NCBI GenBank assembly: GCA_020852815.1
Contig: JADZAN010000032.1
Span: 1 to 64,000 of the forward strand
Reading direction: 5' to 3'
Origin: Gemmatimonadaceae bacterium
GTDB lineage: Bacteria; Gemmatimonadota; Gemmatimonadetes; Gemmatimonadales; Gemmatimonadaceae
DNA: 64,000 nt
A model generated the notes under the pieces. That model ran no database searches, was not told where the DNA came from, and saw only the letters and a list, made by a program, of their open reading frames with translations. A program made the position numbers and the translations under genes. This document shows, one piece after another, positions 1-64,000 of the stretch; within the stretch, counting starts at the first letter, position 1, and the number at the start of each line of letters is the position of its first letter.

Positions 1-172
1 CGCACTGTACGTGACATAGGCGACCGGCTCCGTCGTGTTGTGGCTCTGGTCCGTCGGCTCGTCCGGCGGCGTAACCCACGTTACCACGACCGCGAGCCGG
101 TCGCTTCATTCTGACTGACCCCAATTTTGGAGGAGCCCATTTGGGGGGCGGGGGCTGGTTGCGGGCGCGGCG

Positions 173-295
173 CTAGGTCGCGCACTCGGCGCCGAATCGG
201 TCGGGCTCGTAACCGCTTCCTGGGCACTGACAACGGGGCTTCCGCCCTATGATGCGGCGCGCGCGACGAGCTGGAGGGCGGAGGTGCGGGGTGGC
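173..295 (-). pseudogene. Decayed duplicate of the 3' end of the deacetylase gene
   Basis: Read on the minus strand, this piece ends in SGYEPDRFGAECAT and a stop. The intact neighbour has EGGYAPDRLGAACVT near its C-terminus (residues 288-302). The DNA match runs over roughly 120 bases around CGGCGCCGAATCGGTCGGG, and the flanking repeat ATTTGGGGGG is also shared, so an original duplicated block of about 160-180 bp is likely. The copy lacks the catalytic part and has no start codon of its own in a sensible place. It is inferred to be a non-coding remnant. Confidence 0.55.
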
Positions 296-316
296 CGCCC
301 ATAGTCCCGCAACATC

Positions 317-359
317 GGGGTCAGAGTCACCGAGAATTTGGTTCGCTGACTCTGACCCC
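317..359. repeat. REP-like inverted repeat (13-bp arms)
   Basis: GGGGTCAGAGTCA (317-329) pairs perfectly with TGACTCTGACCCC (347-359) across a 17-base loop. Palindromes with this GGGTCAGAGTCA core are familiar from other bacteria, often near REP-associated (Y1) transposase genes; no such gene is visible in the window. It lies just downstream of the deacetylase gene and may also act as a transcription stop. Confidence 0.6.
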
Positions 360-403
360 AATCTGGATGTGACCCCGATTTGGATGACCTCGATTTGGGG
401 GGG

Positions 404-1330
404 CTAGAGGAGGGCGCGGAGGTGGGTGACGCAGGCGGCGCCGAGTCGGTCGGGGGCGTAGCCGCCCTCGAGCGCGCTGACGAGGCGGCCTCCGCACCAT
501 GCGGCGGCGCGCTCTACGAGCTGGCGGGTGAGCGCGTCGACATGCTCGTGCTCGAGGGTGAAGCCGCCCAGGGGATCGCCGTTGAGGGAGTCGAAGCCGG
601 CGGAGACGAGGATGAGGTCGGGGATCCAGGAGGTCGTCGCGGCGTCGACGGCGCGCGTGAGGGCGTCGACGTAGCGCTGGGCGGGGAGACCGGGGGGCAT
701 GGGGACGTTCCAGACGGAACCGTGCGGGCCGCGGTCCTCGGCGGGGCCGGTGCCGGGGTACCAGGGCCACTGGTGCATGGAGACGAAATGGATGTCAGGC
801 TCCTGCTCCACCAGGGCCTGCGTCCCGTTGCCATGGTGCACGTCCCAGTCGATGATGAGGACGCGCCGTGCGCCATGCCGCATCCGTGCGTAGTGCGCAG
901 CAATGGCGACGTTGCCGAAGAGGCAGAAGCCCATGGCGCGAGCGCGCAGCGCGTGATGTCCCGGCGGGCGCACGGCGGCGAAGCTGCGCAGCACGCGCCC
1001 CTCGAACGCCAGGTCGACGCCATCGAGCACGGCGCCGCATGCGGCGCGCGCAGCGTCGCACGATCCCTCGCTGGCCACGGTGTCGGCGTCGAGGTGCCCG
1101 CCGCCGCCAGTTGCAACCGCTGCGGCATGCGCGATGTAGGCCGAGTCGTGCACGATGGCCAGTTCCTCCACCGTGGCGTGCCGCGCCTCGAGATGCTCGA
1201 GCGCCTGATAGAGGTCGAAGTCGTTGCGCAGCGCGCGCGGGATGGCACGCAGGCGGCCGACGTGCTCGGGGTGACTCCACCCGGTATCGTGTCGGCCGCA
1301 GTCGGCATGGCTGATGTAGGCGACGGTCAT
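404..1330 (-). CDS. Histone deacetylase-family (acetylpolyamine/AcuC-like) amidohydrolase
   Basis: Zn-dependent deacetylase of the arginase/deacetylase fold, 308 residues, about the usual size. Family hallmarks are all present: GHH at 124-126, the zinc-site DWDVHHGNGT at 161-170, SAGFD with Asp247 and the terminal EGGY at 288-291. Bacterial members deacetylate acetylated lysines or polyamines; the substrate cannot be read from sequence. The start at 1330 was chosen over an in-frame ATG at 1360 because it makes an ATGA overlap with the stop of the upstream gene, as elsewhere in this operon. No signal peptide, so cytoplasmic. It is the last gene of a MoxR/BatA-type operon. Confidence 0.85.
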   Translation of the reverse strand: MTVAYISHADCGRHDTGWSHPEHVGRLRAIPRALRNDFDLYQALEHLEARHATVEELAIVHDSAYIAHAAAVATGGGGHLDADTVASEGSCDAARAACGAVLDGVDLAFEGRVLRSFAAVRPPGHHALRARAMGFCLFGNVAIAAHYARMRHGARRVLIIDWDVHHGNGTQALVEQEPDIHFVSMHQWPWYPGTGPAEDRGPHGSVWNVPMPPGLPAQRYVDALTRAVDAATTSWIPDLILVSAGFDSLNGDPLGGFTLEHEHVDALTRQLVERAAAWCGGRLVSALEGGYAPDRLGAACVTHLRALL

Positions 1331-2841
1331 CGGGCTCCGCGCAGTCGGCGTGACGACCACTCAACGAGGAGTGCGGTGAGGAAGATGGCGAAGAGGAGTG
1401 CATCCCAGGGCGTGGTTCCCTGCGCGCCGTGCGTCGCCGACGCGCCGGCGCCTGGGCGCCCGAGCGCGGAGACGAGGGCGGCGTAGGGCGCCTCGTCGAC
1501 GACGGGCGCCTCCGCCAGCTGCACGAGGGGCGCGTAGGCGACGGACGAGACGAGCGATGACCACCACGCGCGGTGCGCCGCGGGGGCCTCGTCGTCGCCG
1601 GCCATGCGCCAACGCCAGGTGTCGTCATAGCCGACGAGGATGGCGCGACCGGCCTCGACGCGCGCGGCAACGACGCGCGCCTCGCGACCGGTGCGGTCGA
1701 GGACGACGGCGTCGCGCTCGATGGCGGAGAGCGCCACGCCATCCAGGGCGCGCCGCGGCGCATCCGATGCCAGGGCGCCGAGGCGCGGCGTCACGAGCGC
1801 ACCCAGACGAGCGGGGAGGAGTGCGGCGATGGCGGGGATGGACGCCGCGCCCCGCGCCACGATGACGCCGCCGCCGCTGCGGACAAAGCGGGCGATCGCC
1901 GGTGCATAGGGCGCGGCGGTCCTGTCGAGCGCGATGACGGCGGCGTAGTGCGCCGTGTCGATGACGAAGGCACTCCCCTGCCTAACGTCTACGTTGGGAG
2001 CGACGCGGAAGCGCGCATCGACGCCCCACCCCGCCTCCTCCAGGGCGGCGGCGACGAACTTCCCTTCCCAACTCGCGTTGGCGACGACGAGCACCGGGCG
2101 CAGCAGGAGCGAGTCACGGGCGGCGCTCGACGCCTCGCCGACCTCGCCTTGCGCACGCACCACGCCGTCGAGCATGGCGTCGATGGTGCGCACGCCTCCG
2201 ACGGCAACGCGCGCGGAGTCGAGCGTCCCCGCTTCGTCGCGCACGCGGAGCACGACGTCAGGCGCCGCCAGCGCCACGACGCGCGCGCGGCCGCGCGGGT
2301 CGGCCACGGGCTCGACGAGCGCGGCGATAGCGCCGGCGGCGGCATGGGTGGCTTGGGCCGCGTCGGTGGCGGCCGCAGCGACGGTAGCGTCGCTGGCAGA
2401 TGCGACGCCAGCGCCCGTCGCAGTAGTTGCAGTTGCAGCTGCCGCCGTCCTCCGCCACGTAACGCGTGCACCAGCGTCCGCCAAGGCACGGGCCCACTCG
2501 CGCTCGCGCCGCCCCGGGATCGAGTCGAGCGTGAGCTCGAGCGCGGCCGGCCCGTCATCGGTCGCGCGTGCAAGCGCCTCGGGGAGCGCGCGGGTGCTCG
2601 CCACCACGAGGGCGCCGCGCCGATCTCGCGCGCCGTCATCGAGTGGACGCCACGCCCGCCACACCAGCACACCTAACGCCACCAGCGCCGCCCCCCGCGC
2701 CACACGCTCCCGCCGGGACGCGCGCACCATCCGCGGCGCGTCCACCACCCGCGGCGCGTCCACCACTCGCGGTGCGCGCTCCATGCGCGGCGAACGCCCG
2801 CGCCCCGCCATCGGCGACTCGTCGTCAGCGGGTGAGCGCAT
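1327..2841 (-). CDS. Membrane protein with glutamine-amidotransferase-like domain, BatA-operon type
   Basis: 504 residues. A short basic N-terminus contains a repeated APRVVD unit, then one membrane segment (about residues 48-64), a long periplasmic-type region with an Ala/Thr-rich low-complexity stretch (about 135-170), and a second membrane segment close to the C-terminus (WDALLFAIFLTALLVEW). Such two-anchor proteins with a class-I-GATase-like fold are common beside BatA and DUF58 genes; no catalytic triad is evident. The start at 2841 overlaps the upstream gene by 17 bases; a later ATG at 2811 is an alternative. The stop overlaps the deacetylase start (ATGA). Exact function unknown. Confidence 0.65.
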   Translation of the reverse strand: MRSPADDESPMAGRGRSPRMERAPRVVDAPRVVDAPRMVRASRRERVARGAALVALGVLVWRAWRPLDDGARDRRGALVVASTRALPEALARATDDGPAALELTLDSIPGRREREWARALADAGARVTWRRTAAAATATTATGAGVASASDATVAAAATDAAQATHAAAGAIAALVEPVADPRGRARVVALAAPDVVLRVRDEAGTLDSARVAVGGVRTIDAMLDGVVRAQGEVGEASSAARDSLLLRPVLVVANASWEGKFVAAALEEAGWGVDARFRVAPNVDVRQGSAFVIDTAHYAAVIALDRTAAPYAPAIARFVRSGGGVIVARGAASIPAIAALLPARLGALVTPRLGALASDAPRRALDGVALSAIERDAVVLDRTGREARVVAARVEAGRAILVGYDDTWRWRMAGDDEAPAAHRAWWSSLVSSVAYAPLVQLAEAPVVDEAPYAALVSALGRPGAGASATHGAQGTTPWDALLFAIFLTALLVEWSSRRLRGAR

Positions 2842-3448
2842 AGACCACCAGATTCACGGCAAAGCGCGTGTTGTCCACCGAGAAGAAGCGCTTGTTGTCG
2901 GGATGATAGTTCCACTCCGACGAGTAGTCCTTGTTGCTGTAGAGGACGGCGATACGGCCGCCGCGCAGTGCCGCCATGAGGTACGGATGCACGAGGTTGT
3001 CGCCCCACCCGTTCAGCTCGTGCGAGGTGTTGGGCGGGCCGTCCTCGAAGCGGAAGAAGGCGGAGTAGAGCGGATGCGTATTGGGGAGCTTGGCCAGCTT
3101 CCCCGCCGCCGCCTGCAACGCCTCCGTGGCGGTCTTGTGGAACATGCCGTCGACGTCGTGGTTGTGATCGTCGACGAAGAGGAGCCCGCCGCGCTCGAGA
3201 TAGCGCTCGAGCATGCGCCGCTCCTGCGACGTGAAGCGGACGGGAAGGTGCCCCGTCAGGTACAACAACGGATACTGCAGCACCGCCTCCGAGCCGAGCG
3301 GGACGACGGCGCCCGACGGGGCCACGTCGATCTCGGTGTAGCGGGCGATCGAGTCGATGATGTTGGCCGGGACGAGCGGCGCCGAGTCCCAGTCGCCGGA
3401 CTCGTACTGCGCGGTGGCGAAGGTGAAGGCGGGGGTGCGGGCGCTCAT
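2825..3448 (-). CDS. DUF4159-type protein
   Basis: 207-residue soluble protein starting MSARTPAFTF. Features typical of DUF4159 are a central GGLLFVDDHNHDVDG stretch, predicted Rossmann-like strands and a C-terminal HPDNKRFFSVDNTRFAVNLVVYALTR-like block (NKRFFSV and NTRFAVNL). DUF4159 proteins sit in BatA/MoxR clusters and resemble the GATase-like flavodoxin fold; their role is not established. The start at 3448 was chosen because it makes an ATGA overlap with the preceding gene; the longer upstream frame is arginine-rich antisense-type sequence and unlikely to be translated. Confidence 0.75.
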   Translation of the reverse strand: MSARTPAFTFATAQYESGDWDSAPLVPANIIDSIARYTEIDVAPSGAVVPLGSEAVLQYPLLYLTGHLPVRFTSQERRMLERYLERGGLLFVDDHNHDVDGMFHKTATEALQAAAGKLAKLPNTHPLYSAFFRFEDGPPNTSHELNGWGDNLVHPYLMAALRGGRIAVLYSNKDYSSEWNYHPDNKRFFSVDNTRFAVNLVVYALTR

Positions 3449-5535
3449 CGCACGCCTCCCCAGGGTGGGATCGAATCGCCGGTGACCATGGCGTCGTCGA
3501 GCGCACGGCGTGCGCGGAGGAGCGAGGCGGTCGCGTCGCGGGCGCTGCGCAACTCGGCGATGGCGGCTTCGAGCGCCGAGGCGGCGGCCGGGCGCGCGTC
3601 GGCCACCGCCAGGCGCAAGATGATGAGAGAGTCGACCGCCGCGGCGCCGTCGTTCGGCAGGAGGGCGAGGGCGCGGGCGAAGCGTTGCAGCTGCGGCCGC
3701 CGGCTTCCCGCCGACGCCGCCCGTGGCGTGCGCGGCGACGGGTCGCCGGTCCCCTTCCCCGCCAGGCGCACGCGCGCCAGGTCGACCACCACGCGCGGCG
3801 GCGCACCGCGGAGGTAGAGCCGCTCGGCGGCGCGGGCGCGCTGGATGGCGGCGAGCGCGGCATACATCGGCTTGATGGCGCGCCGCGGCTCGCCGCCGTC
3901 GAGGGCGCGCCCGGCGTCCCACATGGCGTTGTAGGCCTCGAGCATTGGGCGGTTGATGGCCAGCACCGGCGTCTCGTCGTGCTCGAAGTCGATCGCGTTT
4001 CCCGCTCCCTGCGTGGCGCGCTCGGCGGCCTGGAGGAGCTGCTCGGGGGTGAGCGGGGCACTGCCTAACTGTTCGGTGTCGGCGTGACCGTGGCCGTCGC
4101 CATGGAAGTGCTCGCCGTCGGGCTCGCCCCCCAGCCGGGCAAAGATGATGTCGCTCACCTGCCGCCTGAGCCGCGCCTGGTCGCGCCCGATCCGGCGCGA
4201 CTCGGCGACCAGGTCGGGGCGCGGGAGTCGCGGGGCGCGCTTGAGCAACGCCTCGGTGAGCATGATGAGCATGCGCTGCGAGATGACCGACTTGTCGGCA
4301 TCGGGGGGCGGGGCCTGCTCGACGGCCACCGAGTCGTACTCGCCGAGTCGCGCCACGCGAATCGTGCGCGACTCGGAGGTCCCCACGCCCGGCCCGGAGA
4401 CGCTGTTGCGATCGACGGCGACCGCCCGCACGTGCACCACGTCGCCGGGTGCGAGGGCGAGCGACTCCAGGGAGAGCGATGAACGCAGCGGCGCATCGCG
4501 TCCAACGCCGAGCGGTAGCGTGCCTAACGTCCCCGACTTGAAGGTGAAGCGTTCACCTTCACCGGAACTCACGATGTACTCGAAGCGCGCGCTGGCGAGC
4601 GCCAGGTCGTCGTGCAGGTCGGCGGCGAGCGCGATCGAACCGGTGCTGACGCGGAGGACAGTATCGCGCGCGGGGAGGCGCAGGGTGACCGTCGGCGCGG
4701 AGTCGATCAGCGGTTCGAGGGCGATGAGTCGTGCGTCGCCGCCGGTGCGCTCGATGCGGAGGAGCGATCGTGCGCTGTCGCTGCGGAACTCGGCGCTCCA
4801 CCGATCGTCATTGCCCGACGTCGCGATCGAGCGAGCATCGCGCGTGACGCGCGTGGACGAAGCCGCGCCGCGCCCCTGCACGGTGACGACGCTCCCGGGA
4901 TAGGCGCGCACCATGGCCGGCGACTCAAGGCGCACGGCGGGGAGGGCGGTGTAACCGGGGGGGCGTATGGTGACAAGGACCGCGCCTAACGGGGCGGCGT
5001 GCGACGATGCGGCACCGGCGCCAAGACCGGTGCGCCGATCGACGCCGGTATGCGCAGGCGACGCTGGGGTGAGGGCGAAGGCGACGGCGCCGACGGCGGC
5101 GATGATGATCGGCCAGAGCAGCGCGCGTCGCACGGCGCGCCACGCCGGCGCTTCCCAGTCGGCGGCGCGCACCGCGCGTTCGAGGTAGCCGGCCGACAAT
5201 GGCGGTGGTGCCTCGTCGACGGTGGTGACGAGGGCGTAGCGCAGCGCCGGTGTGTGTTCCTCGAGCCAGAGTGCGGTGCGCTGCGCCGACAGGCGCACGA
5301 CGGCCGACCGCATCCAGCTCCAGGCCGCGGTGCCCACGGCGGCCACGAGGGCCCAGGCGGCGACGCCGGATGGCGATCCCCCAACGATGCGCAGCGCTGC
5401 CGCCACCAGGAGCCCCGCGCCACTGGCGAGGAGCGCGGCGCGCAGCGATGCGGCGAGCAGGAGAAGACGCCTCCATTGCGAAACACGTCCGCGCGCCGCC
5501 GTCAGGGTGACGTCCTCGCCAGGAAACGCCGTCAT
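3445..5535 (-). CDS. Large membrane-anchored protein with coiled-coil C-terminus (DUF4175-like)
   Basis: 696 residues from MTAFPGEDVT. Two to three membrane segments lie near residues 30-80 and about 150-170, followed by a long periplasmic-type beta-rich region (about 200-440) and a helical C-terminal third rich in Arg, Ala and Glu. A histidine-rich DGEHFHGDGHGHADTEQ stretch sits at about residue 515. Layout and context fit the DUF4175-like proteins found in BatA clusters; I cannot identify an enzymatic motif. Start 5535 gives an ATGA overlap with the upstream gene, and its stop overlaps the DUF4159 start in the same way, implying coupled translation. Confidence 0.65.
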   Translation of the reverse strand: MTAFPGEDVTLTAARGRVSQWRRLLLLAASLRAALLASGAGLLVAAALRIVGGSPSGVAAWALVAAVGTAAWSWMRSAVVRLSAQRTALWLEEHTPALRYALVTTVDEAPPPLSAGYLERAVRAADWEAPAWRAVRRALLWPIIIAAVGAVAFALTPASPAHTGVDRRTGLGAGAASSHAAPLGAVLVTIRPPGYTALPAVRLESPAMVRAYPGSVVTVQGRGAASSTRVTRDARSIATSGNDDRWSAEFRSDSARSLLRIERTGGDARLIALEPLIDSAPTVTLRLPARDTVLRVSTGSIALAADLHDDLALASARFEYIVSSGEGERFTFKSGTLGTLPLGVGRDAPLRSSLSLESLALAPGDVVHVRAVAVDRNSVSGPGVGTSESRTIRVARLGEYDSVAVEQAPPPDADKSVISQRMLIMLTEALLKRAPRLPRPDLVAESRRIGRDQARLRRQVSDIIFARLGGEPDGEHFHGDGHGHADTEQLGSAPLTPEQLLQAAERATQGAGNAIDFEHDETPVLAINRPMLEAYNAMWDAGRALDGGEPRRAIKPMYAALAAIQRARAAERLYLRGAPPRVVVDLARVRLAGKGTGDPSPRTPRAASAGSRRPQLQRFARALALLPNDGAAAVDSLIILRLAVADARPAAASALEAAIAELRSARDATASLLRARRALDDAMVTGDSIPPWGGVR

Positions 5536-6917
5536 GCCGCCTCCGAGGTGGCGGTGGCGCTGCGCGGTTCGGCATCGGCGTCCGGGGCGCGTCGGCGTCG
5601 CATCCACCACTCGGCCGCCAGCAGCAAAGCGACGACCGCGAGCAGCCACCGCTGCGCCTCGCGCCCCTGTTCGGCCTCGGCGACTAGCGTGCGTCGGGCG
5701 GTGCGCGAGTCGGCTGGTTCACGCGCAGGATGCATGGCCCAGTTAGCGAGCCGAGCGCTGTCGACCACGGTCATGGCGCCACCGCCGCACGGCGCCGCGA
5801 GCTCGCGGAGGGCCGCGCGGAGCGACGTGGAGAGCGCGGCGTCACCTGACGTCGAGAGGGCGACCCCTATCGTACGAATGCATCCCGCGCCGAGCGTCGA
5901 CTCGAGGGCGGCGGGCGCGCCATCGCCCCAGCGCGCGATGACGCTGGCGATCGGTGGCGCATTGCCCCGGGACGAACCCTCATCCGGGACAGCGCCGCCG
6001 ACTGCGATTGCGGCGAAGCGGGCGATGGTCGTGCGGTCGCCTAACGTGAGAGCACGTGGCGTGAAGGCCGACGCGGGGAGGGTGAGTCGCGGCCAATGGA
6101 TGACGATACCTCCCTGGCGCGCGGCAGCGGAGTCGGCGGCGGTGATGGCGTCGCGCACGATGCGCGTGCGGCGCGAGGCGACGCCGGCACTCGGAATGGC
6201 GAGGGCGAGCGCGGCGTCGACAGGATCGCGCAGCGACTCGGGGGCGCCCGCGGCGCCCGAGATGCCGACGTCATCGCTCATGCGCGCTGTCGCCATGGAA
6301 TCGGTGACGGCGGCGACGCGCATGGTGCGGACGGGACCGTCCCATCGCGCCCGCACCGCGTCCATCGACGCGTCCCAGCTCTCGGTGGCGAAGGGAGAGA
6401 TGACGACCAGTTCGACGCGCTCGTGCGTTGGCGCGAGGCGTCTTGCTTCGCGAATGGCGACGATGAGGCCGGCGCCGAGTGACCCGCGGACCATCGCGAC
6501 ATCACCGAGGACGGTGTCGGGGAGGACGCGCGCGGTGGAGTCGACGCGGACGCGGACTACGGTGGCGGCGCCGGCAGCGGCGGTGCGCGCGCTGTCGGTC
6601 ACCTCGCGCGCGCTGGCCACGCGGCGTGCGGCGTCGAGGACGAGGACGCGGGCCACGCCGCGCCGTGCGGGGTGCCACGACGGACGGGCCAGGGCGAGCC
6701 CCGCCAGGAGCAATGCGGCGACGCGCAGGAAGAGGAGGACCACGTCGCGCAGTTGCACGGTGCGCGAGAGGGCGCGCGTGGACGCGGCGGGGGCAAAGCG
6801 CGCCGTGGGAAGCAGGCGCGGCGCGGGGCGCCGCCAGGCCAGCAGGTGCAACGCGACGACGACGCCGGCGGCAAGGGCGGCGCCAAGGAGGAAGAGGGGG
6901 GCGGCGAGTATCGGCAC
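5532..6917 (-). CDS. BatA-type (aerotolerance) membrane protein
   Basis: 461 residues. The N-terminus has the BatA N-terminal domain layout: a first membrane segment (residues 5-25), the LHLLAWRRPAPRLLPTARF motif just after it, and a second segment at about 60-78 followed by ALARP. A von Willebrand-like or GATase-like soluble region follows and a last membrane segment (LLAVVALLLAAEWWMRRR) lies near the C-terminus. BatA proteins work with MoxR ATPases, DUF58 proteins and other Bat proteins in envelope-stress or complex-assembly roles. It starts 3 bases after the DUF58 gene and overlaps the next gene by 4. Confidence 0.75.
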   Translation of the reverse strand: MPILAAPLFLLGAALAAGVVVALHLLAWRRPAPRLLPTARFAPAASTRALSRTVQLRDVVLLFLRVAALLLAGLALARPSWHPARRGVARVLVLDAARRVASAREVTDSARTAAAGAATVVRVRVDSTARVLPDTVLGDVAMVRGSLGAGLIVAIREARRLAPTHERVELVVISPFATESWDASMDAVRARWDGPVRTMRVAAVTDSMATARMSDDVGISGAAGAPESLRDPVDAALALAIPSAGVASRRTRIVRDAITAADSAAARQGGIVIHWPRLTLPASAFTPRALTLGDRTTIARFAAIAVGGAVPDEGSSRGNAPPIASVIARWGDGAPAALESTLGAGCIRTIGVALSTSGDAALSTSLRAALRELAAPCGGGAMTVVDSARLANWAMHPAREPADSRTARRTLVAEAEQGREAQRWLLAVVALLLAAEWWMRRRRAPDADAEPRSATATSEAA

Positions 6918-6920
6918 CGC

Positions 6921-7889
6921 TCAGCGATCGCCGAGGCGGGACTCGAGCGGCGGAAGCGGCGCGCCGCCGCGCCTAACGTCTCCCCCGTGTCCGCCATCGC
7001 CCAGCGCATCCCCTTCGCCCGAGCGCCTCCCCGCCCCCGTCGCCACCCCCCGCACGACGAGCGCCGCATCATCCTCCGCCTGCACCTGCCGGTAGCTCGC
7101 CCCCGCCAGTCGCCAGGCGCGCGCGGTGGCCGAACGCCACTCGGCGAAGCGGGCGCGGTAGGCGGCGCGCCCTGCCGCGTCCAGCGGGCGCTCGATGGTG
7201 TCGTCTTCCGGATCGACCGCCAGGGCGAGCGCCGGGGGCGGCTCGAGTTCGTCGCGCGACACCACGTGCACCACGTGCACATCACCGCCGGCGTGGGCGC
7301 GCGCGGCGGCGGCCCCGCGCAGAGCCTCCTCATCGCCCAGCAAGTCGCTCACGACCACGAGCCGGGCGCGCACGGGGACGGCGAGGAGCGCCGGCGCCAG
7401 GGCGTGCGCGCCGGCCGGCGTGGCACTGCCTAACGCGGAGACCAGCTCGACGAGGACGTCGGCGCGGGTGCGGGCGCGCACGTGCACGAGGCCGCGCGCG
7501 GCGGCGATGACGGCGCCGACCGGATCGCCCGAACGCTGGGCAACGGCGGCGATCCCCACGGCGAGCGCGCGCGCCATCCACCACTTGGCGTGCGACGCCT
7601 CGGGAAAGGCCATCGACGCCGAGGCGTCGATGACGAACCAGGTGGGGTGCACCGCGCGGTCGTCCGAAAGGCGCGTAAAGGCGCGATCGCTGCGGGCGAG
7701 GAGCTTCCAGTCGAGCTGGCGCGGATCGTCACCCTGGCGATAGAGGCGGTACTCGCTGAGTTCGGGGGCGCGCCCGCGCAGGCGGGAGAGATGTGCGCCG
7801 GTGTGCGTCCCGCTCACGCGGCGTCGCGCCGGCCAGGTGAGCCCGCGCACGGCATCGAGGATGGGGCCGTACTCGCGCGGGATCGACAT
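6921..7889 (-). CDS. DUF58 / von Willebrand A-like protein
   Basis: 322 residues, cytoplasmic. The DUF58 signature is clear: an N-terminal YRLYRQGDDPRQLDWKLLAR-type stretch (DDPRQLDWK at about 58-66) and a MIDAS-like DASASM (about residues 89-94) in the vWA fold. DUF58 genes nearly always follow a MoxR ATPase gene, as here, and the pair is thought to act as chaperone and client adaptor. The 151-base gap to moxR carries a G-run/C-run tract. The downstream BatA-like gene begins only a few bases after the stop. Confidence 0.85.
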   Translation of the reverse strand: MSIPREYGPILDAVRGLTWPARRRVSGTHTGAHLSRLRGRAPELSEYRLYRQGDDPRQLDWKLLARSDRAFTRLSDDRAVHPTWFVIDASASMAFPEASHAKWWMARALAVGIAAVAQRSGDPVGAVIAAARGLVHVRARTRADVLVELVSALGSATPAGAHALAPALLAVPVRARLVVVSDLLGDEEALRGAAAARAHAGGDVHVVHVVSRDELEPPPALALAVDPEDDTIERPLDAAGRAAYRARFAEWRSATARAWRLAGASYRQVQAEDDAALVVRGVATGAGRRSGEGDALGDGGHGGDVRRGGAPLPPLESRLGDR

Positions 7890-7939
7890 GGGCGATCAGC
7901 GGGGGTTGACGCGAGCGGCGACTCTGGGGTGGGCGACGC

Positions 7940-7992
7940 GGCGGACGCGGGGGGCCCCCCCCAACAACAACATCCACCCGCCCCCCCACATC
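7940..7992. repeat. G-run/C-run tract in the moxR-DUF58 gap
   Basis: About 6 G followed directly by 8 C, then AACAACAACATCCACCCG and a second C run. On the minus (transcribed) strand this is a G-run-rich leader 50-100 bases before the DUF58 start, able in principle to form a hairpin or G-quadruplex. A similar element lies at 52106-52144. Confidence 0.5.
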
Positions 7993-8040
7993 TCCCTCAC
8001 CATTTCCTTCCGCATCGTACCCGTTCCACCGCAGCCGACG

Positions 8041-9156
<1,116 letters not shown>

Positions 9157-9174
9157 CCGTGCCTAACGTGTGGC

Positions 9175-9234
9175 CACCTGCGACGCGACGCAGGTGCGGT
9201 CATCGCACCGCAGCGGCGGCAATCGTACCGCCGC
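9175..9234. terminator. Two hairpins between the ubiquitin-like gene and moxR
   Basis: CACCTGCG (9175-9182) pairs with CGCAGGTG (9189-9196), and GCGGCGG (9213-9219) pairs with CCGCCGC (9228-9234). They lie directly after the stop of the small gene at 9240. They may stop its transcript and separate it from the moxR operon, though no U-run is present. Confidence 0.4.
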
Positions 9235-9239
9235 GGCAG

Positions 9240-9584
9240 CTACCGCACCGGGCGACGCCGACGGCTCGTGATGAGGAAAATAGATCCATCCGTGCCCCCC
9301 GCCTCGCTGATCGACGCGCCCTCGTTGAGCACCTCGATCCCCGCGAGCTTCACCACATACCCGGCCACGTTCGCGGCATCGTCGGGCACGAGCGCCTGCA
9401 GCGCACGCGCCTTCACCACCGACACCGGGGTGTCGGCCGGCGCGTCGATGCGAACCGTATCCCACACCTCGGCCACCGTCACCCGCACCGTGATGACCGG
9501 CTCGTTTCCCGTGCCCAGCCGGATCACCCCGGGACGGGAGCGGAGCTGCGCCGTGAACGGAACCGATGTCGACGCGGCGCTCAT
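9240..9584 (-). CDS. Small predicted beta-grasp (ubiquitin-like) protein
   Basis: 114 residues, not matched to a named family from memory. The order of segments reads like ubiquitin: two N-terminal strands (VITVRVTVAEVW, VRIDAPADTP), a helix (VSVVKARALQALV), strands GYVVKLAG and EVLNEG, then a SISEAGGTDGS turn and a last strand IFLI. It ends in SRRRRPVR, with no C-terminal diglycine. YukD/EsaB-type ubiquitin-like proteins have this shape. The start overlaps the stop of the preceding 95-residue gene (ATGA), so the two are probably made together. Function unknown. Confidence 0.6.
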   Translation of the reverse strand: MSAASTSVPFTAQLRSRPGVIRLGTGNEPVITVRVTVAEVWDTVRIDAPADTPVSVVKARALQALVPDDAANVAGYVVKLAGIEVLNEGASISEAGGTDGSIFLITSRRRRPVR

Positions 9585-9868
9585 GTCGTGGCCTCCACGG
9601 CGCGCGGGAGCGTGGCCAGGAATCGCGACACCTGCGCGTCGAACATGTACGAGGCAGCCGTCACCAGCGTTGCCCCGTCGCGCTCGACGACGCCAAACAC
9701 GATCTCCTCGCCCCCCTGCCCGCGAAGCGAGACGTGTGCGGCGCTCTCCTGCTCCGGAAACGCGGCGTAGATGTTGATGCGTCGGGCGAAGAACTCCTTC
9801 GCCGCGGCCAGCACGTCGGCAGGGGCCAGCGTCGTGCGCAGCTCCTGCATGGTCCGTCGTTGCGTCAT
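9581..9868 (-). CDS. Conserved-looking small protein, partner of the ubiquitin-like gene
   Basis: 95 residues, no recognised family. The sequence predicts a helix (PADVLAAAKEFFA), a strand-rich middle (AAHVSLRG, EEIVFGVV, ATLVTAASYM) and a C-terminal helix (DAQVSRFLATLP). No signal peptide or membrane segment. It lies 7 bases downstream of a histidine kinase gene and overlaps the ubiquitin-like gene by 4 bases. It therefore belongs to a three-gene unit and may assist signalling, which is inference from position only. Confidence 0.6.
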   Translation of the reverse strand: MTQRRTMQELRTTLAPADVLAAAKEFFARRINIYAAFPEQESAAHVSLRGQGGEEIVFGVVERDGATLVTAASYMFDAQVSRFLATLPRAVEATT

Positions 9869-9875
9869 GCCCGAA

Positions 9876-11258
9876 TCACGTGATCGTTAGGTTACCCCGC
9901 GCATCGAGCGCGGGCTCGAACTCCAGCGGCAGCGCGAGCGTGAACGCCGTCCCGCTCCCCGGCGCCGATCGCAGCTCAACATCGCCACCCAGGAGTCGCG
10001 CCAATCTCCGAGCCAGCGCCAACCCCAGCCCCGACCCCCCGTAACGGCGTGTCACCGAGCCATCCACCTGGCGAAACGCCTCGAAAACCGTCCCCTGCGC
10101 CTCCACCGGGATCCCGATCCCCGTATCGGCAACCGTGAAGTGGACCCGGTCTCCCACCAGCGTCACCCCCACGTCGACTCGCCCGCGCGGGGTGAACTTG
10201 TACGCGTTCCCCAGCAAGCTAGCGAGGATGCGGGAGATTTTCTTCCGGTCGGATTTCATCCGCGGCATGAACGGCGGCACCTCGGCCACGTGCAGCTCCA
10301 CCTCGCTCGAGCGCCCCTGCGCCGACGCCACCACGTCGTGCAACACCGCCGCGGGGTCAAACTCCTCGATATAGAGCGAGATGTCGCCGCGCGTGAGCGT
10401 CGTCAGCTCGAGCAGGTCCTCGATGAGTTCCAGCAAGCGCTCGCTCGACCGCTTCACGTGCGCCAGGTCCTGCCGCTGTCCGTCGGTGAGGGGGCCGGAA
10501 AGCTCCTCCTGCAGGATCGAGATGTAGCCGAGCACCGAGGTGAGCGGCGTGCGCAGCTCGTGCGAGATGTTGGCCAGGAACTCGTCCTTCGCCTTCCGCG
10601 CCTCGACGACCGCCGCGTACTGCTCCTCCAACTCGGCGTTGGCCTCGGTGAGGGCGGCGTTGGTGCGACGCAGCTGCTCGATGAGCGACGCCTTCTCGGC
10701 GGTGGCCGACATCTGGTCGGCGACGAGACGCATCATCCCGCGCGACTCGGGGCCACGCTTCCCCGATTCGGCGAAGTAGAAGGTCACCGCCCCCAGTACG
10801 CGGCTCGACGTCTGCAGCGGAAGTGCGACGAGCGACTTGAAGCCAAGCTCCGCCGCCACTTCTCCCCAGTCCTCCAGGTCGGCGTCTGTGAAGACGTCGG
10901 GGACCTCGATCACGCGCCGCTCGGCGACCGCCTCGCCGCTGGGGCCAAAGCCCAGGCGCACCCGCATCTCCCCCAGCCACGGCTTGTAGCGCTCCGGCCA
11001 GTTGTACGCGGCGATGAGGTGCATCAGCTCCGAGACGCCGTCTACCAGGTAGACCGAGGCGAAGGTCGCGCCGACCAGCGGCGAGACGCGGTCCAGGGCG
11101 AACTGGAAGACCTCCTCGGGACGGTCGGCGTTGAGGAAGGCGTGCACGATTTCGCGCACCGCCATCAACTCACGCAGCGACTCGGGCGTGGTCGAGGTGG
11201 GGAGGACGGGCTTGGACGATCGCAGCCCCTCGGGGGCCTTGCGGAAAGCCTTGGGCAC
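9876..11258 (-). CDS. GAF-domain sensor histidine kinase
   Basis: 460 residues, soluble. An N-terminal GAF domain (about 35-190) is followed by a coiled coil (about 190-228), a HisKA dimerisation domain with ISHELRTP (phospho-accepting His233) and a HATPase_c domain: LLGNAYKFTPRG (N box), ADTGIGIP (G1) and YGGSGLGLALARRLA (G2). It should phosphorylate itself in response to a ligand bound by GAF. No response regulator gene is adjacent; the two genes downstream are small and unassigned. The C-terminus ends with a 15-residue acidic tail. Confidence 0.88.
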   Translation of the reverse strand: MPKAFRKAPEGLRSSKPVLPTSTTPESLRELMAVREIVHAFLNADRPEEVFQFALDRVSPLVGATFASVYLVDGVSELMHLIAAYNWPERYKPWLGEMRVRLGFGPSGEAVAERRVIEVPDVFTDADLEDWGEVAAELGFKSLVALPLQTSSRVLGAVTFYFAESGKRGPESRGMMRLVADQMSATAEKASLIEQLRRTNAALTEANAELEEQYAAVVEARKAKDEFLANISHELRTPLTSVLGYISILQEELSGPLTDGQRQDLAHVKRSSERLLELIEDLLELTTLTRGDISLYIEEFDPAAVLHDVVASAQGRSSEVELHVAEVPPFMPRMKSDRKKISRILASLLGNAYKFTPRGRVDVGVTLVGDRVHFTVADTGIGIPVEAQGTVFEAFRQVDGSVTRRYGGSGLGLALARRLARLLGGDVELRSAPGSGTAFTLALPLEFEPALDARGNLTIT

Positions 11259-11328
11259 GGGCGTGGATACTAACGTCGGGCAAGCGCGCCGTGAAGAACG
11301 GCAACCCCTACGGCAGAGGCCAGCGCAC

Positions 11329-11358
11329 GAATGGGCGCCGCAACCTCGACGCCCATTC
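11329..11358. terminator. Possible terminator after the porin gene
   Basis: GAATGGGCG (11329-11337) and CGCCCATTC (11350-11358) form a 9-bp perfect stem with a 12-base loop, 40 bases after the porin stop. No U-run follows, so this is a candidate only. Confidence 0.4.
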
Positions 11359-11396
11359 CTGGTATGCCCGCGGTATTCCGTCGCGCGGTCGCTGCG

Positions 11397-12800
11397 CTAG
11401 AACGTCGCGGTGAGCGCCGAGAAGAGCCACGAATACGCTCGTGCGCTCCCGGACTCCTTCATGAAGGCACCGGGGGCGAAGCGCGCAAAGCCGCCGTCCA
11501 TGCGCATGTGCCGACCCAACCGCCACTGCAGCGTGACGTCGAGTTCCGTTCCCACGGCGCGCGAAGTCCCGGCGTTGCCGGCGCGGAACACGCCACCCGT
11601 CGCGTCGTACGCCGCGTCGGCGGTGGAGGCGCGCTGGAAGGAGTGCAGCCCGGTCCTGAAGCGACCTGCGGGGAGCGGGGAGAACTGCACGACGAAACGC
11701 TCTTCCACGAGGTTGCGGCGCCCCAGCACGTCGGCGTAGCCGGCGTATGCATGGGCCAGGGGATACAACTGATCCCACGTCCCGCTCTGCGCGCGTTCGC
11801 CCGCGGCGGTCCCGCTCGCCCGATCAAAGCCCAGCGCGAACGACGGAGTCCAGCGACGCTTGGGCGACCAGGTGAGGTCGCTGGCGAGCATGGTGGCGTA
11901 GGATGTGTTGCCGCTGGTGCTCACCTGCTGCGCGCCGCCTTCGACCTCGAGCAGGAGGTCGGGACGGGCAAGTGGCGTGACGACGCGCGCCGTTGCCGCC
12001 GAACGCTTCGTGGACGGCGTCGTCCCCACCGCGTCCAGCGACTTGACGAGGATGGCGCCTTCGACGATGCGGCCGCCGCGCGGCGCCTGCCAGGCGGCGG
12101 TGGTTCCCCAGAGTTGGGCCACATCATCGGCGATGTCGCGGCGAAGCGGGCGCAACGTGAGCGGGTGCGCCGCGAAGGCGCCGAGCGCGAGCGAGCCGCG
12201 CCGCGCCTCCACCGCCGCGCCCTCGAAGACGCGGCGCACGTTGGCCCAGTCGAGCGGCGAGATGATGCGCTCGCGCCCCAGCAGCAACTCCTGCCGTCCC
12301 ACGCGTGCGGCGGCCTTCACGCCGTTCATGGTTCCACCCAGCTCTACAAATGCGTTGCCGAGGTCGCCGCGATCGCGATCGATCGCACGCGCGCCGCCGG
12401 GCAACTCCCGGCCGGAGACATCGGCAAAGCGCCCCTCGACAAAGGCGCGCACGTGCGTCCCCAGGTGGAGGTCGGCGTGCAGGTGCGCGCGGACCGCGGT
12501 GAACGCATCGGTGCGCGTGCCGGCGCCGCCACCAAGGAAGTTCTGGACCGATTCGCCGCGCACGCGCACGTGTCCACCGAAGGAGAGCCATGCCGCCCCT
12601 CCCTCACCTAACGCGATGTGCTTGAGCGGATCGAGCGGATCGCCGGAGGGAGCCTTGGACCAGTCTTCGCGAAAGCGGAGGTTCTCGAAGGCGGGGCGCG
12701 GTGCGGGGGCAGCCGCCTGGGCACCGGCATGTGCAGCGGGACGGAGCGCACCGGCCACGATGCACAGCGTCGGCAGGAGCAATCTGGCACGGGCTTGCAT
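11397..12800 (-). CDS. Alginate-export-type outer-membrane porin of the nirK cluster
   Basis: 467 residues from MQARARLLLP, with a signal peptide cleaved near AHAGAQA (about residue 29). The remainder is strand-rich with alternating aromatic residues, has WLSFGGHVRVRGESVQNF early and RVGRQELLLGRERIISPLDW in the middle (a motif typical of alginate_exp barrels), and ends in Phe, as usual for outer-membrane proteins. The start at 12800 was chosen for the signal peptide. It follows nirK-nirV-SCO1 in the same orientation with a 64-base gap. Its role in nitrite or copper uptake is inference. Confidence 0.7.
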   Translation of the reverse strand: MQARARLLLPTLCIVAGALRPAAHAGAQAAAPAPRPAFENLRFREDWSKAPSGDPLDPLKHIALGEGGAAWLSFGGHVRVRGESVQNFLGGGAGTRTDAFTAVRAHLHADLHLGTHVRAFVEGRFADVSGRELPGGARAIDRDRGDLGNAFVELGGTMNGVKAAARVGRQELLLGRERIISPLDWANVRRVFEGAAVEARRGSLALGAFAAHPLTLRPLRRDIADDVAQLWGTTAAWQAPRGGRIVEGAILVKSLDAVGTTPSTKRSAATARVVTPLARPDLLLEVEGGAQQVSTSGNTSYATMLASDLTWSPKRRWTPSFALGFDRASGTAAGERAQSGTWDQLYPLAHAYAGYADVLGRRNLVEERFVVQFSPLPAGRFRTGLHSFQRASTADAAYDATGGVFRAGNAGTSRAVGTELDVTLQWRLGRHMRMDGGFARFAPGAFMKESGSARAYSWLFSALTATF

Positions 12801-12864
12801 GAACGATGATGGGATGGATGTCGAGGCGCCGCGCGGGAGGCGCGCGGTGCCGGAGGTGGTTGCC

Positions 12865-13518
12865 CTAACGCGCGGGTGCCGCGGCGCGCGCGGCGGCGAC
12901 GACGGCCTTGCCAAGTGCCTCGCGGTCGCCCGGAACGCGCGGCGACTGGAAGCGCATCACGCCGTCGGCGTCGAGCACGCTGATGATGTTGGAGTGGTCG
13001 AAGTCACCGCTCGGCAGTTGCCGGTAGCTCACGCCGAGCAGCACCGCCAACTGGCGCACGTCGGATGGTGCGCCGCGCACGACGAGCCACCGGTCGTCGA
13101 GCGCCATCTTGCTCGCATGCCGGTGGAGCGCACCAACCGAGTCACGCGCCGGATCGAACGAGGCGAGGACGAAGCGCACCTTGGGCCTGACGTCGGCGGG
13201 GAGCGCATTCTGCACCAGCTGCATCTCGCGCGTGATGAGCGGACAGGTCATCGTGCACGAGGTGTACACCATGGCGACGACGACCGTCTCACCCCGCAGG
13301 TCGGCGAGCGCGATGGCACGTCCGTCGTGGTTGGTCCACCGCCCGGAGAGACGATAGAGGGAGAGTTCGGGGAGCGCGCCGGCCGCGGTACGTCCTTGCG
13401 CCTGTGCCTGCGGCGCGACGAAGGGGAGGAGGCACAACAGCGCGCTGCAGCACGTGAGCGCGCGGCACGTGAGCGCGAGCGCGCGCCGTGCGCGGGGCGT
13501 CCCAACGCCGGTGATCAT
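12865..13518 (-). CDS. SCO1/SenC-type copper chaperone
   Basis: 217 residues with an N-terminal signal or anchor segment (about 12-40, ending QAQAQG). The thioredoxin-like SCO fold keeps both copper-binding cysteines (YTSCTMTC, Cys88 and Cys92) and the distal histidine in DFDHSNII (His175). SCO proteins deliver copper to periplasmic copper enzymes. In this cluster the natural client is NirK, although cytochrome oxidase is also possible. The start overlaps the stop of nirV (ATGA). Confidence 0.85.
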   Translation of the reverse strand: MITGVGTPRARRALALTCRALTCCSALLCLLPFVAPQAQAQGRTAAGALPELSLYRLSGRWTNHDGRAIALADLRGETVVVAMVYTSCTMTCPLITREMQLVQNALPADVRPKVRFVLASFDPARDSVGALHRHASKMALDDRWLVVRGAPSDVRQLAVLLGVSYRQLPSGDFDHSNIISVLDADGVMRFQSPRVPGDREALGKAVVAAARAAAPAR

Positions 13519-14342
13519 TGTCGTCCTCGTGCAGGAGAAGGCGCCGCATCGCGCGCGACGCGGAAGCCGAGCGTTGCCAATGCATAGGTGCCGCGCAGCG
13601 AACCGCGCACTGCGTAGCGCATGAAGGCCGCGTAGTTGCCGGGATCGGCGGTGAGCGCGGCCCCGCCGGCGCAGAACAAGCCGTCGTCAGGCGTTCCGTC
13701 GCCGCGCGACTCTCCACTGGTGACGACGGCGTTGAAGTCGTCGACCCATTCCCAGGGACCGCCGTGCAATCCCACCACGCCGTCATCGCTCACCAGGCGG
13801 GCGGTGGGGTTGGCGGCGCCTGACGACTGCGCACCGTAGGTCGACAGCAGGTGCGCCTGCAGGCGCTCGGGCGAGGGGCCGAGCGCGCGCTGGAAGCGGC
13901 TCGCGGCCAGTTCCCACTCCGCCGAAGTGGGGAGGCGTGCCCCCCGCCACTCGGCGTAGGCATGTGCGGCAAACCAGGAGACGTTCACCACGCTCGCCGT
14001 GGCATCGACGCCCGGTCCCGGCACCGTATCGTTTGCCCAGTGCCGCAAGTAGGCGGCGTCGGCGGCGATGCGCGGCACGCGCGAGCGCCGCCACTCGGGC
14101 CGGGCGATGACAAACTGCAGAAAATCCGCATTGCTCACGGGGCGCTCGGCGAGCAGGAAGGGCGCAACCGCGAGCCCCGTGTCGGCAACCCCCGCCAGGT
14201 AGAAGGGGCGCACATGTCCGCCCGCCACCGCACGATAGCGGAGGGCGGGCGCACGCTGTGCGGCGGCGCCCGAGGCGCCACCGCACAGCAGGACCAGCAT
14301 CATCCCGCACACTCGCGCCTTACGCGTCGAGATGGGGAGCAT
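13515..14342 (-). CDS. nirV: NirV-like SUMF1/formylglycine-generating-fold protein
   Basis: 275 residues with a signal peptide (MMLVLLCGGASGAAAQ). The formylglycine-generating-enzyme-type fold shows in FLLAERPVSNADFLQFV, VVNVSWFAAHAYAEWRGARLPTSAEWE, GGPWEWVDDF and the closing YALATLGFRVARD. NirV proteins of this fold are encoded directly beside nirK in several denitrifiers; their biochemical role is unsettled. The two active-site cysteines of true formylglycine generators are not evident, which argues against sulfatase activation. It lies 14 bases after nirK and overlaps SCO1 by 4. Confidence 0.7.
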   Translation of the reverse strand: MLPISTRKARVCGMMLVLLCGGASGAAAQRAPALRYRAVAGGHVRPFYLAGVADTGLAVAPFLLAERPVSNADFLQFVIARPEWRRSRVPRIAADAAYLRHWANDTVPGPGVDATASVVNVSWFAAHAYAEWRGARLPTSAEWELAASRFQRALGPSPERLQAHLLSTYGAQSSGAANPTARLVSDDGVVGLHGGPWEWVDDFNAVVTSGESRGDGTPDDGLFCAGGAALTADPGNYAAFMRYAVRGSLRGTYALATLGFRVARDAAPSPARGRQ

Positions 14343-14356
14343 GAGCGTGTGCTACC

Positions 14357-15901
14357 TCAGGGCTTGGGTCGTGCGGCGCGCACGCGCTGCACGTCCTTCA
14401 ACGTCACCAGGTCGGTGGCGTGGTTGCCGAAGTTGGTGCGCACGTACGACAGCACGGCGGCAATGTCGGTGTTGGTGAGCGCGAGGCTCGGCATCACACC
14501 GTTGAACTTCTGCCCGTTGACCGTGACTTCACCCGACAAGCCACGCATCACGACGCCGATGGCGCGGTCCTTGTCCGCCATGAGGAAGTCGCTCCCCTTG
14601 AGCGGCGGGAAGGCCCCGGGGACGCCCTCTCCACCTAACTGGTGGCAGGCGACGCAGTTGCCGGCAAACACCTGCTGGCCACGGGCGAGCAGCTCGGCGC
14701 GCGGCAGTTCGCGTTCCGGCGCGGCGCTGGCCTCGGCCGGCATCGTCTGCACCGCCCCGCCTTCGGGGAGATACACGACGTCGCTCTGCTTGCCGGAGTA
14801 GATGACCTTCTGTTCGTCGCCCTCGACCTTGAGCATCCCCAGCGCCCCCTTGTTGAAGGCGCGGAAGATCGAGTGATCGACGAGAATGAACGTCCCCGGC
14901 ACTTCGAGCTTGAAGTCGACCATCGCCGAACCGCCCGCCGGGACGAGGGTCGTCTGGACGTCATGCTGGTTGGCGATCGATCCACCTTCGGTGTAGACCT
15001 TGTCGAAGATTTCGCCGATCACGTGGAAGCTCGACACCAGGTTGGGGCCGCCGTTGCCGACGTACATGCGCACCTTCTCGCCCACCTTGGCCTTGAGTGC
15101 GTTGTCGCCGGCCACCGCGCCCACCGAGCCGTTGAAGACGACGTACTCCGGATCTTCGTGGAGCGCCTTCTCCATGTCGAACGGCTGGACGCCCGCCTCG
15201 CCATGGCGCCCCGCGGTGTAGAACTCGCTCTGCACGATGTAGAACTCGCGATCGACCGGAGGGAGCCCCTCGGGCGGTTCGACGAGGATGAGGCCGTACA
15301 TGCCGTTGGCGATGTGCATGCCGACCGGCGCGGTTGCGCAATGGTAGATGTAGAGGCCCGGATTGAGCGCGGCGAACGAGAACTGCGAGCTATGCCCCGG
15401 CGCCGTGAACGACGACGCCGCGCCACCACCGGGCCCAGTCACGGCATGCAGGTCGATGTTGTGCGGCATCTTGCTCGTCGGGTGGTTGTTGAGGTGGAAC
15501 TCCACCTCGTCACCCGAGCGCACCCGCAGCATGGGACCCGGCACCGATCCGCCAAAGGTCCAGAACGTGTACTCGACGCCGTCGGCGAGGCGCTTGCGCA
15601 CTTCGCGCGTCTCGAGATTGATGATGATCTTCGCGGGAGTCTTGCGGGTGATCGCCTTGGGGACCGCAGGGGCATGGGCGACCTGGAGCGTCTCGACCGG
15701 GAGCGCGCCGCTCGGCCGATTCGCGAGCGGATCCCTCGCCGACGCCGAGTCCTGCTGGGAACAACCCTGGAGCGATAGTGCGACGCATACAGCTGCAACT
15801 AGCACACGAAACGGCGCCTTGCTCGAAGCGGAGACGGCGATGGTCGAGTGATCCACGGTGCGTACCGTTGGGCAGTGGGGGATGCGGCGCGTCGGCATCA
15901 T
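14357..15901 (-). CDS. nirK: Copper nitrite reductase with C-terminal cytochrome c domain
   Basis: Reduces nitrite to NO in the periplasm. Numbered from the ATG at 15901 (514 residues): lipobox LQGC with Cys47; two cupredoxin domains with all copper ligands, namely His147, His152 and Asp150 in PHNIDLHA, His187-Cys188, His196 and Met201 in [16 protein letters not shown], and His293 in [12 protein letters not shown] fused cytochrome c domain has CVACH (416-420) and a likely axial Met470. The fused heme domain suggests direct electron delivery. The upstream ATG at 15967 would place the operator-like palindromes inside the gene, so 15901 (or GTG near 15856) is preferred. Confidence 0.92.
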
Positions 15902-15942
15902 GCAAGGGCGCGCCGCAGGGGGATTCGGGCGGCGAGAAACAT

Positions 15943-15954
15943 CATATGCATATG
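15943..15954. promoter_or_regulatory. Palindrome CATATGCATATG upstream of nirK
   Basis: Perfect 12-base palindrome in an A/T-rich pocket 42-53 bases before the preferred nirK start. Its ATGCAT centre resembles the core of NsrR-type sites, but a full NsrR consensus is not present. It is a candidate operator or promoter element. Confidence 0.4.
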
Positions 15955-15971
15955 TCGAATTGCGCATGGCA

Positions 15972-15993
15972 CTTTCACCTACAACGGTGAAAG
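15972..15993. promoter_or_regulatory. Inverted repeat CTTTCACC-N6-GGTGAAAG upstream of nirK
   Basis: Perfect 8-bp arms (15972-15979 and 15986-15993) with a 6-base spacer, in the low-GC control region of nirK. The dyad has the size of a transcription-factor site. The regulator is unknown; no regulator gene is adjacent. Confidence 0.5.
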
Positions 15994-16022
15994 CACTTCC
16001 CTGAATCCACGTGAGGAAGTGC
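15993..16022. promoter_or_regulatory. Inverted repeat GCACTTCC-N14-GGAAGTGC upstream of nirK
   Basis: Perfect 8-bp arms (15993-16000 and 16015-16022) immediately adjoining the preceding dyad. Two abutting dyads plus the CATATG palindrome make this stretch the clearest control region in the window. Confidence 0.45.
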
Positions 16023-16133
16023 GCTACTTAACCCGCGTCGGTTGTTCGCAGTGCGCCGGTCGCACCCGGTCAGGCGCAAACGCTGCGTGAAGGCTCGGCA
16101 ATTGTGTGTGCGCGCGACGTCGCGCGATGTCGC

Positions 16134-16163
16134 GCACCGCGCGCGTCCCGGCGCGCGCGGTGC
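16134..16163. terminator. Hairpin after the short-chain dehydrogenase gene
   Basis: GCACCGCGCGCG (16134-16145) pairs with CGCGCGCGGTGC (16152-16163), a 12-bp perfect stem with a 6-base loop, starting 11 bases past the stop of the dehydrogenase. It probably separates that gene from nirK transcription. Confidence 0.55.
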
Positions 16164-16174
16164 GATGCGCGCAC

Positions 16175-16852
16175 TCACCGCGTGGGGCGCGCGGCGCGAA
16201 CCTCGACCATGAAGGTGAGGGCGTGCGCAGGCATGGAGAGAATCTGCGCAACACACGCGGCCACGTCGTCCGGGCGCAGCGCCCACGCCACCTTGGAACC
16301 GCCAGGGGTGAGTTCGGTGGCGACCGACCCCGGCATCACGAGCGAGACCTTCACGCCATGGTCACGCACCTCGAGCATGAGGCACTCGCTCAGCGCCTGC
16401 ACGGCATGTTTGGTGGCGTTGTAGCCGCTCCCGCCGAGCATGATGCTTCGCCCGGCGATGGACGACACGTTGATGATGTGGCCGGCACCCTTGGCAATCA
16501 TCCCCGGAAGGATGGCGTGCGTGACGTGATAGATGGCGTTGACGTTCACGTCCATCATCTCGCTCCACTCGTCGGGCATGAGGTCGATGAAGGACTTGCG
16601 GTGCATGACGCCGGCGTTGTTGACGAGCACGTCGGCCGTGACCCCCTGCAGCGCGGTGGCAATCGCCGTGGGATCGCGCAGGTCGACGCCGACGGCGGTG
16701 CAGCGCCCCCCCTTGGCGGCGATCTCGGCGCCGAGCGTGCGGAGCTGGTCCTCGCTACGGGCGAGGGCGACGATGTCGTAGTCGGGAGCGAGGCGGAGGG
16801 CGATGGCGCGGCCGATTCCTTTGGAGGCGCCGGTGATGAGGGCTGAGGGCAT
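16175..16852 (-). CDS. Short-chain dehydrogenase/reductase
   Basis: 225 residues, cytoplasmic NAD(P)-dependent oxidoreductase of the classical SDR type. The nucleotide motif TGASKGIG (residues 7-14), the NNAGV motif (about 76-80), catalytic Ser in INVSSIAG and YNATK (Tyr and Lys) are all present. ALARSE after strand 2 has Arg, which favours NADP. Substrate unknown. The region directly before the ATG is a run of CGTCTTCT repeats rather than a Shine-Dalgarno site. The gene follows an M20 peptidase gene with a 46-base gap. Confidence 0.85.
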   Translation of the reverse strand: MPSALITGASKGIGRAIALRLAPDYDIVALARSEDQLRTLGAEIAAKGGRCTAVGVDLRDPTAIATALQGVTADVLVNNAGVMHRKSFIDLMPDEWSEMMDVNVNAIYHVTHAILPGMIAKGAGHIINVSSIAGRSIMLGGSGYNATKHAVQALSECLMLEVRDHGVKVSLVMPGSVATELTPGGSKVAWALRPDDVAACVAQILSMPAHALTFMVEVRAARPTR

Positions 16853-16860
16853 GGAGAGGC

Positions 16861-16892
16861 AGAAGACGAGAAGACGAGAAGACGAGAAGACG
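16861..16892. repeat. Four tandem copies of an 8-bp unit (AGAAGACG)
   Basis: Exact fourfold repeat lying 9-40 bases before the dehydrogenase ATG; on the coding strand it reads CGTCTTCT. A closely related series precedes the ftcD start at 52218-52243. Confidence 0.8.
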
Positions 16893-16898
16893 AGGGGG

Positions 16899-18260
16899 CT
16901 AAGCTGAGCGAAGCATTCGATTCACGATGCTGTGTATCAGGCGGACGCCAAAGGCGAGCGACTCGACGGGGACGCGTTCGTCGTGGCCGTGCATGCGGTC
17001 CTCGTCTTCCTGCGTGAGGGGGAACGGGAGGATGCCATAGCAGGGGATGCCGGCCTTGCGCAGCGTGGCCGAGTCGGTGGCGCCGGTGGAGAGATACGGG
17101 ACGGTGCGGAGGCGGCCGTCGAGGGCGGCGACGCTCTCGGCGATGGCGCGGAATAGCGGCGAGTCGACAGGTGACGACGGCGCGTCGTCGCCGCTGGCGC
17201 GCACGCGGAAGGTGACATCGGGGTCGCCGACCAGCTCGCGCAGTCGCTCGATCACATCGTCGATCCGTTCGCCCGGGAGCGTGCGGATGTTGAGCGTTGC
17301 CTCGGCTTCAGTCGGAATCACGTTCGACCGGATACCGCCGCTGATGAGCGTTGGGGAGATCCCGTTGCGCAGGATGGCGTTGAGGGATGGGACGCGCGAC
17401 AGCGTCCGGGCGCCCCTGGCGGCGCGCGCGGTGTCGTCAGACGCAACGTCGCCCATCGCGCGGCGCTGCGGAGCGTCGGGCCAGACGTGGGAGAGTTCCT
17501 CGAAGAAGCGCCGCGTCACGGGGCCCAGGTGCAACGGCTCCTGGTGCGCGCTGATGCGCGCGAGTGCCGCAGCCAGGCGGGTGATGGCGTTGCCGCCATG
17601 CGGGATCGCCGCGTGACCGCCCGGTCCGCGCGCGGTGACGATCACGTTGTGCGGGACCTTCTCCGCGCATTGCACCGCGGCGTAGAGCGGCCGCCCGTCG
17701 ACCACGCGCACGCGACCGCCTTCGTTCAGCGCGAACTCGGCCTCCACCAGTTCGCGGCGATGCTCGAGGACCCAGTCGATGCCGTACGCGCCCCCCGTCT
17801 CCTCGTCGGACGTGGCAAGGAGGACCAGGTCGCGCGCCGGGAGCGTTCCCGTCTCCACGATGGCGCGCCTCTCAAGGAGCATCGCCATGAGATTGCAGGC
17901 GAGCATCCCCTTGTCATCGATGGCGCCACGCCCGTAGAGGAAGCCATCCCGAATCTCGGCGCCAAACGGCGGGACGCTCCACTTCGCCGCCTCCACGCCC
18001 ACCACGTCCATGTGCGCCATGAGGAGAAGCGGACGCTGCGAGCCATCGCCGCGCACGCGCGCCACGAAGGCCGCGCGCCCTTCGGCCGGCTCGTCCAGCC
18101 AGGTCTCCACCCCTTCTGCACGCAGGACCTGGTCGAGGTAGCGCGCGACCGCCATCTCATTCCCGGGCGGGTTGCTCGTGTCGAGGCGAATAAGAGCCTG
18201 GAGGTGGCTGACGGTCTCGTCGAGGATCGGGTCGGAGAGTGCGGATGGGTCGGTGGTCAT
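16899..18260 (-). CDS. M20-family metallopeptidase
   Basis: 453 residues from MTTDPSALSD; an upstream extension in the same frame is less likely. It has the di-zinc M20 pattern: LMAHMDVV (first His/Asp), GRGAIDDKG (bridging Asp), SDEETGG (catalytic Glu and ligand) and a late His in MHGHDERV. A dimerisation domain lies between about 190 and 340. Family members remove an amino-terminal or N-acyl group from peptides or amino acids (carboxypeptidase, DapE or ArgE-like); the length and HMDVV form favour a general dipeptidase/carboxypeptidase. No signal peptide. Confidence 0.85.
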   Translation of the reverse strand: MTTDPSALSDPILDETVSHLQALIRLDTSNPPGNEMAVARYLDQVLRAEGVETWLDEPAEGRAAFVARVRGDGSQRPLLLMAHMDVVGVEAAKWSVPPFGAEIRDGFLYGRGAIDDKGMLACNLMAMLLERRAIVETGTLPARDLVLLATSDEETGGAYGIDWVLEHRRELVEAEFALNEGGRVRVVDGRPLYAAVQCAEKVPHNVIVTARGPGGHAAIPHGGNAITRLAAALARISAHQEPLHLGPVTRRFFEELSHVWPDAPQRRAMGDVASDDTARAARGARTLSRVPSLNAILRNGISPTLISGGIRSNVIPTEAEATLNIRTLPGERIDDVIERLRELVGDPDVTFRVRASGDDAPSSPVDSPLFRAIAESVAALDGRLRTVPYLSTGATDSATLRKAGIPCYGILPFPLTQEDEDRMHGHDERVPVESLAFGVRLIHSIVNRMLRSA

Positions 18261-18409
18261 GCGCGGATGGCGGGGAGCGTGGGCGATCTCCTGTAGCCTA
18301 GCGAGGGCGGGAGAAGCGAACCAGAGCCGTGCGCGAACGTCCCCTCGCACGATGGCCGGGAAGCGCGCACATTGTCATCCTCAGGACGCGCCATCAGAGC
18401 CAGCACCGA

Positions 18410-19168
18410 GTGACGTCACCGCCCGCACCAGGTCCGCCCACGCCCCCCGCGACGCCCGCGCCGCCCGCGCCGCCCGATCCGTCATCACACGAGGCCGGCA
18501 CGCGCGAGGTAGGGGCCTCGCGCCGCATGCTCGCCATCACGGAGTGGGAGCTGCAACGCATCCTGCTCGACATCCACGACGGCCCCGTGCAGCACATGTA
18601 TGCCGCCCTCTCACAGGTGGAGCTGCTGGATGCCGCGCTGCAGCGCTCGGTTGGAGTGGACCCCGAGGTCGTGCAGCGCAAGGACCGCATCCGCAAGCTC
18701 CTGGAGGACGGACTCACCGAGGTGCGCTCGTTCATCGGGGCGTTCCGCGCGCCGGAGTTCGAGCATCGCCCGTTGTTGCAGCTGGTGGACGAGCTGCTCC
18801 TGCAGCACGAGCACCTCACCGATACGCAGACGACGCTGGACACCGACGCCGAGCTGCCGCCCGAGGACCTCCCGGTGCGCATCGCGCTCTATCGCATTCT
18901 GCAGGAAGGGCTGTCCAACGCCTACCGCCACGGCGGCGCGAGCAAGGTGACCGTCTCGCTGCGCGCCGTGCGCGGCGGGGCACGAGCGCGCCTGCGCCTC
19001 GAGATCGTCGACAACGGCGCAGGCTTCGATACGACGGACGCCCTTGGCGAAGCGCATTTCGGGCTGCGCGGGATGCGCGACCGGGTGGAGATGGTGGGGG
19101 GCTCGTTCGCCCTGTCGAGCGCGCCCGGCAAGGGAACGCGCGTCACCGTGGAGGTCGACGCCCAATGA
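18410..19168 (+). CDS. Soluble HisKA_3 (NarL-type) sensor histidine kinase
   Basis: 252 residues from a GTG at 18410; a GTG at 18329 and an ATG at 18527 are alternatives. After a Pro/Ala-rich lead comes the HisKA_3 box LLDIHDGPVQHMYAAL (phosphorylated His in DIHDG), then HATPase_c with EGLSNAYRHGGASKV, VDNGAGFD and FGLRGMRDRVEMVGG. There is no transmembrane or recognisable sensing domain, so the signal must come through another protein or the short N-terminus. The stop overlaps the ATG of the response regulator, the obvious partner. Confidence 0.82.
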   Translation: MTSPPAPGPPTPPATPAPPAPPDPSSHEAGTREVGASRRMLAITEWELQRILLDIHDGPVQHMYAALSQVELLDAALQRSVGVDPEVVQRKDRIRKLLEDGLTEVRSFIGAFRAPEFEHRPLLQLVDELLLQHEHLTDTQTTLDTDAELPPEDLPVRIALYRILQEGLSNAYRHGGASKVTVSLRAVRGGARARLRLEIVDNGAGFDTTDALGEAHFGLRGMRDRVEMVGGSFALSSAPGKGTRVTVEVDAQ

Positions 19169-19797
19169 CGCCGCGCCTCCGCATCCTGCTGGCCGATGAC
19201 CACGCCCTCGTGCTCGAGGGGCTTCGCTCGCTCCTCGACGCGCAGCCCGACATGCAGGTGGTTGGGGCCGCGACCGACGGGGCTCAGGTGATGGAGCAGT
19301 TGCGCAACCACAAGCCCGATGTCGTCGTGCTCGACCTGGAGATGGGGACGATGAGCGGGCTGGCCTGCCTGGAACGAATTCGCGCCGAGAAGATCCCGGT
19401 GCGTGTGCTCGTCCTCTCGGCGTATGGCGATGGCACGTCGATGCGCGCCGCGCTCGACGGCGGCGCCGACGGCTACGCCCTCAAGACCGACCCGCCGCGC
19501 AACACGGTGGACGCCATTCGCCAGGTGTATCGCGGGCAGCTCGTCTTTCCGCTGGCGGCCAAGCGCTGGTTGTTAGGCAAGTCCGCGTCGTCGGACCCGC
19601 GGCAGCTCACCGAACGCGAGGAGTCGGTGTTGGCGCTGCTGGCCGAGGGGGCGACGAACGCCGAGATCGCGCGCCGGCTCCGGGTGAGCGAGAACACCGT
19701 CAAGTTCCACCTGCAGAACCTGTACATGAAGCTCGGTGTGGGGAACCGGACCGAGGCGGTGGCGGTGTACCTGCGCGAGCGGGCGCCGAGGCGATAG
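19165..19797 (+). CDS. NarL/FixJ-family response regulator
   Basis: 210 residues. The receiver domain (1-120) has the acidic pair ADDH, phosphorylated Asp in VVVLDLEMG (about residue 55), switch Ser in VLSAYG and Lys in YALKTD. The C-terminal LuxR-type HTH (about 148-205) reads LTEREESVLALLAEGATNAEIARRL and SENTVKFHLQNLYMKLGV. It is expected to bind DNA after phosphorylation by the kinase encoded directly upstream (4-base ATGA overlap). Target genes are unknown. Confidence 0.92.
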   Translation: MTPRLRILLADDHALVLEGLRSLLDAQPDMQVVGAATDGAQVMEQLRNHKPDVVVLDLEMGTMSGLACLERIRAEKIPVRVLVLSAYGDGTSMRAALDGGADGYALKTDPPRNTVDAIRQVYRGQLVFPLAAKRWLLGKSASSDPRQLTEREESVLALLAEGATNAEIARRLRVSENTVKFHLQNLYMKLGVGNRTEAVAVYLRERAPRR

Positions 19798-19824
19798 GCG
19801 CCTAACGGGCGGGGGTGAACACGA

Positions 19825-19860
19825 GAACGAGGTGGCGCCAGCTGCGGCGCCACCTCGTTC
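19825..19860. terminator. Bidirectional terminator, 15-bp stem
   Basis: GAACGAGGTGGCGCC (19825-19839) pairs perfectly with GGCGCCACCTCGTTC (19846-19860) around a 6-base loop. It lies between the convergent response regulator and SusD-like genes and can serve both. Confidence 0.8.
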
Positions 19861-19883
19861 GTCGACCTGCCTACTGCGCGCGG

Positions 19884-21254
19884 TTACTGCCCGCACGCCG
19901 GTTGGATGCTCACCACCTTGGGGTTGGACAGGCGCTCGCCGTTGGTGATCGGGAACAACGATCCCGGGCAGACGCGCGCCTCGGACGTTGCGCCCCATCG
20001 CGAGCTCACGATGCCGAAGCGGTACATGTCATTCAGGCGTCGTCCCTGCATCACTGTGTTTGCCTGACGCTCGTGGATCAGGATTTCGAGCGCCGTTGGC
20101 TGCGGCGCCGCGCCCGTCCAGGACGGGAGGGCATTGAGGGCGCGAAGCTGGCTGATGCGCGACGTGAACTCGGGGGTGTTCCCCTTTGCCAGCGCCACCT
20201 CCGCCACGATCAGGAGCATGTCTCGCGACCCGGTCACGGTCAGCGGCGACATGGTCTGTCCGTTCACGAACTCGGTGAGCAGCTGTCCCGCCGCCGGATC
20301 GGGCTGCCCCGTGATCGGATCCTTCAGGGCCACCGTCATCACCTTGGTGGTGTAGTTGTAGGTGGCCAGCGATGGGTTGAAGATGACCTCGCGACGCGAG
20401 TTCGTGCATGAGGGGAGGAAGCAGTTCCCCCACCCCATGCCAACTTGCACTTCCAGCTTGAGGCGGTAGTCGCTTCCCAGGAGCGGGAGCGCGGCGATGG
20501 CATCGTCGGCCGCCCCCTGGTCATCGACCAGTGGCTGCGCTGGCGTCTTGCCGGAGGGGTTCAGCTTGCGCCAGATCGCGCGATCGAACTTCGCCCGCGC
20601 CCGCACCGCCAGGATCTGTCCCTTGAGGAGCGTGTTGGCCGCCGGGACGGAGGCGAGGGCGCGGGTCGCCGCCACCTCCGCCGAGTCGTACAGCGTGACC
20701 ATCTTGTCCGGCCCCACCGCATCTCCCGCCTCACGCTGATTCGAGGCGATCACGAAGTTGTCGAAGTGATTGGCCAGGTAGTCGTACGTGATCGCGGCGT
20801 ACAGGTTCGCCAGCGCCAGCTGCGTGGGATCGGCCAGTGTTCCGGCCGCCTTGAACTCCTCGAGCTGCGTGACGGTGCGCGCCGCCATGAAGCGGGCCGG
20901 CGTCATCCCGGAGAACGCGTCCTCGAGGAACTCGTTGTAGGGATCACGCACCTCGCCACGGCTGAGCCGGTCCACGCCGTCGAGCGAGCCGCTCCAGACA
21001 AAGTTGTCGCTGGCGATTTCGGCATGCCCCACCAGTTGCACCGCGCCGCGCGTCAGCGCCGCCAGCGTCCCGTTGACCTGCGCTGCGGCAGAAGCGGGCA
21101 CCTTGAGCGCATCGGCGTTGACGTTGTTCGGGTTCTCTACATCCAGCAGGCTGCCGCACGCGCCCGACAGGAGTGCGATGACCATGCCGCATGCGATGCT
21201 CACCCGTTGAGCCTGCCGGCGCGCCTGCATCGGATCTGCGATTCTCAATCTCAT
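19884..21254 (-). CDS. SusD/RagB-family outer-membrane lipoprotein
   Basis: 456 residues from the ATG at 21254. A lipoprotein signal (MVIALLSGACGS) is followed by the LDVENPNNVN motif common to SusD-like proteins, then a helical TPR-type scaffold and the C-terminal RRLNDMYRFG region. SusD-like proteins sit on top of SusC channels and capture glycans, peptides or other ligands. The gene follows susC by 16 bases. The signature is that of the Gemmatimonadota-type SusD group (short, with LDVxNPN), inferred rather than proved. Confidence 0.85.
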   Translation of the reverse strand: MRLRIADPMQARRQAQRVSIACGMVIALLSGACGSLLDVENPNNVNADALKVPASAAAQVNGTLAALTRGAVQLVGHAEIASDNFVWSGSLDGVDRLSRGEVRDPYNEFLEDAFSGMTPARFMAARTVTQLEEFKAAGTLADPTQLALANLYAAITYDYLANHFDNFVIASNQREAGDAVGPDKMVTLYDSAEVAATRALASVPAANTLLKGQILAVRARAKFDRAIWRKLNPSGKTPAQPLVDDQGAADDAIAALPLLGSDYRLKLEVQVGMGWGNCFLPSCTNSRREVIFNPSLATYNYTTKVMTVALKDPITGQPDPAAGQLLTEFVNGQTMSPLTVTGSRDMLLIVAEVALAKGNTPEFTSRISQLRALNALPSWTGAAPQPTALEILIHERQANTVMQGRRLNDMYRFGIVSSRWGATSEARVCPGSLFPITNGERLSNPKVVSIQPACGQ

Positions 21255-21270
21255 GGATCGTCGATGCTCC

Positions 21271-24200
21271 CTAGAATCCAAGGCGGACGGTGAGGGCGAA
21301 GCGACGCGGAAGCGGAAGCGCGAAAGTGTCGCTCGATTCGTAGAAGTTGTTGTCGACCTGGTTGGACGAAAGGCTGTTCGAGACGCCGCCCCAGTTGGCC
21401 TCGGGGTCGGTGCCGGGATAGCGTGTCCACAGCATCAGGTTGCGCGCCGCAAACATGAACTGAACCTCGCTGGCCCCGATGCGCGAGGCGAGGCGAGCCG
21501 GCGCCGTATACGTCAGGCTCAATTCACGCCAGCGGACCATGTCGCCCGGATCGTTCTGGTTGGCCCCGTCGTATGGCGAGAGCGCCACCAGTCCCAGCCA
21601 CTTCATCGCGGCGTCGTAGCGCTGTTCCGCCGTGGACGCAGGGTTCAGGAGCGTGGCCTCGACCTTCGTGGCGGCCATCTTGTTGCGGCCGAGTGTCGGC
21701 GAGGCGTTGCGGAAGGCGTCCGTGAGGTTGGTGATCGTGTAGTTCCCGGTCTTGTACTCGAACAGGGTCGCGACCTTCCAGTGCTTCGCCACGCGAAGGT
21801 TGCCTCCGAACGCGCCCTGCCAATCGGGCATCGGCTTCCCCTGGTAGTGATCGAGGTAGTCGCCGTTCCCGTTGTCGTCCGCCCGGAGGAGCTTGAGATT
21901 CGTCGGGTTGATCGGGTTGGCGAGCGCCGCCAGCAGCTCGGCCTTGGTGGCCGCACGCCCACTCGTGCCTAACGTGAACGGCGTCTCGTCCGGCTTGAGG
22001 CAACCGCCCTTGGCCTGGGCGGCCGCGTTCGAGTAGCTGCTGCACGGCGCCATGATCTTGGCCCCGAACAGCGAACCGGGGGCATAGCCCTCCTTGATGA
22101 AACCACGGACGCGTACGTATGACCCCTGCACCTTGATGGCCGGCGCGCCGCCAAGGCTCACCACGTTCTGGTGCAGGTACGACGCGTTCGCGAAGAGGTC
22201 GAGCGACAGGTTCGGCTTGTTGACGACGTAGCCATTCACGCCGATCTCCCACCCGTTGGCCTCGAGCTCGCCAATATTGGCCAGCTGGCGGGCGGTGAAG
22301 CCACCGGAGAGCGGAAACTGCTTCTGCACCAGCGCGTCCGTCACCCTGCGGCGCCAGTTGGTGACCGTGAGGCTCACACGATCGTTGAGGAAGCCTGCTT
22401 CGGCCCCCGCTTCGAGTTCGGTCGAGACTTCGGGCTTGAGGTCAGGATTCCCGAGGTTGTCGGGCATCAGGCCGCCACCCGTCGATGCGGCCTGCGCGCG
22501 ATACGTCGTGAACTTGTCGAACGCCCCCGGCTGTCGCCCCGAACGGCCGATCGCCGCGCGAACGCGGAACGTCGAGACCAGACCCGAGGTCCACCACGGA
22601 CGGTCGGACGGGACCACCGAAAGGCTCGCTTTCGGGTACAGCACCCCGCCGGCACTCTCGCCGAAGGCGCTGTTATAGTCGTAGCGCGCGCCCACGGTGC
22701 CGAAGATCCAGTCGCTCAACCCGACCTGCTCCTGCACGAAGTAGCCCGCATTGACCACCTTCACGAGTCCCTCGTACACGCTCGGCGTATTGCCGGCCCC
22801 CACCACTTCGAGCCCCGGCCCGGGGAAGTTGCGGTTCGACCCCCCTTCGTTCCGCTGGTTGGTGATGAAACCCTGTCCGCCGACCACGAGCGTCGAGCGG
22901 ATGGCGGAGGTGAACTGACGATCCCAACTCGTCTTCACGTCCAGGGTCACGTTCTGCTGCCACAAGTCATCGACGCTGCGCGAGCCATCGGGGGCGTTGA
23001 GCGAGAAACGATCCACGGCATTCCCGAACGGCATGAAGCTCACCGCACGCATCGACGTGTTGTCGAGCCCGAGCGTCGCGTCGAAGTTGAACTCCGTGGT
23101 GGGCGTCCAGCGCGTTGTCAGGGCACCCGTGTAGTGCGTCCCGTCCTGGTAGATCTCCTGTTGCAGCGCCTCACGAACCGTGTTGCTCAGGGTGTTGCCG
23201 AATGGGTTCCCGGCTCCCTTGCAGCGCCCGTTGCCCGCGATCGCATCCAGGGATTTGACGCCGTTCGCGTCGAGGCAATAGCCCTGATCCGGGCGCGCAT
23301 ACATCGCCTGCGCATACGGCGAGTAGATCGAGTTGCCGCCCTGCGGCACCTCGCTATGCAACACCGTGTAGCGCGACTGGAAACCGATGTTGATTTTCTC
23401 GCGCGGGAAGATGTTCAGGTTCATCGAACTCTGCACCCGTCGCGCGATGTCAGCCTGGAGACCGCCGAGTTTGTCCGACGTGAAGGGGCCGTCCTCATAT
23501 TGATAGCGCCCGCCAACGTAATACGTCATGCGATCCGTGCCGCCGGTCACCGAGCCGTTCAGCACATTCCCGTACCCCGTCTCGTACAGCTGCTTCGTCA
23601 CGTTGTAGCCGAACGGGACGAAGGGGGTGATGGTCTGGCTGTACAACTTGCTCAGGAGCGTGGCCTGATCGGAGGTTCGTGCGAAGCCTGTGTTGGGGGC
23701 GACGCGATCGCTCGGGTAGGCCAGCTGCGAGCGCTCGTAGTCCAGGTTCCATCGCGCATTTCCTTGCGCGCCCTTCTTGGTGAAGATCTGGATAACGCCG
23801 TTGGAGGCCTCGGTGCCGTAGAGCGTCGCCGCGGCCGCTCCCTTGAGCACCTCGATGCGCTCGATCGATGTCGGGTCGATGTCGTCGAGGCGCGACGTTG
23901 CCGTGCCACCGAAACCGGAGCCGCCGTTGTCCATGCGTACCCCGTCGATATAGATGATGGGGTTGTTGGACTGCGAGAGCGAGGCGTTGCCGCGAATGCG
24001 AATGCGCGCCCCGCCACCCGTCACGCCGCTCGAGGGAAGGACCATGACGCCCGGCATCCGCGCCGCCAGCGCCTCGGTGGGGGTCTGGATGGGAGCGCTC
24101 CGGAGCTCGGCGATATCGACCGTGCCGATCGTGTTACCGAGCTTCTTGGTCTCCACCGCCGTTCCAGTTCCCGTGGTGACCACCGCTTCCAGCTGCAACG

Positions 24201-24558
24201 CCGACTGCTGGAGGGCGAACTCCACGCGTGCCGTCGCTCCCAGAGCGACCGTCACGCTCCGGGATGCCTGGGCATATCCGATGAGGCGCACGCGCACTTC
24301 GAGCGTCCCCACCGGGACGTTGGTAAGCCGGAACGTCCCGGTGACGCTGGTGCTGGCGCCAATGCTCGTGCCGGCGATAAACGCCTGCGCGTTGGCGAGT
24401 GGCTGCTGGGTGGCGGCGTCGCGGACCACGCCCTCGATCGAGCCGGCGGTGGTCGGTGCAACCTGCGCGTGCGCGCTCACCCCTGCGCTCGCCAGGCCGA
24501 GGAATGTCGCCGTAGCGATGTACCTGGCAGTTCGGCTAACGACCCATCTGTTGATCAC
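21271..24558 (-). CDS. SusC/RagA-family TonB-linked outer-membrane transporter
   Basis: 1095 residues. The start is the GTG at 24558, placed behind GGAGGGA with a 4-base spacing; it opens a signal peptide ending VSAHAQ. An N-terminal carboxypeptidase-regulatory-like domain (GSIEGVVRDAATQQPLANAQ) precedes the plug (TPTEALAARMPGV, IRIRGNASLSQSNNPIIYIDG, IEVLKGAAAATLYGTEASNG) and a 22-strand barrel ending in RFALTVRLGF. It imports substrates gated by SusD using TonB energy. No polysaccharide-degrading gene is nearby, so the substrate may be peptide or other. Confidence 0.92.
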   Translation of the reverse strand: MINRWVVSRTARYIATATFLGLASAGVSAHAQVAPTTAGSIEGVVRDAATQQPLANAQAFIAGTSIGASTSVTGTFRLTNVPVGTLEVRVRLIGYAQASRSVTVALGATARVEFALQQSALQLEAVVTTGTGTAVETKKLGNTIGTVDIAELRSAPIQTPTEALAARMPGVMVLPSSGVTGGGARIRIRGNASLSQSNNPIIYIDGVRMDNGGSGFGGTATSRLDDIDPTSIERIEVLKGAAAATLYGTEASNGVIQIFTKKGAQGNARWNLDYERSQLAYPSDRVAPNTGFARTSDQATLLSKLYSQTITPFVPFGYNVTKQLYETGYGNVLNGSVTGGTDRMTYYVGGRYQYEDGPFTSDKLGGLQADIARRVQSSMNLNIFPREKINIGFQSRYTVLHSEVPQGGNSIYSPYAQAMYARPDQGYCLDANGVKSLDAIAGNGRCKGAGNPFGNTLSNTVREALQQEIYQDGTHYTGALTTRWTPTTEFNFDATLGLDNTSMRAVSFMPFGNAVDRFSLNAPDGSRSVDDLWQQNVTLDVKTSWDRQFTSAIRSTLVVGGQGFITNQRNEGGSNRNFPGPGLEVVGAGNTPSVYEGLVKVVNAGYFVQEQVGLSDWIFGTVGARYDYNSAFGESAGGVLYPKASLSVVPSDRPWWTSGLVSTFRVRAAIGRSGRQPGAFDKFTTYRAQAASTGGGLMPDNLGNPDLKPEVSTELEAGAEAGFLNDRVSLTVTNWRRRVTDALVQKQFPLSGGFTARQLANIGELEANGWEIGVNGYVVNKPNLSLDLFANASYLHQNVVSLGGAPAIKVQGSYVRVRGFIKEGYAPGSLFGAKIMAPCSSYSNAAAQAKGGCLKPDETPFTLGTSGRAATKAELLAALANPINPTNLKLLRADDNGNGDYLDHYQGKPMPDWQGAFGGNLRVAKHWKVATLFEYKTGNYTITNLTDAFRNASPTLGRNKMAATKVEATLLNPASTAEQRYDAAMKWLGLVALSPYDGANQNDPGDMVRWRELSLTYTAPARLASRIGASEVQFMFAARNLMLWTRYPGTDPEANWGGVSNSLSSNQVDNNFYESSDTFALPLPRRFALTVRLGF

Positions 24559-24640
24559 AACGTCCCTCCGACTGTGGTGAGATGCTACGAATGGACAGGA
24601 ACTTCCTGCTGGTAGCGCTTGCGGCCCCCGACGAGGCGGA

Positions 24641-25075
24641 TCAGGGTGGAATCCCCCCACCGCCGGGTGGGCCGTCGCCCCCCGCCACGCCGCGCATGTG
24701 TCGCACGCTGAGGAAGACCGCGATCGTCCCTGCCACTGCCGATGCCGCCACGACCATCGTGCGCCGCTTGTCGAGGGTGCGGCGTCCAGTGAATGCCACC
24801 GCGTCGGCGGGAATCGCGACACGCTTGCCCACCCACGACACGCGCTGCGCCGTGAACGCGGAGATGGACGTAGTCATGCGAAGCACCAGCGAGTCACCGG
24901 TCGCATCGAGCACCTCGCCCTCGAGGATCGCGGGGGTAACGCCAAGTTGCTTGCCTACGGTCGGTGCGCCCTGCTCGTTGAGGCGCACGCGCACCACCGA
25001 TCCTGCCAGCGCGCCGCCGGCCATCGGAACGAACTCGAAGCATCCCGTCAGGAGCACCAAGATGACAATGCGCAT
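24641..25075 (-). CDS. Small predicted lipoprotein with C-terminal membrane segment
   Basis: 144 residues from MRIVILVLLT. A short signal with lipobox LLTGC suggests a lipoprotein. The middle resembles an SH3-like strand barrel (GSVVRVRLNEQGAP, EGEVLDATGDSLVLRM, VAIPADAVAFTGRR) and the C-terminus has a hydrophobic segment TMVVAASAVAGTIAVFLSV plus a Gly/Pro tail. No family recognised. It lies 82 bases upstream of the SusC gene in the same direction, so it may be co-transcribed with it. The longer upstream frame is arginine-rich and not used. Confidence 0.6.
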   Translation of the reverse strand: MRIVILVLLTGCFEFVPMAGGALAGSVVRVRLNEQGAPTVGKQLGVTPAILEGEVLDATGDSLVLRMTTSISAFTAQRVSWVGKRVAIPADAVAFTGRRTLDKRRTMVVAASAVAGTIAVFLSVRHMRGVAGGDGPPGGGGIPP

Positions 25076-25594
25076 CACCGTCGCGAGCGCACGCCCGCGC
25101 CGACGTCGTTCGGGATACCGTGGACGCGGGAAGCGCGCGAGGCGCGAGCGACGCATGGGAAGCGCGTCTCCCGACTGGTCTGACCGGTGGGCAGGTGTCC
25201 GTCGTGGCATTCTGAACGCATCCAGCTGCAACGGTGACCGTACGCGAACGTGTCGCCTGCACGGCGCTGGCGGCACGAACTGCGAGACGCGCCGCAAGCC
25301 CCGGTTCGAGCGACGGGACCGTGTATAACGTTCGGGTGCGGCTGGACGTTCGAACCCGATTGTTCGACCTCGATCCCTCGGCTCGTCAGCAGTGTGGTCG
25401 CATCTCCATCGTGCGCGGCGCAGGCGTCGATGCGAATACTCCGCGCGAATCGCCCTCTTTCTCCATCGGGCGCGCGAGATCAACGGCAGCGAGCGTATCG
25501 AGCCGCTCGACTCGGCACCAGCGGTGGAATGTGAGCGCTCTCATGTCCGCCGGACCTCGCGGGCACGTCGCGAGTGGGACGGGCCTGAGCGATT
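25076..25594. other. Intergenic stretch between lipoprotein gene and terminator
   Basis: No gene is supported here: the frames are arginine-rich and lack family motifs. It presumably carries the promoter of the minus-strand lipoprotein-SusC-SusD genes. I see no clear -35/-10 pair or palindrome that could be named. Confidence 0.5.
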
Positions 25595-25635
25595 GCACCG
25601 GGCGCCACGTCCGCAGTGGACGTGGCGCCCGGTGC
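25595..25635. terminator. Long terminator hairpin after glyQS, 18-bp stem
   Basis: GCACCGGGCGCCACGTCC (25595-25612) pairs perfectly with GGACGTGGCGCCCGGTGC (25618-25635) around the loop GCAGT. It lies 22 bases after the glyQS stop and should end that transcript. Confidence 0.8.
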
Positions 25636-25657
25636 CAGCGCGTGAAAGCGTTAGGCG

Positions 25658-27010
25658 TTAGGCGCTGTGCCCGGTGCGTGCGGCGATGTACTCGCGGGCG
25701 GCGGTGGCGGCAATGCGCTCCTGCGCCAGCGTGTCGCGGTCGCGCACGGTGACCGTGCCGTCGGTCATCGTCTGCCCGTCGATCGTGAGGCAGAACGGCG
25801 TCCCGATCTCGTCCTGGCGCCGATAGCGACGCCCAATGGCCCCGCTTTCGTCGAGAAAGACGGGGAAGTGCGGGCGCAGCTCGTTGGCGAGCTTCTCGGC
25901 GAACTCCGGCATCCCGTCCTTCTTGGTGAGCGGGAAGACGCCGGCCTTGATGGGGGCGAGCGACGGAAGGAGGCCGAGGACGACTCTTCCCTCTGCCTCA
26001 CCGGGGACCGCCTCCTCGCGATACCCGTTCACGAGGACGGCGAGCGTGGTGCGGTCGGCGCCCACCGAGGTCTCGACGACAAACGGGACGTAGCGACGAT
26101 TGCTCACCTGGTCCACATACTCCAGGCGCTTGGACGAGTACTCCTGGTGGCGCGTGAGGTCGAAGTCGCCGCGATGATGGACGCCTTCGATCTCCTGGAA
26201 GCCCAGCGTCCCGCCAAAGTCGAACTGGATGTCGAAGGCGGCGCGCGCGTAGTGCGCCAGCTCCTCCGGCGTGTGCTGGTGGAAGAGGAGGCGGTCCGGC
26301 TGCAACCCTAACGACTGATGCCAGGCCATGCGCTGCGCCTTCCAGTACTCGAACCACTGCATGTGGTCCGACTCCGGATCGACGAAGAACTGCATCTCCA
26401 TCTGCTCGAACTCGCGCGTGCGGAAGATGAAGTTCCCCGGGGTGATCTCGTTGCGGAACGCCTTGCCGATCTGGGCGATGCCGAAGGGGACCTTTTGCCG
26501 CGACGCCTGCTGCACGTTGAGAAAGTTGACGTAGATCCCCTGCGCCGTCTCGGGGCGCAGGTACACCACCGCCGCCGATTCCTCGACCGCCCCCATGAAC
26601 GTCTTGAACATGAGGTTGAAGTTGCGCGGCTCGGTGAGCTGGCAGTCGGCGTGCTCCCCGGGATGCTTGCTCGGCTTTCGCGGGCATTGCGCATCCTCGA
26701 GTTTGTCGGCGCGGAATCGCGCCTTGCACGCCTTGCAATCGACCATGGGATCGGTGAAACCGGCCACGTGTCCCGACGCTTCCCACACACGCGGGTGCAT
26801 GAGGATGGCCGCGTCGAGCCCCTCGATGTCGCCGCGGGCGCGGACCATGGCGTGCCACCACCGGTCCTTGAGGTTCTTCTTCAGTTCGACGCCCAGCGGA
26901 CCGTAGTCCCACACCGAGCCGGCCCCTCCATAGATCTCGGAGGACTGGAAGATGAAGCCGCGCCGCTTGGAGAGCGACACGAGTTTTTCCATGACGTCGG
27001 GGTGGGGCAT
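25658..27010 (-). CDS. glyQS: Glycyl-tRNA synthetase, single-chain alpha2 type
   Basis: Charges tRNA-Gly with glycine. 450 residues, the usual size for the dimeric form. Class II motifs are visible: [20 protein letters not shown] at the N-terminus, [36 protein letters not shown], and the C-terminal anticodon domain from about 330. A cysteine-containing insertion (DCKACKARF and [16 protein letters not shown]) is present, as in other members. The start MPHPDVMEK at 27010 has the normal N-terminus. It is not cotranscribed with a beta-chain gene, consistent with the one-subunit enzyme. Confidence 0.95.
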
Positions 27011-27067
27011 AGGGCAATCAGGGGACAGGAGACGGACAATGGCTCAGCGACCACGCAAGGTAACCAC

Positions 27068-28933
27068 TCACGGCGTCGCCGGAGAGCGTGGACGGAGCCG
27101 CGGTATCGCCTGCACCGCCAGCATCGCGAGCACGACCACGAAGGGCACCAGCTCGATGTTGTGCCGGGCCGTGAACTCGTCCAGCGACGCGGACGCCAGC
27201 AGGTAGCTGAGGGGGACCCAGGTGAACGCACCCACGAAAGTGGCCGGCGCCACGCGATACCCGACGATGGCGCCGAGGACGGCCAACGCGCAGAGTGGCC
27301 ACCAGAGCGCGAGATAGCTGGTGCGCTGGCTTACGCGCCAGCCAAGCCCGCTGGCGGTGTTTCGCAACACAGGCGACGACTCGGCAGGCGATTCCCAGCG
27401 CGTGGTCCCCCACGGCACATCCTCCTCACTCGCGTCGGCCACGAACTCACGCCAGGCCAGCGGCGGAATGCCGGCGGCGAAGCGCCACGGGTTGGAGCGA
27501 ATCGACTCGATCGACACCTCGTACAGCAACCGGGAGACTTCTGGCTCACTCATGGTGGAGAAGGCCGGATGTGTGGTCACATGCCACCATTCCATCGAGC
27601 GCGGATCGTCGTCACCCAGCATCGACAACAGGCGCCGCGTGGCCGCTGCGTCGGCGGCAACGATGTCGCCCTCGGTGACCGCGCGATTGTAGAGGTGAAG
27701 TCCGGCGGAGTACGTCAGTTGTGTTGTGCCGCTCCGCGCCCAGTTCCAGGCCATCGGGGCGACAACCACGAGTCCGGACACACCGAACGCCACGGCCAAC
27801 TGTCGATAACGACGTGGCGCGCGGAGCTGCAAGGCAACCATTGCGGGCGCGACGGCCCCCAGCGGCACGACGCGCAACAAGCCTCCCCATCCGAGCAACA
27901 GGCCGCTGGCGATGGGCGCGAGGAGCCCGGATGATTCGGCCGATCGAATCGCAAAGTGGCAGGCTCCGATCATCGCCGCGAGCGTTGCCGACTCGGAGAG
28001 GATCGTCTGCGCTGCGGTCACGACCGGAACGAGCAGTCCCGTGAGGAGTGCACCGAGCAGCGCGAGTTCCTCGTCGACCACGCGCCGAAGAATGCCGTAG
28101 GTCCAGATGGCGCCGGCAACGATCATCACGTGCTGTAGCAGCGTCACGAGCAGTCCGAAGCGTTCGCCAGACAGCGATTGGGCGAAGCCGAGGAGTAGCG
28201 GATACCCCGGCGGAAAGTACGCCGCGACTCCCTCGCGAAGTGCCGCCAGGCTCTCGAGGTATCCCGGCGTGTCATCCTCGACGCCGATCGCTTGCGTTGC
28301 CCAGAACACCAGGTGGTGTGCAGCGAGCATCGCCAGCAACCAGGGAGCGGTCCTCCCGCCAACTCGCCACGCGCCGAGCGCCCACGTCAACCATCCGAGG
28401 GCGAGCAGCGTGACGCCGAAGATCCACCACGACGGCGCCGTTGGAGGCGCTTCGAGGAGGAGCGAATCGTCGAGCGTCGAGAGGGAGGTCGACGACAGTT
28501 CAACTCCATCGCGCGCGACGCGAATGTCGCCGTCCCACGGCAACCCTTGCAGCTGGAGGAGAAAGTGACTCCCGTCGAACTCCAGGACGGATGACGCGGC
28601 GTCGGCGAGCGGGACGAGGGTGGTGGCCTGGAAGTTCTCCATCTCCACCACCTGCCATCCGACGCGCGACTCGAGCTCGTCCAGGCGTATGCGCCGACCG
28701 TCCACCACGAGCGTTCCCACCCTCAGCGCACCGGGCGCGCCAGGCTCGGTCGAGTCGGGCGAGGGCGTGGTGGGCACTGCCGTCACGACGAAGTGGCCCC
28801 AGGGCGCCTCGGTGACGCTCAGCGAACGACGCGCGCTCTCGCTCACGAAGAGGATCGTGAGGATGAGGATGGCGAGTCGCAGAGTCGCGCGCGGCTGCGA
28901 TCCCGCGTCGCTACCGCTTTGCGTCATCGCCAA
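27068..28933 (-). CDS. Polytopic glycosyltransferase-like membrane protein
   Basis: 621 residues. One N-terminal membrane segment (about 18-36) is followed by a soluble loop of about 120 residues, then about ten hydrophobic segments between residues 165 and 610. The pattern and the acidic VEDDTPGYLESLAALREGV and YFPPGYPLLLGF stretch (an Asp/Glu-containing first loop before the next helix) recall GT-C glycosyltransferases using lipid-linked sugars. Motif evidence is limited and the donor is unknown. Start 28933 (or 28927) overlaps the upstream metallo-beta-lactamase-fold gene by about 20 bases. Confidence 0.55.
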   Translation of the reverse strand: MAMTQSGSDAGSQPRATLRLAILILTILFVSESARRSLSVTEAPWGHFVVTAVPTTPSPDSTEPGAPGALRVGTLVVDGRRIRLDELESRVGWQVVEMENFQATTLVPLADAASSVLEFDGSHFLLQLQGLPWDGDIRVARDGVELSSTSLSTLDDSLLLEAPPTAPSWWIFGVTLLALGWLTWALGAWRVGGRTAPWLLAMLAAHHLVFWATQAIGVEDDTPGYLESLAALREGVAAYFPPGYPLLLGFAQSLSGERFGLLVTLLQHVMIVAGAIWTYGILRRVVDEELALLGALLTGLLVPVVTAAQTILSESATLAAMIGACHFAIRSAESSGLLAPIASGLLLGWGGLLRVVPLGAVAPAMVALQLRAPRRYRQLAVAFGVSGLVVVAPMAWNWARSGTTQLTYSAGLHLYNRAVTEGDIVAADAAATRRLLSMLGDDDPRSMEWWHVTTHPAFSTMSEPEVSRLLYEVSIESIRSNPWRFAAGIPPLAWREFVADASEEDVPWGTTRWESPAESSPVLRNTASGLGWRVSQRTSYLALWWPLCALAVLGAIVGYRVAPATFVGAFTWVPLSYLLASASLDEFTARHNIELVPFVVVLAMLAVQAIPRLRPRSPATP

Positions 28934-29915
28934 CGCCCAGCTCGCGATACCACGCCGCGAAAGCGCGCTCGAAGAAGACCTTGTTGAACAGCGCCCACTC
29001 GCCTAACGCGGGCGAGAGGGTGAACGCGGCGGCCGCCTCGGCAACCGGCGTTCCCTTGCCGTGTGCGGCGCGCGCCGCCTGCTCCACCTCGCCAAGCATG
29101 GCGAGATAGCGCCCCACGTCGGCGTCGGTCGCCACGCCGCCGTGGCCGGGGACGTAGGTCGTTTGCCGTTCGCGGCGCAGCGCGCGCGCCGCCAGTGCGA
29201 GTCGCGTCGGCGTGGCGTCGACAAAGTTCGGGAACATCGCGTTCCACACCAGGTCACCGGTGAAGACGACCGACGGATCGTCGACTTCCACCGAGACGTC
29301 GCTCGCGGTGTGCCCGTCTCGCCTGACGAGTCGCACAGTGCGGCCCCCCAGGTCAACCGTCGTCGAGGACTCGGCGAGCCTGAGCGCTCCCGTGAGGGCC
29401 GCTTTCCGCTCCTCGTCGGGGGCGGCGGGCGGGGTGGGCATCGCCCTGAAGAGCGAGGTCAGCGACTCCTCGGTGACCAAGGTGCGCGGCATCGCTCGGG
29501 CGTTGGCGTCATCACGGTAGCCGGCGACGCCGCTGGAGTGATCGGCGTGGTAGTGCGTGACGACCAGGTGCGTCGGCCAGCGCCCCGTCAGCTGCTTGGC
29601 CTGCCTGGCGAGCCACGCCGCCCCGCCCGGTGTCATGAAGCCCTCGATGGCCAGGACTCCGCTGCGCCCGGCGATGATCCCACCGTTGGCCACCGTGTCG
29701 CGCGCACCGGTGAGCGGCGTGGAGATGAGCGCCCAGATCCCGTCGGCGACTTGCTCCAGCCGCCCGAACGGCTCCGTGGTTACCACCGGTCCGCGTGCCT
29801 CCTGCGCCCACAGGCGCCGCAGCGCGTGGGGCGCAACGGCGGCCGCCAGCGCCAGGTGCGCCGTGCACGAGGCGCCATCGATCAGGAACGTCCGCCGCGA
29901 GACCGGTCGATGCAT
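28911..29915 (-). CDS. Metallo-beta-lactamase-fold hydrolase with twin-arginine signal
   Basis: 334 residues from MHRPVSRRTFLIDGA, where SRRTFL is a twin-arginine export motif; the upstream frame belongs to another gene. The zinc-binding motif HYHADHSSG (about 140-148) is followed by DGHTASDVSVEV, FTGDLVWN and YVPGHGG, giving the full set of His/Asp ligands. Export with folded zinc fits the Tat route. Substrate unknown: not assignable to antibiotic hydrolysis, and glyoxalase or SoxH/quinoprotein-type roles are possible. It sits between a YpdA-type reductase gene (23-base gap) and the glycosyltransferase-like gene. Confidence 0.75.
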   Translation of the reverse strand: MHRPVSRRTFLIDGASCTAHLALAAAVAPHALRRLWAQEARGPVVTTEPFGRLEQVADGIWALISTPLTGARDTVANGGIIAGRSGVLAIEGFMTPGGAAWLARQAKQLTGRWPTHLVVTHYHADHSSGVAGYRDDANARAMPRTLVTEESLTSLFRAMPTPPAAPDEERKAALTGALRLAESSTTVDLGGRTVRLVRRDGHTASDVSVEVDDPSVVFTGDLVWNAMFPNFVDATPTRLALAARALRRERQTTYVPGHGGVATDADVGRYLAMLGEVEQAARAAHGKGTPVAEAAAAFTLSPALGEWALFNKVFFERAFAAWYRELGVGDDAKR

Positions 29916-29938
29916 CGTTGCCTTCCTGCTCCCGTTGC

Positions 29939-30982
29939 CTAGGTATCCAGCTCCCTGCTCAACCGAGGTGCAGCCGGCGGCGCCTCGCCCTTGAGCCGCG
30001 CGGCAATCGCGTCCCCGTGAAAGCGCCCGTTCTCGATGAAGACCTTGTTGGCGTCGAAGCCCGCCGTCACCACGCCGGCGATGAAGAGGCCGGGGACGGT
30101 GGTCTCCAGCGTCTCCGGGGTATGCGACGGGATCCCGGTCGCCGCGTCGGTCGGCACCCCCGCACCGCGCAGCAACGCCATGTTGGGGGCAAAGCCGGTG
30201 AGGAGGAAGACGTGATCGGCGGGGATGGACGTGGTGGCGCCATCCGCAGTCGCGATCTCCACCGCCTCCGGCCGAATCTCGACCACACGCGAGTTCCAGC
30301 GCGCGTCGATTGCCCCTTCGGCAATCCGGTTGTTGAGGTCGGGGAGAATCCAGGGTTTGATCTTCTTGTCGAAAGCGGGGCCGAAGTGCACGAGCGTCAC
30401 CTGCGCACCGGCGCGCCACAGGTCGAGCGCGGCCTCGGCCGCCGAGTTGCCACCGCCAACGACGACCGCCCGCTGCTGGAAGGCCACGTGCCCTTCACGA
30501 TAGGCATGGGAGACGTGGGCGAGTTCCTCACCCGAGACGTTGAGCCGGTTGGGTGAGCCCCAGTAGCCGGTCGCGACCACCACCGCCTTGCAGGCAATGG
30601 CGTGCGCGGTGCCGCTGCGCTTGCGCGTGCGCACGGTGAACTGTGGGGCCGCCCCCTCGATGGCCACCACGCGCTCGAACTGGCGCACCGTGAGGTCGAA
30701 GTGCTGCACCACCGCGCGATAGTACGTCAGCGCGTCGCGCCGCGTGGGCTTGGCATCGGAGATGACGAACGGCAGCCCACCTAACGACAACTTCTCGGCG
30801 GTCGAGAAGAAGGTCGCGTAGGTGGGATAGTGCGTGATCGAGCTGGTGACGCACTCGGCGTCGACCACGAGGACGCGGTAGCCAGCGCGCTCGAGCGAGA
30901 TGGCGGCGGCGAGCCCGCAGGGGCCAGCCCCCACCACCACGACATCGGTCGCGTCGTCCTGCCGGCGATCGGGCATCGGCAT
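29939..30982 (-). CDS. ypdA: YpdA-type putative bacillithiol disulfide reductase
   Basis: 347 residues, FAD- and NADPH-dependent flavoprotein. The FAD motif GAGPCGLAAA (about 19-28) is followed by a NADPH motif VVVGGGNSAAEAAL and the distinctive C-terminus FIAGVVTAGFDANKVFIENGRFHGDAIA, which matches the YpdA/Bdr family rather than thioredoxin reductase; there is no CxxC active site. YpdA reduces bacillithiol disulfide, so the organism probably makes bacillithiol; the biosynthetic genes are not in this window. It is followed at 4 bases by purA upstream and at 23 bases by the metallo-beta-lactamase-fold gene. Confidence 0.8.
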   Translation of the reverse strand: MPMPDRRQDDATDVVVVGAGPCGLAAAISLERAGYRVLVVDAECVTSSITHYPTYATFFSTAEKLSLGGLPFVISDAKPTRRDALTYYRAVVQHFDLTVRQFERVVAIEGAAPQFTVRTRKRSGTAHAIACKAVVVATGYWGSPNRLNVSGEELAHVSHAYREGHVAFQQRAVVVGGGNSAAEAALDLWRAGAQVTLVHFGPAFDKKIKPWILPDLNNRIAEGAIDARWNSRVVEIRPEAVEIATADGATTSIPADHVFLLTGFAPNMALLRGAGVPTDAATGIPSHTPETLETTVPGLFIAGVVTAGFDANKVFIENGRFHGDAIAARLKGEAPPAAPRLSRELDT

Positions 30983-30985
30983 CGG

Positions 30986-32281
30986 CTACCCCTGCCCCGC
31001 GGCGGTGTCAATGATCTGGTCGCGACGCGTCCCCACCGAGACAAAGCGCACCGGCGATTCCACGAGCTGCTCCATCCGGTCCAGGTAGGTGCGCGCCTCC
31101 GTAGGCAGGTCGGCCAGCGAGCGCGCGTCGGCGGTGGAGCGCTTCCACCCCGGGAACCACTCATACACCGGCTCGATCTGGTCGAGCACCGTGATGTCGG
31201 CCGGGAACTCGTCGTAGCGCGTGTCGCCCACGCGATAGCCGGTGCAGATGGCCAGCTCCTCGAGCGTATCGAGCACGTCGAGCTTGGTCACGGCCAGGGC
31301 AGTGAGCCCGTTCACGCGCACGGCGTAGCGCACCACGACGGCGTCAAACCATCCGCAGCGGCGCGGACGCCCGGTCGTGGCGCCGTACTCGTTCCCCAGC
31401 GTCCGCACGCGCGACCCCAGCGGCTCGGCGAACTCGGTGGGGAGCGGGCCGTTGCCCACGCGCGTCGTGTACGCCTTCACCACGCCTAACGCATGGTGCA
31501 GCGCCGTGGGGGCAATGCCCGCGCCGGTGGCGGCGCCACCCACGGTCGTGTTGCTCGACGTCACGAAGGGATACGTCCCGTGGTCCACGTCGAGCAGCGA
31601 GCCTTGCGCCCCCTCCAGCAGGATGGCCGCCCCCGACCTGGTGGCGCGATGCAGCAACAGTCCCAGGTCCTCCGACAGCGCGGTGAGGCGCGGCGCCAGC
31701 GCGCCCAGCCGGTCCATCGTCTCCTCGACCGAGGCGCGCTTCGACGACCCGAAGTGCTCCAGGCGCATGTTGGCCGTCTCGACTCCCATCTCGACCAGCG
31801 GACGCAGGCGGTCCATGTGCTTGAGGTCGACGACGCGCACCCCGCGCCGCCCAGCCTTGTCCTCGTAGCACGGGCCAATGCCGCGCCCCGTCGTCCCGAT
31901 CGCCTTCGACGCCGCACTCTCCGAGTCGACCAGCTTGTGGTACGGCATCACCAGGTGCGCGCGATCGGAAACGTAGAGGCGCCCCTCGACATCGATCCCG
32001 TCCTTCACCAGTTCGTCAATCTCCGTAAAGAGCGTCTCGGGATCGAGGACGACGCCGTTGCCAATGGCGCAGCGCACCCCCGGGTGCAGGATTCCGGAGG
32101 GGATCTGGTGCAGGACAAACGAGTCGTCGCCGATGTGCACGGTGTGCCCGGCGTTGGCCCCCCCCTGGTAGCGCACGACCCAATCGGCCTTCTCGGCGAT
32201 CACGTCGACGAGCTTCCCCTTCCCTTCGTCGCCCCACTGGGCGCCGACGACCACGATGGTGCGCGTCTTTGAATCGAACAT
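30986..32281 (-). CDS. purA: Adenylosuccinate synthetase
   Basis: Joins IMP and aspartate with GTP in AMP synthesis. 431 residues, the normal length. The P-loop GAQWGDEGKGKLVD (about 13-26), the catalytic His in AGHTVHIGDD, TTGRGIGPCYEDKAGR and the TTGRPRRCGWFDAVVVRYA block are conserved. MFDSKTRTIVVVG is a normal N-terminus. It starts directly after the terminator of the export operon (other side) and probably leads ypdA, MBL-fold and glycosyltransferase-like genes in one transcript, given the 4-base gap to ypdA. Confidence 0.95.
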   Translation of the reverse strand: MFDSKTRTIVVVGAQWGDEGKGKLVDVIAEKADWVVRYQGGANAGHTVHIGDDSFVLHQIPSGILHPGVRCAIGNGVVLDPETLFTEIDELVKDGIDVEGRLYVSDRAHLVMPYHKLVDSESAASKAIGTTGRGIGPCYEDKAGRRGVRVVDLKHMDRLRPLVEMGVETANMRLEHFGSSKRASVEETMDRLGALAPRLTALSEDLGLLLHRATRSGAAILLEGAQGSLLDVDHGTYPFVTSSNTTVGGAATGAGIAPTALHHALGVVKAYTTRVGNGPLPTEFAEPLGSRVRTLGNEYGATTGRPRRCGWFDAVVVRYAVRVNGLTALAVTKLDVLDTLEELAICTGYRVGDTRYDEFPADITVLDQIEPVYEWFPGWKRSTADARSLADLPTEARTYLDRMEQLVESPVRFVSVGTRRDQIIDTAAGQG

Positions 32282-32347
32282 GGCTGCTGCCTGGCAGGAG
32301 GGCGCGGGCCGGGATCGCCCCTAGGGCGGCACGGCGAGGCGGGACAC

Positions 32348-32380
32348 AAAAAAACGCCCCCGCGCGCAAGCGGGGGCGTT
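32348..32380 (-). terminator. Intrinsic terminator of the ABC export operon
   Basis: An 11-bp perfect stem, AACGCCCCCGC (32353-32363) with GCGGGGGCGTT (32370-32380), 6-base loop. On the plus strand it is preceded by seven A (32348-32354), which on the minus strand is a 7-U tail. This is a classic Rho-independent terminator for the gene ending at 32442. Confidence 0.92.
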
Positions 32381-32441
32381 GGCGAAAACTACCCTCTGGA
32401 GGGCGGGAGTCAACGACGAATTCCGCCCGCTTCCCACGCGC

Positions 32442-33569
32442 TCAGTGCGCCTGCTTGGAATACTGGCGCACCGCCAGCGCGAGAATCGCCACGCCGCCCA
32501 CCGCCAGCCCCGCCAGCCGTGCCGCCACGAGCTCGAATCCCGCCCCGCGCACCAGCACCGCCCGCATGATCCAGACGAAGTGCCGCACCGGATTCGCCTC
32601 CGCGACGAGCTGTGCCCAGCGAGGCATCGATTCGACCGGCGTGAACAGTCCGCTCATCAGGAGATAGATCATGATGATGAAGAAGGCGACGAACATCGTC
32701 TGCTGCTGCGTGTTGGTAAAGGTCGAGATCCAGAGCCCCGTGCCGAGCGTCACGACCAGGTAGACCGCGGCGGACACGAAGATCAGCGGGACACTCCCGC
32801 GCATCGGGATACCGAACGCCACGCGACCGAGTGCCAGCCCGATGGCGAAAATCAGAAGCGCGAGGATCCAGAAGGGGATGAGCTTCCCGGCGATGAACTG
32901 CGTCTTCGTGATGGGGGTGACATTGAGCTGTTCCAGCGTCCCGATCTCCTTCTCGCGCGCGATGTTCTGCGCGGTGAGCAGGAGGCCGATGATTGTCACG
33001 AGCGAGACCATGATCGCCGGGACCATATAGTGCTTGTAGTCACGCGTGGGATTGAACCACCCCTGCGCGCGCAACTCGAGCGGTGCCGCGCGCACCACGC
33101 GTGCGCTCACCGGCGCGGGCATGGCGAGCGAGAGGTCACGCGCGAAGGCGGCGACGACCGATTGCACGCCCGTCTGCACGATGCCGGCCACGGCGCCTTC
33201 CTCGGCGTTGATTTGCAGCTGAACCGTGGCGTGCCGCGCGCGCGTGAGATCGCGCTCGAAATCGCGCGGGATGCGGAGCACCGCCTTGGCCTGGCGATCC
33301 ATGAGCAGTTCCTCCACGCCGCGCGCGTCGCTGCTGGCGCGCACGATGCGAAAGCGCTCACCGCCTTCCAGCCGCATGATGAGCCGCGCCGACGATGTGC
33401 TGCGATCGTCATCGACCACCGCGAGCGTGGTGCGCGTCACGTCGAACGTTGCCGCGTGCGACAGGATCAGCAGCTGCATGACGGGGATGAAGAAGATCTG
33501 GAACACCGTCGCGCGATCGCGGAAGATCTGCAGGAACTCCTTGCGGACGAGGAAGAAGATGGTGCGCAT
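32442..33569 (-). CDS. ABC-2 type permease (second), YbhR-like
   Basis: 375 residues. It has the ABC-2 permease layout: one N-terminal membrane segment (about 12-35), a large extracytoplasmic domain with two strand-helix repeats (about 40-165), then five segments from about 175 to 370. The NIAREKEIGTLEQLNVTP coupling motif is conserved. Together with the other permease it forms the channel of the exporter. Last gene of the operon; stop at 32442 precedes a strong terminator. In E. coli the equivalent is YbhR. Confidence 0.88.
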   Translation of the reverse strand: MRTIFFLVRKEFLQIFRDRATVFQIFFIPVMQLLILSHAATFDVTRTTLAVVDDDRSTSSARLIMRLEGGERFRIVRASSDARGVEELLMDRQAKAVLRIPRDFERDLTRARHATVQLQINAEEGAVAGIVQTGVQSVVAAFARDLSLAMPAPVSARVVRAAPLELRAQGWFNPTRDYKHYMVPAIMVSLVTIIGLLLTAQNIAREKEIGTLEQLNVTPITKTQFIAGKLIPFWILALLIFAIGLALGRVAFGIPMRGSVPLIFVSAAVYLVVTLGTGLWISTFTNTQQQTMFVAFFIIMIYLLMSGLFTPVESMPRWAQLVAEANPVRHFVWIMRAVLVRGAGFELVAARLAGLAVGGVAILALAVRQYSKQAH

Positions 33570-33572
33570 CGC

Positions 33573-34715
33573 TCAGTCCAGTCGGATGGCCAGCCGCTTG
33601 GCGCCGGCGGTGAGGAGGAGCGCGGTCATGCCGAGGAGGATGAGCGACTCCTGCCAGAGGACCTCCAGCCCTGCCCCCTTCACCATGATCCCGCGCACCA
33701 CGAGGAGGAACCATCTCCCGGGGATGATGTTGGACACGACCTGCAGCGCCACGGGCATGGAGTCGATGGGGAAGATGAAGCCCGACAGCAGGAGCGTCGG
33801 CATGAGGAGCCCGGCGAGCGCGGCGAGCATCGCCGTGCGCTGGGTCTGCGCGACCGACGAGATGACGATGCCCAGCGAGAGCGAGGTGACGATGTACAGG
33901 AGGCACTCCGTCAGGAGCAAGGTGACGCTCCCGCGCAGCGGCATGTGAAAGACGGTGCGCGCGGCGCCAAGGACGATGAGGACGTCGACGAAGCCAAGGA
34001 CGACGTACGGGGCCACCTTGCCGAGGACGATCTGGAACGGGCGCAGCGGGGAGACGAGGAGCATCTCCATCGTCCCCATCTCCTTCTCGCGCGTGATGGA
34101 GATGGCAGTCATCATCGCCGAGACGATAGTGAGGATGAGGGCAATGAGCCCGGGGACGAAGAGGAAGACGGACTCCAGCGACGGGTTGTAGCGCATGCGC
34201 GAGGCAATGTCGATGCGCGCGCCGCCAGGGAGGGCGCGGACCTCCTCGGCGTGCCACTGCAGCAGCACCGCACTGGCGTAGGCCTGCATGATCGACCCCA
34301 TGTTGGGATCGGCCGCGTCGGTGACGAGCTGGATCGCCAGCGGTTGGCTTTCGGTGAGCAGGCGCTCGGCGTCGACCGGGAGGACGATGGCCTGGCGCAC
34401 CGACTGGTCCTTGAAGCGCTCCTCCACGTCACGGAGGCGTGGCACGGTCGCTTGCAGGATGAGGCGGTCGGAGGCGGCAATGCGCTCGGCGAGTCGCCGC
34501 GTTGCGGCGCTGGGGGTGGGGTCGACGATGACGACGCGAATGTCGCTCACGTCGGTGCGCACGGCGAAGCCGAACAGGAGGAGCTGGATGAGCGGCATCG
34601 CGACGAGGATGAGGAGCGTCTGCCAGTCACGCAGGACGTGGAAGACTTCCTTGCGCACGAAGCCGACAAAGGCGCCAGCGCGCGCGCGGGCACCGGTGAG
34701 CGGGGGCGAACTCAT
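33573..34715 (-). CDS. ABC-2 type permease (first), YbhS-like
   Basis: 380 residues, the same plan as the gene downstream: an N-terminal segment (about 25-48), an extracytoplasmic domain (50-170) and five later segments. The SITREKEMGTMEMLLVSP motif (about 215-232) is conserved. The start overlaps the stop of the second ATPase gene by 4 bases and the next permease starts 3 bases after its stop. The two permeases are related but clearly distinct, so they should form a heterodimer. Comparable to E. coli YbhS. Confidence 0.88.
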   Translation of the reverse strand: MSSPPLTGARARAGAFVGFVRKEVFHVLRDWQTLLILVAMPLIQLLLFGFAVRTDVSDIRVVIVDPTPSAATRRLAERIAASDRLILQATVPRLRDVEERFKDQSVRQAIVLPVDAERLLTESQPLAIQLVTDAADPNMGSIMQAYASAVLLQWHAEEVRALPGGARIDIASRMRYNPSLESVFLFVPGLIALILTIVSAMMTAISITREKEMGTMEMLLVSPLRPFQIVLGKVAPYVVLGFVDVLIVLGAARTVFHMPLRGSVTLLLTECLLYIVTSLSLGIVISSVAQTQRTAMLAALAGLLMPTLLLSGFIFPIDSMPVALQVVSNIIPGRWFLLVVRGIMVKGAGLEVLWQESLILLGMTALLLTAGAKRLAIRLD

Positions 34716-35455
34716 GCGGCCCCAGGTCGCGTGAGGCGCAGGAAGACTTCGTCGAGCGAGTCGGCATCGAAGGCGCGCTTCACCTCACCCGGCGTTCCCA
34801 TCGCGGCAATGGCGCCATCGACCATGATCGAGAGGCGGTCGCAGTATTCCGCTTCATCGAGGTAGTGCGTCGTGACGAGCACCGTCGTCCCGCTTGCGGC
34901 TGTCTCGTAGATCATCTCCCAGAAGCGCCGCCGCGTGATGGGATCGACGCCGCCCGTGGGTTCGTCGAGGAAGACGACCCTGGGTTGGTGGAGGAGGGCG
35001 ACGGAGAAGGCCAGCTGCTGCTTCCAGCCTAACGGGATGCGCCTGACGAGTTCCTTGCGGGCGTGTTCGAGCCCGATGCGGCCCAGGAGCGTGTGCGTGC
35101 GCTCGGCGATTTGCGCGTTCGAGAGCCCGTAGATCCCGCCAAAGAGCGTGATGTTCTCCTGGACGGTGAGGTCGTCGTACAGGGAGAAGCGTTGCGACAT
35201 GTAGCCTATGTGGCGGCGCACCTGCTCGGCGTGCGACGCGATGTCGAAGCCGGCCACGGTGGCGCGCCCGAACGTCGGCTCGAGGAGGCCGATGAGCATG
35301 CGCATGGCGGTGGTCTTCCCTGCGCCATTGGCACCGAGAAAGCCGAACACCTCGCCCTGTGCCACGTGAAACGTTATGGCGTTCACCGCGGTAAACGATC
35401 CGAAGCGGCGCGTGAGGTCGAGGGCGTCGATGGCGTTGGGGACGGGAGTGGTCAT
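34712..35455 (-). CDS. ABC transporter ATPase (second half)
   Basis: 247 residues from MTTPVPNAID. Walker A GANGAGKT (about 46-53), Q-loop in YMSQRFSLYDDLTVQENI, Walker B VVFLDEPTGGVDP and the H-loop VLVTTHYLDEAEYCD are conserved. The signature sequence is PLGWKQQLAFSVALLHQP in place of LSGGxxQR, so this subunit may have a weak catalytic site. In E. coli YbhF both ATPases are fused in one chain; here they are two genes joined by ATGA overlaps (35452-35455). The partner signature is canonical. Confidence 0.88.
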   Translation of the reverse strand: MTTPVPNAIDALDLTRRFGSFTAVNAITFHVAQGEVFGFLGANGAGKTTAMRMLIGLLEPTFGRATVAGFDIASHAEQVRRHIGYMSQRFSLYDDLTVQENITLFGGIYGLSNAQIAERTHTLLGRIGLEHARKELVRRIPLGWKQQLAFSVALLHQPRVVFLDEPTGGVDPITRRRFWEMIYETAASGTTVLVTTHYLDEAEYCDRLSIMVDGAIAAMGTPGEVKRAFDADSLDEVFLRLTRPGAA

Positions 35456-36390
35456 GCGGCATCCTCGTGCAGCATGTGCCACATGAAGGCGTCCTCGATG
35501 GAGGCAGCGGTCGCGCGCACCTCCAGGTCGTCCAGCCCTGCCTGACGAGCGAAGGCGCGCACCTCGTCGGCGATGACGTCTGGCGGCAGGTCGGTGCGCG
35601 CGTCGGTGTAGTGCGCCACTTCGCCAAACGGCCAGACCGCGGCGGCATGCGGGAAGCGCCGCAGCACCTCGAGGACGCCGAGCCGGTTGGGCGATCGCAC
35701 CGCGAAGAGCGGGTTCGGGTACGCGCGCTCCACCGCCGACGGCTCGTCGATGAGGAGGATCCTTCCCTTCTGCACCAGCGCCACGCGGTCGCAGCGTGAT
35801 GCTTCGTCCATGTAGGGGGTCGAGACGATGATCGTCAGCCCGCCGGCGCGCAGCCGGTCGAGCAGGTCCCAGAACTCCTTGCGCGAGACCGCGTCGACGC
35901 CGGTCGTCGGTTCATCGAGAAAGAGGATGTCGGGGGCGTGCACGAGGGCGCAGCAGAGTGCAAGCTTCTGCTTCATTCCCCCGGACAACGCCCCCGCCCG
36001 GCGGCTGGCGAACGGTGCCAGTTGCCGCCAGATCGGTTCAATGATGCGCATCCCCTCGTCGATGCTTGTCCCGAAGACCGAGGCGAAGAACTGCAGGTTC
36101 TCGCGCGCGCTGAGGTCGGGGTAGAGCGAGAAACGACCCGGCATGTAGCCCACCCGCGTGCGCAGCTCCCAGAGGTCACGCACCACATCGAGTCCCAGCA
36201 CCGACACGCTCCCCGTATCGGGCACGAGCAGCGTGACCATCGTGCGGAAGAGCGTCGTCTTCCCCGCCCCGTCGGGGCCGATGAAGCCGAACAGCTCGCC
36301 CGGCGCCACCTCGAACGACATGGCGTCCACGGCCACGACGTCGCCGAATCGCTTGCTGAAGTCGCGCGCGACCACCGCTGGCGCGTTCAC
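35452..36390 (-). CDS. ABC transporter ATPase (first half) with C-terminal extension
   Basis: 312 residues. Walker A GPDGAGKTT (about 39-47), Q-loop YMPGRFSLYPDLSARENL, canonical signature ALSGGMKQKLALCCALVHAP, Walker B ILFLDEPTTGVDA and an H-loop-type TPYMDEASRCD in which the usual His is replaced by Pro (VSTPYMDEA). After the ATPase core there are about 70 residues with a helical tail. Compared with the following gene, the signature is standard here but the switch His is not, so the two subunits may work as complementary half-sites. The start overlaps the HlyD-like gene stop by 4 bases. Confidence 0.88.
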   Translation of the reverse strand: MNAPAVVARDFSKRFGDVVAVDAMSFEVAPGELFGFIGPDGAGKTTLFRTMVTLLVPDTGSVSVLGLDVVRDLWELRTRVGYMPGRFSLYPDLSARENLQFFASVFGTSIDEGMRIIEPIWRQLAPFASRRAGALSGGMKQKLALCCALVHAPDILFLDEPTTGVDAVSRKEFWDLLDRLRAGGLTIIVSTPYMDEASRCDRVALVQKGRILLIDEPSAVERAYPNPLFAVRSPNRLGVLEVLRRFPHAAAVWPFGEVAHYTDARTDLPPDVIADEVRAFARQAGLDDLEVRATAASIEDAFMWHMLHEDAA

Positions 36391-37304
36391 TTGTCTCGCC
36401 CCTGGGCATTGGTCGCCGTCACCGGCGCCAGCACGACTTCCCCCGGCATTCCGATACGGAGGCGGCCATCGCCGTTAGGCACCGCCACCTTCACCGCGTA
36501 TACCTGCGTGGTTCGCTCGTCGCGCGTCTGGATCGGCGTCGGCGTGAACTCGGCCGACGCCGCGATCCACGTGATGCGTCCGGGCACGAGGCGTAGCGAG
36601 TCACCACCGGCGTCGACCCGCACCTGCACCGCCTCACCGAGCGCGAGCTGCGCCAACTGCCCGCCGCTCACGTAGGCACGCAGCACCAGCGTGTCGAGCG
36701 CCGCCATCTTGAAGAGCGGCGTCCCCACCTGCACGAACTCGCCGGGCTCGACAAAGCGCGCGAGGACGGTCCCAGCCAAGGGCGCGACAATGCGGCTGCG
36801 GCGGATCTTCTCGTCGATGGAGGCCACTTGCGCCTCGATCGACGCCACGTCGCGTGCGATGGTCGCGCGTGTTGCCGACGTCCCTTGCAGCTGCTCGCGC
36901 AGGACCTTCGCGTCGCGCTCGGCGCGGTCGCCCTGCTGCGCCGTCGCGGCCTTGGCGGCCAGCAGGCGCTGCGTGCGCTCCAGCTCGCGATCGGCGATGA
37001 CGCGCTGCGTCTCGAGCGTGGCGGCGTTGGCGTCGACCTCGCGGAGCCGGGAGCGCGAGGCGTCGCGGCGCGCCAGCAGCTCGGCGCGCTGCAGCGACAG
37101 CGTCACCGTGTCGACGAGGCCGACGTCTGCCTGGGCGTCGAGGCGCGCTCCCTCTTCGGCCGACAGCCGCAACACCCGCCCGCTCGCTTCGGAGGAGACG
37201 GTCACTTCCGTCGCCTCGAAGTTGCCGTAGGCGTCGGCAGCGTCCTGCTGGCACGCCCCCGCGACGAGGAGGGCACCCACTGCAATCACGTGAAGTCGGG
37301 ACAT
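36387..37304 (-). CDS. HlyD-type membrane-fusion lipoprotein
   Basis: 305 residues. A lipoprotein signal (LLVAGACQQD) anchors it to the inner membrane. A beta-barrel entry YGNFEATEVTVSSEASGRVL precedes a long coiled coil (about 75-170) and returns with RSRIVAPLAGTVLARFVEPGEFVQVGTPLFKMA, typical of periplasmic adaptors, then a C-terminal barrel. It bridges the inner-membrane ABC exporter and the TolC-type channel encoded upstream. The stop overlaps the first ATPase gene by 4 bases and the TolC-like gene ends 6 bases before its start. Confidence 0.88.
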   Translation of the reverse strand: MSRLHVIAVGALLVAGACQQDAADAYGNFEATEVTVSSEASGRVLRLSAEEGARLDAQADVGLVDTVTLSLQRAELLARRDASRSRLREVDANAATLETQRVIADRELERTQRLLAAKAATAQQGDRAERDAKVLREQLQGTSATRATIARDVASIEAQVASIDEKIRRSRIVAPLAGTVLARFVEPGEFVQVGTPLFKMAALDTLVLRAYVSGGQLAQLALGEAVQVRVDAGGDSLRLVPGRITWIAASAEFTPTPIQTRDERTTQVYAVKVAVPNGDGRLRIGMPGEVVLAPVTATNAQGRDK

Positions 37305-37310
37305 GACGGA

Positions 37311-38669
37311 CTATGGCTGGAGGGAACGCGGGGCCAGGCCCAGCGTGGTGAGATAGCGGGCCTGCGCCTGGGCCAGCTCGGCGCGGTGCCGTTGCAGTTG
37401 CAACGTGGCTTCGACGACGTCGGTGCGCGTCTCCACATACTCCGCGCCGGTGATGGCCCCCTCATTGAACTGCGCGCGCGCCTGCACCTCGATCGACTGG
37501 CGCAGGGTGACGAGCTGCGCATCGCTCGCCAGGGCATCTCGCACCCGTTGCATGTCGGCCAGGTCGGACTCCACGGCGCGCGCAAGCTGCTCGGCGAGGG
37601 CGCGTTCCTCGGTGGTCACGATGCGCTGTTGCAGCCGCAGCCCCTCGGCGGCGCGTTGGGCGCCACGCCACGTCCACGGACGCCACTCCACACGCACCCC
37701 CGCCATCCAGAAGCCGTCGGGATCGGTGCGGAACTGGTTGAGGCCGGGGCGTCCCACCCCTCCCTGCCCAAAGGCGAGGACGCGCGGGCGGTTCTCGACA
37801 TTCGTCAGCGCCGCCTCGCGGTCGATGCGTTCGCGCGTGCGCGCGAACTGCGCGAACTCGGGGCGTGCGCGCAAGGCGTCGACCCGCCCCTCGCTTCGCG
37901 TGCGGTCCACGTCGGCGGCGTAGTCGGGAAGGGCGAGAATCGTACCGTCGGCGATCGTGCGTCCGGTGAGCCGCTCCAGGACGGCGACCGACGCGCGCCG
38001 CGCGGACAGCGCCTCGTCGCGCGCCATGCGAGAGCGCAACTGCTCGGCCACGATGGCCGACGTGTCGCGCGGGAGCGCCGCACCATTGATCACGCGCGCG
38101 CGCGCCAGTTGCAACCGCGCATCGAGGTCGCCCAGCAGCGCGTCGAACTCCTGCGCCCGCTCCTGCAACAGGTACGCCGAGAAGAAGGCGCCATTCACCT
38201 CGCCGCGCAGCCGGTACAGCGTCGCATCGACCGCAGCCGCCGACTCCGCCACGCGTGCGCGCTCCACCGACTGGCGCGCCGCGATCGAGCCACCGTCGTA
38301 CAGCAGCTGGCTCACGTCGAGCGTGGTCTGCCAGCGGTCCTTGGGCAGGACCGGCATTGTCGCGTTGGGGAGCTTGAGCAGGAGCTGCGTCACGTCGCTC
38401 TGGTGCGACGCACTGCCGTTCAGCGCCAATTGCGGGCGTCGCTCCATGTCCAGCGTGGTGAGGCGGAGCGCGCTGGCGTCGCGCAGCAGCTCGCGCTGGC
38501 CGGCGCGCGGGTCGCGCTGCACGGCGGCGTCCTGCAGGGCCGAGAGCTGCAACGTGTCGGGCGCCTGCGCCGCGAGTGCGTGCGGCGCCGTGGACGAGAG
38601 CGCCGTGGCCACGAGCAGCGCGGCCCAGCGCCGCGCCGCGTGCGAGCGGAATGAACGGGAGATACTCAC
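37311..38669 (-). CDS. TolC-family outer-membrane efflux protein
   Basis: 452 residues with a signal peptide (LLVATALSSTAPHALAAQA). Two internally related long-helix repeats (about 60-220 and 250-430) with the characteristic LYDGGSIAARQSVERARVAESAAAVDATLYRLRGEV start of the coiled coil, followed by the second-half WTWRGAQRAAEGLRLQQ. These form the periplasmic tunnel of a trimer. It lies between the TetR gene (4-base overlap) and the membrane-fusion gene (6-base gap), so this is a complete TolC-HlyD-ABC export system controlled by its own repressor. Confidence 0.9.
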   Translation of the reverse strand: MSISRSFRSHAARRWAALLVATALSSTAPHALAAQAPDTLQLSALQDAAVQRDPRAGQRELLRDASALRLTTLDMERRPQLALNGSASHQSDVTQLLLKLPNATMPVLPKDRWQTTLDVSQLLYDGGSIAARQSVERARVAESAAAVDATLYRLRGEVNGAFFSAYLLQERAQEFDALLGDLDARLQLARARVINGAALPRDTSAIVAEQLRSRMARDEALSARRASVAVLERLTGRTIADGTILALPDYAADVDRTRSEGRVDALRARPEFAQFARTRERIDREAALTNVENRPRVLAFGQGGVGRPGLNQFRTDPDGFWMAGVRVEWRPWTWRGAQRAAEGLRLQQRIVTTEERALAEQLARAVESDLADMQRVRDALASDAQLVTLRQSIEVQARAQFNEGAITGAEYVETRTDVVEATLQLQRHRAELAQAQARYLTTLGLAPRSLQP

Positions 38670-39385
38670 GGGCGTAGCGACGCGAGGATGAGTGAGGGGA
38701 GGAGCCGGCGCCGCTCCTCGACAAAGGCGGGAAAGCGCCGATCGTCGAGCCGGAGCATGGCCGTGAGCATCGGTCGCGCCATGAAGGGAAAGACCAGCAG
38801 CGCCATCAGGTTGACGACAAACACTTCGACGCTGATGGGGCGCATGCGTCCTGCGGCGGCCTCGGCGTCGAGTTGCTGTCGCAGCGCCTCCAGCGGCGGT
38901 CGGCCGCGCGCGGTCATGAGCGTGGGCAGTCGATCGGGCTCGGTGTACATCTCCGAGACCACATAGCCGGCGAGGTACGGGCGCGCGGAGTGGAAATCGG
39001 TCTGCTCCTGCACCAGGGCGTGGATCTTGTCGTGGAGCGAAATCGCCGGATCGCCGAGCAGGGAGAAAAGCCTCGGCATGAAGTCAGCGATGGCCTGCGC
39101 GAAGACGGCGTCGGCGAGCGTCGCCTTGGTACTGAAGTAGTAGTGGAGGAGCGCCTTGTTGACGCCAGCCTCGCGGGCGATGTCGGCGGTGCGCGCCTTG
39201 GCGGTTCCCTGCGCCAGGAAGACGCGATGCGCGGCGGCGAGAATGCGTTCGCGCGTCTCGAGGTCGGCGAGCGCCGCGTTTGATCCGTTACGCGCCGCGT
39301 TCGAGCCGCTGCGCGCCACGTTCGAGCTGCTGCGCGCGGGCGTCGCGCGAGTCCTCTTCGGTGCCGCTGCCTGCCGACGAGCCAT
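38666..39385 (-). CDS. TetR-family transcriptional repressor of the export operon
   Basis: 239 residues from MARRQAAAPK. The N-terminal tail contains a 7-residue repeat (NVARSGS, NAARNGS, NAALAD) encoded by a 21-bp direct repeat. The TetR HTH follows (ETRERILAAAHRVFLAQGTAKARTADIAREAGVNKALLHYYFSTKATL), then a helical ligand domain. It is the first gene of the operon and should repress it through the dyad at 39400-39415. In E. coli CecR controls ybhGFSR in a similar arrangement; ligand unknown here. The start at 39385 lies 2 bases before the stop of the upstream hydrolase. Confidence 0.88.
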   Translation of the reverse strand: MARRQAAAPKRTRATPARSSSNVARSGSNAARNGSNAALADLETRERILAAAHRVFLAQGTAKARTADIAREAGVNKALLHYYFSTKATLADAVFAQAIADFMPRLFSLLGDPAISLHDKIHALVQEQTDFHSARPYLAGYVVSEMYTEPDRLPTLMTARGRPPLEALRQQLDAEAAAGRMRPISVEVFVVNLMALLVFPFMARPMLTAMLRLDDRRFPAFVEERRRLLPSLILASLRP

Positions 39386-39386
39386 G

Positions 39387-40382
39387 TCAACCTTCTGGTT
39401 TAACCACGCGGTTAAGTCTGGCGGCCGTGCGGTCGGCGCGCAAGGGGGCGCTGGCACGACGGAGCCCATCCTCGGGATGCGCGGCCTGCAGAAACTCCAT
39501 CGCCCGGCGCATCGCATCGGGAACGAGCGCGTCGTCGAGCGAGTGGTCGCCTCCGGGAATCACGACCAGGGCGTGCGGCGCGCCGAGGCGAGAGAGCACG
39601 GTGTCCACGCGCCACGCCTCCTCCACCGGGACCACGTCGTCAACGGCGCCATGCAGGAGGAGCGTGGGCGGCATGCGGCGCAGCGCCGGCGCGAGCGCGG
39701 GAAAGAGCCCCCCCGAGAGCACGACCAGGCGTCGCACGCGCGCGTCCTCGTCACCGAGCGCGAGCGCCAGGAAGCCGCCGAGCGAGACACCGAACGCATC
39801 GATGCGCGACGAGTCGACCGCCGCATCGCCGCGCACGAAGGTCACGGCATCGCGCAGCGTCGCGGTCCATTCCGGATAGGTGCGATTCTCGTACGCGTCG
39901 TCGGTGCGCGCGTCGCCGGTGCGGTCGAAGTAGTGGATCACATAGGCGACGTAGCCCTGCTCGGCGAAGGCGTCGGCCCACGTGCGCACCGTCGCGCCGC
40001 TGCGCCCCAGGACTCCAGCGCTGGAATGCAGGACGAGAATCGCCGGATGATGCCGGCGTCGCGCCAGGTGCAACAGTCCGCCCGCGTCGGGAGCGAAGCG
40101 CTCCACGGCGATATGCCGTCCGCCACTCGTGAACCCCGTGTCGATTCGCGTGACGTGCGGCGATGGCTCCCACCCCCAGCGCCCCATCCCTCCCACCGTC
40201 TCGATGATCGCTCCGCACCCAGCGACGCCGGCCACCAACGCGAGCGCCGCCCAGCGCCGCCACGCCGCGCGCGGCTCCGCTGGTCGCGAAACACCGCGCG
40301 CGTCGTGTGCGTCGCGCGCGTCGCGTGCGTCGCGTGCGTCGCACGCGAATCGGACAATGGCTTTCAGCGGCAGTGAATGCAT
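39387..40382 (-). CDS. Alpha/beta-hydrolase lipoprotein, dienelactone-hydrolase type
   Basis: 331 residues from MHSLPLKAIV; an ATG at 40436 is a possible longer start. The N-terminus has a DAR repeat (DARDARDARDAHDAR) and then a signal-like segment with lipobox VAGC. The hydrolase core carries the Ser nucleophile in FGVSLGGFLAL, Asp in HGAVDDVVPVEEA and His in PGGDHSLDD. Substrate unknown; dienelactone, carboxylester or acyl transfer are family roles. Its last codons (RLNRVVKPEG) include the palindrome that is the likely TetR operator, so its transcription end overlaps the control region of the next operon. Confidence 0.8.
   Translation of the reverse strand: MHSLPLKAIVRFACDARDARDARDAHDARGVSRPAEPRAAWRRWAALALVAGVAGCGAIIETVGGMGRWGWEPSPHVTRIDTGFTSGGRHIAVERFAPDAGGLLHLARRRHHPAILVLHSSAGVLGRSGATVRTWADAFAEQGYVAYVIHYFDRTGDARTDDAYENRTYPEWTATLRDAVTFVRGDAAVDSSRIDAFGVSLGGFLALALGDEDARVRRLVVLSGGLFPALAPALRRMPPTLLLHGAVDDVVPVEEAWRVDTVLSRLGAPHALVVIPGGDHSLDDALVPDAMRRAMEFLQAAHPEDGLRRASAPLRADRTAARLNRVVKPEG
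39400..39415. promoter_or_regulatory. TetR-type operator TTAACC-N4-GGTTAA
   Basis: Perfect 6-bp arms (39400-39405 and 39410-39415), 15-30 bases before the TetR start. TetR proteins of this family often bind such AT-flanked dyads around their own promoter. Here it lies inside the last codons of the upstream hydrolase. Confidence 0.65.
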
Positions 40383-40820
40383 CGTATCGCGTGCAACGGC
40401 GTCACGTCGTCTCACGATCTTCCTGCATGAGACCAACGATCACCCCTTTCGTTCGGGGCGGGAGCGCCAGCGCGTGCCTAAGCCTTCGCAAAGGTCGGCC
40501 GCGCGTGCCACTCGCCCGCCATGCGCGTTCGACCTGCGCGTTCGACCTGCGCGTTCGACCCGCGCGTTCGACCCGCGCGTTCGACCTGCGCGTTCGACCC
40601 GCGCGTTCGACCTGCGCGTTCGACCCGCGCGCAACCCGCAAGCTCGCCTCATGGCGATTCGCACATCGCGATTCCCTCGACTGTCAAGCCGTTGTCGGCG
40701 CGCCGCCGACCGTTCACCTTGCGCGCTCCCTCGGTGACCTGCGCAGCGAGGGAGCGCGAGCAGACCACCGCTTGCGGCTGAGCTCGGCCCAGCACGCAGT
40801 CCGACATCCTCCCGATTCCA
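40383..40820. other. Divergent intergenic region upstream of tex with 13-bp repeats
   Basis: Divergent spacer between the minus-strand hydrolase and plus-strand tex. It must hold promoters for both, and it carries the 13-bp tandem array at 40522-40638. Apart from the array no clear promoter box could be named, and no further gene is supported. Confidence 0.55.
40522..40638. repeat. Tandem array of a 13-bp unit (YGCGCGTTCGACC)
   Basis: Eight near-identical units (T/C at position 1 in the order T,T,T,C,C,T,C,T) from 40522 to 40625, then a decayed ninth. It sits 180-300 bases before tex and about 140-255 bases before the hydrolase start on the other strand. Because 13 is not a multiple of 3, it translates as a 13-residue repeat in any frame, which is an artefact of the array rather than a protein. 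Confidence 0.9.
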
Positions 40821-43130
40821 ATGGCAGCGACCACCGCTCCCGCCATCATCGCCCGCGTCGCCAAAGACCTCTCGCTCAACCTCGGTCAGGTCGAGCGTAC
40901 CCTCGCCCTCTTCGACGAAGGCAATACCCTTCCCTTCATCGCGCGCTATCGCAAGGAAGTCACCGGCGGCCTCGACGAGGTGCAACTCCGCGACGTTCGC
41001 GAGCGCTCGGACTACCTCGCCGAGCTCGAGGAGCGACGCGCCGCCATCCTCAAGAGCATCGACGAACAGGGCAAGCTCGACGACGTCCTGCGCACACAGA
41101 TCAACGGCGCCGAGACCAAGCAGGCGCTGGAGGACCTCTACCTTCCCTTCAAGCCCAAGCGCCGCACACGCGCCATGATCGCCCGCGAGCGCGCTCTCGC
41201 CCCACTCGCCGAGCAGCTGTGGAGCGGCGCCCTCGACGACGCCGGGGCGCTGGATGCCGCCAGTGCCTATGTGAGCCAGGAGCGCGAGGTGCCGGACGTC
41301 GACGCCGCGCTCCTCGGTGCGCGCGACATTCTCGCCGAGCAGGTGGCCGAGGATGCGACGGTGCGTGGTTGGGTGCGTGAGATGACGCGCGCGCAGGGAG
41401 TCGTGAAGAGCACCGTGCAGCCGGGCAAGGCGAGCGATGCCTCGAAGTTCAAGGACTATTTCGACTACAGCGAATCGTTAGGGACCATCCCCTCGCACCG
41501 GATGCTCGCCATCAGGCGCGGCGAGGCGGAGGAGGAGTTGCTGTGGCGCATCGTGGCCCCGGTGGATGCGATCGTCACCCGGCTCACGCGCGACATCCTC
41601 GACGGCCGCCGCGCCACACAGCAGCTCACGCTCGTGGCCAGCGACGCGTACAAGCGATTGCTCGCCACCGCCATCGAGGTCGAGTTGCGCCTCGAGCTCA
41701 AGTCGCGCGCCGACGACGAGGCCATCACGATCTTCGGGCGCAACCTGCAGCAGCTCCTCCTCGCTTCACCGGCTGGTGAGCGGCGCGTGATTGGCCTCGA
41801 CCCGGGTTTCCGCACGGGGGTCAAGGTCGCGGTAGTGACCGCGACCGGCGCACTCGTTCACACCGACACGCTCTATCTCCACCAGGAGGACCGGTTTGCC
41901 GGGGCGATTCGCGCGATGGTTGCGCGCTTTGCGCCGGAACTCATCGCCATCGGCAACGGGACGGCGTCGCGCGAAACGGAGACGTTGACCAAGGCCGCGC
42001 TGCGCGAGCTCGATCCGCCGCGCCCACAAGTGGTGGTGGTGAACGAGGCCGGCGCGTCGGTGTACTCCGCCTCCGACCTGGCGCGGGGCGAGTTCCCCGA
42101 GCTCGACGTCTCGCTGCGCGGCGCCGTCTCCATCGCCCGCCGGCTGCAAGATCCGCTCGCCGAGCTGGTGAAGATCGATCCCAAGTCCATCGGCGTGGGA
42201 CAGTACCAGCACGACGTGAACCAGCCGCGCCTCAAGTCGCGCCTCGACGAGGTGGTGGCCTCGTGCGTGAACCGTGTGGGCGTCGAGGTGAACACGGCGT
42301 CTGCGGCGCTCCTCGCGTACGTCTCCGGGATCGGCCCGTCGCTCGCCCAGTCCATCGTGGCACTGCGCGACCAGCGCGGCGGGCTCAAGTCGAGGGGCGA
42401 GCTGCGCGAGGTGCCGCGCCTCGGCGCCAAGGCGTTCGAGCAGGCGGCGGGGTTCCTGCGCGTGCGCGGCGGCGTGCACCCGCTCGATGCCAGCGCCGTG
42501 CACCCCGAACGCTACGCCCTCGTCGAGCGCATGGCCTCCGACCTTGGTGCCGACGTCGCCACGCTCATCGGGAACGAGTCGCTGCTGGGGACCATCGAGT
42601 TGCCGCGCTACGTGTCCGACGACGTGGGGCTCCCGACGCTGCGCGACATCATGGATGAGTTGCGCAAGCCGGGACGCGATCCACGCGACGCCTTCGAGCC
42701 CCCCGCCTTTCGCGACGACATCCAGAAGCCCGAAGATCTCGTGGCGGGGATGGTGCTCGAGGGAGTGGTGACGAACATCGTCGCCTTTGGCTGCTTCGTC
42801 GACATCGGCGTGCACCAGGACGGGCTCGTACACGTGAGCCAGCTCGCCGACCGGTACGTGAAGGACCCCAACGACGTGGTGAAGGTTGGGCAGAAAGTGA
42901 AGGTGACCGTGCAGTCGGTGGACCTTGCGCGCGGCCGCATCGCGCTGACGATGCGGAGCGATGGACGGCCGGCGGCGCACGGCGGGGGAAAGCCTCCCGC
43001 TGCCGGGAGACGCGATACCCCACCCGCCAAGCCGGCGGCCGCTCCCGGCAAGCCGGCGACGATTCCCGGCAAGCCGGTGACGATTCCCGGCAAGGGGCAC
43101 GTGGCACCGAACGGCATGCGCTTCAAGTGA
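40821..43130 (+). CDS. tex: Tex-family RNA-binding transcription accessory protein
   Basis: 769 residues, near the family length. An N-terminal Tex helical region starts SLNLGQVERTLALFDEGNTLPFIARYRKEVTGGLDE; the RNase H-like YqgF-type centre contains GLDPGFRTGVKVAVV; helix-hairpin-helix segments follow near 480-560; the C-terminal S1 domain (about 648-720) reads GMVLEGVVTNIVAFGCFVDIGVHQDGLVH. The last 50 residues are a Pro/Gly/Lys tail with a repeated (I)PGKP unit. Tex binds nucleic acid and affects RNA polymerase processing. MAATTAPAII at 40821 is the clear start. Confidence 0.93.
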   Translation: MAATTAPAIIARVAKDLSLNLGQVERTLALFDEGNTLPFIARYRKEVTGGLDEVQLRDVRERSDYLAELEERRAAILKSIDEQGKLDDVLRTQINGAETKQALEDLYLPFKPKRRTRAMIARERALAPLAEQLWSGALDDAGALDAASAYVSQEREVPDVDAALLGARDILAEQVAEDATVRGWVREMTRAQGVVKSTVQPGKASDASKFKDYFDYSESLGTIPSHRMLAIRRGEAEEELLWRIVAPVDAIVTRLTRDILDGRRATQQLTLVASDAYKRLLATAIEVELRLELKSRADDEAITIFGRNLQQLLLASPAGERRVIGLDPGFRTGVKVAVVTATGALVHTDTLYLHQEDRFAGAIRAMVARFAPELIAIGNGTASRETETLTKAALRELDPPRPQVVVVNEAGASVYSASDLARGEFPELDVSLRGAVSIARRLQDPLAELVKIDPKSIGVGQYQHDVNQPRLKSRLDEVVASCVNRVGVEVNTASAALLAYVSGIGPSLAQSIVALRDQRGGLKSRGELREVPRLGAKAFEQAAGFLRVRGGVHPLDASAVHPERYALVERMASDLGADVATLIGNESLLGTIELPRYVSDDVGLPTLRDIMDELRKPGRDPRDAFEPPAFRDDIQKPEDLVAGMVLEGVVTNIVAFGCFVDIGVHQDGLVHVSQLADRYVKDPNDVVKVGQKVKVTVQSVDLARGRIALTMRSDGRPAAHGGGKPPAAGRRDTPPAKPAAAPGKPATIPGKPVTIPGKGHVAPNGMRFK

Positions 43131-43222
43131 GCGCGCGAGCGTGGCGAGGGTGAGGGCACCTTGGCGTGTGGCCGGGTATCAGTCACGATTGATGGTGCCT
43201 GGCCACCCCACACCCCATCTCG

Positions 43223-43789
43223 ATGCGGTTCCTACGCCTCCCATCCTCGTTCGCCGCGCTGCTCACCGTCACGGCGTTTGCCTCCGTCGCGTGCCTTGCG
43301 CCCGAGCGCGCCGGGGCGCAGTCGCTCAACGCGACCGTCGTGCTCCCCGGCTTTCGCGGTGTAGTCCGCATGGACACGGTGGCGCAGGGTCCAACGGCCG
43401 TGCGCGGGTCACCGGCGGCGGTCTTCACGGCACTGCGACGCGCGCTCGACTCGCTGGGCGTTGAAGCGTCCGTCGCCGACTCGGCAGCGGGGTTGGTGGG
43501 CAACCTCGGGCTCAAGGTCACCAAGCGATTTGCCGGCAAGCAGATGTCGACGTGGGTGGATTGCGGCATCGGGCACACCGGCCCCACCGCCAACGCCTAC
43601 CGCGTGAACATGGCGATCCTCGCCGGCGTGGCGCCCAGCACTGACGGCGGATCGAACGTCCGCATCGCGGTCGCCGCGGGGGCGCAGGCGTACTCCGGCC
43701 CACTCGGCGACCCGATCGCCTGCGAGAGCACCGGCGCCATCGAGCGACGAGTCCTCGAACTGGTGCGCGCCGCGACGGGCGGGGCATGA
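43223..43789 (+). CDS. Secreted protein, paralogue A of the pair flanking the GNAT gene
   Basis: 188 residues with a signal peptide (about 1-33, ending AGAQS). The body matches the protein at 44432-44974 over its full length: SPAAVFTALRRALDSLGVEA, a WVDCG motif with Cys, and IACESTGAIE. No known family was recognised. A disulfide between the two conserved cysteines is plausible. Its stop overlaps the GNAT start (ATGA). Function unknown. Confidence 0.72.
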   Translation: MRFLRLPSSFAALLTVTAFASVACLAPERAGAQSLNATVVLPGFRGVVRMDTVAQGPTAVRGSPAAVFTALRRALDSLGVEASVADSAAGLVGNLGLKVTKRFAGKQMSTWVDCGIGHTGPTANAYRVNMAILAGVAPSTDGGSNVRIAVAAGAQAYSGPLGDPIACESTGAIERRVLELVRAATGGA

Positions 43790-44358
43790 GCCAGCCGCCG
43801 GCGTCCGTTGCGGCTGGCGGCGCGCACGACGGCGGCGCGCGGATCCGGCGCGCGGCACGCGCCGATGCGGCCGCCCTGGCCGCCCTCGCCGCGCGCACCT
43901 TCGACGAGACCTTTGGCGCCAGCAGCAGCGCCGAGGACCTGGCGTTGCACCTGGCGAAGTCGTACGGCGAGGCGCGGCAGCTCTCGGAGATCGAGGACCC
44001 GGCGTGGGACTCGCTCCTGGCCGAAGCCGGCGGGACGCTCGCCGGCTTCGCGCAGCTGCGCGTGGGGGGCACCCCCGACAGCGTGACGCAGCCGCATCCG
44101 GTGGAGTTGTACCGTTTCTACGTCGACCGTCCGTGGCACGGGCGCGGCGTGGCCCAGGTGCTGATGGCCGCCGTGGTGGAGGCGGCGCGAGATCGCCACG
44201 CCGACGCGATCTGGCTCAGCGTGTGGGAGCACAACCCGCGCGCCCAGGCCTTCTACGCCAAGTGCGGCTTTGCCAAGGCGGGCGAGAAGGACTTCGTCGT
44301 CGGGACCGACGTGCAGACGGACTGGGTGATGGTGTGCCCGCTGGCATCCGATCGGTAG
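43786..44358 (+). CDS. GNAT-family N-acetyltransferase
   Basis: 190 residues. The acetyl-CoA-binding motif reads YRFYVDRPWHGRGVAQVLMAAVVEAA (about 109-134), with RGVAQ at the pyrophosphate loop, followed by IWLSVWEHNPRAQAFYAKCGFAKAGEKDF, the usual motif-B end of GNAT folds. Substrate unknown; the motif order resembles rimI- or spermidine-type acetyltransferases. It overlaps the first paralogue by 4 bases and is followed after 73 bases by the second paralogue, suggesting a three-gene unit. Confidence 0.85.
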   Translation: MSQPPASVAAGGAHDGGARIRRAARADAAALAALAARTFDETFGASSSAEDLALHLAKSYGEARQLSEIEDPAWDSLLAEAGGTLAGFAQLRVGGTPDSVTQPHPVELYRFYVDRPWHGRGVAQVLMAAVVEAARDRHADAIWLSVWEHNPRAQAFYAKCGFAKAGEKDFVVGTDVQTDWVMVCPLASDR

Positions 44359-44431
44359 CACGCACTCTTGCCGAGCGCCCCGGTTTGGCGTTCGATTCAT
44401 CCATCGCCCACTTCACTCAATCGTCACGACC

Positions 44432-44974
44432 GTGCGCCTTCACCCGCTAGCCCTCGTCGTAGCCGCCGCCGCGATCGCCGTGGCCGCCCCGCGCGCCCAC
44501 GCGCAGGTGCGCGTCCGCATCGGCATCATCGGTCACGACGGCCCCGTGGCCGTCGACTCGCTGGCGACCGCCATCTCCATCGCCGCGCCGCGCGCCGTGG
44601 TCTTTCACCAGGCGGCGCAGGTGTTCGCCGAACTCAAGGTGCAGGTCGACGCGCGCGACTCGGTGCGCGGCATGGTCGGCATCACCAGCTCGCCCAAGAT
44701 GCGTCAGTTCGCGGGGCGTTCCATCTCGCGGTGGCTCAACTGCGGTTCCGGGATCACCGGCTCCAACGCCGACAACTGGCGGGTGTACATCACGGCCTAC
44801 GCCTTCGTGGACGCCGCCGACTCCGCCACCACCACGTTGCGCCTGGCGATGGTGGGAGGTGCACAGGACGTGCAGGGGACGTCGACCGAACCCGTCGCCT
44901 GCGGGAGCACCGGCGGCTTCGAGACGATGTTCGCCGACCGGGTGAAGACGCGCATCGCGCAGGGGCTCCCGTGA
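44432..44974 (+). CDS. Secreted protein, paralogue B of the pair flanking the GNAT gene
   Basis: 180 residues from a GTG start, with a signal peptide ending PRAHA (about residue 24). It aligns with the protein at 43223-43789: VFHQAAQVFAELKVQVD, WLNCGSGITGSNA with Cys, and VACGSTGGFE. The FAGRSIS versus FAGKQMS stretch is also shared. No named family. It is encoded beside its paralogue and the GNAT gene and is followed by a hairpin at 45002-45036. Confidence 0.7.
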   Translation: MRLHPLALVVAAAAIAVAAPRAHAQVRVRIGIIGHDGPVAVDSLATAISIAAPRAVVFHQAAQVFAELKVQVDARDSVRGMVGITSSPKMRQFAGRSISRWLNCGSGITGSNADNWRVYITAYAFVDAADSATTTLRLAMVGGAQDVQGTSTEPVACGSTGGFETMFADRVKTRIAQGLP

Positions 44975-44994
44975 TCGCCTGACCAGGCGTGCAT

Positions 44995-45043
44995 GATGCA
45001 AGAGGCGCCGGTGCGATTGGTTCGCGCCGGCGCCTCGTGCATC
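44995..45043. terminator. Hairpin between convergent genes
   Basis: GAGGCGCCGG (45002-45011) pairs with CCGGCGCCTC (45027-45036). The stem extends outward through GATGCA/TGCATC with one mismatch. It lies between paralogue B (plus) and the DUF1269-like gene (minus) and can serve both. Confidence 0.65.
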
Positions 45044-45080
45044 TTCGTGGTCGCGGTTCTGTGCGTTGCGTTGGGCCCGT

Positions 45081-45578
45081 TCAGCTCGCGCCGCCGCCGC
45101 GCATCCGCTCGATCGCGGCCGCCAGGTCGGGCTCGAAGCCGCTTCCGATCACCACGCCTCCGCCAGCCGCAATCACCTGTTCGGCGTGGGCAAGATCGTC
45201 CTCGCGCACCAGCGCCACGATCATCGAGGCTCCCATCTCCAGCCCGCTCCCAAGCTGGCGCAGCGTGTCGTCGGGAAAGCCGGCGTCGATGAAGTAGGCG
45301 GCCAGCCCCCCGGCCAGCGCTCCCACGACGGGACCGATCCCCGGGAGGACGATGGCCGCCAGGGCGCCAACCGCCGCACTCTTGCCGATCCCCCAGTCCT
45401 GCGTCTCGTGGAAGCCGACCTTGCCATCGGCCTCGCGCTCGATCAGCGCCACATTGCCGAGCCGCGCGCCAGCATTCTTGAGTTGGTCGAGCCCGCTCTT
45501 CGCGCCCCCCGCCGTGGGGTAGCGTGCGATGACGATCTTGCGGGAAACGGACGGCGGGGTGGGAACTGGGCTGCTCAT
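45081..45578 (-). CDS. DUF1269-type small membrane-associated protein
   Basis: 165 residues. A GGAKSGLDQLKNAG start, then a Gly/Ala-rich hydrophobic region AAVGALAAIVLPGIGPVVGALAGGLAAYFIDAG (about 70-102) and GLEMGASMIVALVREDD, which is the pattern of DUF1269/general-stress proteins. These have no settled function; some are linked to membrane stress. Single gene, start ATG at 45578, preceded by an intergenic region of 160 bases towards the adhesin-E-like gene. Confidence 0.6.
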   Translation of the reverse strand: MSSPVPTPPSVSRKIVIARYPTAGGAKSGLDQLKNAGARLGNVALIEREADGKVGFHETQDWGIGKSAAVGALAAIVLPGIGPVVGALAGGLAAYFIDAGFPDDTLRQLGSGLEMGASMIVALVREDDLAHAEQVIAAGGGVVIGSGFEPDLAAAIERMRGGGAS

Positions 45579-45738
45579 GACAGGCTCCGGCGAGGATGAT
45601 TCCTATATCGCACCTGCGCGCCATCCGTGCAACCGTCGGTGTCGTCGCGCATGGCGAGCGGAATGGAGCCGCGATAACGTTCGAACCTGCCGGCGCCACA
45701 TGCGTTGACCTCGCCTGGCCACCCTCACCACGTCGATC

Positions 45739-46140
45739 ATGCACCGATCGCACCTCGCCCTCGCCATGCTCCTCGCCGCCCCAAGCGCGCACGCCACCGT
45801 GCAGCCACGGTGGCAGGAGATCGGAAAGACGCGCACCGGGAACCCCGTCTATGTCGACGCGCGCACGGTGAAGAAGGGAAAGGATGGAATCGTCAACGCA
45901 ACCATCCGCGTCGTGTACACCACGCCGGTCAAGTCACCCAAGGGCGAACTGACCGCCTCGCGCGCCGTGGCCATGTTCGACTGCGCGAAGATGACCTTCG
46001 CCACGAAGGAGAACGCCACATACATCGACGAGAAGAGCAACACCGTCTTCCAGCGCACGGTCAACAAGCAGCCGGGCTTTGGACCTGCCATTGCAGGCAA
46101 CTTTGCCGACGTCGCATTGCAGCACCTGTGCAAGCCGTGA
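45739..46140 (+). CDS. Surface-adhesin-E-like small secreted protein
   Basis: 133 residues with a signal peptide (LALAMLLAAPSAHAT). The mature part shows PRWQEIGKTRTGNPVYVDARTVKK, FDCAKMTF and a terminal LQHLCKP, with two Cys that can pair. The arrangement recalls the small Adhesin_E family; the match is from the pattern of strands and cysteines, not from a database. A single gene followed by a 19-bp repeat array. Function unknown. Confidence 0.6.
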   Translation: MHRSHLALAMLLAAPSAHATVQPRWQEIGKTRTGNPVYVDARTVKKGKDGIVNATIRVVYTTPVKSPKGELTASRAVAMFDCAKMTFATKENATYIDEKSNTVFQRTVNKQPGFGPAIAGNFADVALQHLCKP

Positions 46141-46160
46141 TACGCGCGCCCGGCGCCGCT

Positions 46161-46253
46161 GCCTGACCGCACGCCGCCGCCTAACGGCGCGCCGGTAGCC
46201 TGACCGCGCGCCGGTGGCCTGACTGCGCGCCAGTAGCCTAACTGCGCGCCGCC
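46161..46253. repeat. Five tandem copies of a 19-bp unit (GCCTRACYGCGCGCCRSTR)
   Basis: Units start at about 46161, 46179, 46198, 46217 and 46236; the first is 18 bp. The array runs into the stop codon of the DUF456 gene at 46238-46240. Each unit begins with GCCTGAC or GCCTAAC. Confidence 0.75.
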
Positions 46254-46735
46254 GCGAAGAGCAGGACCACCGCCATCGCGCACCCCAGCCCGGTCTTGGC
46301 CGCGGCGGCCGCGATGCGCCCCAACAGCGCCCCCCATGCCACGCGCGTGGCGCTCCCGCGCGTCGACTCGGCGCGGGTGAGTTCGAGCAACAGCGCCCCC
46401 GCGAACGCCCCAATGAACGCGCCGATCACGCTCCCGATCACCGGGATCGGAATTCCCACCACCGCCCCCACCAAGCCGCCGGCAATCGCCCCCCACCCCG
46501 CGCGCGGCGATCCGCCGTAACGCTTCGTGTAGCGCGCGGCGAGGGTGAACTCGAGGACTTCGGCCACCAGCGCCAACGCCGCCGCCACGCCCAGCGCCAC
46601 CGCACCGATCTGCGCCGCCGGGACGAGCCAGTCGTACAGCAGCGCCGCGCCGAGCATCAGCCAGAGCCCCGGAAGGCCGAGCGCGACCAGGAAGATCGAC
46701 ACGACGAAGACAGCGGCAAGGATGATGAGCGACAT
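46238..46735 (-). CDS. DUF456-family membrane protein
   Basis: 165 residues. Four to five hydrophobic stretches: LIILAAVFVVSIFLVALGLPGLWLML (1-26), QIGAVALGVAAALALVAEVLEF, WGAIAGGLVGAVVGIPIPVIGSVIGAFIGAFAGALLLEL and a last one at the C-terminus. The PGLWLM and VVGIPIPVIG motifs are typical of DUF456. No function is established. The stop lies inside the 19-bp repeat array. Confidence 0.78.
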   Translation of the reverse strand: MSLIILAAVFVVSIFLVALGLPGLWLMLGAALLYDWLVPAAQIGAVALGVAAALALVAEVLEFTLAARYTKRYGGSPRAGWGAIAGGLVGAVVGIPIPVIGSVIGAFIGAFAGALLLELTRAESTRGSATRVAWGALLGRIAAAAAKTGLGCAMAVVLLFAAARS

Positions 46736-46754
46736 GGCCTAAAGGAAAGAAGAA

Positions 46755-46796
46755 CGGCGCGGGTGTGGCGTCGACTGACACCACAACTCCGCGCCG
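46755..46796. terminator. Terminator after the dapA-like operon
   Basis: CGGCGCGG (46755-46762) pairs with CCGCGCCG (46789-46796), with further inner pairing GTGGCGTC/GACACCAC. On the minus strand it is followed by a pyrimidine-rich TTCTTCTTTCC, so it can end the trpS-to-aldolase transcript. Confidence 0.65.
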
Positions 46797-46871
46797 AATC
46801 CCTACGGCAATGCATGCGCAACGGATTCGCCGCTCGCCGCGAGCGGCGGCCGGCGCCCGCCGAGTCCCCGC

Positions 46872-47777
46872 TCAGGCCACGGAGGCGACGCTCGCTTCCT
46901 TGAGCAGTTCGGAGACCAGCGCGACATCGGTAGGCGATGAGTCGAGCAACGGGAGGCGCACCGGGCCGCCGCGCAGCCCGACCTTCTCCATTGCCACCTT
47001 CACCCCCGGGATCCCCATGCGGCCGACGACTTCGAGCGCCAGCGGGGTGAGACGGCGCTGCGCCTCCGACGCTTCGGGCTCGAGCTTGACGGCGGCATGG
47101 CGCGCGACCTCGAGCGTGAGTTCGGTCGCGAAGAGGGCCACGGCGAGGATCCCTCCCACCACGCCCATTTCCAGCGCCTTGCGCCACGTCCCGCCATGCC
47201 CGGTAATGACGCCGAAGGTGGGCCCCTGCACCAGCAGGTACTTCGCCAGCGTGTCCAGGTCGCCTGACGAGTCCTTCATCCCGACGATGTTGTCATGCTC
47301 CGCCAGCCGCAACACGAGTTCCGGCTCGAGCCGGAAGTGCATGTACTTGGGGATGTTGTACAGCAGCACCGGGACCGGCGACTCGTCGGCAACGCGCGTG
47401 TAGTGCGCATGCAGCGCGGTGCTGGACATGGCGTTGCTGTAGTAGTGCGGTGCCACGACGAGGCAGGCGTTGGCGCCGCGTTCCGCCGCCTCCTTGCAGC
47501 GCCGGACGCAGGCCTTGGTCGACTCGGCCCCGGTGCCGACGATGAGCTGCTTGTCGGACGGGATGACCGAGCGTGCCATTTCCACGAGTCGCTGGCGCTC
47601 TCCTTCCTCGAGCAGCGCGGCCTCGCCCGTCGAGCCGGCCACGACCACGCCGTCCAGCCCGCCCGCGATGTGCGCCTTGAGGTTGGTGCCGAAGGCGTCG
47701 AGGTCGAGTTCGCCGCGACGGTCGAAGGTCGTGATGACCGGCCCAAAGATGCCCTTGATCGACGGGATCACTGCCAC
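46872..47777 (-). CDS. DapA/HOGA-family aldolase
   Basis: 301 residues, Schiff-base aldolase. The family motif GSTGEAA (about 48-54), VLLYNIPKYMHF (Tyr of the proton relay), IVGMKDSSGD (Schiff-base Lys) and GHGGTW are conserved. The YNIP and KDSSGD form fits the group that includes 4-hydroxy-2-oxoglutarate aldolase as well as dihydrodipicolinate synthase; from sequence alone I cannot choose, though the residues after Lys lean to the HOGA-type. The start overlaps pilT by 10 bases. It is followed by a terminator at 46755-46796. Confidence 0.82.
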   Translation of the reverse strand: MAVIPSIKGIFGPVITTFDRRGELDLDAFGTNLKAHIAGGLDGVVVAGSTGEAALLEEGERQRLVEMARSVIPSDKQLIVGTGAESTKACVRRCKEAAERGANACLVVAPHYYSNAMSSTALHAHYTRVADESPVPVLLYNIPKYMHFRLEPELVLRLAEHDNIVGMKDSSGDLDTLAKYLLVQGPTFGVITGHGGTWRKALEMGVVGGILAVALFATELTLEVARHAAVKLEPEASEAQRRLTPLALEVVGRMGIPGVKVAMEKVGLRGGPVRLPLLDSSPTDVALVSELLKEASVASVA

Positions 47778-48910
47778 ATCCCTCCGTTTGCGCTGAGGTT
47801 GAGGTCCCCGCCGAAGCCGTCGGCGGGGACGCTGAGGTCGTTGCTCCCCTTCTTGAAGTCCGACATTTGCAGCTGGAAGTCCGCCGGGCGCGTGGAGGCC
47901 GCCAGCGCCACGTCGAACGACACCAGCCCGGTGGTCACCATCTCCGCCAGGTGCTGGTCGAACGTCTGCATGCCGTACTGCACCCGCCCCTCGGCCATGT
48001 AGTCGCGGATCTCCCCAACGTTCTGCTGCAGGATGAGGTCGCGGATGGTGGGGGTGTTGATCATGATCTCGCAGGCCACGGCGCGCCCATGCCCGTCGGC
48101 GCGCGGCAGCAGCCGCTGCGAGATCACCGCATGCAGCGACTCCGCCAGGCGCAAGCGCACCACCTCCTGCTCCTCCGGCGGGAACATCGACACGATGCGC
48201 ATGATCGTCGTCTGCGCGTCGGGCGTGTGCACCGTCGCCAGCAGCAAGTGCCCCGTCTCGGCCGCCTTCATCGCCGTGTCGATCGTCTCCGGGTCACGCA
48301 ACTCGCCCAGGACGATCACGTCCGGGTCCTGCCGCAGTGCTGCCTTGAGCCCCTGCCGGAAATTCTCGGTGTCGACCCCGATCTCGCGCTGCGTGATCGA
48401 GCTGCGCACGTCTCGATGCAGGAACTCGATCGGCTCCTCCAGCGTGACGATGTGCTTCTCGACGTTGGTGTTGATGTGCGAGATCATCCCCGCCAGCGTC
48501 GACGACTTCCCCGAACCCGTCACCCCCGTCACCAGCACCATCCCGCGCTCGGCGAGCGCGATGCTCTCCAGCACCGGCGGCAGCGCCAGCTCGCTGATGC
48601 TCGGCACCTTGAATGGGATCACGCGCATCACGATCATGAAGCTCGAGCGCTGCCGCAGGATGTTCACGCGGAAGCGCCCGATTCCCGGCGCCCCCCACGA
48701 GCAGTCGTAGTCGAGCAGCGAGTCGATCCGCTCCTTCACCTTCTCATTGGCGATGAGGCGCATCGCGATCGCCCGCGTCTGCTCGGGCGTCAGCGCCTGC
48801 TTGGTCATCGCCACCAGCTTCCCGTCGATGCGCGCGCGAAAGACGTCCCCGGCCTTGATGTGCAGGTCCGAAGCACCGCGATCGACGGCCGCCTTGATGA
48901 TCTTCTCCAC
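47768..48910 (-). CDS. pilT: PilT/PilU-type pilus retraction ATPase
   Basis: 380 residues. An N-terminal PAS-like region (SDLHIKAG) leads to Walker A GVTGSGKSSTLA (about 132-143), the Asp-box IVTLEEPIEFLH, Walker B DPDVIVLGELRDPET and the His-box GHLLLATVHTPDA. The AIRNLIREHK element of PilT retraction motors is altered (PTIRDLILQQNVGEIRDYM). It would power type IV pilus retraction or secretion; pilus assembly genes are not in the window. The start follows the dehydrogenase gene by 3 bases and the stop overlaps the aldolase gene. Confidence 0.88.
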   Translation of the reverse strand: MEKIIKAAVDRGASDLHIKAGDVFRARIDGKLVAMTKQALTPEQTRAIAMRLIANEKVKERIDSLLDYDCSWGAPGIGRFRVNILRQRSSFMIVMRVIPFKVPSISELALPPVLESIALAERGMVLVTGVTGSGKSSTLAGMISHINTNVEKHIVTLEEPIEFLHRDVRSSITQREIGVDTENFRQGLKAALRQDPDVIVLGELRDPETIDTAMKAAETGHLLLATVHTPDAQTTIMRIVSMFPPEEQEVVRLRLAESLHAVISQRLLPRADGHGRAVACEIMINTPTIRDLILQQNVGEIRDYMAEGRVQYGMQTFDQHLAEMVTTGLVSFDVALAASTRPADFQLQMSDFKKGSNDLSVPADGFGGDLNLSANGGMWQ

Positions 48911-48913
48911 GAA

Positions 48914-49957
48914 TCAGTATCCCGCGTCCTTGTCGACCACGTTGCGAAGCGGTTCGCCTCGCGCGTAGGCCCACCAGTTGTCCAGGAAGAGGTCGAGCGC
49001 ACGCCGCCAGAACAGCCGGGGCGACACATACGCCACGTGCGGTGTCACGAGGGCATTCGGGAGCGACCACAGCGAACTGGTCGCCGGCAACGGTTCCTCC
49101 TGAAACACGTCCAGCACCGCCCCACGAATCTGCCCATCGGCGAGCCCTCGCGCGAGCGCCACTTCGTCCAGCAGCGCGCCGCGCGCCACGTTCACCACGA
49201 TCGCGCCGCGCGGGAGGGCCGCCAGCCGCTCGGCGCCCAGCACCCCGCGCGTCTCGGGCGTCAGCGGCGCGGCGAGCACCACCACGTCAGACTCCGCCAG
49301 GGCGCCGTCCAGCGCGTCGAGGGCAATCATCGCGTCGAACGCCGGCGGCGGCGCCAGGTGCAAGCGGCGCCGGACCCCCGTCACCCGGGCGGCCCCAAGC
49401 GCACGGAACCGACGCCCGATCGCCGTGCCGAGCCCCCCGGCGCCAATGATGAGGACGCGGCACTCGCACAGCTCGCGCATCGCCACCCGCTCGTCGGTGA
49501 ACGGCGTCTTGTCCCATCGCCGCCCCTGGCGCAGCTCTACCGCGTAGTCGAAGCCGCGCAGGAAGTGCAGGACGCCGCCGACCACGTGCTCGGCGATACT
49601 CTCCCCCATCGTCCCCGCCGAGTTGGTGAACACCACGTCGCTCGCCACCAGCGCCGGGAAGAGCGACTTCCCGACGCCAGCCGCCGCCGAATGCACCCAA
49701 CGTAGCCTCGGCGCCGCGGCAAAGAGCGCCTCGGCGATTCCCCAGCCGAAGTACACCTCCATCTCCGGGGCCTCGCGCAGCGCCCCAGCCGTGACCACGT
49801 GCCCGGCGTCGGTGTGGAAGGGAGTGGCGTCGTCGAGGATTTCCACCGACCAGCCGGGAGGGGCTGCCGCGGCGATGCGCTCCAGCCCCTGTGCGGGGAG
49901 CGACCAGTTGCGCGCCTGGGCGCTGACTTCCACGACCAGGCGGCGGGGGGCGATCAT
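48914..49957 (-). CDS. D-2-hydroxyacid dehydrogenase
   Basis: 347 residues from MIAPRRLVVE. The NAD-binding motif VLIIGAGGLGTAIGRRF (about 160-176) and the downstream LAAPLTPETRGVLGAERLAALPRGAIVVNVARGALLDEVAL block with its catalytic Arg, then ALDVFQEEPLPATS with Glu and TPHVAYVS with His, make a D-2-hydroxyacid dehydrogenase. The substrate (glycerate, glyoxylate or another 2-oxoacid) is not fixed. The start at 49957 gives an ATGA overlap with trpS. Confidence 0.85.
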   Translation of the reverse strand: MIAPRRLVVEVSAQARNWSLPAQGLERIAAAAPPGWSVEILDDATPFHTDAGHVVTAGALREAPEMEVYFGWGIAEALFAAAPRLRWVHSAAAGVGKSLFPALVASDVVFTNSAGTMGESIAEHVVGGVLHFLRGFDYAVELRQGRRWDKTPFTDERVAMRELCECRVLIIGAGGLGTAIGRRFRALGAARVTGVRRRLHLAPPPAFDAMIALDALDGALAESDVVVLAAPLTPETRGVLGAERLAALPRGAIVVNVARGALLDEVALARGLADGQIRGAVLDVFQEEPLPATSSLWSLPNALVTPHVAYVSPRLFWRRALDLFLDNWWAYARGEPLRNVVDKDAGY

Positions 49958-50928
49958 GCCAACCCCATGCGCTCCCGCACCTCGGCCATCGTCGTCCGCG
50001 CCACCGCGCGCGCGCGCTGCGCGCCGTCGCCTAACGCGTCGGTCACCAGCGACGGGCGCGCGGCCAGCTCCGCGGCCCGGCTCCGGATGGGGACGAGCTC
50101 GACTTCCATCGACTCGGCCAGCACCTTCTTGCAGTCGATGCACCCCCAGCCCGCGCTGCGGCACATCGCCGCCACGTGCGCCTGCGTCGACTCAGGGCTA
50201 AACGCCTTGTGCAGTTGGAAGATGTTGCAGACGTCGGGGTTGCCGGGGTCGGTGCGCTTGACGCGCGCCGGGTCGGTCATCGCCGGGCGCAGCTTCTCCC
50301 AGATCGACTTCGGGTCCTCGAGCAGCGCGATCGTGTTCCCCAGCGACTTCGACATCTTGGCCTGCCCGTCGAGGCCGAGGATGCGTCGCGTCGGCGTGAG
50401 GCGGGCCTGCGGCTCGGGAAAGTAGCCCTCCCCGAAGCGGGCGTTCCAGCGCCGGGCAATCTCGCGCGACAGCTCCAGGTGCTGGACCTGGTCCTCGCCG
50501 ACGGGGACGATGTCGGCGTGATAGAGGAGGATGTCGGCCGCTTGCAGGACGGGGTAATTCAGGATCCCCGCCACCACACTTTCCTGGCGCGCCGCCTTGT
50601 CCTTGAACTGTGTCTGCCGCTCGAGCTCGCCCAGCGGCGTGATCGCGTTGAACGCCCACGCCAGCTCCGTGTGCTCCGGCACGTCGGACTGCACAAAGAG
50701 CGTCGTGGTCGACGGGTCGATCCCCGCCGCGAGCAGCGACGTGGCCATCTCGTGCGTGCGCGTGCGCAGCTCGTCCGGGACGAACGGCTGCGTGATCGCA
50801 TGGTAGTTGACGACGCAGATGAAGGACTCGAACTCGCGCTGGAGCGTGACCCAGTTCTTCACGGCCCCGAGGTAATTCCCGATATGCAGTTCCCCGGAGG
50901 GCTGGATTCCGCTAAAGATTCTTGGCAT
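49954..50928 (-). CDS. trpS: Tryptophanyl-tRNA synthetase
   Basis: 324 residues, class I synthetase of the short bacterial type. Signature HIGN in PSGELHIGNYLGAV (about 10-23) and KMSKSLGN (about 191-198) are conserved, together with VPVGEDQVQHLELSREIARRWN. It charges tRNA-Trp. Start MPRIFSGIQPSG is the normal N-terminus. It leads a minus-strand operon with the dehydrogenase (4-base overlap), pilT and the aldolase. Confidence 0.95.
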   Translation of the reverse strand: MPRIFSGIQPSGELHIGNYLGAVKNWVTLQREFESFICVVNYHAITQPFVPDELRTRTHEMATSLLAAGIDPSTTTLFVQSDVPEHTELAWAFNAITPLGELERQTQFKDKAARQESVVAGILNYPVLQAADILLYHADIVPVGEDQVQHLELSREIARRWNARFGEGYFPEPQARLTPTRRILGLDGQAKMSKSLGNTIALLEDPKSIWEKLRPAMTDPARVKRTDPGNPDVCNIFQLHKAFSPESTQAHVAAMCRSAGWGCIDCKKVLAESMEVELVPIRSRAAELAARPSLVTDALGDGAQRARAVARTTMAEVRERMGLA

Positions 50929-51020
50929 GCGGGCAAACTAAGGGGGCTCACTTTCCCGTCGCAACGCGATTGCCGCGAGCGGCCCGCGCAGTTCCGCGCG
51001 CTCCCTTGGCATTCCCGTCA

Positions 51021-51095
51021 CGCTCCATTCGCGCGTCATTCGCGATAGAATGGCGTTCCATTTGAGCTCCATTCGCGCTCCAATCGCGCTCCATT
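51021..51095. repeat. Degenerate repeats of a CGCTCCATTCGCG-type unit
   Basis: Between trpS and the phosphatase gene, about five imperfect copies of GCTCCATTCGCG/GCTCCAATCGCG occur (51021-51033, about 51033-51045, 51065-51077, 51077-51089 and a last partial one). The unit length is about 12 bases and the array lies directly before the phosphatase start, so it overlaps the likely promoter. Confidence 0.6.
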
Positions 51096-51110
51096 CCCAC
51101 CCTCACCGCC

Positions 51111-51929
51111 GTGTCCACCACTCCACCAACGCCCGCGCGCGAACCCGTGCTGCAGCAGCTGCTGCTCGATGCCGCGGTGCACGCGGCACGTCTTGGCGCC
51201 GAATTCGTGCGCTCACGCACCGGCGATCTCGCCACGCTCGACTGGCAGGTGAAATCGCGGGCCGACTTCGTCAGCGAGGTCGACCTGGGCGCGGAGACCC
51301 GCATTGCCGAGTACCTCGGCCAGCGCGTCCCCGAGGCGCTCGTGCTGGGGGAGGAGCTGACACCGGGGGCCGCTTCGGCCGATGGGATCGTCTTTGTCGT
51401 GGACCCGCTCGACGGCACGACCAACTTCCTGCACGGCTATCCGGAGTACGCAGTGTCGATCGGGGCGATGGTGGGTGGGGAGCTGTCGGTGGGTGTCGTC
51501 CTGCAGATTCCGCAGGGGACGCTGTACAGCGCGCTGGCCGGCGGGGGGGCGTATTGCGATGGTGAGCGCATCTCGGTGTCGGCCACGACCCAGCCGCTGC
51601 GCGCCCTGTTGGCGACCGGCTTCCCGTTCAAGCGGGCCGACGAGGTGGAGCCCTACCTGCGGCAGCTACGCCGCGTGATGACCCAGGTGTCCGGGGTACG
51701 ACGCGCCGGGAGCGCGTCGCTCGATCTCGCGAACGTGGCGGCGGGGCGCTTCGACGCTTTCTGGGAGCTGTCGCTGGCGCCGTGGGACATAGCCGCGGGG
51801 ATCCTCCTGGTGCGTGAGGCAGGCGGTCGCGTGAGCGACGTCACCGGCGCCGAGATCCAGCCCGCGCACACGTCGGTGGTGGCGTCGAACGGGGTGATGC
51901 ACGAGTGGTTGCTGGGGGAGTTGCGGTAG
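51111..51929 (+). CDS. Inositol-monophosphatase-family phosphatase
   Basis: 272 residues from a GTG at 51111. The Mg-dependent phosphatase motifs are present: GEEL (about 83-86), VVDPLDGTTNFLHGYPEY (about 104-121) and WDIAAGILLVREAGG (about 224-238). Substrates in the family include inositol phosphates, histidinol phosphate and PAP; the residues seen do not decide which. The preceding 180 bases carry a degenerate repeat array and no visible strong ribosome-binding site. Confidence 0.85.
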   Translation: MSTTPPTPAREPVLQQLLLDAAVHAARLGAEFVRSRTGDLATLDWQVKSRADFVSEVDLGAETRIAEYLGQRVPEALVLGEELTPGAASADGIVFVVDPLDGTTNFLHGYPEYAVSIGAMVGGELSVGVVLQIPQGTLYSALAGGGAYCDGERISVSATTQPLRALLATGFPFKRADEVEPYLRQLRRVMTQVSGVRRAGSASLDLANVAAGRFDAFWELSLAPWDIAAGILLVREAGGRVSDVTGAEIQPAHTSVVASNGVMHEWLLGELR

Positions 51930-51946
51930 GCCGGGGGGGCGGCGGG

Positions 51947-51988
51947 CGCGGAGCGGGGGGCGCGGAGCGGGGGGCGCGGAGCGGGGGG
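51947..51988. repeat. Three tandem copies of a 14-bp unit (CGCGGAGCGGGGGG)
   Basis: Exact threefold repeat directly after the phosphatase gene. The surrounding bases are also G-rich; the strand with many G runs could form secondary structure. Confidence 0.85.
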
Positions 51989-52105
51989 CGCGGGCGTCGA
52001 GAGCGCGGCGTTCAGCCCACGCGCTCCGCACGCGCGCAACGGAAGGATGACGAGCGCAATGGAATGATGATGCATTCGGCCGTGCGCGCGCACAGATTCT
52101 GTTTC

Positions 52106-52144
52106 GGGGGGGGCCCCCCACACCCTCACCCACCCACCCCCCCC
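52106..52144. repeat. G-run/C-run element, second copy
   Basis: About 8 G followed by 6 C, then a CA-rich spacer and a final run of C. The same plan occurs at 7940-7992, which suggests a shared element rather than chance composition. Confidence 0.5.
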
Positions 52145-52163
52145 GGATGAACACGCCCCCCGC

Positions 52164-52223
52164 CCCCAGCCTTCGCCGGGGCACGCCTCTCGTCCCCAGC
52201 TTTCGCTGGGGCAGGCCTCTCGT
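52164..52223. repeat. Two tandem 30-bp hairpin units
   Basis: CCCCAGCCTTCGCCGGGG-type (52164-52181) and CCCCAGCTTTCGCTGGGG-type (52194-52211) stems, each followed by CACGCCTCTCGT or CAGGCCTCTCGT. The second stem is perfect (CCCCAGC/GCTGGGG, 4-base loop); the first has one mismatch. The form resembles repetitive extragenic palindromes. Confidence 0.75.
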
Positions 52224-52247
52224 CTTCTCGTCCTCTCGTCCTCTCCC

Positions 52248-53768
52248 ATGAAGCTCGTCGAGTGCGTCCCCAACTTCTCCGAAGGACGCCGCCCCGAAAT
52301 CGTCGCCGCCATCCGTGATGCCATCGCCGCCACCGACGGCATCGTCGTCCTCGACGTGTCCAGCGACACGTCGCACAACCGAACCGTCATCACCTTCGTC
52401 GCCCCGGCGGAGCGCGCGGTCGACGCCGCATTCGCCGGCATGCGAACCGCCGCCCAGCATATCGACCTCACGCAGCACCAGGGCGAGCATCCCCGCATTG
52501 GCGCCACCGACGTCGTCCCCTTCATTCCGCTCGAAGGGGCCACCATGGACGACTGCATCGCGCTCGCCCGCTCGTTAGGCGCGCGCGCCGCCTCCGAGCT
52601 CGGCATCCCCGTCTACCTGTACGAGCGCGCCGCCACCACCCCCGCGCGCGAGAACCTCGCCGACGTTCGCCGCGGCGAGTTCGAGGGGCTGCGCGACGAA
52701 GTCGTCACCAACCCCGTGCGCCACCCCGACTTCGGCGAGCCACGGCTCCACCCCACCGCCGGCGCCACCGCCGTCGGCGCGCGCCCCTTCCTCGTCGCGT
52801 ACAACGTCTACCTGGGCGGCAAGGAAAACCTCCCCGTCGCCAAGGACGTCGCCAAGGCGCTGCGCCACTCGTCAGGCGGGTTGCGCTACGTGAAGGGGCT
52901 CGGGCTCGAAGTCGATGGCCAGGCGCAGGTGTCGATGAACCTCGTCGACATCGAGAAGACGCCGCTCTTCCGCGCCTTCGACATGGTCAAGCTGGAGGCG
53001 CAGGCGCACGGCGTCTCCCCCACCTGGTCCGAGGTCGTAGGCCTCGTCCCCGAGAAGGCGCTGTTCGACACCGCCGCCCGCCACCTGCAACTGCGCGGCT
53101 TCTCGCCCGAGCTCGTCCTCGAGCGCAAGGTCCGCGCAGCCCTCTCGGGCGGGGAAACGGTGAGCGGCTTCACCGCCAGCGTCGCCGCCGCCACCCCCGC
53201 CCCGGGCGGCGGGTCGGTCGCCGCGCACGTGGGTGCGTTAGGCGCGGCACTCGCCCAGATGGTCGCCGGCCTCACCGTGGGCCGCAAGAAGTACGTCGCC
53301 GTCGAGGCGGAAATGAAGCAGCTCGCCCTCGACGCCGCCGCACTCGGCTCCACGCTGGGCGCGCTCGTGGTGCGCGACGCGGAGGCCTACGGGGCGGTGA
53401 TGCAGGCCTACACCCTCCCCAAGGAAACGGAGGAGCAGCTGGCGGCCCGTACGCGCGCCATCGACGACGCACTCCTCGGCGCCGGCGCCGTCCCGCTCGA
53501 GACGGCGCGCGCATGCGCCGAGGTCGCCTCTCTCGCCCAGCGCGCCGCCGAGCGCGGCAACACCAACTGCGCCTCCGATGCCGGCGTGGCCGCGCTCCTC
53601 GCCGAGGCGGCGTGCCGCGGCGCCGTGTACAACGTGCGCATCAACGTCGCCTCGCTCAGCGACAAGGCGCGCGGCGCCGCACTCCTCGAGGAAGCCCAAC
53701 AGCTCCTCCTGGCCGCACGCACCAGCGCCGATGCCGCCACCGCCGTCGTCGAGCGCGCAATCGGGTAG
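52248..53768 (+). CDS. ftcD: Bifunctional glutamate formiminotransferase / formiminotetrahydrofolate cyclodeaminase
   Basis: 506 residues, two fused enzymes of the histidine-to-glutamate pathway and folate one-carbon supply. The N-terminal formiminotransferase begins KLVECVPNFSEGRRPEIV and continues to about residue 290, including GEHPRIGATDVVPFIPL. The cyclodeaminase half (about 310-506) contains ATPAPGGGSVAAHVGALGAALAQMV. The upstream series CGTCCTCTCGTCCTCTCCC takes the place of a Shine-Dalgarno sequence. A single-gene unit ending before a hairpin at 53822-53851; no other histidine-utilisation gene is nearby. Confidence 0.93.
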   Translation: MKLVECVPNFSEGRRPEIVAAIRDAIAATDGIVVLDVSSDTSHNRTVITFVAPAERAVDAAFAGMRTAAQHIDLTQHQGEHPRIGATDVVPFIPLEGATMDDCIALARSLGARAASELGIPVYLYERAATTPARENLADVRRGEFEGLRDEVVTNPVRHPDFGEPRLHPTAGATAVGARPFLVAYNVYLGGKENLPVAKDVAKALRHSSGGLRYVKGLGLEVDGQAQVSMNLVDIEKTPLFRAFDMVKLEAQAHGVSPTWSEVVGLVPEKALFDTAARHLQLRGFSPELVLERKVRAALSGGETVSGFTASVAAATPAPGGGSVAAHVGALGAALAQMVAGLTVGRKKYVAVEAEMKQLALDAAALGSTLGALVVRDAEAYGAVMQAYTLPKETEEQLAARTRAIDDALLGAGAVPLETARACAEVASLAQRAAERGNTNCASDAGVAALLAEAACRGAVYNVRINVASLSDKARGAALLEEAQQLLLAARTSADAATAVVERAIG

Positions 53769-53821
53769 TTCGCCGCGCGGCAACGCCCCGCGCGGCCATC
53801 GGTTGAACCACCCAATGCACC

Positions 53822-53851
53822 ACGGGCCGGGCCCCAAGGGGTCCGGCCCGT
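53822..53851. terminator. Terminator between ftcD and map
   Basis: ACGGGCCGGGCCCC (53822-53835) with GGGGTCCGGCCCGT (53838-53851), one G-U pair and a tight loop. It lies between convergent ftcD and the spc-operon end and could serve both. Confidence 0.7.
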
Positions 53852-53895
53852 ATTGCATCTGACGACTGGCCCGGCACGCAATGACGCGCGCGCCG

Positions 53896-54654
53896 CTACC
53901 CCTCCAGCGCCGTGAGGATGCGCGGCCCCTCGTCGAGGACCACCACGGTGTGCTCGAAGTGCGCCGAGCGCGAACCGTCAGCGGTGACCACGGTCCAGCG
54001 GTCCGACAACGTGCGGATCGGCGACGCCCCCACGTTCACCATTGGCTCGATCGCGATCGTCAACCCCGCCAGGAGCCGCGCGCCGCGCTTCGGCTTTCCC
54101 ACGTTTGGGACCTGCGGGTCGCCGTGCGGCTTGGTCCCCACATAGTGGCCCACCAGGTCGTCGGCCGTGGTGAACCCCGCCGGCTTCACCACGCTGGAGA
54201 TCGCGAAGCCGATGTCGCCGATGTGGTTCCCGACGCGCGCAGCTGCAACGCCGGCCGCCAGCGCCTCCTGCGTCACCGCGAGGAGCTGCTGGTCCTGTGC
54301 GCTGATCTCCCCCACCGGGACGGTGATCGCCGCGTCGGTGAAGTATCCCTCGAGCTTGACCCCGAAGTCGAGCGATACGATGTCACCGTCCTTCAGGATC
54401 CGCTTGGCCGAGGGAATCCCGTGCACGATCTCCTCGTTGATGGAGATGCACACCGAGCCGGGAAAGCCGTACAACCCCTTGAACGCCGCGCTCGCCCCGG
54501 GCTGGCTGCGAATGAACCCCTCGGCGATGGCATCCAGCTCCTTGGTGCTGATTCCCGGGCGCACGTGCGACTTGAGCAGCTCCAGCGTACGTGCCAGGAG
54601 CTGCCCGCCACGGGCCATGATCTCGATTTCGCGCGATGACTTGAGGTGCAGCAC
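53896..54654 (-). CDS. map: Methionine aminopeptidase, type I
   Basis: 252 residues. It removes the initiator Met. Metal ligands are in place: Asp in IVSLDFG and YFTDAAITVPVG, His in VGHYVG, Glu in AIEPMVN and Glu in FEHTVVV, with the substrate His in EEIVHGIP. The usual GHGIGR loop is replaced by GHYVGTKPHGDPQVPN, a variant in this part. It is the last gene of the spc operon (3 bases after adk). Confidence 0.92.
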   Translation of the reverse strand: MLHLKSSREIEIMARGGQLLARTLELLKSHVRPGISTKELDAIAEGFIRSQPGASAAFKGLYGFPGSVCISINEEIVHGIPSAKRILKDGDIVSLDFGVKLEGYFTDAAITVPVGEISAQDQQLLAVTQEALAAGVAAARVGNHIGDIGFAISSVVKPAGFTTADDLVGHYVGTKPHGDPQVPNVGKPKRGARLLAGLTIAIEPMVNVGASPIRTLSDRWTVVTADGSRSAHFEHTVVVLDEGPRILTALEG

Positions 54655-54657
54655 GCC

Positions 54658-55302
54658 CTACAACCCTAACGAGGATCGGATGCGGGCCAGGACCTCGTCC
54701 AGCGTCCCCAGCCCATCGACAAACTTGATCGGCGCGTTGTGCGCCCGGTACCACTCGATCACCGGCGCCGTCTGGCGCTGGTACACCGCCAGCCGGTTGC
54801 GAATCGCGTCGGGCTCGTCGTCCTTGCGACGGATGAGACGCCCCGGCGGCGAGTGCCCTTCGTCGCACGCCTCGCCAGGCTGGCGCCCGGTGTACGGTCG
54901 CTGGCAGGTGTCGCACACCGTGCGGCCGCTCAGGCGCGTGACGATCGCCTCGTCAGGCACCTCCACCACCAGCACCGCATCGAGCCGACGCCCGATCTCG
55001 GCGAGTGCGCGGGCAAGCCCCTCGGCCTGCGGCGTCGTGCGCACGACTCCATCGAGGATCGCCCCCTTCGCCGCCGACGGCGACGTGAGCGCCTCCTTCA
55101 TGATCCCGAGGATCACCTCATCGGGGACGAGGTCGCCGCGGTCCATCGCCGCCTTCGCGGCAAGCCCGAGCGGCGTCCCCTCGCGCACCGCAGCGCGCAA
55201 CACGTCGCCGGTGGCAATCTTGGGGACGCCGAGCTGCTCGGCGAGGCGTTCACCCTGCGTGCCCTTTCCGGCGCCAGGGGGTCCCAACAGGACGATGATC
55301 AT
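54658..55302 (-). CDS. adk: Adenylate kinase, zinc-LID type
   Basis: 214 residues, long-LID class. P-loop GPPGAGKGTQ (7-16), AMP-site TGDVLRAAV, a LID with VCDTCQRPY and EACDEGHSPPG where three Cys and one Asp could bind zinc. The conserved DGFPRT motif reads LDGVVRTTPQAEGL, with Val-Val for Phe-Pro, a departure at the AMP pocket. It balances ATP, ADP and AMP. Located between secY and map in the same direction; the 188-base gap to secY holds a small hairpin. Confidence 0.92.
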   Translation of the reverse strand: MIIVLLGPPGAGKGTQGERLAEQLGVPKIATGDVLRAAVREGTPLGLAAKAAMDRGDLVPDEVILGIMKEALTSPSAAKGAILDGVVRTTPQAEGLARALAEIGRRLDAVLVVEVPDEAIVTRLSGRTVCDTCQRPYTGRQPGEACDEGHSPPGRLIRRKDDEPDAIRNRLAVYQRQTAPVIEWYRAHNAPIKFVDGLGTLDEVLARIRSSLGL

Positions 55303-55391
55303 CGGACACTTGCAGCTGGGAGGTAAGTCGCGGTCGCGACCGGCAGTGCCGCGAGGCGCCGGTCACGCAACCCACGGGGAGAAGACATAAC

Positions 55392-55424
55392 GACCCGGCC
55401 AATGCACTGAAGCACCGCCGGGTC
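55392..55424. other. Small inverted repeat in the secY-adk gap
   Basis: GACCCGGC (55392-55399) pairs with GCCGGGTC (55417-55424) with a 17-base loop. It could be an attenuator, a processing site or part of a promoter for adk-map. Weak evidence. Confidence 0.3.
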
Positions 55425-55490
55425 ATGGGATCGCAAGATCATGTCACGCCGTTTGCGCGAGCACGCCCGAGGGCGCGCTCAGCACGGACA

Positions 55491-56825
55491 TCAGAATCCG
55501 CCAGTCGCCTGGCGACCACGGAAGCGCACGCGCCCCTTCTTCATGAAGCCGTCGTACTTCCGCAGCAGGAGGTGCTGCTGCATCTGCGACATCGTGTCGA
55601 GCGCCACGCCCACCACGATGAGGAGCGACGTCCCGCCGAACTGGAACGGTACGTTGATCCACTTCGCGATGATCACCGGAAGGAGCGCGATCACCGTCAG
55701 GAAGATCGCCCCGGGGAGCGTGATGCGGGAAACGACGCCGTCGATGTACTCCGCCGTCTTGGCCCCGGGCTTTACCCCGGGAATGAAGCCGCCCTGCTTC
55801 TTGAGATTCTCCGCCAGGTCGATCGGGTTGAAGATGATCGACGTGTAGAAGTACGTGAAGAAGAGGATGAGGAGCGCCGACGTGACGAGGTAGAGCCACG
55901 TCCCCGGGACAAAGAGGTCGGCGATGCGCTGCGCGGCCGGATTCCCCGAGAACTGCGCGATGGCGCCCGGCACCACGATCACCGACTGCGCGAACACGAT
56001 GGGCATGACGCCCGACGAGTTGATGCGCAGCGGGATGAAGTTCCGCGCCGCCTCACGCATGCGCCCGCGAGCCATGGTGCGCTGCGGGATCTGGATGAGG
56101 ACGCGACGCGCCGCCAGCGTGATGGCCACGACGCCGGCCACGACTCCACCCATGACCACCGCGAGGATGGCCAGCGAGAACGGACCTACCGCTCCCGTGC
56201 CGACGAACTTGAACGTCTGCACGATCCCGGGCCAGAAACGCTCGACGATCGAGAAGAAGATCAACAGCGACGCACCGTTGCCGAGCCCGCGCTCCGTGAT
56301 CTGCTCGCCCAGCCACATCACGAACACGGCGCCCGTAGTGAGGAAGAGCGCGGTCTGCACCCGGAAACCGAAGCCGGGGTTGGCCACGGCCTGCGACAAC
56401 GACTCGGTGAACAGCGCAAAGCCCCACGCCTGCACGATGGCCAGGACGACGGTGCCGTAGCGCGTCCACTGCGTCAGCTTTTTCCGCCCTTCTTCATCCT
56501 TCTGCATCTTGTCGATCGTCGGGATGACCGCACCCGCGATCTGCACGAAGATGCTCGAGGAGATGTACGGCATGATGCCGAGGGCGAAGACCGTCGCACG
56601 CGACAGTCCGCCCCCGACGAACAGGTCGTACAAGCCGAGCAAGCCACCGCCGCCCTGCTGGTTGGAGAAGAAGTCGGTGAGGGCGATGACGTCCACACCG
56701 GGGACCGTGACGTGCGCCCCAACCCGATAGAGCGTCAGGCAGAGGAACGTGAAGACGATCTTCTCCCAGAGCTCGGGCGTGTTGCGGATGTTCGCCAACG
56801 CCTGGGCCGGATTTGGCTGCGCCAT
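55491..56825 (-). CDS. secY: Protein translocase channel subunit SecY
   Basis: 444 residues with ten membrane segments at the usual places. N-terminus NIRNTPELWEKIVFTFLCLTLYRVGAHVTVPGVD; conserved LGIMPYISSSIFVQIAGAVIP and GTGAVGPFSLAIL; cytoplasmic loop RMREAARNFIPLRINSSGVMP. It forms the Sec channel with SecE and SecG. It directly follows rplO (start adjacent to its stop) and precedes adk-map after 188 bases. Confidence 0.95.
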   Translation of the reverse strand: MAQPNPAQALANIRNTPELWEKIVFTFLCLTLYRVGAHVTVPGVDVIALTDFFSNQQGGGGLLGLYDLFVGGGLSRATVFALGIMPYISSSIFVQIAGAVIPTIDKMQKDEEGRKKLTQWTRYGTVVLAIVQAWGFALFTESLSQAVANPGFGFRVQTALFLTTGAVFVMWLGEQITERGLGNGASLLIFFSIVERFWPGIVQTFKFVGTGAVGPFSLAILAVVMGGVVAGVVAITLAARRVLIQIPQRTMARGRMREAARNFIPLRINSSGVMPIVFAQSVIVVPGAIAQFSGNPAAQRIADLFVPGTWLYLVTSALLILFFTYFYTSIIFNPIDLAENLKKQGGFIPGVKPGAKTAEYIDGVVSRITLPGAIFLTVIALLPVIIAKWINVPFQFGGTSLLIVVGVALDTMSQMQQHLLLRKYDGFMKKGRVRFRGRQATGGF

Positions 56826-57293
56826 TTACTCCTCGATGCGGCCGCCGGCCGCGGCGATCTTCTCGCGCGCGCTCCCCGAGACCTTGATGCCGCGCACGGT
56901 GTAGGCGGCCGACACCTCGCCGGACGCCAGGAGCTTCGCCGGTCCCTTGGTGAGCTTGATCAGCCCAGCCTTGGCCAGCGACTCGCGCGTAACCTCGCTC
57001 CCCTCGACCTTGGACAGGTCGCCCAGGCGCACGACCTGGTTCTCCACGCGGAAGCGCTCATTGTTGAAGCCGCGCTTCGGGATCCGGCGCGTGAGCGGCA
57101 TCTGGCCGCCCTCGAAGCCGGGCTTTCCGCCGCCCGGTCCACCGTGCCCCGCGCGGGCCATGCTCCCCTTGTGCCCCTTGCCGGCCGTCTTTCCCTGGCC
57201 GGAGCCAGGGCCGCGCCCAAGGCGCTTGCGATTCCGGTGCGAGCCCGGAGCCGGCGAGAGGTTATGCAGCCCGATCTTTTCCTGGGTCGCCAC
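56826..57293 (-). CDS. rplO: Ribosomal protein L15
   Basis: 155 residues, standard. N-terminal LHNLSPAPGSHRNRKRLGRGPGSGQGKTAGKGHKGSMAR is the Gly/Lys-rich L15 lead; the second half carries RGIKVSGSAREKIAAAGG. A 50S assembly protein. Located 4 bases after rpmD and directly before secY. Confidence 0.96.
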   Translation of the reverse strand: MATQEKIGLHNLSPAPGSHRNRKRLGRGPGSGQGKTAGKGHKGSMARAGHGGPGGGKPGFEGGQMPLTRRIPKRGFNNERFRVENQVVRLGDLSKVEGSEVTRESLAKAGLIKLTKGPAKLLASGEVSAAYTVRGIKVSGSAREKIAAAGGRIEE

Positions 57294-57297
57294 AGTC

Positions 57298-57552
57298 TCA
57301 CTCCTTGACAGGCGTCACCTTGACCAGGTGCCGCACCTTCTTGATCGCGCCGCGAAGCGCGGGCGTGTCCTGTTGAATGACCGAGCTCTGGTGCTTCCGG
57401 AGCCCAAGCGCGCGCAGCGTCAGGCGCATCGTCTCGCTGTGCCCGATGCCGCTCTTCACCTGCGTGATCTTCACCTTGCCACCGGTCGGGGCCTCGTCCT
57501 TCGGCGTGACCTTGGGGCCACGCGTGGCGTGCCACACGAATGTCCTAGGCAT
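57298..57552 (-). CDS. rpmD: Ribosomal protein L30 with N-terminal extension
   Basis: 84 residues from [10 protein letters not shown]; the core [32 protein letters not shown] is a standard L30 of about 58 residues, so some 25 residues are an N-terminal extension (ending GGK). The start at 57552 overlaps rpsE by 8 bases. A later start is not supported by another Met before the core. Confidence 0.88.
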
Positions 57553-58294
57553 TGGCGACCTCCTTCCCCTTGTGGCGCGAACGATAGCCGATGGCCGACG
57601 GCTCCACGCCACGCTCGCGCGCGATCTGCTCGACCGTCGTCAGCTGCTTGAGGCCGTCGAACGCCGCCCGCACCATGTTGTGCGGGTTCGTCGAGCCTAA
57701 CGACTTGGTGAGGATGTCGGTGATCCCGGCGCACTCCATCACGGCGCGCACCGCACCACCGGCAATCACGCCGGCGCCCGGCGCCGCGGGCTTCATCACC
57801 ACGCGACCGGCTCCGTGCTCCCCCACCACCTCGTGCGGGATCGTCGACCCCGTCAGCGGGATGGACACCATGCGACGACGCGCCCCCTCGACCGCCTTGC
57901 GGACGGCCTCGGACACTTCGTTCGCCTTCCCCGTGGCGTAGCCAACCTTCCCCTGCCCGTCGCCAACCGCGACGAGGGCGTTGAAGGAGAAGCGACGACC
58001 ACCCTTCACGACCTTCGCGACGCGGTTGATCGCCACCACGTTCTCCACGAGGTCCGACGCCCCTTCGCCGCGGGACTGCTGCTCGCCGCCGCCACGCGGG
58101 CCACGCCCGCCATCGCGACCGCCGCCGCCGGGACCACCGTCACGCCCGCCACGGCCGCCGCCCGGGCCGCCGCGACCGCCACCGGGGCCGCCCCGCCCAC
58201 GACCACCGCCAGGACCGCCGCGGCCACCACGGCCACCGCCACCTGCCGGGCGCGACCCGCCGGTCGCCGAACCAGTTGTCTCGTTCTCAGCCAT
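57545..58294 (-). CDS. rpsE: Ribosomal protein S5 with RGG-rich N-terminal extension
   Basis: 249 residues; usual S5 is about 165. The C-terminal 165 residues are a normal S5 ([54 protein letters not shown]). The extra N-terminal part (about 10-85) is almost only Gly, Arg and Asp, with GGxGGRGG-type repeats. The start MAENETTG at 58294 lies 2 bases before rplR's stop. Such RGG segments bind RNA in other proteins; the role here is inferred. Confidence 0.93.
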
Positions 58295-58295
58295 G

Positions 58296-58652
58296 TCAGA
58301 ACTCCAGACCGCCCTCGCGGGCGCCATCGGCCAGCGCCTTCACGCGGCCGTGATAACGATAACCCGCGCGATCGAACACCACCTTCGAAATCCCCTGCTC
58401 CTTCGCCGCCGCCGCCAGCGCCTTGCCGACACCGGCCGCCTTTTCGCCCTTCTTCCCCGTCAGCTCGCCATCGCCAACCGTCAGCAACGTCTTCTGCGCG
58501 ACGTCGTCGACCAACTGGGCGTAGATGTGCTTGAGCGAACGGAAGATGACGAGACGCGGCCGTTCGAGCGTCCCCGTCACCCGCTTGCGAATGCGCAGGT
58601 GCCGGCGATAGCGGAGTTCCTGGCGCGTCTTCGGGATACCCATGCTGCGCAT
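58296..58652 (-). CDS. rplR: Ribosomal protein L18
   Basis: 118 residues, standard size. [34 protein letters not shown] and [28 protein letters not shown] are the typical start and end. It binds 5S rRNA. Overlaps rplF by 1 base. Confidence 0.97.
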
Positions 58653-59191
58653 TACTTGCCTCCCGCCTTACCGGCCTTCCGGCGAATGATCTCGCCCGCA
58701 TAACGCACGCCCTTGCCCTTGTACGGCTCCGGCTTGCGCAGCTTGCGGATTTCCGATGCGATACGCCCGACGACTTCCTTGTCCGCCCCCTCGACCAACA
58801 CCTGCGTCGGCTGGGGCGCCGAGAGCTTCACGCCCGCCGGGGCCTTCACTTCGATCGTGTGCGAATAGCCTAACGACATCAGGAGGCCGTACGGCTTCAC
58901 CTCGGCCTTGTACCCGACGCCCGTGATCTCCAGCTGCCGCGTGAACCCCTTCGTCACGCCCTCGACCATGTTGGCCACCAGCGTGCGCGTCAGCCCGTGC
59001 AGCGCCTTGTGGCGCGTCTCGTCCGACGGTCGGTTCACCGTGATCTGCCCGTTCTCGAAGGCCAGGAGCATGTCGGGATGGAACGTCCGGGAGAGTTCCC
59101 CCTTCGGCCCCTTCACCGTCAGCACCGAGCCCTTCAGGTCAACCGTCACGCCGCCAGGGACGGGGACGGGATGCTTGCCAATTCGTGACAT
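58652..59191 (-). CDS. rplF: Ribosomal protein L6
   Basis: 179 residues. Two L6 repeats: [32 protein letters not shown] and [30 protein letters not shown]-terminal [26 protein letters not shown] is the conserved tail. It lies 12 bases after rpsH and overlaps rplR by 1 base. Placed at the GTPase-centre side of the 50S subunit. Confidence 0.97.
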
Positions 59192-59203
59192 CGTCGGCTC
59201 TCC

Positions 59204-59602
59204 TTACCAGACCAGGGCGAGCAGCTCGCCGCCGGTGTGCGCCTTGCGCGCATCGGCGTCCGACATCACGCCACGCGACGTGCTCAGGATCGCCATCCCC
59301 AGGCCGTTGCGCACCCGCGGGATCTCGCCAACGGCCACGTACGTCCGCAGCCCGGGCGACGACACCCGCTGCAACTGGCGAATCACCGGCTGCCCGCCCG
59401 CATACCGGAGGATGATGCGGAGCAGCTTGTGCCCCTGCTCGTTCTCCACGTGACGGTAGTCGGTGATGAAGTTGTTCTCCTTGAGGATCCGCGCGATCTC
59501 GGTCTTCACGCGCGATGCCGGCATGTCCACGCGACGGTGCTTCGATCCGCACGCATTGCGGATCCGCGTGAGCATATCGGCGATCGGGTCAGTCATGCTC
59601 AT
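59204..59602 (-). CDS. rpsH: Ribosomal protein S8
   Basis: 132 residues. DPIADMLTRIRNACGSKHRRVDMPASRVKTEIARIL begins the usual S8, and GLGMAILSTSRGVMSDADARKAHTGGELLALVW ends it. The start at 59602 (MSMTDP) or 59596 (MTDP) is undecided. It binds 16S rRNA near helix 21 and is a known autoregulator of spc mRNA in E. coli. Confidence 0.96.
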   Translation of the reverse strand: MSMTDPIADMLTRIRNACGSKHRRVDMPASRVKTEIARILKENNFITDYRHVENEQGHKLLRIILRYAGGQPVIRQLQRVSSPGLRTYVAVGEIPRVRNGLGMAILSTSRGVMSDADARKAHTGGELLALVW

Positions 59603-59734
59603 GGGTGTTTCGCTCTCCTATCGTATCCCGCTCGGGACGTTTAGGAATGAAGGAATGAGAGCCAGGAAGGGGTGGCAACGAGTCCCGGCGCCCTGCGCCG
59701 CCGAACTCCCGTCCCCCGTCTCCCGTCTATCGGC
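59603..59734. other. Spacer between rpsN and rpsH
   Basis: 132-base gap in an otherwise tight operon. On the transcribed strand it has GACGGGAGACGGGGGACGGGAG just after rpsN and a TCCCGCTCGGGA-type hairpin before rpsH. No additional gene is visible. Confidence 0.6.
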
Positions 59735-60040
59735 TTACCACGACGCCTTGCGGACGCCGGGAATGAGCCCGTTCAGCGCCATCTCGCGCAGCGCCAGGCG
59801 CGACAGCCCGAAAAACCCCTCGTAGCCGCGCGCGCGCCCGGTCATCGAGCACCGGTTGCGGATCCGCACCGCCGACGAGTTGCGCGGCAGCTTGCGCAGC
59901 TTGCTGTACGCCGCCTCGCGCTCCGCGTCCCCCGTCTTCGGGTTCTTGATCACCGCCAGCAGCGCGCGACGCTTCTCCGCGTGACGCGCCACCAGCACCT
60001 TGCGCTCCTCGTTCTTGACGATCTTGGACGTCTTGGCCAT
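59735..60040 (-). CDS. rpsN: Ribosomal protein S14, long zinc-free form
   Basis: 101 residues with no CxxC pairs, so the zinc-independent long form. [27 protein letters not shown] begins it, and [49 protein letters not shown] closes it. It lies 14 bases after rplE. A spacer of 132 bases separates it from rpsH. Confidence 0.96.
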
Positions 60041-60054
60041 GGCTGCCTAACGAA

Positions 60055-60750
60055 TCAGTTGGTGAACGCGACGACGACCGGCTTCTCGTCGCCGCGGAAC
60101 GGCATCCCCAGCTCGCGCAGCAGCGCGAAGGACTGGTCGTCCTTGTCCGTGGTCGTCACGAACGTGATATCCATCCCGTGGATCTGCTCGACCATGTCGT
60201 AGTTGATCTCCGGGAAGATCATCTGCTCCTTGATCCCCACCGAGTAGTTCCCGCGCCCGTCGAACGAGCGCGTGCCCAGCCCGCGGAAGTCGCGGACGCG
60301 CGGCAACGCGCTGTTGATGAAGCGGTCCAGGAACTCCCACATGCGCGAGCCGCGCAATGTCACCGCCGCCCCGATCTCCTGCCCCTCACGCAACCCGAAG
60401 TTGGCGATGGACTTCTTCGCCTTCTTCCGCACCGGGCGCTGCCCGGTGATCAGCGCCAGCTCCTCGACCACCGAGTCGAGCAGCTTGGGCTGCTTGATCG
60501 CCTCGCCCAGCCCCACGTTGATCACGATCTTCGCGAGTGCGGGGATCTGGTGCACGTTGGTCAGCCCGAATTGCTGCATCAGCTTCGGCGCCACCGTGCT
60601 CCGGTAATACCCGTGCAGGCGCGGTGCCGGCACCGGGAGCTTGGCCCCGAGGTGCGGCCCCTTCGGCAGCATCGACTTGCGATCGCCGCCCTTGCCGCCG
60701 CCCGACGCCTTGCCGGCCGGCGCGCTCCCCTTCTTTTCCTTCGTCGCCAT
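60055..60750 (-). CDS. rplE: Ribosomal protein L5 with N-terminal extension
   Basis: 231 residues; normal L5 is about 180. About 45 residues at the N-terminus (MATKEKKGSAPAGKASGGGK...PKGPHLGAKLP) are extra. The core RLHGYYRSTVAPKLMQQFGLTNVHQIPALAKIVINVGLGEAI and FPEINYDMVEQIHGMDITFVTT are normal. It binds 5S rRNA. Preceded by rplX (25-base gap). Confidence 0.94.
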   Translation of the reverse strand: MATKEKKGSAPAGKASGGGKGGDRKSMLPKGPHLGAKLPVPAPRLHGYYRSTVAPKLMQQFGLTNVHQIPALAKIVINVGLGEAIKQPKLLDSVVEELALITGQRPVRKKAKKSIANFGLREGQEIGAAVTLRGSRMWEFLDRFINSALPRVRDFRGLGTRSFDGRGNYSVGIKEQMIFPEINYDMVEQIHGMDITFVTTTDKDDQSFALLRELGMPFRGDEKPVVVAFTN

Positions 60751-60775
60751 AGTCTATCGTCCTCGCCTCAGCGGC

Positions 60776-61177
60776 TCAGCGGTTGCGCGGGATGGCATCC
60801 CCGCTCTTGGCGCTGATGCGTTCCTTCGTGCCATCCGCATCGATCTGACGGCGGGTGCGCGTCGGCGTCCCGCTCTTCGGATCGAGCAGCATCACGTTCG
60901 AATGATGAATCGGGGCCGGCATCTCGATGATCGCGCTCTGCTCCTCCGCGCGACGCGCCTTCCGATGCCGCTTCACGATGTTGATCCCTTCCACGGTCAC
61001 GCGCCCGGTCTTGGTGAAGACACGGAGGACCTTCCCCTCCTTCCCCTTGTCCTCGCCGCGCATGACGCGCACGGTGTCGCCCTTGGTGATGGGCATCGAC
61101 ACCCGCTCCGCCTTGCGCTGGTGGCGCACCGCCCCCAGGCGCTTCCCCTCGTTCTTGCGATACTTGAGCACGCGCAT
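60776..61177 (-). CDS. rplX: Ribosomal protein L24, start uncertain
   Basis: 133 residues from an ATG at 61177 with GGAGG 9 bases before it; an ATG at 61096 ([15 protein letters not shown] 9 bases before it) would give the usual 106 residues. The KOW core is [22 protein letters not shown] and [37 protein letters not shown]. Both starts have a plausible ribosome-binding site; the longer form would add 27 basic residues. L24 starts assembly of the 50S subunit. Confidence 0.9.
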
Positions 61178-61178
61178 G

Positions 61179-61547
61179 TTACAAGACCTCCGGCGCGAGC
61201 GAGACGATCTTCATGTACCGCTTCTCGCGCAGCTCGCGCGCCACGGGGCCGAAGATGCGCGTCCCGCGGGGCTCGCCCTTGTCGTCAATGATCACGACCG
61301 CATTCTCGTCGAAGCGGATGTAGCTCCCATCCTTCCGGCGCGTCTCCTTCACGGTCCGCACCACGACCGCCTTCGCGACGTCGGACTTCTTCACCGTCCC
61401 ATTGGGAAGGGCGTCCTTCACCGCCACGATCACCTTGTCGCCAAGTCCGGCATACCGTCGCTTGGTCCCACCGAGCACGCGGATCACGAGCGCCTTCTTC
61501 GCGCCCGAGTTGTCCGCGACCTTGACCACCGATTCCTGTTGGATCAT
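61179..61547 (-). CDS. rplN: Ribosomal protein L14
   Basis: 122 residues, the standard length. [49 protein letters not shown] and [43 protein letters not shown] are conserved. It lies 12 bases after rpsQ and ends just before rplX. Confidence 0.98.
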
Positions 61548-61559
61548 TGCCCAGTTCTC

Positions 61560-61847
61560 CTAGCGCGCCCGCTCGACGATCTCCACCACGCGCCACCGCT
61601 TGTCCTTCGACAGGGGGCGCGTCTCCATGATGCGCACGGTGTCGCCCGTCTTCGCCGAGTTCTCCTCGTCGTGAGCTTTCACCTTCTTCGTGCGCGTCAC
61701 CATCTTGCCGTACGTCGGATGCGGGACCCGGCGGTCGATCTTCACGACCACGGTCTTCTGCATCTTGTCGCTCACCACCACGCCCACGCGCACCTTGCGC
61801 GCGTTCCGCGGCGATGCCTGCTGCCCGTTGTTGGTCATCTCGGCCAT
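61560..61847 (-). CDS. rpsQ: Ribosomal protein S17
   Basis: 95 residues. [37 protein letters not shown] and [28 protein letters not shown] are typical; the first 12 residues are a short extra lead. An alternative start is MTNN at 61838. It lies 18 bases after rpmC. Confidence 0.95.
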
Positions 61848-61865
61848 GTTCGCTCGTGCTCCTGG

Positions 61866-62072
61866 CTAGCGCTTGGCCGGTGCGGCCAGCTCACGTTCGC
61901 GCAGCACCGTCTGCAGGCGCGCGATGTTCTTGCGGATCGCCCGCAGCTGCAGCGGATCCTCCAGCGGCTCCGTCGCGCTGCGGAAGCGAAGGCGGAAACG
62001 CTCCTCCTCCAACTCGGCAATGCGCGCGCGGATCTCCGCCACGTTCAACTCGCGAATCTCCTCAGCTCGCAT
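61866..62072 (-). CDS. rpmC: Ribosomal protein L29
   Basis: 68 residues. [60 protein letters not shown] is a normal L29 of two helices near the tunnel exit. Overlaps rplP by 11 bases (62062-62072). Confidence 0.96.
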
Positions 62073-62490
62073 CGGAATGCGCCTCCTCGCGGACGACGAA
62101 CTTCGTCTTCACCCCAAGCTTGGCCGAGGCCAGCGCCATCGCCTTCTCGGCAATCTCGCGCGTCACCCCTTCCAGCTCGAACATCACACGCCCCGGCTTC
62201 ACCACGGCCACCCACCCCTCGGGCGAACCCTTCCCCTTCCCCATTCGGGTCTCGGCCGGCTTCTTCGTGATCGGCTTGTCCGGGAAGATGCGGATCCACA
62301 CCTTGCCGCCGCGCTTGATATGACGCGTCATGGCGACACGGCACGCCTCGATCTGCCGGCTGGTCACCCACCCCGGCTCGAGCGCCTGCAGGCCGTAGTG
62401 CCCGAAGGAGATCTCGGCGCCTCGCTGCGCCAACCCCTTCGTCCGGCCCTTGAACATCTTCCGGAACTTTACTCGCTTAGGACTGAGCAT
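62062..62490 (-). CDS. rplP: Ribosomal protein L16
   Basis: 142 residues. [87 protein letters not shown] carries the conserved Lys/Arg-rich tRNA-binding stretch. Followed at 28 bases by rpsC upstream and overlaps rpmC. Confidence 0.97.
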
Positions 62491-62518
62491 ATCGGTATCT
62501 CGTTAGGTCGAAGAGGGC

Positions 62519-63178
62519 TCAGGCGCCGGTGCTGTACGTCTTGCCACGGCGATCCTCGACCACCTCGCCCCGGAAGATCCAGACCTTCACACCAATGGTG
62601 CCAAAGGTGGTCTTCGCCGTCGACGTGGCATAGTCGATGTCGGCACGCAGCGTGTGCAGCGGCACCCGACCCTCGTGGTACCCTTCCACGCGCGCGATCT
62701 CGGCGCCGCCCAGGCGGCCGCCCGCCTTCACCTTGATTCCCTGCGCCCCCATGCGCATCGCACTCTGCACCGCACGCTTCATCGCGCGACGGAACGAGAT
62801 GCGCTGCGACAGCTGGTTCGCGATGTTGTCCGCCACCAGCTGGCTGTCGAGCTCGGGACGCTTGATCTCCTCGACGTTGATCCCGACCTCCTTCCCCGTC
62901 AGCTGCGCCAGCTCGTCGCGAAGCTTGTCCACTTCCGCCCCCTTCTTCCCGATCACCACCCCCGGTCGCCCGGTGTGGATCGTCACCACCACCTTTCCCG
63001 GCTTCCGCTCGATGTGGATGTCGGAGATCGCGGCGTGCCCAAGGCGCGTCTTGAGGTACTTCCGCAGCAAGGCGTCTTCCTTCAGCATCTGCGGGAACTC
63101 ACGGTTCGCATACCAGCGCGAGCGCCACTGCTTCGTGATCCCGAGGCGGAAGCCGATCGGATTCGTCTTCTGTCCCAT
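62519..63178 (-). CDS. rpsC: Ribosomal protein S3
   Basis: 219 residues from [13 protein letters not shown]. The KH domain motif [23 protein letters not shown] (about 70-92) and the C-terminal [49 protein letters not shown] are conserved. It helps form the mRNA entry channel of the 30S subunit. The start overlaps the rplV stop by 1 base. Confidence 0.97.
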
Positions 63179-63540
63179 TATCGACCTTCCTTCTCCGCCA
63201 CGACGATCTCGACGTGGCTGGTGCGCTTGTGAACCGGCGTCGCGCGGCCCATCGCCGCCGGCGTCCACCGCTTGAGCTTCGGACCCTCGTTGATGATCGC
63301 CTTCTTCACGAAGAGCGTGTCGACGTCCAGCGACGCGTTGGCCGCACGGGCCGCCTGCTCCGCGTTTGCCACCGCCGACTCCAGCGTCTTCGCGATCTGC
63401 ACCGCGGCGTGCTTCTTCGAGAACTTGAGCAGCGCCAGCGCGTCATTGACCATCTTGCCGCGGATCTGGTCGATGACCAGCCGCATCTTGTACGGCGACT
63501 GCCGCGTGGTGCGCTGGATCGCGCGTGCCTCGGTAGCCAT
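63178..63540 (-). CDS. rplV: Ribosomal protein L22
   Basis: 120 residues. [116 protein letters not shown] is a normal L22 with its tunnel hairpin ([22 protein letters not shown]). It lies 3 bases after rpsS. Confidence 0.97.
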
Positions 63541-63543
63541 CGC

Positions 63544-63855
63544 TTACTTCCCTCCCTTGGCCGGCGCCGCAGCCGGCGCCTTCTTGTCCGTCGGTCGGTT
63601 CCCCGAGTGGCCGCGGAACAGTCGCGTCGGCGCAAACTCGCCGAGCTTGTGCCCCACCATGTTCTCGGTCACGTACACCGGGACGAACTTGTTCCCGTTG
63701 TGCACCGCGAACGTGTGCCCCACGAAGTCGGGGAGGATGGTGCTCGCCCGCGACCACGTCTTCATGACCTTCTTCTCGTTCCGCGCATTCATCCCCGCCA
63801 CCTTCTTCAGCAGCGCCTCCTGGACGAACGGGCCTTTCTTGATGCTACGAGCCAT
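63544..63855 (-). CDS. rpsS: Ribosomal protein S19 with Ala/Pro/Lys tail
   Basis: 103 residues. [82 protein letters not shown] is a standard S19 (about 92 residues), followed by a short tail [14 protein letters not shown]. It helps bind the 16S rRNA head. Located 29 bases after the partial rplB. Confidence 0.96.
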
Positions 63856-63884
63856 GGAAAACTCTTGAGTGTCGTTAGGTCAGG

Positions 63885-64000
63885 CTAGAAGCCGGACTGC
63901 GTGGCCTTGCCACGCTTGCGGCCGCGGACGATCAGGCGCTGCGACGGCTTCTTCATGTTGCGCGTCTTCACGCCCTCCTTCTTGCCCCACGGGCTCACCA
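63885..64000 (-). CDS. rplB: Ribosomal protein L2, C-terminal part
   Basis: Partial: the frame is open to the right edge of the window. The last residues read [35 protein letters not shown] followed by TAG (63885-63887), the typical L2 C-terminus. It lies 29 bases upstream of rpsS, in the usual S10 operon position. The N-terminal part is outside the window. Confidence 0.9.

Follow-up and report, generated by a model that had tools for sequence, protein, structure and literature searches.

What do two small overlapping genes behind a sensor kinase encode in a member of the Gemmatimonadaceae, and do their products act together? The roles known for bacterial ubiquitin-like proteins are mainly those of sulfur carrier, secretion accessory and component of defence operons. 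An earlier note on the 64,000-nt stretch of DNA analysed here (the window) had placed such a protein next to a small unassigned gene. It described the pair as overlapping and as lying behind a GAF histidine kinase, and both statements proved correct. The 95-residue gene, here called P2, occupies positions 9581–9868 on the minus strand (9868 to 9581 in reading direction); the 114-residue gene, here called UBL, follows on the same strand at 9240–9584 (9584 to 9240). The two share a 4-base ATGA stop/start overlap at 9581–9584, through which their translation is likely coupled. Directly upstream of P2 is the kinase (9876–11258, minus strand, read from 11258 to 9876), with GAF, HisKA and HATPase domains. 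Continuing along the minus strand from kinase, P2 and UBL, the next gene encodes a MoxR AAA+ ATPase (8041–9156), the first of a block that extends from UBL towards a histone-deacetylase-domain gene and also holds genes for a DUF58 protein (6921–7889) and a BatA-N protein (5532–6917). The deacetylase gene itself lies further on (404–1360, minus strand; Pfam Hist_deacetyl, 7.7e-82).

P2 and UBL are real genes, with matches in most of 60 genomes and signs of purifying selection. Compared with one same-genus relative (G002), codon-position identities were 0.86/0.85/0.56 for UBL and 0.82/0.89/0.64 for P2, and NG86 dN/dS was about 0.24 and 0.23, respectively, as expected under purifying selection.

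We examined the fold of UBL with structure prediction and profile searches. The best of five AlphaFold2 models (14 sequences; pLDDT 80, pTM 0.73; the other four at pLDDT 65–72) has strands at residues 15–22, 30–37 and 42–49, a helix at 54–65 and strands at 76–80 and 101–107. Together with Foldseek, VIA and profile matches to solved structures, the model indicates the beta-beta-alpha-beta-beta topology of the ubiquitin beta-grasp, so the fold call made earlier from the letters alone stands. The element order quoted for that call agrees with the modelled strands and helix, except that SISEAGGTDGS forms a loop, not a strand. Foldseek returned 8tyx_A (the Ubl BilA) first, at E 3.1e-5. VIA superimposed the model on BilA over 82 residues (Z 11.0, rmsd 2.6), with ISG15, SUMO and ubiquitin tied and 8tyz also matched. 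At the sequence level, a profile of 45 UBLs reached ubiquitin D/FAT10 (2.4e-5) and ISG15 (3.1e-4) among solved structures and, weakly, BilA (0.009). In Pfam, the sole match of the window's UBL was YukD (PF08817; E 5e-5, 24.4 bits, below the curated cut-off of 27), a family matched by 28 of the 45 members at E up to 0.1 (best 3.5e-7); DUF2604 was matched by 25 of 45 at the same threshold. The profile comparison with YukD/EsaB and ThiS that had been suggested thus yields a sub-threshold YukD match; at E up to 0.1 the 45 UBLs matched 13 families, and ThiS (PF02597) is none of them. On this evidence UBL is predicted to have the ubiquitin fold. Residues R34, K58, K79, G82 and R110 are invariant in the 45 aligned UBLs of the window's order; in our own alignment to ubiquitin, K58 presumably falls at ubiquitin K27 and K79 at I44.

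The most distinctive part of UBL is its C-terminus. After the last strand, nearly all UBLs of the order continue into R-x-R-R-P-V-R or a close variant, and among 51 distinct sequences a loose pattern places an RR-type tail at the very C-terminus in 50 and a strict pattern in 44. The model has low confidence at the tail end, as expected of a flexible terminus. The window's UBL had been reported to lack a C-terminal GG, and indeed it ends in RRRRPVR instead. The same is true across the order, where none of the 51 distinct sequences ends in GG and the last residue is R, K, Q, E, S or V, never Gly; ordinary E1 activation is therefore not expected.

Searches of Pfam, NCBIfam and PADLOC matched nothing to the window's P2, and Pfam gave only single, chance-level matches for its 44 aligned relatives, with no SRPBCC family at E up to 1. 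The AlphaFold2 model (15 sequences; pLDDT 83, pTM 0.75) shows a strand, a helix, four strands and a second helix. Foldseek aligned it to Aha1, SRPBCC-type proteins and KA1 domains (best E 3e-3), and VIA to a KA1 domain (Z 10.1, rmsd 3.2) and to the polyketide-cyclase-like Rv2186c (Z 9.2, rmsd 5.0). Because no Foldseek match reached E 0.001 or better, we keep the assignment at the level of the fold class: P2 is predicted to be a small helix-grip domain, without finer classification. Nine residues (A23, R49, G50, G52, E54, E55, V69, F83 and L87) are invariant in the 44 sequences, and they include the motif R49-G50-x-G52-x-E54-E55.

The pairing of the two genes is strongly conserved. UBL was found in 56 and P2 in 57 of 60 genomes, the window's own included, with one strong match each. 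In all 56 genomes with both, the genes are adjacent and on the same strand with P2 first, at alignment gaps of −25 to 305 bp, and a counterpart of the pair recurs in families f4 and f10, at 14 of 14 distant loci (f and g numbers are family and genus labels of the sampled genomes). The conserved partnership with the 95-residue gene, which had been named as a point on which the earlier reading depended, therefore holds. A contig scan for close relatives of P2 gave 17 loci, 16 of them titled Gemmatimonadetes, -ales or -aceae and one 'unidentified bacterium'. The UBL profile matched 182 of 298 genomes from the phylum, all in f1–f4 and f10, and a broad P2 profile matched 278. For the 172 sampled genomes of the order, two lists were read together by hand, with P2 counted at E < 1e-15: both genes are present in 156, UBL only in 1 (G187), P2 only in 8 and neither in 7 (Fisher p 6e-8, which is only a guide, as the genomes are related and some absences are probably assembly gaps). 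Taken together, this gene pattern suggests two proteins that are made together and bind each other.

The eight P2-only genomes are all eight sampled members of genus g13 (P2 in 8/8, UBL in 0/8), namely G014, G154, G197, G201, G225, G246, G261 and G269. In G014, P2 abuts the deacetylase gene at a distance of 16 bp. Loss of UBL with retention of P2 beside the deacetylase suggests that P2 has a tie of its own to this neighbourhood.

Neighbouring genes differ in how widely they accompany the pair. The kinase is a local, family-level neighbour. By hand reading, at least 25 of 36 genomes of the same family have a kinase match just upstream of P2, three of these matches being partial (G001, G024 and G025), but no member of the kinase cluster occurs in 8 loci from the order's other two families, so that the position behind a GAF kinase is a feature of the window and its family and does not extend to those loci. 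In G025 (G025:C2:163341-163898, L066), the match to the kinase covers just residues 22–207, the GAF part; the homologue that lies upstream of P2 there has perhaps lost its catalytic half. Upstream of the window's kinase, positions 11397–15967 encode an alginate-export-type porin and an SCO1/SenC protein (Pfam), followed, as judged by eye, by a formylglycine-type protein and a copper nitrite reductase with a cytochrome c tail. In the other two families, P2 is preceded at no more than about 4 kb by a glycyl-tRNA-synthetase-type gene in all 8 loci, and directly so in 2. Pfam identifies one representative as a class II synthetase; its glycyl specificity is our own reading, as are the labels M3 peptidase (cluster c13), MoaA, inositol-phosphate synthase and AcuC-like used for other genes. 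Cluster c13 had no Pfam match at 1e-5.

The deacetylase gene is a far more constant companion. Every genome that carries UBL and the deacetylase on one contig (49 of 49) has the two collinear, within 335 bp in 35 cases and at 7.0–7.9 kb in 14; in 4 further genomes the two are split over contigs. Of the 14 wide-gap genomes, 8 were read across the interval, the window included, and in these it carries MoxR and DUF58 clusters. Positions 1361–9239 of the window are thus an insertion/loss polymorphism between UBL and the deacetylase.

We then considered homologues outside the order. From 25 UBL-positive genomes of f4 and f10 we took 14 loci (L112–L125), in which UBL homologues match the profile at E 3e-8 to 3e-13. 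Directly upstream of each is a divergent P2 relative, matched by the order's P2 profile at E 1e-8 to 0.0036, values that are weak and come from a small search. These UBL homologues end in R-x-[YF]-D-x-x-H-x3-[FY]-x-G in 14 of 14 loci, a tail as conserved as that of the order, and one of them ends in GG. A ThiF-rhodanese E1-like cluster occurs in 7 of the 14 neighbourhoods, not directly beside UBL (Pfam, one representative); with their glycine ends and this cluster nearby, the f4/f10 homologues are candidates for terminal-glycine activation. The deacetylase, GlyRS and PriA were absent among the genes found in these loci, and since the deacetylase cluster was not seen beside the f4/f10 pair, it is no core part of any module that the two genes form. 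K79, invariant in the order's 45 UBLs, is E in 12 aligned f4/f10 rows. A complementary charge swap between P2 and UBL of the two clades was considered and dropped, as computed net charges do not support it.

P2 relatives also occur beside a second kind of ubiquitin-fold gene. Another P2 subfamily, in f4, f8 and f10, precedes MoaD in 18 of 19 loci fetched (gap −7 to 121 bp), which were taken from 30 such genomes. The 19 loci are L078–L094, L096 and L097. Among 20 loci fetched for this subfamily, a MoaE cluster is present in 13 and a MoaA-type cluster in 15; Pfam confirmed ThiS and MoaE for one locus, and MoaA was assigned by reading. We know of no molybdopterin role for a P2-type protein. In a P2 tree (75 relatives, 92 columns, with 25 of 72 inner branches open), the order's P2 falls with the MoaD-linked group (100/99); the P2 that accompanies UBL in f4/f10 joins paralogue c, a second P2 of the order (100/100). 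UBL therefore has partners from both halves of the P2 family, and MoaD is a third association, so that P2 relatives stand beside a ubiquitin-fold gene in three separate settings: with the order's UBL, with the f4/f10 UBL and with MoaD. Paralogue c (10 loci, f1/f2) and a further group d (5 loci, f5/f7) have no ubiquitin-fold neighbour by the UBL and MoaD profiles. The generalisation that P2 always precedes a ubiquitin-fold gene was rejected once the broader P2 profile had found groups c and d.

Based on these results, we favour the reading, at a probability of about 0.5, that P2 and UBL form a dedicated two-protein module, in which a ubiquitin-fold adaptor that is not conjugated works with a binding partner and the deacetylase is the most likely client. 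From the genes, their predicted folds, the tail, the pairing and the gene order we infer a P2-UBL contact, an adaptor role for UBL and the deacetylase as client. A non-covalent adaptor is proposed because the order's UBL has no conjugation glycine and carries an end-specific basic tail. UBL would act without being conjugated, and its exposed arginine tail, conserved at the very end, would be the docking element. P2, the helix-grip domain encoded just before it, would bind the ubiquitin fold and stabilise or present it, and the histone-deacetylase-like enzyme encoded downstream would most likely be the client in the window's order. Counting against such a module are groups c and d, which lack a ubiquitin-fold neighbour, genus g13, which has P2 without UBL, and the lack of charge complementarity. 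More tentatively, helix-grip proteins may have been recruited at least three times in the phylum as partners of ubiquitin folds (in the two UBL settings and with MoaD) and so represent a new kind of ubiquitin-fold-binding domain, the order's version of which would, together with a non-conjugated ubiquitin bearing an arginine tail, act on a protein deacetylase.

The simplest competing explanation is that two small housekeeping genes are held together by conserved operon order and have no functional contact. Much of the neighbourhood is indeed conserved within the order (among 20 loci and the window, GlyRS clusters occur in 16, the deacetylase in 18 and PriA in 11), and P2 persists without UBL in g13. 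Yet the pair is intact in f4/f10 amid different neighbours, its P2 there belonging to another subfamily, and P2 beside MoaD is a further instance of the pattern, so that we consider mere co-residence rather unlikely. UBL could also be a protein modifier, conjugated after processing of the tail or, in f4/f10, through its terminal glycine. Its structural matches BilA, ISG15, SUMO and ubiquitin, all tied, are conjugated proteins, and the f4/f10 homologues have both the glycine end and, in half of the loci, the ThiF-rhodanese cluster described above. The E1-like gene of f4 is, however, separated from UBL by other genes, some of them on the other strand; the order of the window lacks the C-terminal Gly; and a Pfam scan of 8 window proteins (5.5–13.5 kb) showed no E1, E2 or JAB domain. 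The resemblance to BilA of bacterial Bil systems is that of a first structural match tied with other Ubls and a weak profile match, and UBL differs from BilA in having no terminal Gly and no PADLOC match. We regard conjugation as improbable. A sulfur carrier of the ThiS/MoaD kind would share the ubiquitin fold, and one P2 subfamily does precede MoaD, but UBL has no GG, ThiS-family matches lie at places other than UBL in 58 of 60 relatives, and the UBL loci read have no molybdopterin genes beside UBL; this role is hardly credible. Both the sulfur-carrier and the conjugation readings were lowered because of the C-terminus and the neighbours.

Two further comparisons involve known pairs and families. 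YukD/EsaB is the nearest Pfam family, shares the ubiquitin fold and, like UBL, is not known to end in GG. UBL could accordingly be read as a type VII secretion accessory. The YukD matches are the evidence for this, although the window's score lies under the curated cut-off, UBL has an added C-terminal tail and a P2 partner, and no secretion ATPase was identified among the neighbours. Iyer et al. (2006, PMC1779556) associate YukD with the export of ESAT-6, and RnfH with SmpB, SmpA and a gene for a START domain. WXG100 was found in 0 of 60 relatives, in a search that did pick up 2 of 14 controls, including B. subtilis. Unless a secretion locus exists without recognisable WXG100 proteins, the type VII reading is refuted in this setting, and we give it next to no weight. 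The closest layout is that of RatA-RatB/RnfH (PasT-PasI) in Proteobacteria, where, according to PMC1779556, a START-domain gene is associated with a small ubiquitin-like gene; the E. coli K-12 record likewise has ratA and then yfjF, overlapping. By this parallel in order and overlap, P2 would be a toxin and UBL its antidote, as proposed for PasTI/RatAB. P2 alone is kept in 8 of 8 g13 genomes, however, and hence tolerated without UBL, and the pair sits at a conserved place in nearly all relatives, unlike a mobile pair. Moreover, a 2025 paper makes the case that RatA only seemed toxic because its start had been mis-annotated, and refers to studies of its homologue as a Coq10-like lipid chaperone (PMC11988751). 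A toxin-antitoxin function is thus very unlikely. The proteins differ as well: P2 has about 95 residues against 158, and UBL carries an arginine tail. The RnfH family (PF03658) was found in 0 of 60 relatives, with the E. coli control matching, and is not among the families of the 45 UBLs; profile comparisons of P2 with E. coli RatA and of UBL with YfjF were null, each a weak test with a single sequence on one side. The likeness of P2-UBL to ratA-yfjF is at most an analogy, and we do not count the pair as a member of that system. UBL is neither a type VII YukD nor a MoaD/ThiS protein, and there is no sign of a Bil system.

Our searches of the open-access literature found no prior description of the P2-UBL pair, which suggests that it is an undescribed ubiquitin-like two-protein module present across several bacterial families. 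That nearly every sampled genome of an environmental order has a UBL whose conserved tail is not GG, and whose co-inherited partner is missing from the searched libraries, points to a core function beyond the known roles. Because P2 turns up beside both UBL and MoaD, two small proteins would allow a direct test of whether a helix-grip domain can bind a ubiquitin fold, and the pair may cast light on the long-standing ratA-rnfH pairing.

The second P2 copy, paralogue c, is present in all ten f1/f2 genomes examined. In the window's own genome this divergent paralogue, P2c, lies at 7435–7746 of locus L152 (G000:C19:56000-71000), and its neighbours are genes that we take to encode an inositol-1-phosphate synthase and a CDP-alcohol phosphatidyltransferase.
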